In this document: positions 1 to 23,565 of the stretch, in pieces
Position numbering within the stretch: the first letter of the stretch is position 1
How the letters are laid out: the number at the start of each line of letters is the position of its first letter
Source: a virus
Length of the DNA stretch: 23,565 bases
IMG/VR virus record: IMGVR_UViG_3300022745_000143
Span: 1-23,565 of that record
Reading direction: 5' to 3' (one strand)
Translations under genes and position numbers: made by a program
Notes under the pieces: model-generated
Database searches by the model: none
Seen by the model: only the letters and a program-made list of their open reading frames with translations
Told to the model about the DNA's origin: nothing

Positions 1-2
1 AG

Positions 3-740
3 CTGGCGTGGAGTCCAGAAACAGGGGACGAGTACAATCTCTCCATCGCACAGGAGCGGTTCATGGATGCTTTTATCTATCTCCTAGAGGATGCACAGCG
101 ACGGCACACTATAGAGAAGATTGTCTTCCCTATCGGCAACGACCTTCTTAACTGCGATGGGCCTCATGGTATGACTACGGGCGGTACTCCTCAGAGCAAC
201 GATGGTAGGTACATCAAGGCGTACCAAGTCACTCTAGGACTCATTGTGGGGGCGGTAGAGCGGCTCATGGAAGTGGCACCCGTTGAGGTACTATCTGTGC
301 CGGGGAATCATGACACTCTCTCTGCATGGACACTAACGGAAACGATCAGCGCATGGTTTAGGAAAGCACCTAATATCACCGTTGACAACTCACCAACGCT
401 CCGTAAGTATGTACGGCATGGCAAGTGCCTGATAGGGTTCACTCACGGTGATAAAGAGAAACCGGAATCATTGCCGCTTATCATGGCACAAGAGAGAGCA
501 AGTGATTGGGCAGAGACTAAGACCCGTGAATGGCACTTAGGACATAAGCACGCCGTTTCAACTAAGATTGTTGGTCAACTTGCAGAGCATACAGGGGTGA
601 AAGTAAGGGTTTTGCCTAGTCTCTCTGGTACTGATTCATGGCACCATGCACAAGGATATATTGGCAATACTAAGAGTGCAGAGGCGTACCTGTGGCACAA
701 AGAGAGGGGTCTACTAGGGGTATCCTACTACAACGTATAA
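3..740 (+). CDS. Metallophosphoesterase, 5' partial
   Basis: The reading frame is open to the window edge (codons from position 3), so the true start lies upstream and the ATG at 63 is probably internal. Calcineurin-like metallophosphoesterase motifs are visible, numbered from the ATG at 63: G-N-D at 25-27, GNHD at 81-84, FTHGD around 126-130 and GHKH at 160-163. The first metal-binding motif (DxH) is missing because it would lie before the window. Proteins of this family are metal-dependent phosphodiesterases or nucleases; in phages they are often annotated as DNA repair exonuclease-like. The substrate cannot be read from sequence. It is the only forward gene before a convergent reverse block and ends just before a strong hairpin. 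Confidence 0.85.
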   Translation: MAWSPETGDEYNLSIAQERFMDAFIYLLEDAQRRHTIEKIVFPIGNDLLNCDGPHGMTTGGTPQSNDGRYIKAYQVTLGLIVGAVERLMEVAPVEVLSVPGNHDTLSAWTLTETISAWFRKAPNITVDNSPTLRKYVRHGKCLIGFTHGDKEKPESLPLIMAQERASDWAETKTREWHLGHKHAVSTKIVGQLAEHTGVKVRVLPSLSGTDSWHHAQGYIGNTKSAEAYLWHKERGLLGVSYYNV

Positions 741-748
741 GCATAGAA

Positions 749-786
749 ATGAGTACACCCTGATAGTAATATCAGGGTGTACTCAT
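749..786. terminator. Bidirectional hairpin between converging genes
   Basis: A perfect inverted repeat: 749-765 pairs with 770-786 over 17 bp, closed by a 4-nt loop GTAA, which is a GNRA-type tetraloop when read on the plus strand. It sits between the stop of the forward phosphoesterase (740) and the stop of the reverse block (823). On the minus strand the stem is followed by ATTTCTAT, a weak U-tract; on the plus strand no U-tract follows. It probably ends the leftward transcript and also blocks or protects the rightward 3' end. Confidence 0.7.
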
Positions 787-822
787 ATGCAAAACAAACT
801 CAACAGTCTCTAGTATATCATA

Positions 823-1053
823 CTATACATACTTAGGCCATTCTTGATCTTCGTTGGACTTGTAGTGTGTCCATGCTTCTAACAGGATTTTAGAGAAGTG
901 TTGAAGATCATCAGATGCAACGACCCTCTCAGAGTAAGATCGAATCACACCAAACGTAGTCGTATTGACTCGCTCATTGCGCCGATGCGCCTCTTCCCAA
1001 TCATCGAGTGCCTTACGCAACTCCGCTGATACAACCAACGTTTCATCTTCCAT
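823..1053 (-). CDS. Hypothetical protein (76 aa)
   Basis: A small charged protein, predicted mostly helical, rich in Glu, Asp and Arg, with no signal peptide or membrane segment. Residues from about 7 to 30 (SAELRKALDDWEEAHRRNER) look like an amphipathic helix, as in many small phage modulators, but no family was recognised. The ATG overlaps the stop of the upstream reverse gene by one base (TAATG), so translation is likely coupled. It is the last gene of the leftward block, just before the hairpin at 749-786. Function unknown. Confidence 0.7.
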   Translation of the reverse strand: MEDETLVVSAELRKALDDWEEAHRRNERVNTTTFGVIRSYSERVVASDDLQHFSKILLEAWTHYKSNEDQEWPKYV

Positions 1054-1316
1054 TAGCGAAACCCTTGGTAACTAGACAAGATAACGTAAGGAAAGTTAGC
1101 GTTAGGCGGATTGACAACGCCAATCTCCTCTACTAGGACGTCGTTAGGATGCACCCATGAGCGTAGTCGCGGCCCACGTAGATTCCACCAATTAGGCCGA
1201 GGATCGCCGTCAGGATGAACAAACCGTGCTTCATCAGGACTGTTAGCGGCAACAACCGCACCGGAATACATATAGTACGACGCAAGGTCTGTGCGTGATA
1301 GTCGATAGATTTTCAT
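1053..1316 (-). CDS. Hypothetical protein (87 aa)
   Basis: Starts at an ATG preceded by AAGGAG on the minus strand. The layout resembles small phage proteins of unknown function: an N-terminal MKIYRLSRTD strand, then AVVAANSPDEARFVHP, then VLVEEIGVV, then a C-terminal VILSSYQGF. The middle is rich in Trp, Pro and Arg. No catalytic motif or membrane segment is visible. It lies directly downstream of thyX and upstream of a coupled 76-residue protein, so it is part of the same leftward transcript. Confidence 0.75.
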   Translation of the reverse strand: MKIYRLSRTDLASYYMYSGAVVAANSPDEARFVHPDGDPRPNWWNLRGPRLRSWVHPNDVLVEEIGVVNPPNANFPYVILSSYQGFR

Positions 1317-1318
1317 AG

Positions 1319-2086
1319 TTACTTCTCCTTCAAGTATGCTTTGATAGCATGGGGATACAGGGACTCACCAATCGTCTTGAGTGCCTCTGCATACTGGCGT
1401 GTTTCGCTCTGTGCATCGTGCGGTAGTCTCTGCTCTAGGATATGACACAACCCCTGCAATGATGTAGTCATAACCCATGATGTGTACATTGCATAGGCGG
1501 GTAGGTGGAGTCGTGCAATTTCAGGTGCGACTCCTATCCGTAAAGCGTCTTTATAGTAATCTACCCCGTCACAGATATGCTCTTGTAGGCGACCGCATAA
1601 TTCATTGCCAACCCTACTGTCTATGCACCCATCACCACTACCTTGCCGTCTAGTTTCAGGTGCTTTGCGCCATTCGTCTCTTTTAGGCACATAAAACTCA
1701 GGTTCGCTGTCCACATATCTGCGTGACTCTTCGTTATGGCTAAAAAACGGGTCACGGCGCACCATAGATTCGTCGTGGTCAGTTCCGACTGCGTACTTGA
1801 AAATCTGCCGTGCTACGAAGAGGGGTGCCTTGATACGGAACGTCATAACTGCACCACGGAACGGAGAGGTGTGATCTTCGCGGCCTAAGAAACCAATCAA
1901 CCGTTCCTCACCCTTGCCCCATGACATACTTTCCTTTGCAGTGGACACCTTAGCATCATTCACCACAAACAGGTCGGTGCAAGGCGTATAGGATAACTCT
2001 CCATCCTCGTTCTCATGCACATCACACGACACGCGAATTAACTGTACGAACCCTTTGTCCAGTACGGGTACTTTACTCAGCAACAT
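1319..2086 (-). CDS. thyX: Flavin-dependent thymidylate synthase (ThyX)
   Basis: ThyX makes dTMP from dUMP using methylene-tetrahydrofolate, NADPH and FAD, feeding phage DNA synthesis. Visible family blocks: HTSPFRGAVMTFRIKAPLFV at 72-91, then RQ at 93-94; SHNEESRRY at 116-124; ARLHLPAYAMYTSWVMTT at 191-208; and AQSETRQYA at 225-233, the C-terminal substrate-binding region. At 255 residues its length is normal for the family. The signature region is unusual: the position usually read as RHR or KHQ is KYA (97-99), and about a dozen extra residues (roughly 101-113) separate it from the S-x-N-E-x-S-x-R-Y part. Its ATG is preceded by GAGGAG. Upstream and downstream reverse genes are packed within a few bases. 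Confidence 0.9.
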   Translation of the reverse strand: MLLSKVPVLDKGFVQLIRVSCDVHENEDGELSYTPCTDLFVVNDAKVSTAKESMSWGKGEERLIGFLGREDHTSPFRGAVMTFRIKAPLFVARQIFKYAVGTDHDESMVRRDPFFSHNEESRRYVDSEPEFYVPKRDEWRKAPETRRQGSGDGCIDSRVGNELCGRLQEHICDGVDYYKDALRIGVAPEIARLHLPAYAMYTSWVMTTSLQGLCHILEQRLPHDAQSETRQYAEALKTIGESLYPHAIKAYLKEK

Positions 2087-2088
2087 TA

Positions 2089-2358
2089 TTACTCCTCATC
2101 GTCAATCAAGATACATTTCCAAAGATTACCCATGGTTCTATTAACATCTATCCTGATTACAAAGTCTCTAATATCGTCAGAAGTGTGTGACATTGCGATT
2201 TGTTTAAGCACCCTGATTAAACCAAAGGCATCATCACCCCTAAAGAAATAACCCGGCCAATCTTCGCCACCAAACTGCACAGGGCCGCTTTCCATCCGTG
2301 TCATGCCTTCAGGCAGTGGCACAACGCGCACTAATTCCTGTTTCTCTTCTGTAGTCAC
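2089..2358 (-). CDS. Hypothetical protein (89 aa, GTG start)
   Basis: The longest frame begins at a TTG at 2370, but that TTG is part of a good Shine-Dalgarno (GGAG at 2368-2365) placed six bases before a GTG at 2358. I therefore choose the GTG, which also overlaps the stop of the HNH gene as TAGTG. The protein is soluble-looking and acidic at its C terminus (ILIDDEE), with a central GGEDWPGYFFRGDDAFGL segment suggesting a compact alpha/beta fold. No family was recognised. Its 3' end carries the ribosome-binding site of thyX. Confidence 0.65.
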   Translation of the reverse strand: MTTEEKQELVRVVPLPEGMTRMESGPVQFGGEDWPGYFFRGDDAFGLIRVLKQIAMSHTSDDIRDFVIRIDVNRTMGNLWKCILIDDEE

Positions 2359-2711
2359 TACTTTCTCCAATCTTCGCCAATGGTAGCACTTCCATGTTTA
2401 GGTTTACCTAGCACATCGAAGTATTCATCGGCAGTACGGTTTCCCTTGTTGCGGTTGCACTTGTGACAACACACTGCAAGGTTCTTGCCAACGTAGGGGT
2501 CTACGAGGTCAAACTCTTTTGCTCTAGATATAGGCACCTTATGGTCTACCGTCATTTCCTTATACGGCACATAGGCACCGCAGTAGTAACATAGACCCTT
2601 GCGAATCTCCCACATAACACGACGTTGGTGAGGAGATATCTTGCGCCGATCTTCCTTAGTGTAGTTAAACAGAGGAAGCCCATCTTCATCTAGAACCCAA
2701 GACTTAGACAC
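2358..2711 (-). CDS. HNH endonuclease
   Basis: A small HNH nuclease (117 aa). Zinc-binding pairs are visible as C41-x-x-C44 and C82-x-x-C85. The catalytic core follows the HNH pattern: D56-H57 in VDHKVPISRA, N77 in GKNLAV, and N86 in CHKCNRNKGN. This family nicks or cleaves DNA. In phages such free-standing genes are either packaging-associated nucleases or homing endonucleases. Here it lies in the leftward early-type block rather than beside TerL, so a homing or genome-degrading role is possible but not shown. The start is GTG, directly after the stop of the upstream membrane-protein gene. Confidence 0.85.
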   Translation of the reverse strand: MSKSWVLDEDGLPLFNYTKEDRRKISPHQRRVMWEIRKGLCYYCGAYVPYKEMTVDHKVPISRAKEFDLVDPYVGKNLAVCCHKCNRNKGNRTADEYFDVLGKPKHGSATIGEDWRK

Positions 2712-3104
2712 CTACTTCTTGCCTTCCTTGATAGCATCTAGATGCTTAGATACAAGGTACTTGGCCGTATCATCGCCCGTATGAATCATGTAGTTAGTAC
2801 AAGCATCCTTATCATTCTTATCTACGCAGTTATGGAAGTCAATCTTTGCTTGATTATCTTCAGCAACAGCAAAAGATATACCCCATACCGCAACCGCGAC
2901 TATTCCAACAATCACTAAAAACATAGCAAAGTTGGGCCAATCAATACGACCCACGAAATCAGAAAACTGATTTACAACAGTCTTCTTGTTCAACTCTTTC
3001 TCGTACCCCTCAATGATATCGAGCAGATACTCCTTGCCATGCTCTGTACTAACTTCAAAGTGAGCGTTCACTAATGCCGTGCTATGCTCGTATACTTTTC
3101 CCAT
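2712..3104 (-). CDS. Single-pass membrane protein, unknown function
   Basis: A 130-residue protein with one clear membrane segment at about 58-80 (NFAMFLVIVGIVAVAVWGIS and following). The N-terminal part (1-55) is charged and the C-terminal part (81-130) is hydrophilic with two cysteines (93 and 102) that could form a disulfide if exported. No family was recognised. It is the first gene of the leftward block: a promoter lies at 3140-3168, and the minus-strand ribosome-binding site GAAAGG is seven bases before the ATG. Inner-membrane location is likely; its role is unknown. Confidence 0.75.
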   Translation of the reverse strand: MGKVYEHSTALVNAHFEVSTEHGKEYLLDIIEGYEKELNKKTVVNQFSDFVGRIDWPNFAMFLVIVGIVAVAVWGISFAVAEDNQAKIDFHNCVDKNDKDACTNYMIHTGDDTAKYLVSKHLDAIKEGKK

Positions 3105-3139
3105 TTACTTACCTTTCTTATACCTCTGTAGGTATACTG

Positions 3140-3168
3140 ATTTTATCACCCATACGCCTATGCGTCAA
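3140..3168 (-). promoter_or_regulatory. Leftward sigma70-type promoter
   Basis: On the minus strand TTGACG (3168-3163) is separated by exactly 17 bases from TAAAAT (3145-3140), and the -10 is preceded by TGA, an extended -10 feature. The expected start is near 3133, about 29 bases before the ATG at 3104. It would drive the whole reverse block 823-3104. Confidence 0.75.
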
Positions 3169-3177
3169 TATCAAATA

Positions 3178-3192
3178 TGGTATACTTTCATC
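3178..3192 (+). promoter_or_regulatory. Rightward extended -10 promoter, probably leaderless
   Basis: TGGTATACT at 3178-3186 matches an extended -10 element (TGn plus TATACT). No convincing -35 is seen at 16-18 bases upstream. The expected start, about seven bases after the -10, falls on the A of the ATG at 3193, and no Shine-Dalgarno precedes that ATG. The transcript would therefore be leaderless. It lies back-to-back with the leftward promoter. Confidence 0.55.
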
Positions 3193-3885
3193 ATGTCTCT
3201 AAAGACAGAAAAGCCAAGGTTGTACCACTGGATATGCAAGCACCGCCCGTGGCACTGGAAGAAAGACCGAGAGAAGAACTTCCCCTTATGGGTGCCTAAG
3301 AATAAGCGTCCAAAGGTCATACGTTCGTCGTATCGGTACATATACCCTAGTATAACAGAAGATATGGCAGACGGGGTACATTGGTGGGAGCGCGACCATC
3401 CAGTTGTGCGTGGTGACAAGGGTATTCTGTACTATGCAGAGCAGTTCAGTTGCCAATGGCACTCAGGAGGGTACAAGAACGCAACCGGGCGCGTGAAGGC
3501 GCGTAGTAAGAATCCACTGCCTCCGATCAGCCAGTTGACCGTGTATCCACCTGAAGAGGTGTTTGGCGTAGACGATCTAGTCTACAAAGATGGGAAGGTA
3601 CTTCTACCGTGGTCAATGTACACGTTACCTAAGAGGTTGCTTGTGCAAGGGTACTATGTCAAGAAAGGGTTAGTCTACCGCAATGATGGGCAGGTACTCT
3701 GCTCTGCAATGCTAAAGAATAGTCACAAGCGGTATCGACCATATGGCCTACCTTGTATCAATGTGCCAGAGGTATGTGGGCGGTGTTCCTCGCATGGGGG
3801 TAACGTTGCCAAGGGGTTCTCACACCCGTTTTATCTGAAGAGACTGAGAGAGGAAATGGAAGAAGTGTATGGAAGTCGAAATTAA
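3193..3885 (+). CDS. Hypothetical protein (230 aa), likely leaderless
   Basis: The frame is open further upstream (to 3079), but those extra codons run across both promoters and have no ribosome-binding site; I choose the ATG at 3193. The protein is rich in Trp, Tyr, Arg and Lys, with a basic N terminus (KHRPWHWKKDREKNFPLW). A CGRC motif and a nearby Cys near the C terminus could bind a metal. No family was recognised. It is the first rightward gene, and its 3' end overlaps the small terminase candidate by 17 bases, so it may be coupled to packaging. Confidence 0.75.
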   Translation: MSLKTEKPRLYHWICKHRPWHWKKDREKNFPLWVPKNKRPKVIRSSYRYIYPSITEDMADGVHWWERDHPVVRGDKGILYYAEQFSCQWHSGGYKNATGRVKARSKNPLPPISQLTVYPPEEVFGVDDLVYKDGKVLLPWSMYTLPKRLLVQGYYVKKGLVYRNDGQVLCSAMLKNSHKRYRPYGLPCINVPEVCGRCSSHGGNVAKGFSHPFYLKRLREEMEEVYGSRN

Positions 3886-4633
3886 ACGTGGTCGCGGTCG
3901 GCCTAAGGGCAGTGGCAATAAACCTACTCCTAAACTCCATGTTGCGCCTAGTCTTGATTCTACACCGGTTTCTGGCATCGAGGAGGAAGTACCCATCCGT
4001 ATGCCTAAGACCCCTAGAATCGAACCACACAGGCTCAAACGAGGGTATCTCGCGCCTTGGAAACAACTAGAGGAAACAGCGGCACTCTTGCCTGATACGG
4101 TCATGGCACGAATCTCTACGCAACACGAGATTGACCTGATTGTGCAGAGGGTGCAACAACTTCTTGACAAGGTAGAACCGGGAGAGTCAGGCGATACTTG
4201 GCGATCACTCAAGATGCAGATGCTTGCCATGGAGAAGGCACGAAAAGGTGGGGACGAGTCTGAGTTTTGGGATGGTTGGAGTTCGCTCGTAAGTCTTGTT
4301 GCCTTTGGTGATGCGGAGGCGCAAACGTGGAAGGAAATCTACGAAGCGATAGAGGTACTTCGTCGCCTTAAAGAGACAGAACTTAAACGTCATGCACAAG
4401 AAGTAACGAGTATGGCCCGTGAGGAAGTTATCGCTGTTATCCTAGATCAGCAGAAGATGTTCCAGTATGCAGTGATTGGCGAGATTAAAGATACGGCATT
4501 GCAGAGTCGTGTCCTTGCACGGTATCAAGAGTTCATTGACCGTAAGTTCAATGTTGCCGGTGCGATTAGTGCGTACTCTCAAGGAACTGAAGATCACGGA
4601 GCGATTATCGAAGCGGAGTACACAGAGGAGTAG
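3869..4633 (+). CDS. terS: Putative small terminase subunit
   Basis: A 254-residue protein two genes upstream of TerL, the usual place for the small terminase, which recognises the packaging site on phage DNA and activates TerL. Residues 7-18 (RGRGRPKGSGNK) form an AT-hook-like DNA-binding tail, repeated in many phage DNA-binding proteins. The rest is strongly helical: about 75-135, then a long helical stretch 140-210 with heptad-like spacing, suiting an oligomeric ring. The sequence is not diagnostic, so the call rests on position, the DNA-binding tail and the helical layout. It overlaps the preceding gene by 17 bases. Confidence 0.55.
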   Translation: MEVEIKRGRGRPKGSGNKPTPKLHVAPSLDSTPVSGIEEEVPIRMPKTPRIEPHRLKRGYLAPWKQLEETAALLPDTVMARISTQHEIDLIVQRVQQLLDKVEPGESGDTWRSLKMQMLAMEKARKGGDESEFWDGWSSLVSLVAFGDAEAQTWKEIYEAIEVLRRLKETELKRHAQEVTSMAREEVIAVILDQQKMFQYAVIGEIKDTALQSRVLARYQEFIDRKFNVAGAISAYSQGTEDHGAIIEAEYTEE

Positions 4634-4634
4634 C

Positions 4635-4754
4635 ATGGAGAGAAACTTGGCAGGTATCGTATTCATCATTGCAATAGTGGCAGTAACCTGTATCGCTGTG
4701 ACTCTCCTCAGTATCATCCTTGCATGGGCCAATGAGTTTAGAAGGAATAAGTAA
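4635..4754 (+). CDS. Small membrane peptide (39 aa)
   Basis: A short ORF starting at ATG 4635 with GAGGAG just upstream. One hydrophobic span (residues about 5-32, LAGIVFIIAIVAVTCIAVTL and following) is followed by a short charged tail, NEFRRNK. It ends in TAATG, sharing one base with the TerL start, so it is translationally coupled to TerL. It could be a small holin-like or membrane-tethering peptide; its position between the terminase genes says nothing firm about function. The longer in-frame version from 4476 runs antiparallel to no gene but overlaps the terS candidate and is not supported. Confidence 0.6.
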   Translation: MERNLAGIVFIIAIVAVTCIAVTLLSIILAWANEFRRNK

Positions 4755-6502
4755 TGCCCCGTAAAGATGAACCGGGTTCAGGCATTATAGGTCGTGGCGG
4801 GGTTGCAGATGCCATTCGCAACCTCGTCACTAAAGAGTCACGCCTTGATACCGGCGGTGCTATCATGCGTGACCGCTCCTATCCTATTGAGGAAGGGGCG
4901 AACATTGGTTACGAGGAATGGATTAGGCGGTATGCAGGGCATATCGTGACTCGTGATCTAGCACCGGCACACAAGAGAGCATGGGAATGGGCAGAGGGTC
5001 TTAAACGAGGAAAAATGCCCCCCGCGTTCCTTGCGTGTTGGCCTCGTGGTACAGGTAAGTCAACCACTGTTGAGCTTATTGTCTCTCGCCTCTCTCACAC
5101 AGTTAAGCGCAACTTCGTCCTTTACGTCTCTGCAAAGCAAGCGTCTGCTGATAACCATGTCTCTGGCATTGCCGGTCTTATGGAACAGATCGGCATTGAG
5201 AGAGCAGTTACTCAGTACGGTTACTCTAAGGGCTGGACAGCTTCACGGCTTCGCACTGCAAACGGATTCAACGTGCTTGCCTTTGGCCTTGACGCCCATA
5301 CTCGCGGTGTGAAGTTAGATAGTCTCCGTCCCAGCGTTTTGATTTTTGATGATATCGATGAAGAGAATGATTCTGCCACTGTCACGCAGACAAAGATTGA
5401 TGCAATCACCAAGGCTGTTATCCCCGCCGGTTCTCCAGATGTTGCTATCTTCTTTGCACAGAACGCTATCCACGCAGGGTCTATCATGTCTCAAATACTC
5501 AACAAAGAGTTAAATATCCTGCGTAATCGCATAGAAGACGTAGTCCCTGCAATCAACGGATTACGCACTGAAGAGATAGAAATTGGTGGCAGGGAAGTAA
5601 TTAGAATTACGGGGGGTGATTCTGCATGGCCCGGTATTAGTTTGTCTCATTGGGAAGACCTAATGAACGCTACTGACTTACGAGCTTTCCTTGTAGAGTA
5701 CCAACACGAAGTCGGTGCGGGAGGAATGTTCTTTAGGTTCCAAGCAGAGAAGGACGGGCGTGATTGGCACGTTTGCGAACCATTTGAGATACCTAAGCAC
5801 TGGACTGTCTTTGCAGGACACGACTATGGTACAACCGCCGCCGCGTGTTCTTACCTTGCCGCAGTGGACGAATACGGTGACGTGTACGTCTTTGGTGAGG
5901 AGTACAAGGCGGGTCGTGAGAGTGCCGAACAAGCAGAGGCGTTTAGGGATATGTGCCGACGCTACGACGTTGACCCTAAGAACATTATCATTGCCTTTGA
6001 CTGGGCAAACACATTCCCGCCTAAAGAGACTTCACAACGACTTGGCGAGTACCCCGTTGAGAAATGGTGGGCGGTGAATCTCAATGCAGTCATGGCGGTG
6101 AAGGATAGGGTAGCGGGTTGGGCGAACCTAAGATCATGGCTCAGGGAAACGCGCCTTAGTGTGGATGGTACTTACACCCCTAGACTTCGTATCATGCGTG
6201 GTCGCGCCCCCTACCTCCAATCCTTCTTTGAACGTGCCATGGCCGACCCTAGACACCCTGAGGACGTATCCGTAGCAGAGTCTTTAACGCACTCAGGAGA
6301 CGCCTTCCGCTACTGTATGATGCAACGACCACTTGCATCGGCAGGAGAATCAAGTAGTGCCAAAGAAATTAGGACAGCAAAGGGTGACACCGTGACCCTA
6401 CCGGCAGGAATGGATTCCTATATCCGCAAGCAGATGGAGTCTATCCTAACGGGCCGACCGGCGCATGAGTTCAATAAGCCGTACAATCAGACAAGAGGAT
6501 GA
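4754..6502 (+). CDS. terL: Terminase large subunit (packaging ATPase-nuclease)
   Basis: TerL pumps DNA into the prohead and cuts the concatemer. The ATPase part shows Walker A CWPRGTGKSTT at 95-105 and Walker B VLIFDDIDEE at 195-204. The RNase H-like nuclease part shows three acidic sites in the right order: D357 in FAGHDYG, D416 in IIIAFDWAN and D516 in HSGDAFRY. At 582 residues it is complete. The ATG shares one base with the stop of the 39-residue peptide. The last residues, KPYNQTRG, recur almost exactly at the end of the next gene, which is unusual (see the repeat entries). Confidence 0.95.
   Translation: MPRKDEPGSGIIGRGGVADAIRNLVTKESRLDTGGAIMRDRSYPIEEGANIGYEEWIRRYAGHIVTRDLAPAHKRAWEWAEGLKRGKMPPAFLACWPRGTGKSTTVELIVSRLSHTVKRNFVLYVSAKQASADNHVSGIAGLMEQIGIERAVTQYGYSKGWTASRLRTANGFNVLAFGLDAHTRGVKLDSLRPSVLIFDDIDEENDSATVTQTKIDAITKAVIPAGSPDVAIFFAQNAIHAGSIMSQILNKELNILRNRIEDVVPAINGLRTEEIEIGGREVIRITGGDSAWPGISLSHWEDLMNATDLRAFLVEYQHEVGAGGMFFRFQAEKDGRDWHVCEPFEIPKHWTVFAGHDYGTTAAACSYLAAVDEYGDVYVFGEEYKAGRESAEQAEAFRDMCRRYDVDPKNIIIAFDWANTFPPKETSQRLGEYPVEKWWAVNLNAVMAVKDRVAGWANLRSWLRETRLSVDGTYTPRLRIMRGRAPYLQSFFERAMADPRHPEDVSVAESLTHSGDAFRYCMMQRPLASAGESSSAKEIRTAKGDTVTLPAGMDSYIRKQMESILTGRPAHEFNKPYNQTRG
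6476..6502 (+). repeat. Imperfect direct repeat, copy 1 (TerL 3' end)
   Basis: Twenty-seven bases that match 7247-7273 at 23 of 27 positions. It encodes the TerL tail KPYNQTRG and contains AAGAGGA, the ribosome-binding site for the gene at 6506. Confidence 0.85.
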
Positions 6503-6505
6503 AAA

Positions 6506-7273
6506 ATGAAAGAAATCGTAGACTTTGAAAAACTAGAGGAATGGCTTGACCCCGATCAACGCCCAGCCTATTTGAAAGATATTGAGATGCGTCTCATATA
6601 TCGAATTAACGGCGGCGAGTATGCGAAGGACTCTAAAAGCGTAAGGTGCATTATGCCATTCGTTGTCGCCCCGACCTTCTCAAAGTATTGTGGATGGTCT
6701 TATGAAACGTATAAAGAAGCAGAAAGGGTATTCTTCCTAGATAAAGAAAAACCGTTTGGTTCATATACGATACAGCAATACTTAATGCAAGCGTACCCTT
6801 ATAGTAGTATTTGCATGTACACTGAAATCATCAGTGATATATCAGAGATGCTTGAAAAAGGAGTATTCTTCGACCTAAGTGAATCTGATTTTTATTATAC
6901 CCCTGAAGTAGAATCTCCCATCACCGATGAGTATGTATATAAACAATACTACTCTAATAGAAAGAGTAATCCCGAACCTAAGTCTAATGGTGATGCACCA
7001 TCGCTAATTTCTCGCAAGGTGTTTGACTGGCACTTCTTTGAATGGCGAGGAGATATAACAAAACCAATATATGTTTCAAAAGATGGACTGTCAAGTACGG
7101 GGGTAGGGCCATTTATTGACGCGGGAATTGGAGTTGCGCCTATGTCTATCTCTGACGATAACTACGCAGAGGGATTTATGGAAATGCACTTTCCTGATGA
7201 TTCTTCTCTTTGGTGGGAAATGTGTGATGGGACTAAAGTGTTGAAAAAACCGTACAATCAAGCAAGAGGATAA
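6506..7273 (+). CDS. Hypothetical protein (255 aa), probable inserted gene
   Basis: Begins three bases after the TerL stop, with AAGAGGA upstream. The product is acidic and rich in Tyr, Phe, Asp, Glu and Ser, with no membrane segment and no recognised family. Its DNA is clearly AT-richer than its neighbours: hand counts give 21 and 19 G+C of 60 in the lines at 6781 and 6841, against 33 of 60 at 6061 in terL. Its last residues (KPYNQARG) repeat the TerL tail (KPYNQTRG). Together these suggest a later acquisition (a moron-like gene) placed between TerL and the small ORFs through the short repeat. Function unknown. Confidence 0.8.
   Translation: MKEIVDFEKLEEWLDPDQRPAYLKDIEMRLIYRINGGEYAKDSKSVRCIMPFVVAPTFSKYCGWSYETYKEAERVFFLDKEKPFGSYTIQQYLMQAYPYSSICMYTEIISDISEMLEKGVFFDLSESDFYYTPEVESPITDEYVYKQYYSNRKSNPEPKSNGDAPSLISRKVFDWHFFEWRGDITKPIYVSKDGLSSTGVGPFIDAGIGVAPMSISDDNYAEGFMEMHFPDDSSLWWEMCDGTKVLKKPYNQARG
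7247..7273 (+). repeat. Imperfect direct repeat, copy 2 (end of inserted gene)
   Basis: Second copy of the TerL 3'-end repeat, 771 bases after the first. It encodes KPYNQARG and again supplies AAGAGGA as ribosome-binding site, here for the ORF at 7279. Confidence 0.85.
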
Positions 7274-7278
7274 CGACT

Positions 7279-7410
7279 ATGCCAGCAAAGTCAAAAGCAC
7301 AAGTGAAATCGTGTTTCGCTAAGAAAGACCCTAAATGGGACTGCAAGAAGATGGTGAAAGAGACTCCTAACCTTAAATCACTACCGGAACACGTTAAGAA
7401 GAAGAAATGA
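7279..7410 (+). CDS. Small basic protein (43 aa)
   Basis: Too short for standard calling but well supported: ATG 7279 follows AAGAGGA, and the stop overlaps the next start as ATGA. The product begins MPAKSKAQVK and ends EHVKKKK, with about one third Lys, two cysteines (residues 12 and 22) and a WDCKK motif. The MPAKSKAQ beginning is shared by a group of small phage and bacterial proteins of unknown function (DUF3008-like), but the match is too short to be sure. Possibly nucleic-acid binding. Confidence 0.6.
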   Translation: MPAKSKAQVKSCFAKKDPKWDCKKMVKETPNLKSLPEHVKKKK

Positions 7411-7553
7411 CAATCTACGAAGTGGTTAGTTCTATATGTGCCTTTACGATTGCCGTATCTGCAATATCGACTTGCTTAGAGTTTCGTAAGTGGCGACGTG
7501 CCGTTGCGCCTATCCCTGAAGATACGAAAAAACGACCACGAAGAATCACTTGA
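7407..7553 (+). CDS. Small membrane protein (48 aa)
   Basis: ATG overlaps the stop of the preceding ORF (ATGA), with the purine-rich AAGAAGAAG upstream. One hydrophobic segment at about residues 5-24 (EVVSSICAFTIAVSAISTCL) is followed by a strongly basic tail (RKWRRAVAPIPEDTKKRPRR). This N-out, C-in layout is typical of small phage membrane peptides. Its last codons overlap the -35 box of the next promoter. Function unknown. Confidence 0.55.
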   Translation: MTIYEVVSSICAFTIAVSAISTCLEFRKWRRAVAPIPEDTKKRPRRIT

Positions 7554-7580
7554 CACGATTCATAACGTCTATGGTATAAT
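7550..7580 (+). promoter_or_regulatory. Strong sigma70-type promoter for the head genes
   Basis: TTGACA at 7550-7555 and TATAAT at 7575-7580 are both perfect consensus boxes, and TGG directly before TATAAT gives an extended -10. The spacer is 19 bases, two more than optimal, which the extended -10 may compensate. Expected start is near 7587, at the beginning of the structured leader. The -35 overlaps the stop of the upstream ORF. Confidence 0.8.
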
Positions 7581-7586
7581 TGCGTT

Positions 7587-7818
7587 GTGCTGAATCATGG
7601 GGATGAATGGTATCGCCTTAACTATCTTTCGGCCTGTCAAATTTATCGTTCATCCCCATACACAACCATTTATATCAAAGGTTAGCGTCCGTGACTCTAC
7701 TACGGATTGACCCTTGCCTAGTAGCAGGGGATTAACCTTTGGTGTCACTGAATTGGACTCTTCAAGGCTATGCGAAAGTATCCTCAAACCGGGGAGTCTC
7801 TTTATTTGGAGTCCACAA
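7587..7818 (+). ncRNA. Structured leader RNA, candidate cis-regulator
   Basis: No gene lies here. Domain 1: 7597-7607 pairs with 7649-7659 (11 bp), extended by 7608-7612 with 7644-7648, including two G-U pairs; GTG/CAC pairing outside (7587-7589 with 7661-7663) continues it. Domain 2: 7672-7684 pairs with 7733-7745 (13 bp, two G-U) and encloses two hairpins, 7688-7692/7702-7706 and 7711-7717/7724-7730, whose loops are complementary (7698-7701 with 7720-7723). A GCGAAAG hairpin follows at about 7766-7783. GGACTC at 7755-7760 can pair either with 7794-7799 or with 7809-7814, the latter covering the ribosome-binding site GGAG (7808-7811) of the next gene. It may be a translational switch, a stability element or an independent small RNA. 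Confidence 0.6.
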
Positions 7819-8121
7819 ATGCGCCCCATGAAATCTAAAGCAGTTCCTATTCCAAAAGGGCCGGTTGTGCCGACTCCGATGCTTATGCCTGAACCAAAAC
7901 CGGTCGCGGGTATGCCAATGCTAGGCAGTATGGGAGTTGCACCTCCTGCGGGTATCCCTACCCCTTCGCATACGTCGGCGGCACACCTGAATCTTGCTAA
8001 TGTGCAAGGTAAGTCTGCCAAGGCACCTAAGACCGCGCCTATCGCAAAGGCACTTATCTCTCCCGTGCGTAAGAAGTCGGCGTTTCCTCCGCATCCGCTT
8101 AGTAAGAAGAAGGGTTTATAG
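7819..8121 (+). CDS. Pro/Lys/Met-rich small protein (100 aa)
   Basis: The frame runs back to a TTG at 7714, but that part is the structured leader. ATG 7819 has GGAG seven bases upstream and is chosen; ATG 7828 is also possible. The protein is low-complexity: many Pro, Met, Ala and Lys, with a basic C terminus (PLSKKKGL) and no predicted globular fold. The segment GMPMLGSM resembles APMLGGLN in the next protein, which suggests related or co-functioning small proteins. It precedes the portal gene. It could be a minor virion or assembly protein; this is an inference from position only. Confidence 0.65.
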   Translation: MRPMKSKAVPIPKGPVVPTPMLMPEPKPVAGMPMLGSMGVAPPAGIPTPSHTSAAHLNLANVQGKSAKAPKTAPIAKALISPVRKKSAFPPHPLSKKKGL

Positions 8122-8123
8122 AC

Positions 8124-8351
8124 ATGAAGAAAGCATCCTATGGCACGAACAAGGCCAAGAAGATCGGCACTAACGCCTTACCTAAGCACCCTGCACGTCA
8201 TGCCGGTTCTAAGACCCTTAAACCTAAGGTGCAAGCGGTTAAGATGAAGGCTATGGATGCACCGATGCTAGGTGGCCTGAATAGCAAACCAATGACGGCA
8301 CCAGTTACGGGCAAGAAGATGAAAAAGTCTTGCGACGGAGATATGGACTAA
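8124..8351 (+). CDS. Lys-rich small protein (75 aa)
   Basis: Starts two bases after the preceding stop, with AAGAAGAAGGG upstream. About one quarter of residues are Lys (for example KKASYGTNKAKKIG, KVQAVKMKAMD, GKKMKKSCDGDMD), giving a very basic, probably disordered chain. Shares PMLGG with the neighbouring 100-residue protein. Such charge could serve DNA binding within the capsid or RNA binding, but no family was recognised. The portal gene begins one base after its stop. Confidence 0.65.
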   Translation: MKKASYGTNKAKKIGTNALPKHPARHAGSKTLKPKVQAVKMKAMDAPMLGGLNSKPMTAPVTGKKMKKSCDGDMD

Positions 8352-8352
8352 C

Positions 8353-10623
8353 GTGTTTTCCTTTGGTGGGCGTAAAACCAAACTGAATACTGGCACGGTT
8401 CCTAAGAGTCCAAGTGGCCCACCGGCACTCATTGACCCTGATCTTCCCCGTATCCCTGTAGAGGCATCTAACCTCAAAAACGGGGATATTCCTGCGGGTC
8501 GTGGTGCTATCCCTAATCCCGGTTCGCGTGAGTACAAAGACCTCGTTAACGAGTGCATGGATGTGTACAACGCGGCGCGTGAGGTAAACCAACTTCGTTT
8601 ACAGAAGTGGGAACTATATCAACGGTGCTACGACGGCGATCAGTGGGCGGTGATTGACGAGAACAGTGGTGTTATCGACTCCCGCGAGGACGAGTACGAC
8701 CTCGACCGTAGCAAGACGTTCAACTTCACGTTCCACATTGTAGAGAGACTGATCTCCTACCTTACTCAGAATGACCCGCAAGTATCGTGTCACCCGCTCT
8801 GTGAGACTCCTCTTGATAAGCAAGCGGCACTAGAGGCGGATGGGTTGTCGGGCAAGATGTACCGCGACCACGACATACGAGAACTACGAAAGAGACAGAT
8901 TCGCCATGCACTTGTCACAACGACTTCATATCGCTATTGGGGTTGGGATTCAAGTAAATACGATCTAATCCCTAAGTACGATGAAATGACGGGCGAAATG
9001 CTAGGCGCGTCCCGTGAACAGGTTGGTGGTGTATGGGTTGACGTGCTTAGTGGTCGTGAAGTGTTTTGGGATTCCTCGACACGTCGGCATGAAAATGCGT
9101 ATCAGTGTGTGATACCCCGTGTTAAGCCGCTATCGTGGCTACAAGCGACCTATGGCGATGCGGCCTATGGTCTTACTGCCGATGCTTCCTCTACCGGATA
9201 CGTGACTCCCTTGCCCTACTATGAGGGTGATAAGTTAATCACTCCCGTTGCAGGGAATGGTAAGCGTCGTGATTGTTGCAATGTGTACGAATGGTTGGTT
9301 CGTCCTAACCCGATGGGTAAGTGGAAGAACGGCCTGTACATGGTCGTTGCAAACGGACGTATCCTCTATAAGAGTGATTGGCCTTGGGCAGATAAAGAGA
9401 ACTGGCCCTTGTCGCCTATCTCCTACGCGCCGAACGATACTGTGCCTTATGGCAAGTCACTTGTTGAACTACTCTTTGACGCACAGCAGACAATCAATAA
9501 AGAAACGTCTCGCATCCTTGCACGTCTTGAGAAAGACAAGCGGATTGTGTTCATTCAGAAGTTGTCGGGCGTTGCTACTGATGACTTCGTAGAACTCAAA
9601 GACTTGTACAAGTCGTACTACAATCCGGGTAGTGCCGCTCCGACCGTTGCTAATATGCCTCCTATCAACGGCGATCATGTGATGATGATTGACCGTGCTA
9701 TTGCGTTCATGGAGCGTATCAGCGGTATGGTAGATGTGATGCGAGGTGAGACACCTGCTTCTCAAATGTCAGGGTATATGTACGACATCATGACAGAGAG
9801 TGCCACCGGTATCCTTGCGCCGCTCATGCAGGACATTGGGCGCAACGAAGTCAACTTCCTCAAGGGTGTTATCAGTGAGTATGCCGACAAGGGTTCACCC
9901 GAACTTATGATGGGTCTTGACCCACGCGGCAACAAACCGACTATGCCCGGTATAGGTGTAGGGCAAGTAACGGCACTACAGGCGATCTCAGACGGGGGAC
10001 AGGTAGAACTCTATCTAGCACCGACAAGCGGCCTCCTGAAGTCACCAGCGGGGCAGGAGAAGGAACTCATGGAGAAGTACCATGAGGGACTACTTGGGCC
10101 GGTTGGTACGCCTGATGCTTCTATGGTGTTCTGGCAACTCACAAACTCGCCGTTGTCTACAAAGGTTCTCCCGCTTCTTGAGGCGCAACGACAGCAACTC
10201 GCTCAAATGGCACAGCAACAACCCGACCCCTCTGCTATTGAACAAGCGAAGGTTCAAGCACAGATTCAGGTTGTTCAGGCCAAGGGCGAGAACGATCAAG
10301 AGCGACTTCGGCTTCAGCACAACCTGAAGCTACAGGAAATGCAAGCACAAGCAAGTCTTGATGCAATGGTTGAAGATTCACAACGCGAGGTTGCGGATGC
10401 TAGACTACCCCAAGACCTAGCGATTCAAGACCATGTTGCACGAACCGAGCAAGAAGCAGAGCAACAACGAACCTCTATGGAGGTGCAGAAGGCACTACTC
10501 CAGCACCACCTAGGACAGCAAGCAGAGACGGTAAAGCATGGTCGTGACCTTGAGAAGATCAAGGCACAAGGGATGCTTCAGAAGATGATGCAACCTAAAC
10601 CCTCTGCAAAGACAAAGAAGTAG
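8353..10623 (+). CDS. Portal protein
   Basis: A 756-residue protein with a GTG start one base after the previous stop; GGAG lies about 12 bases upstream. It forms the dodecameric ring at the capsid vertex through which DNA passes. Supporting features: position after TerL and before the scaffold and capsid genes; the typical portal opening with EVNQLRLQKWELYQRCYDGD (about 76-95); conserved-looking wing and stem segments such as NKETSRILARLEKDKR and the PINGDHVMMIDRAIAFMERI region; and a long Gln/Glu-rich coiled coil from about residue 608 to the end (barrel or crown helix), ending in a basic tail. The size and Gln-rich barrel resemble portals of podoviruses. Confidence 0.88.
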   Translation: MFSFGGRKTKLNTGTVPKSPSGPPALIDPDLPRIPVEASNLKNGDIPAGRGAIPNPGSREYKDLVNECMDVYNAAREVNQLRLQKWELYQRCYDGDQWAVIDENSGVIDSREDEYDLDRSKTFNFTFHIVERLISYLTQNDPQVSCHPLCETPLDKQAALEADGLSGKMYRDHDIRELRKRQIRHALVTTTSYRYWGWDSSKYDLIPKYDEMTGEMLGASREQVGGVWVDVLSGREVFWDSSTRRHENAYQCVIPRVKPLSWLQATYGDAAYGLTADASSTGYVTPLPYYEGDKLITPVAGNGKRRDCCNVYEWLVRPNPMGKWKNGLYMVVANGRILYKSDWPWADKENWPLSPISYAPNDTVPYGKSLVELLFDAQQTINKETSRILARLEKDKRIVFIQKLSGVATDDFVELKDLYKSYYNPGSAAPTVANMPPINGDHVMMIDRAIAFMERISGMVDVMRGETPASQMSGYMYDIMTESATGILAPLMQDIGRNEVNFLKGVISEYADKGSPELMMGLDPRGNKPTMPGIGVGQVTALQAISDGGQVELYLAPTSGLLKSPAGQEKELMEKYHEGLLGPVGTPDASMVFWQLTNSPLSTKVLPLLEAQRQQLAQMAQQQPDPSAIEQAKVQAQIQVVQAKGENDQERLRLQHNLKLQEMQAQASLDAMVEDSQREVADARLPQDLAIQDHVARTEQEAEQQRTSMEVQKALLQHHLGQQAETVKHGRDLEKIKAQGMLQKMMQPKPSAKTKK

Positions 10624-10633
10624 CAATACTATC

Positions 10634-10660
10634 ACGGGTTATAGAGTCCCGTAAACTCTA
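10634..10660 (+). other. Candidate H-type pseudoknot after the portal gene
   Basis: ACGGG (10634-10638) pairs with CCCGT (10648-10652). The loop carries TAGAGT (10642-10647), complementary to ACTCTA (10655-10660). The two helices could form a pseudoknot or be alternatives. It sits in the 69-base gap between portal and scaffold genes, upstream of the ribosome-binding site AAGGA. Confidence 0.35.
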
Positions 10661-10692
10661 CTCGGTCTAATCAACCGTAAAAGGATACGATC

Positions 10693-11985
10693 ATGGGTCG
10701 CCGACCTTCACAACCTGATATGCCCGTAGTGTTTGATGAACCGCTTGACGATATTAGTTCAGATGCGTCGTTTGACACTTCTGAGTCGCCTGTATCTGAT
10801 GTACCTCCGGTGGTAACGTATGGCGAGGATGATATTCTTGCCGCACTTCGTTCCGCACCGACGTTTAAGGAAGGTTCGTTTTCGGATAACACCTTTGACT
10901 TGATGCCTTCTGCTCACCAAGACACCATTCGTGATAGTGAGAGCAATCCGCTCTCTGATCTCGAAATGACTGCTCGTTCCTTCCGCTCTAACGTCAACCT
11001 AGAAGATGATGAAGATGGAGACGAAGATGATGGTTTTGGTGAAGGTGAGGAAGCAGATGCAGACGAGCAAGCGGAGCGCGACTTCCTTCTATCGGAAGAT
11101 GAAGACGAAGGCGAAGAAGCGGGAGACACGGACGAAGAGGGCGAAGATGCGAACGAGGACGATGGAGCAGATGAACTAGAAGATGGTACACCTGCACCTA
11201 AGACTCGCAAGACTGCCGCTGACAAGGCACTAGAGGAGCGAATCGCCGCACAAGAAAAGGCGTTTAACGACAGACTAGCAGAAATGCAAAAGGTACTTGA
11301 CGCTAACCTTGCGGAGGTTCAGAGGGCAAAGGCCGAGGCACTTGCTGAGAAGCAAGAACTCTCCTTACAATCTGAGCGACAGAAACAAATCTCTATCGCA
11401 GAGGCAGAGGTTCGTGCTAAGTTCGTTGACCTAGAAGAACTTGATAACGATGCTTTTCGTGAACTCGTAGATGCCCGTGTTTCCAAGTGGGAGGGCGGTC
11501 GTCGCGAGGAGTTAGGCAAGCAAGCGGCACAAGAGGCGCAGAAGGCAAATGCTGAGTTTCAAGCACAGCAAGTGCAACTACAGCGTCAACAGTCCTATGC
11601 TTCCTACAAGGCGAATCTACCCAAGGGCCATGAACTCATGGGTGTAGAGGCGATTGAGGGGCAAGGGACATGGGCCGACCTAACAGCAGAAATGCACGAA
11701 GCACTTGCCGTTGCGGGTTTAGAAGTGCCTAACTTCGCTGAGTTTGCTTCTAACTTTGCACCGATGCTTCAAGCGGTTCACCAACGCGGCTTCAAGGCGG
11801 GTGCGGCAAAAGCAACGGCACGGGCGGCGCGTGGGAAGTCTGCTCCTCCTCCCATCACGGGAGAGGGTGGCGGCTCACAACCAACGGCAAAAGCAACCGG
11901 CAAACCTAGTTTCCAACTCCCGACGAGTCTAGCGAACTGGGTGCCAAACTATCTCGGAGATATGCAGAGTAAGCGTGGTCGGTAG
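10693..11985 (+). CDS. Putative scaffolding protein
   Basis: Start ATG has AAGGA seven bases upstream. The 430-residue protein lies between portal and major capsid genes, the standard place for a scaffold, which guides prohead assembly and then leaves. Residues about 103-165 are an almost uninterrupted Asp/Glu run (EDDEDGDEDDGFGEGEE and later), and 175-300 form Gln/Ala/Glu-rich coiled coil. The C terminus (about 370-430) is basic with Pro/Gly linkers and a final QLPTSLANWVPNYLGDM segment, suited to capsid-protein contact. Scaffolds share composition rather than sequence, so the call rests on layout and position. No protease motif was seen. Confidence 0.75.
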   Translation: MGRRPSQPDMPVVFDEPLDDISSDASFDTSESPVSDVPPVVTYGEDDILAALRSAPTFKEGSFSDNTFDLMPSAHQDTIRDSESNPLSDLEMTARSFRSNVNLEDDEDGDEDDGFGEGEEADADEQAERDFLLSEDEDEGEEAGDTDEEGEDANEDDGADELEDGTPAPKTRKTAADKALEERIAAQEKAFNDRLAEMQKVLDANLAEVQRAKAEALAEKQELSLQSERQKQISIAEAEVRAKFVDLEELDNDAFRELVDARVSKWEGGRREELGKQAAQEAQKANAEFQAQQVQLQRQQSYASYKANLPKGHELMGVEAIEGQGTWADLTAEMHEALAVAGLEVPNFAEFASNFAPMLQAVHQRGFKAGAAKATARAARGKSAPPPITGEGGGSQPTAKATGKPSFQLPTSLANWVPNYLGDMQSKRGR

Positions 11986-12018
11986 GCCATAGCGCGAGGG
12001 CATCACTTTCCGAAAACC

Positions 12019-12109
12019 GGGCGATGATTCGTTATCGCCCTTACCCCTTCGATGGGGCGGGTTCTCTCTGAGAACAATCTAGGCCATTTAGGGATTCCCT
12101 ATGTGGCCT
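12019..12109 (+). promoter_or_regulatory. Hairpin-rich leader upstream of the capsid gene
   Basis: The 169-base gap holds four hairpins: 12019-12027/12032-12040 with a UUCG loop; 12044-12047/12054-12057; GTTCTC/GAGAAC at 12061-12066/12070-12075; and a two-part stem 12081-12086/12104-12109 with an inner stem 12089-12093/12097-12101. No clear promoter or U-tract terminator is seen. Such arrays often protect or process the abundant capsid mRNA. Confidence 0.55.
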
Positions 12110-12154
12110 TTGTCTTTAGTTCCTTGGCGGATAGTCAAGGGCAGGAGAAAAACA

Positions 12155-13222
12155 ATGGCAGTTAGTACAACGGCCCTCAACTACTCTGAGTATGCGCTCC
12201 TTGCTGACGTTCCTCAGCGTAACCGTGAGGCGGCCCTCTCGTTCATCAAGTACGGTTCCGTGCTTACCGACATTGCGACTAAGACCGAGAACACCCTTGA
12301 GTCTAGTGGTATGCGCTATCTTGGGTTTAGCAACACTCCGGGCTGGGTAAACATCAACGAAGCACCGTCTGCTACCAAGAACGTCCCGTCTCCATGGGCC
12401 GAGCAGAAGTACATGGCGGCGTTCAACGTTGAGGTTTCTAAGGTCTATGCGGCGGCCAAGGGCAGTGGTGGTCTTTCGGCCCTCACCAACAAGATGCTTG
12501 ACCCTGCGGTCATGGCGCACGTCTTTGACCTGAACTACAAGTTCTTCAACAACCGTCGCAGTGCTATCACCGGTAGCACCACGGACGGTACTGCTGACTT
12601 CAACAGCAAGTGTTTCAATGGACTTCGCTATCGCCTGAGTGCGGCGGGTCGTTCACAGTACGGTATTCCCTCGGAATGTAAGATCACCTCTTCGAGTGCT
12701 GACCTCACCTCGGCGAATATCTCTTCGTCTAACGTGATGAAGGTGTACCGTGCGATGCTTGACGCTCTTGAGATTGTCGGCGCACCGGACGGTGAGAACT
12801 GTACGTTCTACGCCAACCAGAACGTGTGGTCGGGTCTTGAGGCATCCCCGCTTGTCACGACTCACTCGCTCTTTGGCGATGACAACGATATGTTCGGCAA
12901 TAAGGTGCTTACCTTGCGTAACGCCAAGATTCGCCGTGCGGGTCGTGCCGTTCCTAACACTGCCGGTACTCAGGCACAGATTCTTCCGAACACCGAGGAT
13001 TCAACCGGTGAACTGATTGGTTCTAGCACCCTGACTTCTATTTTCTTGGTGAAGTCCGGTGCTGATTCCTTCTGCTTCAACCAGTTCAAAGCCCCCGGTG
13101 CTGACGACCCACGTCAAGCGGAAGATGGTGTGACTTGGCTAACTACTTGGTGGAACCTGTATGGCCTTGAGCAACAGAACAACCGTGCAATCGCGCAGAT
13201 TTACGGCATCACTGCGGCCTAG
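12155..13222 (+). CDS. Major capsid protein
   Basis: The main shell protein. The frame extends back to an ATG at 12101, but that lies in the last leader hairpin; ATG 12155 has AGGAG seven bases upstream and gives MAVSTTALNYSEYALL, so I choose it (355 aa). Size, location directly after the scaffold-like gene and the amino-acid character (beta-rich, ending in an MCP-like GLEQQNNRAIAQIYGI) fit an HK97-fold capsid protein of the kind found with Bbp16/Bbp17-type podoviruses. The codon use is smooth and the leader is highly structured, as expected for a heavily expressed gene. The fold itself cannot be proven by eye. Confidence 0.85.
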   Translation: MAVSTTALNYSEYALLADVPQRNREAALSFIKYGSVLTDIATKTENTLESSGMRYLGFSNTPGWVNINEAPSATKNVPSPWAEQKYMAAFNVEVSKVYAAAKGSGGLSALTNKMLDPAVMAHVFDLNYKFFNNRRSAITGSTTDGTADFNSKCFNGLRYRLSAAGRSQYGIPSECKITSSSADLTSANISSSNVMKVYRAMLDALEIVGAPDGENCTFYANQNVWSGLEASPLVTTHSLFGDDNDMFGNKVLTLRNAKIRRAGRAVPNTAGTQAQILPNTEDSTGELIGSSTLTSIFLVKSGADSFCFNQFKAPGADDPRQAEDGVTWLTTWWNLYGLEQQNNRAIAQIYGITAA

Positions 13223-13292
13223 TCCTAGGGACTATCGTTTCTTGCCGCTCCTGATATGGGGCGGCATTGCACAATAACCTAGTTCGCTAGGT
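13220..13292 (+). promoter_or_regulatory. Three hairpins between capsid and cement genes
   Basis: TAGTCC/GGACTA starts on the capsid stop codon (13220-13225/13229-13234). A nine-pair GC-rich stem follows (13243-13251/13258-13266, one G-U, loop TGATAT), with no U-tract after it. The third is ACCTAG-TTCG-CTAGGT (13277-13292), a UUCG-capped stem directly before the GAGGA ribosome-binding site. They may stabilise the capsid mRNA 3' end or attenuate read-through. Confidence 0.55.
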
Positions 13293-13305
13293 GAGGATAT
13301 AAACA

Positions 13306-13692
13306 ATGGCAGTAGATGCCCTTTGTTCTCTCTATAGTGCTTCTATTACCTCTGCGGGTAGTAGTGGCACGGCATTTGACTTGAAGATCGGCACCCCTGC
13401 GGAGGGGTTGCCGATCAAGGTCAAACTTAGCGGAGGTGCTACCTCCTCGTCCACGACCACAATGGCGATCAGTATCACTGCGTCGGATGATAACTTCACC
13501 ACGACTCATGAGACGCTGTACTCGAAAACCATTACCTTTACCACGACTAACTACGCACAGGATTTTGAGGAGGTTTACTCCATCCAAACCCAGCGTCGTT
13601 ATATTCGCGTGGTTGTTGGAAACCCCGGTGCTACCCTTGGTACTGCGGCGGTGGTTAGTGTGGATATTGTTACGGGCAAGTTGAACCCGTAA
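13306..13692 (+). CDS. Putative capsid cement/stabilisation protein
   Basis: A 128-residue, Ser/Thr/Gly/Val-rich protein directly after the major capsid gene. The alternating pattern (AISITASDDN, KTITFTTTN, RRYIRVVVGN, AAVVSVDIVTG) suggests a beta-sandwich. Position, size and strand pattern match the small jelly-roll cement proteins such as Bbp16 of Bordetella phage BPP-1, which bind the outside of the capsid. This is a pattern-level match and not a proven homology. It could also be a head fibre base. The start has GAGGA upstream, immediately after a UUCG hairpin, and a strong terminator-like hairpin follows the gene. Confidence 0.5.
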   Translation: MAVDALCSLYSASITSAGSSGTAFDLKIGTPAEGLPIKVKLSGGATSSSTTTMAISITASDDNFTTTHETLYSKTITFTTTNYAQDFEEVYSIQTQRRYIRVVVGNPGATLGTAAVVSVDIVTGKLNP

Positions 13693-13698
13693 GTCAAT

Positions 13699-13730
13699 GA
13701 GAGGGTGTCCTAGGACACCCTCTCTCTTCT
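13699..13730 (+). terminator. Rho-independent-like terminator after the cement gene
   Basis: A 26-base perfect inverted repeat at 13699-13724 (arms 12 bp around TA; as RNA, 11 bp with a CTAG loop), followed by TCTTCT. The stem is GC-rich and the pyrimidine tail is fair rather than perfect. It lies seven bases after the stop and would reduce read-through from the head genes into the next block. Confidence 0.7.
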
Positions 13731-13745
13731 TGATAGGAGTAGTTA

Positions 13746-14030
13746 ATGCCTGTTTTCCCATGCACCGAATTAGAGTTTTCAACCTTCATTGGCCAAATCT
13801 TCCCAACGGGAGGACTACCAACGCAAGGCGATATTGAGGACTTCTGGCAGATTATCGAAGTGTGGGTAAGCGATGAGTTTGGCGATGCTATATTCCATGG
13901 CACGGTAGGCGACTCACTTGTGCCAACAATCACTTCCCCTTCTGACTTGATTAGCAAGTTAGAGACGATTGCAAACACGGCATATCCCGGCGTTAACTGT
14001 TGGGCCGAACCCGTGCAAGAGGGTGGATAA
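13746..14030 (+). CDS. Hypothetical protein (94 aa)
   Basis: Start ATG has AGGAG eight bases upstream, right after the terminator. The protein is acidic, with an N-terminal FPCTELEFSTFIGQIFP, a PTQGDIEDFWQIIEVWVSDEF amphipathic helix region and two cysteines (6 and 85). No signal peptide or membrane segment is clear and no family was recognised. It is four bases or less from the PAS-protein gene (stop at 14030, GTG at 14031), so it is likely co-translated with it. Confidence 0.7.
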   Translation: MPVFPCTELEFSTFIGQIFPTGGLPTQGDIEDFWQIIEVWVSDEFGDAIFHGTVGDSLVPTITSPSDLISKLETIANTAYPGVNCWAEPVQEGG

Positions 14031-14786
14031 GTGGGAATGTTAGAACTCTTTTCTGCCTTCTCTGTGGCGCAGGGAGGTGTTCCAAGTTTTGCATTTTGCA
14101 CTCTTTTAGTCATGAGTGAAAACCGTAAGTTTAAGACGTTTTTCGCTATGACATGGGAAACACTTGGCGGTATCTTAGGTTCTGTTGTTGCCGTAGGCGC
14201 ACTTGCTAAATCCTCTTGGAACTACGGATGCGTTGTGCGTAAGCGTCGTGAAGATCGCAAACGTGAGGATGATGAAAACCGAGAGACGTTAAAGAACTTC
14301 CCTGAGGCAATGAGGCGGTTTAGCGAAGCAACGAAACAGATAGAGGAGATAGGTAAAGGGGTAGAGGCGAACACGGTTATGCTTGAGACGGTAAGCAAGC
14401 AGATATCAGGCGTTCGTAAAGATCAGGACTACTACCGGCAACTCAAAGAGATCGAACTTGATGAAGCAGGAGTATGCTGGTTTGAGTGCGACAAAGAGGG
14501 GCGTACCACGGCGGTATCGCAGAACCTTTGTTCGCTCTTTGGTTTGACAGAAGATCAAATGCTCAAGGACGGTAGCGGATGGTTGACCGTGATAGAGGAG
14601 CAGGACTTTGTTTATAAGCAATGGATTAACGCTGTTACTCAACACTTGCCTTATCGTTCTACTTACATGGTACGCAGGAAAAGCGGCGAGTCGTTTTATG
14701 TGGAGTCCTCTGCGGTGCGAATTGAGTACGACGGTGAGACATATCGCTATCGTGGTGTAGTCCGTAGACTAGATGGGGTAAAATAG
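14031..14786 (+). CDS. Membrane-anchored coiled-coil PAS-domain protein
   Basis: GTG start directly after the previous stop; GAGGG lies seven bases before it, a better distance than for the ATG at 14037. Layout of the 251 residues: a hydrophobic N-terminal stretch (about 4-28), a second hydrophobic segment (about 43-67, TLGGILGSVVAVGALAKSSW), a basic stop-transfer (70-80, RKRREDRKRED), a helical coiled coil (about 80-140), then a PAS-type fold at about 141-248. PAS features: LDEAGVCWFECDKEGRTT, an NLCSLFGLTEDQML helix, GWLTVIEEQD, YMVRRKSGESFYVESSAVR and RYRGVVRRLDG. PAS domains bind small ligands or partners and sense redox, light or metabolites. No kinase, cyclase or DNA-binding domain follows, so it may act through the membrane or the neighbouring holin-like protein; this is inference. 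Confidence 0.75.
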   Translation: MGMLELFSAFSVAQGGVPSFAFCTLLVMSENRKFKTFFAMTWETLGGILGSVVAVGALAKSSWNYGCVVRKRREDRKREDDENRETLKNFPEAMRRFSEATKQIEEIGKGVEANTVMLETVSKQISGVRKDQDYYRQLKEIELDEAGVCWFECDKEGRTTAVSQNLCSLFGLTEDQMLKDGSGWLTVIEEQDFVYKQWINAVTQHLPYRSTYMVRRKSGESFYVESSAVRIEYDGETYRYRGVVRRLDGVK

Positions 14787-14789
14787 GGT

Positions 14790-14999
14790 ATGAACGAGCG
14801 GATTGTCGCGATAATCGGGGCGTCGGTACTACTTTGCATTGTAGGCGCATTGGCACTATCCGCCGTTACTAAGACCCCTCCTGAATGGGCCGGGGACGTA
14901 GTTAAGATCGGACTCGGTGGTCTTGTTGGTCTTGTCACGGGACAATCGACTAAGAAAGACCCTCCATCTAATCCTCCTGCCGTTGTTGCAGAAGTCTAA
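14790..14999 (+). CDS. Putative holin-like membrane protein (69 aa)
   Basis: A short protein with one clear membrane segment (about 5-26, IVAIIGASVLLCIVGALALS), a PPEW hinge and a second, weaker hydrophobic stretch (about 35-51, GDVVKIGLGGLVGLVTG), ending in a Pro-rich tail. Size and two-segment layout suit small holins, which permeabilise the inner membrane to time lysis. It lies three bases after the PAS-protein stop, with TAGGG upstream, and two genes before a wall-hydrolase-like protein. The sequence alone does not prove a holin; it could also be a structural or regulatory membrane peptide. Confidence 0.5.
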   Translation: MNERIVAIIGASVLLCIVGALALSAVTKTPPEWAGDVVKIGLGGLVGLVTGQSTKKDPPSNPPAVVAEV

Positions 15000-15010
15000 G
15001 GAAATAACGA

Positions 15011-15265
15011 ATGAACCTGTTTCAATCCCTAATCAAGAAACCTATCCGGTGGATTGCATCCTCTATCGAAGGTAAAAAGGGTCGCGACATTGTAGATAAG
15101 TACGGTTCGCTTGTTGAAGAGGCGGCGATCATGTTTCTACCAGAACTATCCCTTGATACCGTAGATACCGCGAGAAGTGTTATCACTGATTGGGCGGTTG
15201 CCAAGGGTGTCCCGCAAACCGATGCACAGGTACTTGCTAATGTCGTTATCAAGAGGAAGTTCTAA
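15011..15265 (+). CDS. Hypothetical protein (84 aa)
   Basis: Start ATG has AAGGAAA upstream. The N terminus (MNLFQSLIKKPIRWIASSIE) is an amphipathic, basic helix, followed by KKGRDIVDKYGS, a hydrophobic stretch (VEEAAIMFLPELSL) and a basic end (NVVIKRKF). No clear full membrane segment. No family was recognised; it may be a peripheral membrane protein of the lysis cassette. The stop overlaps the next start as TAATG, so it is coupled to the GH75-like gene. Confidence 0.7.
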   Translation: MNLFQSLIKKPIRWIASSIEGKKGRDIVDKYGSLVEEAAIMFLPELSLDTVDTARSVITDWAVAKGVPQTDAQVLANVVIKRKF

Positions 15266-15849
15266 TGTGTGGTGAGGACTTTGTTGCGGATATTAGGTCT
15301 TTCTTTCCTTTTCGTGCCTTTGCACAAGAGAAGGATAGAGAAGGTTCTGAGGGTCTATGGTCACTCAAAAGCCAAGACGAGGCACATTGGGCGTTATATC
15401 TCAAGAGCGACCTAGACTTGGATACTGACGGAGGCCATGCACCGGGCATTATATGGGACGCGACACACCAAGATGATACGTCCTTGCGTTGGCCTGATGG
15501 TAAACCAGTAGATAGTAACTCTATCCCATTCGTGGTGATTCCGGGCAAGTGGAATCGCGGTATCAAACTTGGCGATATGTGCCATGTGCAGTATGCCAAT
15601 AAGGTAGTCGCGGCGATTGTTGCTGACATTGGCCCACAACGCAAGGTTGGGGAAGGGTCTATCGCACTGCACCGACTCTTAGGGTTTGAGCGGGTACGTA
15701 ACGGGCGTATCGTTGACGTTGGTATTGAGGCAGGAGTCAGAACGGTGTTCTATCCCGGTAGCGGGAATGGGTACTGTCAATCCCTTGATAAGGTCGTAGA
15801 AATTGCAGAGAAATCATGGGCAAGTATGACGGGCAAGGTTAGTGAGTAA
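15265..15849 (+). CDS. GH75 chitosanase-like glycoside hydrolase, possible endolysin
   Basis: A 194-residue protein. The order of segments follows the glycoside hydrolase family 75 (chitosanase) domain: an acidic DLDTDGG at 51-57 (this family has a catalytic Asp in a DxDxDG-type stretch), then DSNSIPFVVIPG at 83-94, GIKLGDM at 99-105, AAIVADIGP at 116-124, GEGSIAL at 129-135 and VFYPGSG at 161-167. GH75 enzymes cleave beta-1,4-linked glucosamine chains. In a phage the target is more likely host wall or capsule glycan. No signal peptide is present. Its place after a holin-like gene suggests an endolysin role; no other lysozyme, amidase or transglycosylase was seen in the window. Which acid is catalytic is not certain. 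Confidence 0.65.
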   Translation: MCGEDFVADIRSFFPFRAFAQEKDREGSEGLWSLKSQDEAHWALYLKSDLDLDTDGGHAPGIIWDATHQDDTSLRWPDGKPVDSNSIPFVVIPGKWNRGIKLGDMCHVQYANKVVAAIVADIGPQRKVGEGSIALHRLLGFERVRNGRIVDVGIEAGVRTVFYPGSGNGYCQSLDKVVEIAEKSWASMTGKVSE

Positions 15850-15851
15850 CT

Positions 15852-16991
15852 ATGGCTAGAAACGTAGGGCAATTCTACGACGTATACGACCAGATTTCCG
15901 CAGGTACGTCCACACAAGCAACGTACAGACACCGTATCCATATATTCGGTGCGGAGAGCGGTCTTGCCGTACAGTTCGTCTTTGCTAACTACAAATCCTG
16001 CCCTGACTCGATCACCAGTCTGTCTACGATCACCGTTGCGGCGGCGGTAGAGATCAGTGGTGTCGTCACCCCGTTGACGTTCTCAGGGTCCGCAGAGGTT
16101 AGTATCGCCCCCGGTTCTACAGCAACAAGCGATGCGATCACTCTCACAACCAATGACTTCATCTACGTTCGCACCCGTCCTAAGGTTACAACCCTTGGGA
16201 ACAAGTGGCCCTTGGGATACATCTATGGTGGTGCGTCATTTGGTAATGAGGGCGTTACGGATGCAACCGACCTGACGACTACGGGCAGTGCGGCGGTAGC
16301 AGTGGCAACGGGGTATGGTTATGGCCCGTATCAGATCATTGCAAACGTCAATCAGTATGCGAGTGTATTTGTAGAGGGCGACTCTATTGCTTACGGGCAA
16401 GGTGACGATGGCACTACCGGATATACCGCAGAGTCGTACCTCTCTGATAAGGGTTGGGTAAGTCGTGTCCTAAACCACACACGCCCAACTAAGAGAAATG
16501 CCAAGAGCGGGACTACAGCAAGTCAACACGCGACAAACACCTATACAAACGCACAGTATGGGATGCACACCTATATGCTGTGTGAGTTAGGTGTCAATGA
16601 CCTCAGTGATACCCTTGCCAATATCAAGGCAAACCTTTCGAGTATCTATGCAAGTGCTAAGGCCGCAGGACTTCGCGTAGCACAGTCTACGATCACTCCT
16701 GATGGTAATGCCGGACATGAGGCGACGAGAACCGCACTAAACGCATGGATTCGTGCTAAGACGGATACGAACCTTGACTACGTTATAGAGGTTGCCGATG
16801 CGGTAGAAACGGCCCGTGACTCAGGTACATGGGTTACAGGGTATACGGGTGACAACCTTCACCCAACGACCACAGGGCATATCGCTATTGCAAGTGCGGT
16901 GGGTACGGCACTTCTAAATGACATTCATGCCGCTGATAACATCGGAGCGTCACGCACTAGAATGTTCCTTGGCATGGGCTTTGGAATTTAA
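15852..16991 (+). CDS. SGNH/GDSL hydrolase, likely tailspike esterase
   Basis: A 379-residue protein. The C-terminal half carries the SGNH blocks in order: VEGDSIAYG (nucleophile Ser178), a block-II-like SGTT around 219-222, ELGVND (Asn249) and DNLHPTTTGH (D334 and H337). The N-terminal half (1-165) is beta-rich, Thr/Val/Ala-rich, with alternating strands (ITVAAAVEISGVVTPLTFSG), resembling a virion-attachment or carbohydrate-binding part. This layout suits a tailspike or baseplate esterase that de-acetylates surface polysaccharide. It starts two bases after the GH75-like stop and is followed by other virion genes. The substrate is not known; a free enzyme is also possible. Confidence 0.75.
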   Translation: MARNVGQFYDVYDQISAGTSTQATYRHRIHIFGAESGLAVQFVFANYKSCPDSITSLSTITVAAAVEISGVVTPLTFSGSAEVSIAPGSTATSDAITLTTNDFIYVRTRPKVTTLGNKWPLGYIYGGASFGNEGVTDATDLTTTGSAAVAVATGYGYGPYQIIANVNQYASVFVEGDSIAYGQGDDGTTGYTAESYLSDKGWVSRVLNHTRPTKRNAKSGTTASQHATNTYTNAQYGMHTYMLCELGVNDLSDTLANIKANLSSIYASAKAAGLRVAQSTITPDGNAGHEATRTALNAWIRAKTDTNLDYVIEVADAVETARDSGTWVTGYTGDNLHPTTTGHIAIASAVGTALLNDIHAADNIGASRTRMFLGMGFGI

Positions 16992-17011
16992 CTAAACTTT
17001 GGAGAACCATT

Positions 17012-17269
17012 ATGGCAAGTAACATCGTCCCTTATCGCGGAAACGTCGCTTCTGATGCGACTGCAATCACGTTGACTGACAGTACAGACATTGCAAACTA
17101 CCCTTGCGGCGGATTCATCGTTGGTACTGCTGGCAATCTGAAGGTCATGACAGCAGAGGGTACTACTCTCACCTTGACGGGACTTCAAGCGGGTCAGATT
17201 GTTCCGCTTCGTATTCGTCAGTTCTGGTCTACAGGTTCGACTGCGGGTAGTATCGTCGCCTTGTTCTAG
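17012..17269 (+). CDS. Spike-base-like protein (RCAP_Rcc01079-type)
   Basis: An 85-residue beta-rich protein with GGAG eight bases upstream. The ordered pattern (VPYRGNVASDATAITLTDST, CGGFIVGTAGNLKVMTAEGT, LTGLQAGQIVPLRIRQFWST, GSTAGSIVALF) matches what I know of the head-spike base protein family RCAP_Rcc01079 of the Rhodobacter gene transfer agent and of many short phage proteins. That family anchors a capsid spike or fibre. The match is from memory of the pattern, so homology is likely but the exact role is not certain. It follows the SGNH protein by 20 bases, and the two may work together as base and enzymatic fibre. Confidence 0.55.
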   Translation: MASNIVPYRGNVASDATAITLTDSTDIANYPCGGFIVGTAGNLKVMTAEGTTLTLTGLQAGQIVPLRIRQFWSTGSTAGSIVALF

Positions 17270-17318
17270 TTATGAGGCAATTAGCATATCGTGAAAGACT
17301 CATAGGATACAATAAGAC

Positions 17319-18017
17319 ATGACACGCGGCGAGATGGAAGATGAACTATCAATACGAATAGGGGAGTATCTTGGCACTACAACCAATGATAATCCCTTTG
17401 CTCGTCGTCGTGCCGTGTGGCGCAGTGCGGATAAGGTAGCAGAAGCAACGATGTGCCTCCATACGGGGCGTACGCTATCGCTTGTTGCCGATCAGGAGGA
17501 GTATTGTCCCCCTGACCTTATCGCGATTACCTCTGTCTTATTCAAGGATGCTAATGACTACTGGACTAACTTGCACACGGAAACACGGGCAAGGATGGAT
17601 AAGGCCACGGGCGGTATGTGGCGCAATAGTGAGTCCTCGCAGTATCCAAGACTTGCCGTAGTCACCGGCCCTAACCGCGTACGAATCTACCCTACTCCCT
17701 CTACCTCGATCACAAGCGGTCTACGCATTGAAGGATACTACAAACCCGGCGAGACTTGGGTGTATGACTCAAATGGCACAGCACAGGCCGTTGCTACGTC
17801 GGATGAATGTCCCTTGCCTACCATGGCGCACACTTGCGTTGTGGAGGGGGCGTTGCTAGATCGCTTGCAAGCAATGGTTGTACAGCATCCGCAACTTACA
17901 CCTGCCATTGGAATTGTCCGTGAGACGTACCGGGGACTATTGGGCGACGTAGAGGCGAATACCGCACGGCACTATCAGTCGGTATTAAATGGCGCACCTC
18001 GACGGTTATGGATATAG
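17319..18017 (+). CDS. Head-tail adaptor-like protein 1
   Basis: A 232-residue protein with a helical N terminus (MEDELSIRIGEYLG, RRRAVWRSADKVAEATMCLH) and a beta-type centre (DLIAITSVLFKDAN, YPRLAVVTGPNRVRIYPTPS), then helices at the C terminus. The RIYP-like strand before a loop is typical of the SU10-type adaptor family, which forms the ring beneath the portal. The next gene has the same pattern. The ribosome-binding site (AGGA at 17304) is about 11 bases away and weak. The family assignment is pattern-based; an alternative is a tail-tube terminator. Confidence 0.55.
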   Translation: MTRGEMEDELSIRIGEYLGTTTNDNPFARRRAVWRSADKVAEATMCLHTGRTLSLVADQEEYCPPDLIAITSVLFKDANDYWTNLHTETRARMDKATGGMWRNSESSQYPRLAVVTGPNRVRIYPTPSTSITSGLRIEGYYKPGETWVYDSNGTAQAVATSDECPLPTMAHTCVVEGALLDRLQAMVVQHPQLTPAIGIVRETYRGLLGDVEANTARHYQSVLNGAPRRLWI

Positions 18018-18028
18018 GAGATAGATAG

Positions 18029-18790
18029 ATGAGTGTAACCCTAAACGAACTCCAAATCCTAACCCTTCGCAAAGTTGACGAGGCATATGATTCGTCTGCC
18101 GCTGAAGTAGCTGACGGCACGGGTGGTATCCTCTCTGTAGACTCTTCATGGGTACAGGGCAGTGGTACTTCCCTAACTACTTTGACAACGATCACAGACT
18201 ACCTAAACGAAGTGCAGAACGTGTGGTGCCAAACCGCATGGATGCTAGAAGGCACAGCGAGTCGGACATGGGGCAGTGGAGTGGAGAAGTATGCACTCGC
18301 CGACTTCACTCCAACCTCAGGGCAAGGTGCGATGTGGGCGGTAGAGTCGTTGGTGCTAAACACATCAACGCTTATCCAGACAACGAAGTCTGACTTACAG
18401 CGAGAGGTTAGAGACTTCCGCACTGCGGCAAGTGGTACAAGCGAGTATTGGTACGCAGAGCAAGAGACGGTTCATCTTTACCCTAAGACGGATACGGCCT
18501 ATACCGCGACTCTCTATGGATACTCTTTGCCTCCTATGCTTGGAAGTGGTAGTGGTGGCACGGTGACTTCTGCTTCGTTCATGCGCGACGACCTGATTCG
18601 CAAAGTCCTGCCTCTTGGTGCGGGTATCCTACTTATCCGCCGCAAAGCAACCGACCCGTCCTTGATCGGGCGACTACCTGACTTGACCAATGAGTTTCAG
18701 GAAGTATACCTTAGGGAGCGTTCTCGTTTGTCTGAGAGCGTTCGTCGCACCTTCTATACTGATTTGCCTAGCGACCTGAGAGGGCGTTAA
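18029..18790 (+). CDS. Head-tail adaptor-like protein 2
   Basis: A 253-residue protein starting 11 bases after adaptor 1, with AGGAG upstream. It begins with a helix (TLNELQILTLRKVDEAYD), has the strand EYWYAEQETVHLYPKTDTAY near residue 145 that parallels the RIYP strand of adaptor 1, and ends with helices rich in Arg and Glu (FQEVYLRERSRLSESVRR). The shared layout suggests that both genes come from a duplication or build two successive rings of the neck. As above, the family (SU10-type adaptor) is inferred from pattern and order, not from a search. Confidence 0.5.
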   Translation: MSVTLNELQILTLRKVDEAYDSSAAEVADGTGGILSVDSSWVQGSGTSLTTLTTITDYLNEVQNVWCQTAWMLEGTASRTWGSGVEKYALADFTPTSGQGAMWAVESLVLNTSTLIQTTKSDLQREVRDFRTAASGTSEYWYAEQETVHLYPKTDTAYTATLYGYSLPPMLGSGSGGTVTSASFMRDDLIRKVLPLGAGILLIRRKATDPSLIGRLPDLTNEFQEVYLRERSRLSESVRRTFYTDLPSDLRGR

Positions 18791-18794
18791 GTAA

Positions 18795-20000
18795 GTGGCA
18801 TTTGATTACCGTTGGTTAGGGAGTGACCGTCCGAACTGGACGATCATGAATATCACAACACTATTAAACGATAACAGTGTTGGCGACCTATCCACGGGTG
18901 AGACTGCAACGGATTCTGCGGTAGGCACTCCTCCGTACTGCCAAACGATCAATGCCCATTGCTACAATACGGCGCAAATATATCTGACTAATGCTCATAC
19001 TATTAGTGGGTTCTCATTTGCGTTAATCAACTCAGTAACGACCACGATCAATAACCCGGTCTGTACACTCCCGGCAGATACCGACCCTCCGGTTGTGCCT
19101 CCTCCATCGTCTGTTGTGGTGCTAGAGTATTCGTCAAACGGTGCGTTGTGGACGGAGATAACAAGGGTATCGTGCAACGTATCTTCATATGACCCAGATG
19201 GTGATACCGTTGCGGTCAATACGGTGTACTCTGCGACGTTTCCTGCGGTTACAGGATGTTGGATTCGTCTTGTTGCTGATTACTCTTACTCGATCATGAC
19301 AGGTTCACAGGAACTTGACGTATCGACAAAGATCACTGACTTCAGACTTACTGCAACGGATACGGGTAGTCCTTGCGGGTATCCGCCAACTACTTCGTGC
19401 GACATATCCCTCGCGGCCTCTGCAAGCCCCTCTACGGCCTCTGTAGGTGCTACGGGTACATATACTGTCACTGCGTCTAACGTAGGCGACACAGCGACAA
19501 CGGCAACGGAAGTTACAATACTACCTCCAATTGGCTTTACGTCTCCTGCGTATACTCCGTCTCAAGGCAGTGTGGCAAGTGGCGTGTGGACAATTGGTGC
19601 AATAGCGGTAGGTGCTAGTAAGACTTGTTCGGTGGTTGGCACTCTTGGTAGAAATGGGACGCTGATACTCTCTGCATCCTTGACTGGTTCTACTCCCACC
19701 GATACCGTAGAGGGCAATAACTATGCACGGGCACAGATCATAGTATCTCCTGCCGCTGGAACAGGTTGTCACTGTACTGAAGTGCATGAAGGGCCATGCC
19801 CAACGACTACGTTCACTTTCGATGGTGCCGTTGCGGGAACATACTCCTTTGATAGTGACTGCACAGGAACATGGATAGTCGATGATTGTCCGGGCGGTAC
19901 GCCTAGCACTGATACGAATTGGGACTTCTCAATGACAAGCATTGTAGACTTCTCACAAACTACGGGCGTGGCCTACTTCGATTCAACGGCTACAGGATAG
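18795..20000 (+). CDS. Cys-rich virion protein with a DUF11 domain
   Basis: GTG start with GAGAGGG upstream. The 401-residue product has three parts: an N-terminal beta domain (about 1-200; GFSFALINS, VVVLEYSSNGALWTEI, WIRLVADYS) resembling discoidin-like or virion-attachment modules; a DUF11-type immunoglobulin-like domain at about 204-318 (ISLAASASPSTASVGATGTY, TYTVTASNVGDTATTATEVT, GSKTCS-like strand, EGNNYARAQIIVSP); and a Cys-rich C-terminal part (CHCTEVHEGPC, SDCTGTWIVDDC). DUF11 repeats are common in bacterial surface proteins. Its place next to the tail fibre suggests a fibre or adhesin. The cysteines could form disulfides or bind metal. Confidence 0.6.
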   Translation: MAFDYRWLGSDRPNWTIMNITTLLNDNSVGDLSTGETATDSAVGTPPYCQTINAHCYNTAQIYLTNAHTISGFSFALINSVTTTINNPVCTLPADTDPPVVPPPSSVVVLEYSSNGALWTEITRVSCNVSSYDPDGDTVAVNTVYSATFPAVTGCWIRLVADYSYSIMTGSQELDVSTKITDFRLTATDTGSPCGYPPTTSCDISLAASASPSTASVGATGTYTVTASNVGDTATTATEVTILPPIGFTSPAYTPSQGSVASGVWTIGAIAVGASKTCSVVGTLGRNGTLILSASLTGSTPTDTVEGNNYARAQIIVSPAAGTGCHCTEVHEGPCPTTTFTFDGAVAGTYSFDSDCTGTWIVDDCPGGTPSTDTNWDFSMTSIVDFSQTTGVAYFDSTATG

Positions 20001-20004
20001 TAAT

Positions 20005-21483
20005 ATGGCTAAACAGACAATCAATCTTGGAACCTCTGCTGACGACCACACGGGTAGTACGCCTCGGGCGGCAGGAACCATTATCAATGCCAACTTCACC
20101 GAAATCTACGGTGTCAATGGGATACTCAAGTCAAATGGGTCTACGACACTCTCTGCGGCGGTATCTGGAACCGACTATGCTCCTGCGACTAGCGGAACGT
20201 CTATTCTATACGGCAACGGCTCTGGCGGCTTTAGCAACGTTACTATCGGCAGTGGACTATCGTTCTCTACTGGCACTCTATCTGCTAGTGGTGGTGGCAC
20301 TGTAACGAGTGTTGGTGTTACGGTTCCCTCTATCCTGTCCGTGTCTGGATCACCCGTAACCACTTCAGGCACTATTGCTATTTCTCTTGCTACGCAAATC
20401 GCCAACACGGTGTTTGCTGGCCCAACAACAGGTAGTGCCGCGACTCCGACATTTCGTGCCTTAGTGCTTAACGACTTGCCTAGCGGGGTAGGTCTTACTG
20501 CCTCTACTCTGGCGCAGTTTGCCGCTACAACCTCCTCCCAACTTGCAGGAGTAATCAGTGATGAAACGGGAAGTGGTTCACTTGTCTTTGCAACGTCACC
20601 AACACTTGTTACCCCGGTGATTGGCGTAGCATCTGCAACGAGTATTAACAAAGTTACGATCACTGCACCTGCAACGGGTTCAACTCTCACTATTCCTGAT
20701 GGGGTGACGCTTACCGGCCCTGCTTCAAGTGGTACTGCAATGACGCTTGGCAACACTGAGACGGTGACAGGCGTAAAGACTTTTGGCAGTGCCGGTGCGG
20801 TTGGCAGATTTAAGATTGCAGGGACTACTAGTGGTAGCACCATTCTAGATGCTTCTGCCGTTGCAAGTGGGACGCTCACCCTACCTGCCGCAACGGATAC
20901 GTTAGTTGGACGTGCTACGACGGATACCCTTACGAACAAGAGTATTGCGGGTAGTCAGATAACCGGCGCAGTGACGGGCCTTGGCACTACAATGTCAACT
21001 GCTACGTTGCTTGGTAGGAACACAGCGGGAACAGGGGCGATTGAAGAAATATCGCCAACAACTGCAAAGACAATGCTGTCACTTGTCCCCGGTACAAACG
21101 TAGAAGCATATCGTGCAAGTGCAGTGCAAGCAACTTTAAGTATCGTTATAGATGGTGGCGGAAGTGCTATCTCTACTGGTGTTAAAGGCGATAGTATGAT
21201 TCCGTGGGCGTATACTATAACTTCATGGGATATAGTTGCCGATCAAAGCGGGTCTATTGTCATTGATTTATGGAAGGATACTTATGCTAACTTTCCTCCT
21301 ACTGTTGCAGATACAATCACGGGTTCTGCTAAACCGACTTTATCTAGCGCAGTAACGGCTCAGTCGTCTACCCTTACAGGTTGGACGACTACAGGTTCGC
21401 GAGGAGATTATATCCGGTGGAATGTGGATAGTGCATCAACGGTTACTCGCGCCGTGCTTACTCTCTACCTTACGAGGTCTTAA
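20005..21483 (+). CDS. Tail fibre protein
   Basis: A 492-residue protein. The N terminus (INLGTSADDHTGSTPRAAGT, IINANFTEIYG) is the collar-like segment found at the start of many phage tail fibres, where NFTELY-type motifs attach fibres to the tail. Most of the rest is Ser/Thr/Gly/Ala-rich, with repeated TGS, SGT and TTSGT units typical of an extended trimeric fibre shaft. The C-terminal 130 residues are less repetitive (SIVIDGGGSAISTGVKGDSM, ITSWDIVADQSGSIVIDLWK) and look like a globular receptor-binding tip ending LTLYLTRS. Its ribosome-binding site is weak (ATAGTAAT). It likely binds the host surface. Confidence 0.85.
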   Translation: MAKQTINLGTSADDHTGSTPRAAGTIINANFTEIYGVNGILKSNGSTTLSAAVSGTDYAPATSGTSILYGNGSGGFSNVTIGSGLSFSTGTLSASGGGTVTSVGVTVPSILSVSGSPVTTSGTIAISLATQIANTVFAGPTTGSAATPTFRALVLNDLPSGVGLTASTLAQFAATTSSQLAGVISDETGSGSLVFATSPTLVTPVIGVASATSINKVTITAPATGSTLTIPDGVTLTGPASSGTAMTLGNTETVTGVKTFGSAGAVGRFKIAGTTSGSTILDASAVASGTLTLPAATDTLVGRATTDTLTNKSIAGSQITGAVTGLGTTMSTATLLGRNTAGTGAIEEISPTTAKTMLSLVPGTNVEAYRASAVQATLSIVIDGGGSAISTGVKGDSMIPWAYTITSWDIVADQSGSIVIDLWKDTYANFPPTVADTITGSAKPTLSSAVTAQSSTLTGWTTTGSRGDYIRWNVDSASTVTRAVLTLYLTRS

Positions 21484-21485
21484 CT

Positions 21486-22007
21486 ATGATTACACTTGAT
21501 GGTGATACACATTATCTCGCATTGCGCCTTGCAGAGTCTACGGGACTTTCGCAGGATCAGTCGTCTGCACTCACCACGGAACTTAAGAACACACGCTACA
21601 GAGGGAAGACGGCTATAGAATGCTTATGTATTCTACATGACCCAACGCAAGAGACGCAGGTAATGTATGGTAATGCGACGGGTAAAGAACTTAAAGAGTG
21701 GATGGCCCCGTATGCGCGGCTTTTACGCTTTGGCCGCGAGGGTATAACGGAGGCAAAACGCGCTGAGTGGTTGCAAACGATTGCATGGATAAATACAGCG
21801 TATGAGGATACCTACGTTTTTGACCCACAATCGGCACCAACGTTCACGCAGTTTGCGGCGGGTGCAGTCTTGGACGGAGTGATTACACAAACCGACGTAG
21901 ACGAGTTCAAGAGGCGGTACGAGTCAACTCTCTACGTCTCTCCCGTGCGTAAACTTTTTGGCGCAGGAGTGTTTGTGGAACTTGCTGATATTGAGGCGGT
22001 GCTTTAG
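21486..22007 (+). CDS. Hypothetical protein (173 aa)
   Basis: Starts two bases after the fibre stop. It is mostly helical and charged (for example AESTGLSQDQSSALTTELKN, GREGITEAKRAEWLQTIAWI) with no membrane segment and no recognised motif. The N-terminal helix followed by Asp/Glu-rich loops is reminiscent of fibre-assembly chaperones, which often follow fibre genes, but the sequence does not show this. Its stop overlaps the next start as TAGTG, so the two genes are coupled. Confidence 0.7.
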   Translation: MITLDGDTHYLALRLAESTGLSQDQSSALTTELKNTRYRGKTAIECLCILHDPTQETQVMYGNATGKELKEWMAPYARLLRFGREGITEAKRAEWLQTIAWINTAYEDTYVFDPQSAPTFTQFAAGAVLDGVITQTDVDEFKRRYESTLYVSPVRKLFGAGVFVELADIEAVL

Positions 22008-23122
22008 TGTCCACACTTCAACAGATGCTAGGACGCGGGGTATGGCTGGGGGCCGACCCATTGATGGGATCACTGCCCAATAACGGTGTTTTCTCCACGT
22101 CCACACTCAACGCCACGGGTCAAAAAATGGCCTTCGTTGGCCGGGTCTGGTGGGCGGGGCGCAGTGGTACGAAAGCCATTCGCCGCGTCGGTTTTAGGTT
22201 CGGCACCGTGACCAAGGCAAGCGGCAGTGGCCTCACGGTTTCTTTGCAAGATATTGCCACGGCCTCCGGCCCTCCCGGACAGCCCGACGAAACCCAAGAC
22301 CAGACCGTGTCTATTACTAATGCTGACGCAGGGTTTGCCAGCAACCTGTGGTATCGCACGGGGACGCTCTCTGCCGACCGCACTGTTAGTCTGAGCGATC
22401 CACTTGCCGTTGTGGTCGAGTTCGACGGGTCGGGACGACTTGGGGCGGATAGTATCAATATTGCGTTTTTACCATGGGCCGCAACCGCACTGCCGGGATT
22501 AGGACAGCCCGTGCTAAAGTCGGGCGGAACATGGGCACTAGTCTCATCCGTTATTGGCAACCTCATCCTAGAGTTTAGCGATGGGACGTTTGGCACACTA
22601 GACGGATGCATCCCTGTAAGTGCCTTTAACACCCATACCTACAACTCGGGGAGTGCGGCGGATGAGTTCGCCATGCCGATCTACCTGCCCTTCGCCTGTA
22701 AGATCGACGCGCTCCGAGCGTCTGTGTCCCCTGCGGGGGGGACGAGTGACTTTAGCCTCGTCTTGTACCAAGGCACGACGGCCCTCGTCACGGCCTCGGT
22801 GGATGCTAACCAATACGCACAGGCGGCCCTTCGTAGCGTAGAAATTCCCATAGCGGAAACAACCCTCTCCGCCAACACGCAGTATTACCTCAGCGTTCGC
22901 CCTGACACGGCAAATAACATCTCGGTCTATTCGTTCGATGTCAATGCGGCAGGCCACCTTGCGACCTATCCGGGGGGCACAGAGTTTTCGTACACGACCC
23001 GCGTAGATGCAGGTTCATGGGCGAGCAAGACGACCACGCGAGCGTTGCTGGCTGGAATACGAATTAGTTCCTTACATGATGGTACGGGTGGTGGTGGTGG
23101 ATCATGGGGGGTTTTCTCATGA
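22007..23122 (+). CDS. Beta-rich virion protein, possible second receptor-binding protein
   Basis: GTG start sharing one base with the previous stop. The 371-residue protein is beta-rich and shows two similar halves: an N-terminal domain (GVFSTSTLNATGQKMAFVGR, FRFGTVTKASGSGLTVSLQD) and a C-terminal domain (AMPIYLPFACKIDALRAS, TSDFSLVLYQGTTALVTASV, TLSANTQYYLSVRP), resembling cell-surface or carbohydrate-binding beta-sandwich domains. It ends in a Gly-rich tail (GTGGGGGS). The G+C is higher than in most of the window (39 of 60 by hand in the line at 22141), which may reflect recent acquisition. It follows the fibre region; the receptor is unknown. Confidence 0.65.
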   Translation: MSTLQQMLGRGVWLGADPLMGSLPNNGVFSTSTLNATGQKMAFVGRVWWAGRSGTKAIRRVGFRFGTVTKASGSGLTVSLQDIATASGPPGQPDETQDQTVSITNADAGFASNLWYRTGTLSADRTVSLSDPLAVVVEFDGSGRLGADSINIAFLPWAATALPGLGQPVLKSGGTWALVSSVIGNLILEFSDGTFGTLDGCIPVSAFNTHTYNSGSAADEFAMPIYLPFACKIDALRASVSPAGGTSDFSLVLYQGTTALVTASVDANQYAQAALRSVEIPIAETTLSANTQYYLSVRPDTANNISVYSFDVNAAGHLATYPGGTEFSYTTRVDAGSWASKTTTRALLAGIRISSLHDGTGGGGGSWGVFS

Positions 23123-23424
23123 ATCGGCTAACCGGTAAGCAAATAACTATTTTTGGGATTGGATTAGGTGCGGCGGTATGGGGTGTTGTCGAAATCCTTG
23201 CTTTACGCAACAATGAGGAGGGAGATACAATCAGTGCTAGGATGCACGATGCTATAATTGACTATCCCGTCGTTGCAGGACTCCTCGCCGCGCCGGTAGT
23301 TCACTTTTGTACGCCAACCCGACAAACTAGAAAGTCTTTACCATGGTGGCAAGGAAGCGGTATCGCCTTGATAGGCGGTACTTTGCTAGGTCTTGCATGG
23401 ACAAGATATGATAGATCAAGATAA
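23119..23424 (+). CDS. Small multi-pass membrane protein, possible holin
   Basis: The frame is open back to ATG 23104, but ATG 23119 overlaps the previous stop (ATGA) and follows GGGGGG, so it is chosen (101 aa). Hydrophobic spans at about 9-29 (ITIFGIGLGAAVWGVVEILA), 49-64 (YPVVAGLLAAPVVHFC) and 77-95 (SGIALIGGTLLGLAW), with a short basic tail. Three spans would suit a class I holin, but there is no other lysis gene nearby; a tail-membrane or injection protein is equally possible. It is distinct from the holin-like gene at 14790. Confidence 0.55.
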   Translation: MNRLTGKQITIFGIGLGAAVWGVVEILALRNNEEGDTISARMHDAIIDYPVVAGLLAAPVVHFCTPTRQTRKSLPWWQGSGIALIGGTLLGLAWTRYDRSR

Positions 23425-23426
23425 TT

Positions 23427-23565
23427 ATGGATACGACACGCCAAGCACGACAATCTAGTGGGCCGGTTCCTTATACCGTGGGAGATTCATACTTTCACGG
23501 TATGGACACTCGCATTGACCCTGAGCGGTTAGACCCCGGCATTTGCCAGAGTATCACTAACCTCC
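23427..23565 (+). CDS. Virion-type protein, 3' partial
   Basis: Starts at ATG 23427 and runs off the window end. The visible 46 residues contain DTRIDPERLDPGICQSITNL. Segments of the type D-P-x-x-L-x-P-G-x-x-x-x-x-x-N-L occur near the start of large virion proteins of short-tailed phages, where they open a beta-propeller or tail-tubular domain. That supports, but does not prove, a tail or stopper protein. There is no clear ribosome-binding site apart from AAGATAAT. Confidence 0.5.
   Translation, partial: MDTTRQARQSSGPVPYTVGDSYFHGMDTRIDPERLDPGICQSITNL

Follow-up and report, generated by a model that had tools for sequence, protein, structure and literature searches.

A probable abiF-type RNA in the 5' leader of a phage late operon and its possible action as a decoy antitoxin

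The window analyzed here is a virus contig of 23,565 bases, taken at its full length (IMGVR_UViG_3300022745_000143), in which the gene order is terminase, portal, scaffold and capsid, the scaffold and capsid genes being assigned from position and size only. The leader that is the subject of this report has on its 5' side a small ORF for a membrane protein (7407-7553) and on its 3' side two short low-complexity ORFs, which are followed by the portal gene. The first of these short ORFs has no match in Pfam, PHROG, PADLOC or PDB, and the second has no match in family searches of the Pfam, PHROG and PADLOC type. An (A/M)PMLG motif is common to both, and together with an ORF at 7279-7407 they make up three small Lys/Pro-rich ORFs around the leader. 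Two further small ORFs inside the leader (7597-7710 and 7770-7838) were set aside, as neither has a proper Shine-Dalgarno (SD) sequence. The features of the locus are as follows:

7550-7580, + strand: sigma70-type promoter, with TTGACA at 7550-7555, a 19-nt spacer and TATAAT at 7575-7580, preceded by TGG
7587-7818, + strand: structured 5' leader of 232 nt, with a putative start at about 7587
7597-7659, + strand: 5' hairpin, an inverted repeat with a 16-bp stem (7597-7612/7644-7659) and a 31-nt loop
7672-7745, + strand: three-way junction, with P1 at 7672-7685/7732-7745, P2 at 7687-7693/7701-7707 and P3 at 7711-7717/7724-7730
7754-7815, + strand: alternative helix (7754-7761/7808-7815), which would mask the SD sequence and exclude the abiF-type fold
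7755-7799, + strand: probable abiF-type RNA hairpin, with outer stem 7755-7763/7791-7799 and unpaired A7764
7765-7784, + strand: interior of this hairpin, with an AGG/CCU stem (7765-7767/7782-7784) and an AUGC-GAAA-GUAU hairpin (7770-7781)
7785-7790, + strand: conserved single strand CAAACC, in the 3' part of the abiF-type hairpin
7797-7807, + strand: U-rich run UCUCUUUAUUU, 3' of the abiF-type hairpin, in a weak terminator-like arrangement
7808-7821, + strand: SD sequence GGAG (7808-7811) and start codon ATG (7819)
7819-8121, + strand: 100-aa low-complexity ORF rich in Pro, Lys, Ala and Met, which is not AbiF
8124-8351, + strand: 75-aa Lys-rich ORF, with the portal gene directly after it

The distribution of this unit among relatives of the phage bears on its history. 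A scan for terminase motifs recovered about 60 phages with TerL proteins mostly 44-50% identical to that of the window. In the members of this clade whose portal gene could be placed, TerL, the small membrane-protein ORF and the portal are contiguous, with no gap, and the leader unit is absent. Thus, the promoter, the leader and the two short ORFs are an addition in the lineage of the window. Queries with TerL, portal and capsid found no relatives in the viral contig collection, and a TerL alignment search of genome contigs gave one remote match. A query with the exonuclease returned 80 loci, the closest of which (L003, 65%) has only the exonuclease gene in common with the window. In the loci recovered by the terminase scan, blastn and nhmmer found no leader homologue, and none was found in plasmids.

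Several other observations were made in the window. Positions 6469-6500 and 7240-7271 form a 32-nt direct repeat (84%), which suggests an insertion with duplication of the end of the TerL gene. The 255-aa ORF that follows TerL has a C-terminal end that copies the TerL C-terminus (KPYNQxRG). A perfect 17-bp hairpin at 749-786, between convergent genes, is probably a two-way terminator. A ThyX thymidylate synthase gene (Pfam Thy1, E 6e-30) lies on the - strand at 1319-2086, and a 251-aa ORF at 14031-14786 has a PAS fold, which is unusual for a virion gene block.

The initial annotation, made from the sequence before any search, had placed a consensus promoter ahead of the leader, and this was confirmed: the promoter is the sole 12 of 12 hexamer match in the window, versus 0.02 expected in shuffles. 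Its -35 hexamer shares positions with the stop codon that closes the small membrane-protein ORF. A scan limited to spacers of 16-18 nt missed it because of its 19-nt spacer and TG-extended -10. Transcripts would be expected to start near 7587.

Compared with 500 dinucleotide shuffles, the whole leader has a fold z score of -4.1 on the + strand and -0.9 on the - strand. The 5' hairpin (z -3.6), the stem of which consists of 14 Watson-Crick and 2 G-U pairs, and the three-way junction (z -4.1, matched by 0 of 500 shuffles) both lie where they had been proposed, the latter as a stem 7672-7684/7733-7745 enclosing two hairpins. Both exceed their shuffles in stability on the + strand and do so clearly less on the - strand. 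The two loops of the junction are complementary, as had also been noticed, CUACUA (7697-7702) facing UAGUAG (7719-7724); a complementarity of 6 bp is found in about 0.5% of random loops, and the 6 bp form only with three loop-closing pairs opened, 3 bp lying inside the strict loops. No homologue of the junction was found with a covariance model (R1) in 178 sources (about 2 Mb), nor in Rfam, phages, plasmids or related loci. The earlier view that it belongs to no purine riboswitch class was upheld, that class being ruled out by junction linkers that measure 1, 3 and 1 nt and by the lack of any such Rfam match to E 10. A phi29-type packaging RNA was also ruled out, as there is no Rfam match and the packaging gene is a TerL-type terminase. 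Other structured stretches of the window, for example the capsid leader, have stronger z scores, and the leader is therefore not unique in its degree of structure. The capsid leader (11985-12154) and the intergenic region that follows it (13222-13305) are strongly structured, and the SD segments at 12138-12162 and 13289-13313 are near-repeats.

Relaxed blastn searches revealed that the core of the hairpin at 7755-7799 is identical at 28 of 30 positions (7763-7792) to an unannotated element located 5' of tRNA-Pro in cluster-L mycobacteriophages (E 6e-3 with a 250-nt query and 1e-3 with an 81-nt query). This match spans exactly the interior of the hairpin. The window element and that of Faith1 fold alike, with an outer stem, an unpaired A, an AGG/CCU inner stem, a CU bulge and an AUGC-GNRA-GUAU hairpin, closed in both by a GNRA tetraloop and followed by single-stranded CAAACC. 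The outer stem, which is GGACUCUUC/GGGGAGUCU in the window versus CAUUGCC/GGCAAUG in the cluster-L element, pairs in both. A search of Rfam, as the initial annotation had proposed, gave abiF RNA (RF03085) as the best match of the window and cluster-L elements (15 and 17 bits), the 15.0 bits of the window element being below the gathering threshold of 37 bits. The window element has the consensus secondary structure of RF03085 and its core CAAG...CUCAAANCGG, and this core pattern, expected 0.02 times per window, was found once. No abiF (Abi_2) gene is adjacent, with no PF07751 in the window record and no PADLOC match. Because the gathering score was missed and there is no abiF gene, the window element is not filed as RF03085.

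A covariance model (R2) was built from eight mycobacteriophage elements with the window excluded, and its only match in the window is at 7756-7797 (26.5 bits, E 2.7e-5, a rough value owing to the short calibration). In an alignment of 11 sequences, in which the window element and two others joined the mycobacteriophage set, A-A-G, C-U, CUCAAA and G are invariant, and the stem has 21 cells changed on both sides versus 6.7 +/- 2.4 in shuffles (0 of 500); this shuffle test ignores relatedness, and slid controls, which keep relatedness, reach at most 12 versus the 21. The covariation that had been suggested as a check on the leader was obtained for the hairpin and not for the junction, for which the searches gave no homologue. 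On these grounds the assignment of 7755-7799 as an abiF-type RNA is well supported, and the window element is very probably related to abiF RNA. The leader would then carry an abiF-type RNA with no toxin gene beside it, diverged from the RNA antitoxin that holds the host's AbiF (Abi_2, a HEPN RNase) inactive. Cas13 is believed to have arisen from the AbiF toxin family.

Similar RNAs are found in a number of other phages. Bromden possesses a bona fide abiF RNA (40.5 bits) between tRNA-Gly and tRNA-Lys, and a blast search with this RNA returned 46 phage records (42 Mycobacterium, 2 Arthrobacter and 2 Synechococcus), several examined members of which have the abiF RNA among tRNA genes. LittleE, Aziz, Thibault, Snenia and Bromden all contain abiF RNA above the cutoff according to cmscan. 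Bona fide abiF RNAs, unannotated in the respective records, lie at L219:3823-3859, L224:1504-1539, L225:1509-1545, L226:1502-1538 and L228:1504-1541, in mycobacteriophages without an Abi_2 gene, and several of them are inside tRNA arrays. Over 1.18 Mb of related loci, the sole R2 match to E 1 was in L195, where positions 11965-12000 form an abiF RNA over the Rfam cutoff 5 nt upstream of tRNA-Asn. Two TerL-related phages contain abiF-type RNAs, one of them this same element (L195/G298, 40.5 bits, over the cutoff) and the other at 31.5 bits (G323). Among 296 actinobacterial genomes R2 gave one match (52.6 bits), immediately 5' of a gene for an Abi_2 protein (PF07751, E 1e-32), which serves as a positive control. 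No Abi_2 gene was found in the nine records tested (the window, the 46-kb record of L195 and seven mycobacteriophages). DNA of phage sk1 reportedly protects another phage from AbiF, to judge by the title of a cited paper; R2 has no match in phage sk1.

The segment 7754-7763 can pair with 7791-7799 or with 7808-7815, which bears out the proposal that GGACTC (7755-7760) is able to pair with either copy of GGAGTC. The copy at 7794-7799 does pair; its supposed role as a decoy for the SD sequence did not stand, this copy being the 3' arm of the abiF-type hairpin, with relatives and a covarying stem. A 6-mer able to pair with both the SD sequence and a second copy occurs in 0.3% of shuffles, in a test that was defined post hoc. 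The SD domain has a z score of only -1.4 (45 of 500 shuffles), and the SD region is paired 0.51 on average. As the domain is not unusually structured and the occlusion is ordinary among the gene starts of the window, the translational switch that had been proposed here is weak. In predicted ensembles the abiF fold has a probability of 0.93-0.94 when the RNA ends no later than 7808 and of 0.92 with a ribosome placed on 7803-7834, and of only 0.01-0.03 in full-length mRNA (to 7850 or 7900). The probability of the competing SD helix is 0.93 when the RNA stops at 7815-7830 and falls to 0.24 at 7850 and 0 at 7900. In the growing transcript the upstream pairing is predicted to form first and to be replaced by the SD-covering helix once 7815 has been made; with coding sequence to 7900 included, neither fold is predicted to survive. 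A terminator that would release the abiF-type hairpin is weak, and a terminator scan gave no excess over shuffles.

The explanation that we hold to be somewhat probable is that the orphan abiF-type RNA of the leader acts in trans as a decoy antitoxin. It builds on the promoter sequence, the strand-specific fold and the homologous elements with a covarying stem in other phages that were obtained here, as well as on the occurrence of the motif ahead of Abi_2 in a bacterium and the lack of Abi_2 in the phage records tested. More specifically, the strong promoter would give rise to a transcript starting with the 5' hairpin and the three-way junction, and these structures may protect and position the abiF-type RNA. 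The abiF-type hairpin would fold before transcription is complete, in a terminated or processed RNA, or with the SD and start region occupied by a ribosome, and would bind host AbiF and keep it in, or return it to, its neutral state, so that the infection would not be aborted. Fold prediction favors such a decoy for RNA ending at or before 7808 or for a ribosome on the SD sequence and start codon, and not for the free full-length mRNA. Further points against the decoy are the sub-threshold Rfam score, the weak terminator, the absence of the leader unit from phages with related TerL whose portal could be placed and the missing R2 match in sk1. In Clostridioides difficile the abiF RNA RCd22 is transcribed from a SigA promoter, with most transcripts terminating ahead of abiF, and it neutralizes AbiF in trans by direct binding, an activity that is lost with stem-breaking mutations and kept with stem-preserving ones (PMC12373285). 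Single-stranded bulge nucleotides inhibit the RNase in the PbAbiF complex, according to a review (PMC12737573). An orphan abiF-type RNA that a phage transcribes from a strong promoter should bind this protein too.

Alternatively the leader may act in cis, which is possible and in our view doubtful. Since the abiF-type hairpin, which leaves the SD sequence free, and the SD helix exclude each other, folding, a bound protein or weak termination could tune translation of the 100-aa ORF and the virion genes. This incompatibility of the two folds, of which the abiF fold forms first and then gives way to the helix 7754-7761/7808-7815, is consistent with such control, as are the rarity of the doubly pairing 6-mer and the finding that RCd22 also acts in cis by premature termination in C. 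difficile (PMC12373285). However, the low z score of the SD domain, an SD occlusion similar to that of other gene starts, the loss of the SD helix with coding sequence to 7900 and the poor quality of the U-run at 7797-7807 as a terminator argue against it. The same points weigh on the reading from which this analysis started, a switch that sequesters the SD sequence with a decoy copy, or a riboswitch of some unknown class with the three-way junction at its center. The pairings for it exist, and both the z score of the junction and the chance level of its loop complementarity are in its favor; the junction nevertheless offers no covariation, and the searches described above gave no homologue of it, and this reading appears extremely improbable.

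The element could also be what is left of an AbiF operon whose toxin gene has been replaced, the abiF RNA having persisted without present function. The order of promoter, abiF-motif RNA, ribosome-binding site and gene is the layout of RCd22 and abiF in C. difficile (PMC12373285), and the absence of the leader unit from phages with related TerL would agree with such an origin. Against this, abiF-type RNAs without a toxin gene are found repeatedly in phages that are not related to one another, and compensating changes have preserved their stem; a functionless remnant is quite unlikely. Finally, the region may be a plain structured 5' leader that stabilizes the late mRNA, its resemblance to abiF RNA being coincidental. 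This would suit a 5' hairpin 10 nt from the putative start, given that structure at the 5' end impedes RppH and RNase E (PMC3997798), and a junction for which no homologue was found, but it would not explain why the core is conserved, why the stem covaries and why the model built without the window finds the hairpin, and it is very unlikely.

The decoy antitoxin may be extended to a broader, and in our estimation unlikely, reading in which the leader is both a sensor of AbiF and a decoy for it, and in which the orphan abiF-type RNAs of phages are an unrecognized class of RNA anti-AbiF. AbiF bound to 7755-7799 would block the SD helix, so that the toxin would be neutralized and translation of the downstream operon raised when AbiF is present. 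If phages widely carry orphan abiF-type RNAs, these may constitute a class of RNA counter-defense parallel to the RNA anti-CRISPRs. Many of the RNAs of this proposed class are in tRNA arrays, and such a class, if real, is present in well-known mycobacteriophages, unannotated in the records examined, and would represent a second function to look for in existing collections of tRNA-array phages. Within an incomplete coverage of the literature, no paper was found on the orphan abiF RNAs of mycobacteriophages or on a role for them as anti-AbiF decoys.

Comparison with known systems places the window element close to the abiF RNAs of RF03085, with which it has in common the outer stem, the unpaired A, the inner AG(G/C)...(C/G)CU stem, the 3' single strand CAAA(C/U)(C/G), the invariant core bases and the layout of promoter, leader and ribosome-binding site. 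It differs from them in its score (15 bits versus the 37-bit cutoff) and in a longer inner hairpin with a GNRA loop. Unlike RCd22, which has two motifs, the window has one, and unlike abiF RNA systems it has no abiF gene, the motif forming part of a 232-nt leader that also contains a three-way junction. The cluster-L element (Faith1, Finemlucis, Bromden) is alike in its core (28 of 30 positions in Faith1), inner hairpin and single strand, whereas its outer-stem sequence is different and it is found in a tRNA array rather than in a late-operon leader. Cyanophage S-CREM1 provides another abiF-type RNA in a lytic phage, an orphan sRNA whose function was left open (PMC9964418); in contrast to the window element it scores 51.6 bits in Rfam. 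The proposed principle, a phage-made mimic of a type III antitoxin RNA, resembles that of phage phiTE, where a pseudo-ToxI RNA counters a type III toxin (PMC10286901). ToxI differs in being a pseudoknot repeat of 36 nt, and its toxin, ToxN, is unrelated in sequence. Viral solitary CRISPR repeats located just after promoters act as RNA anti-CRISPRs (PMC10651486). These solitary repeat units (Racrs) mimic CRISPR repeats and not an AbiF antitoxin, and they share with the window the arrangement of a single defense-RNA motif near a viral promoter in the absence of defense genes.
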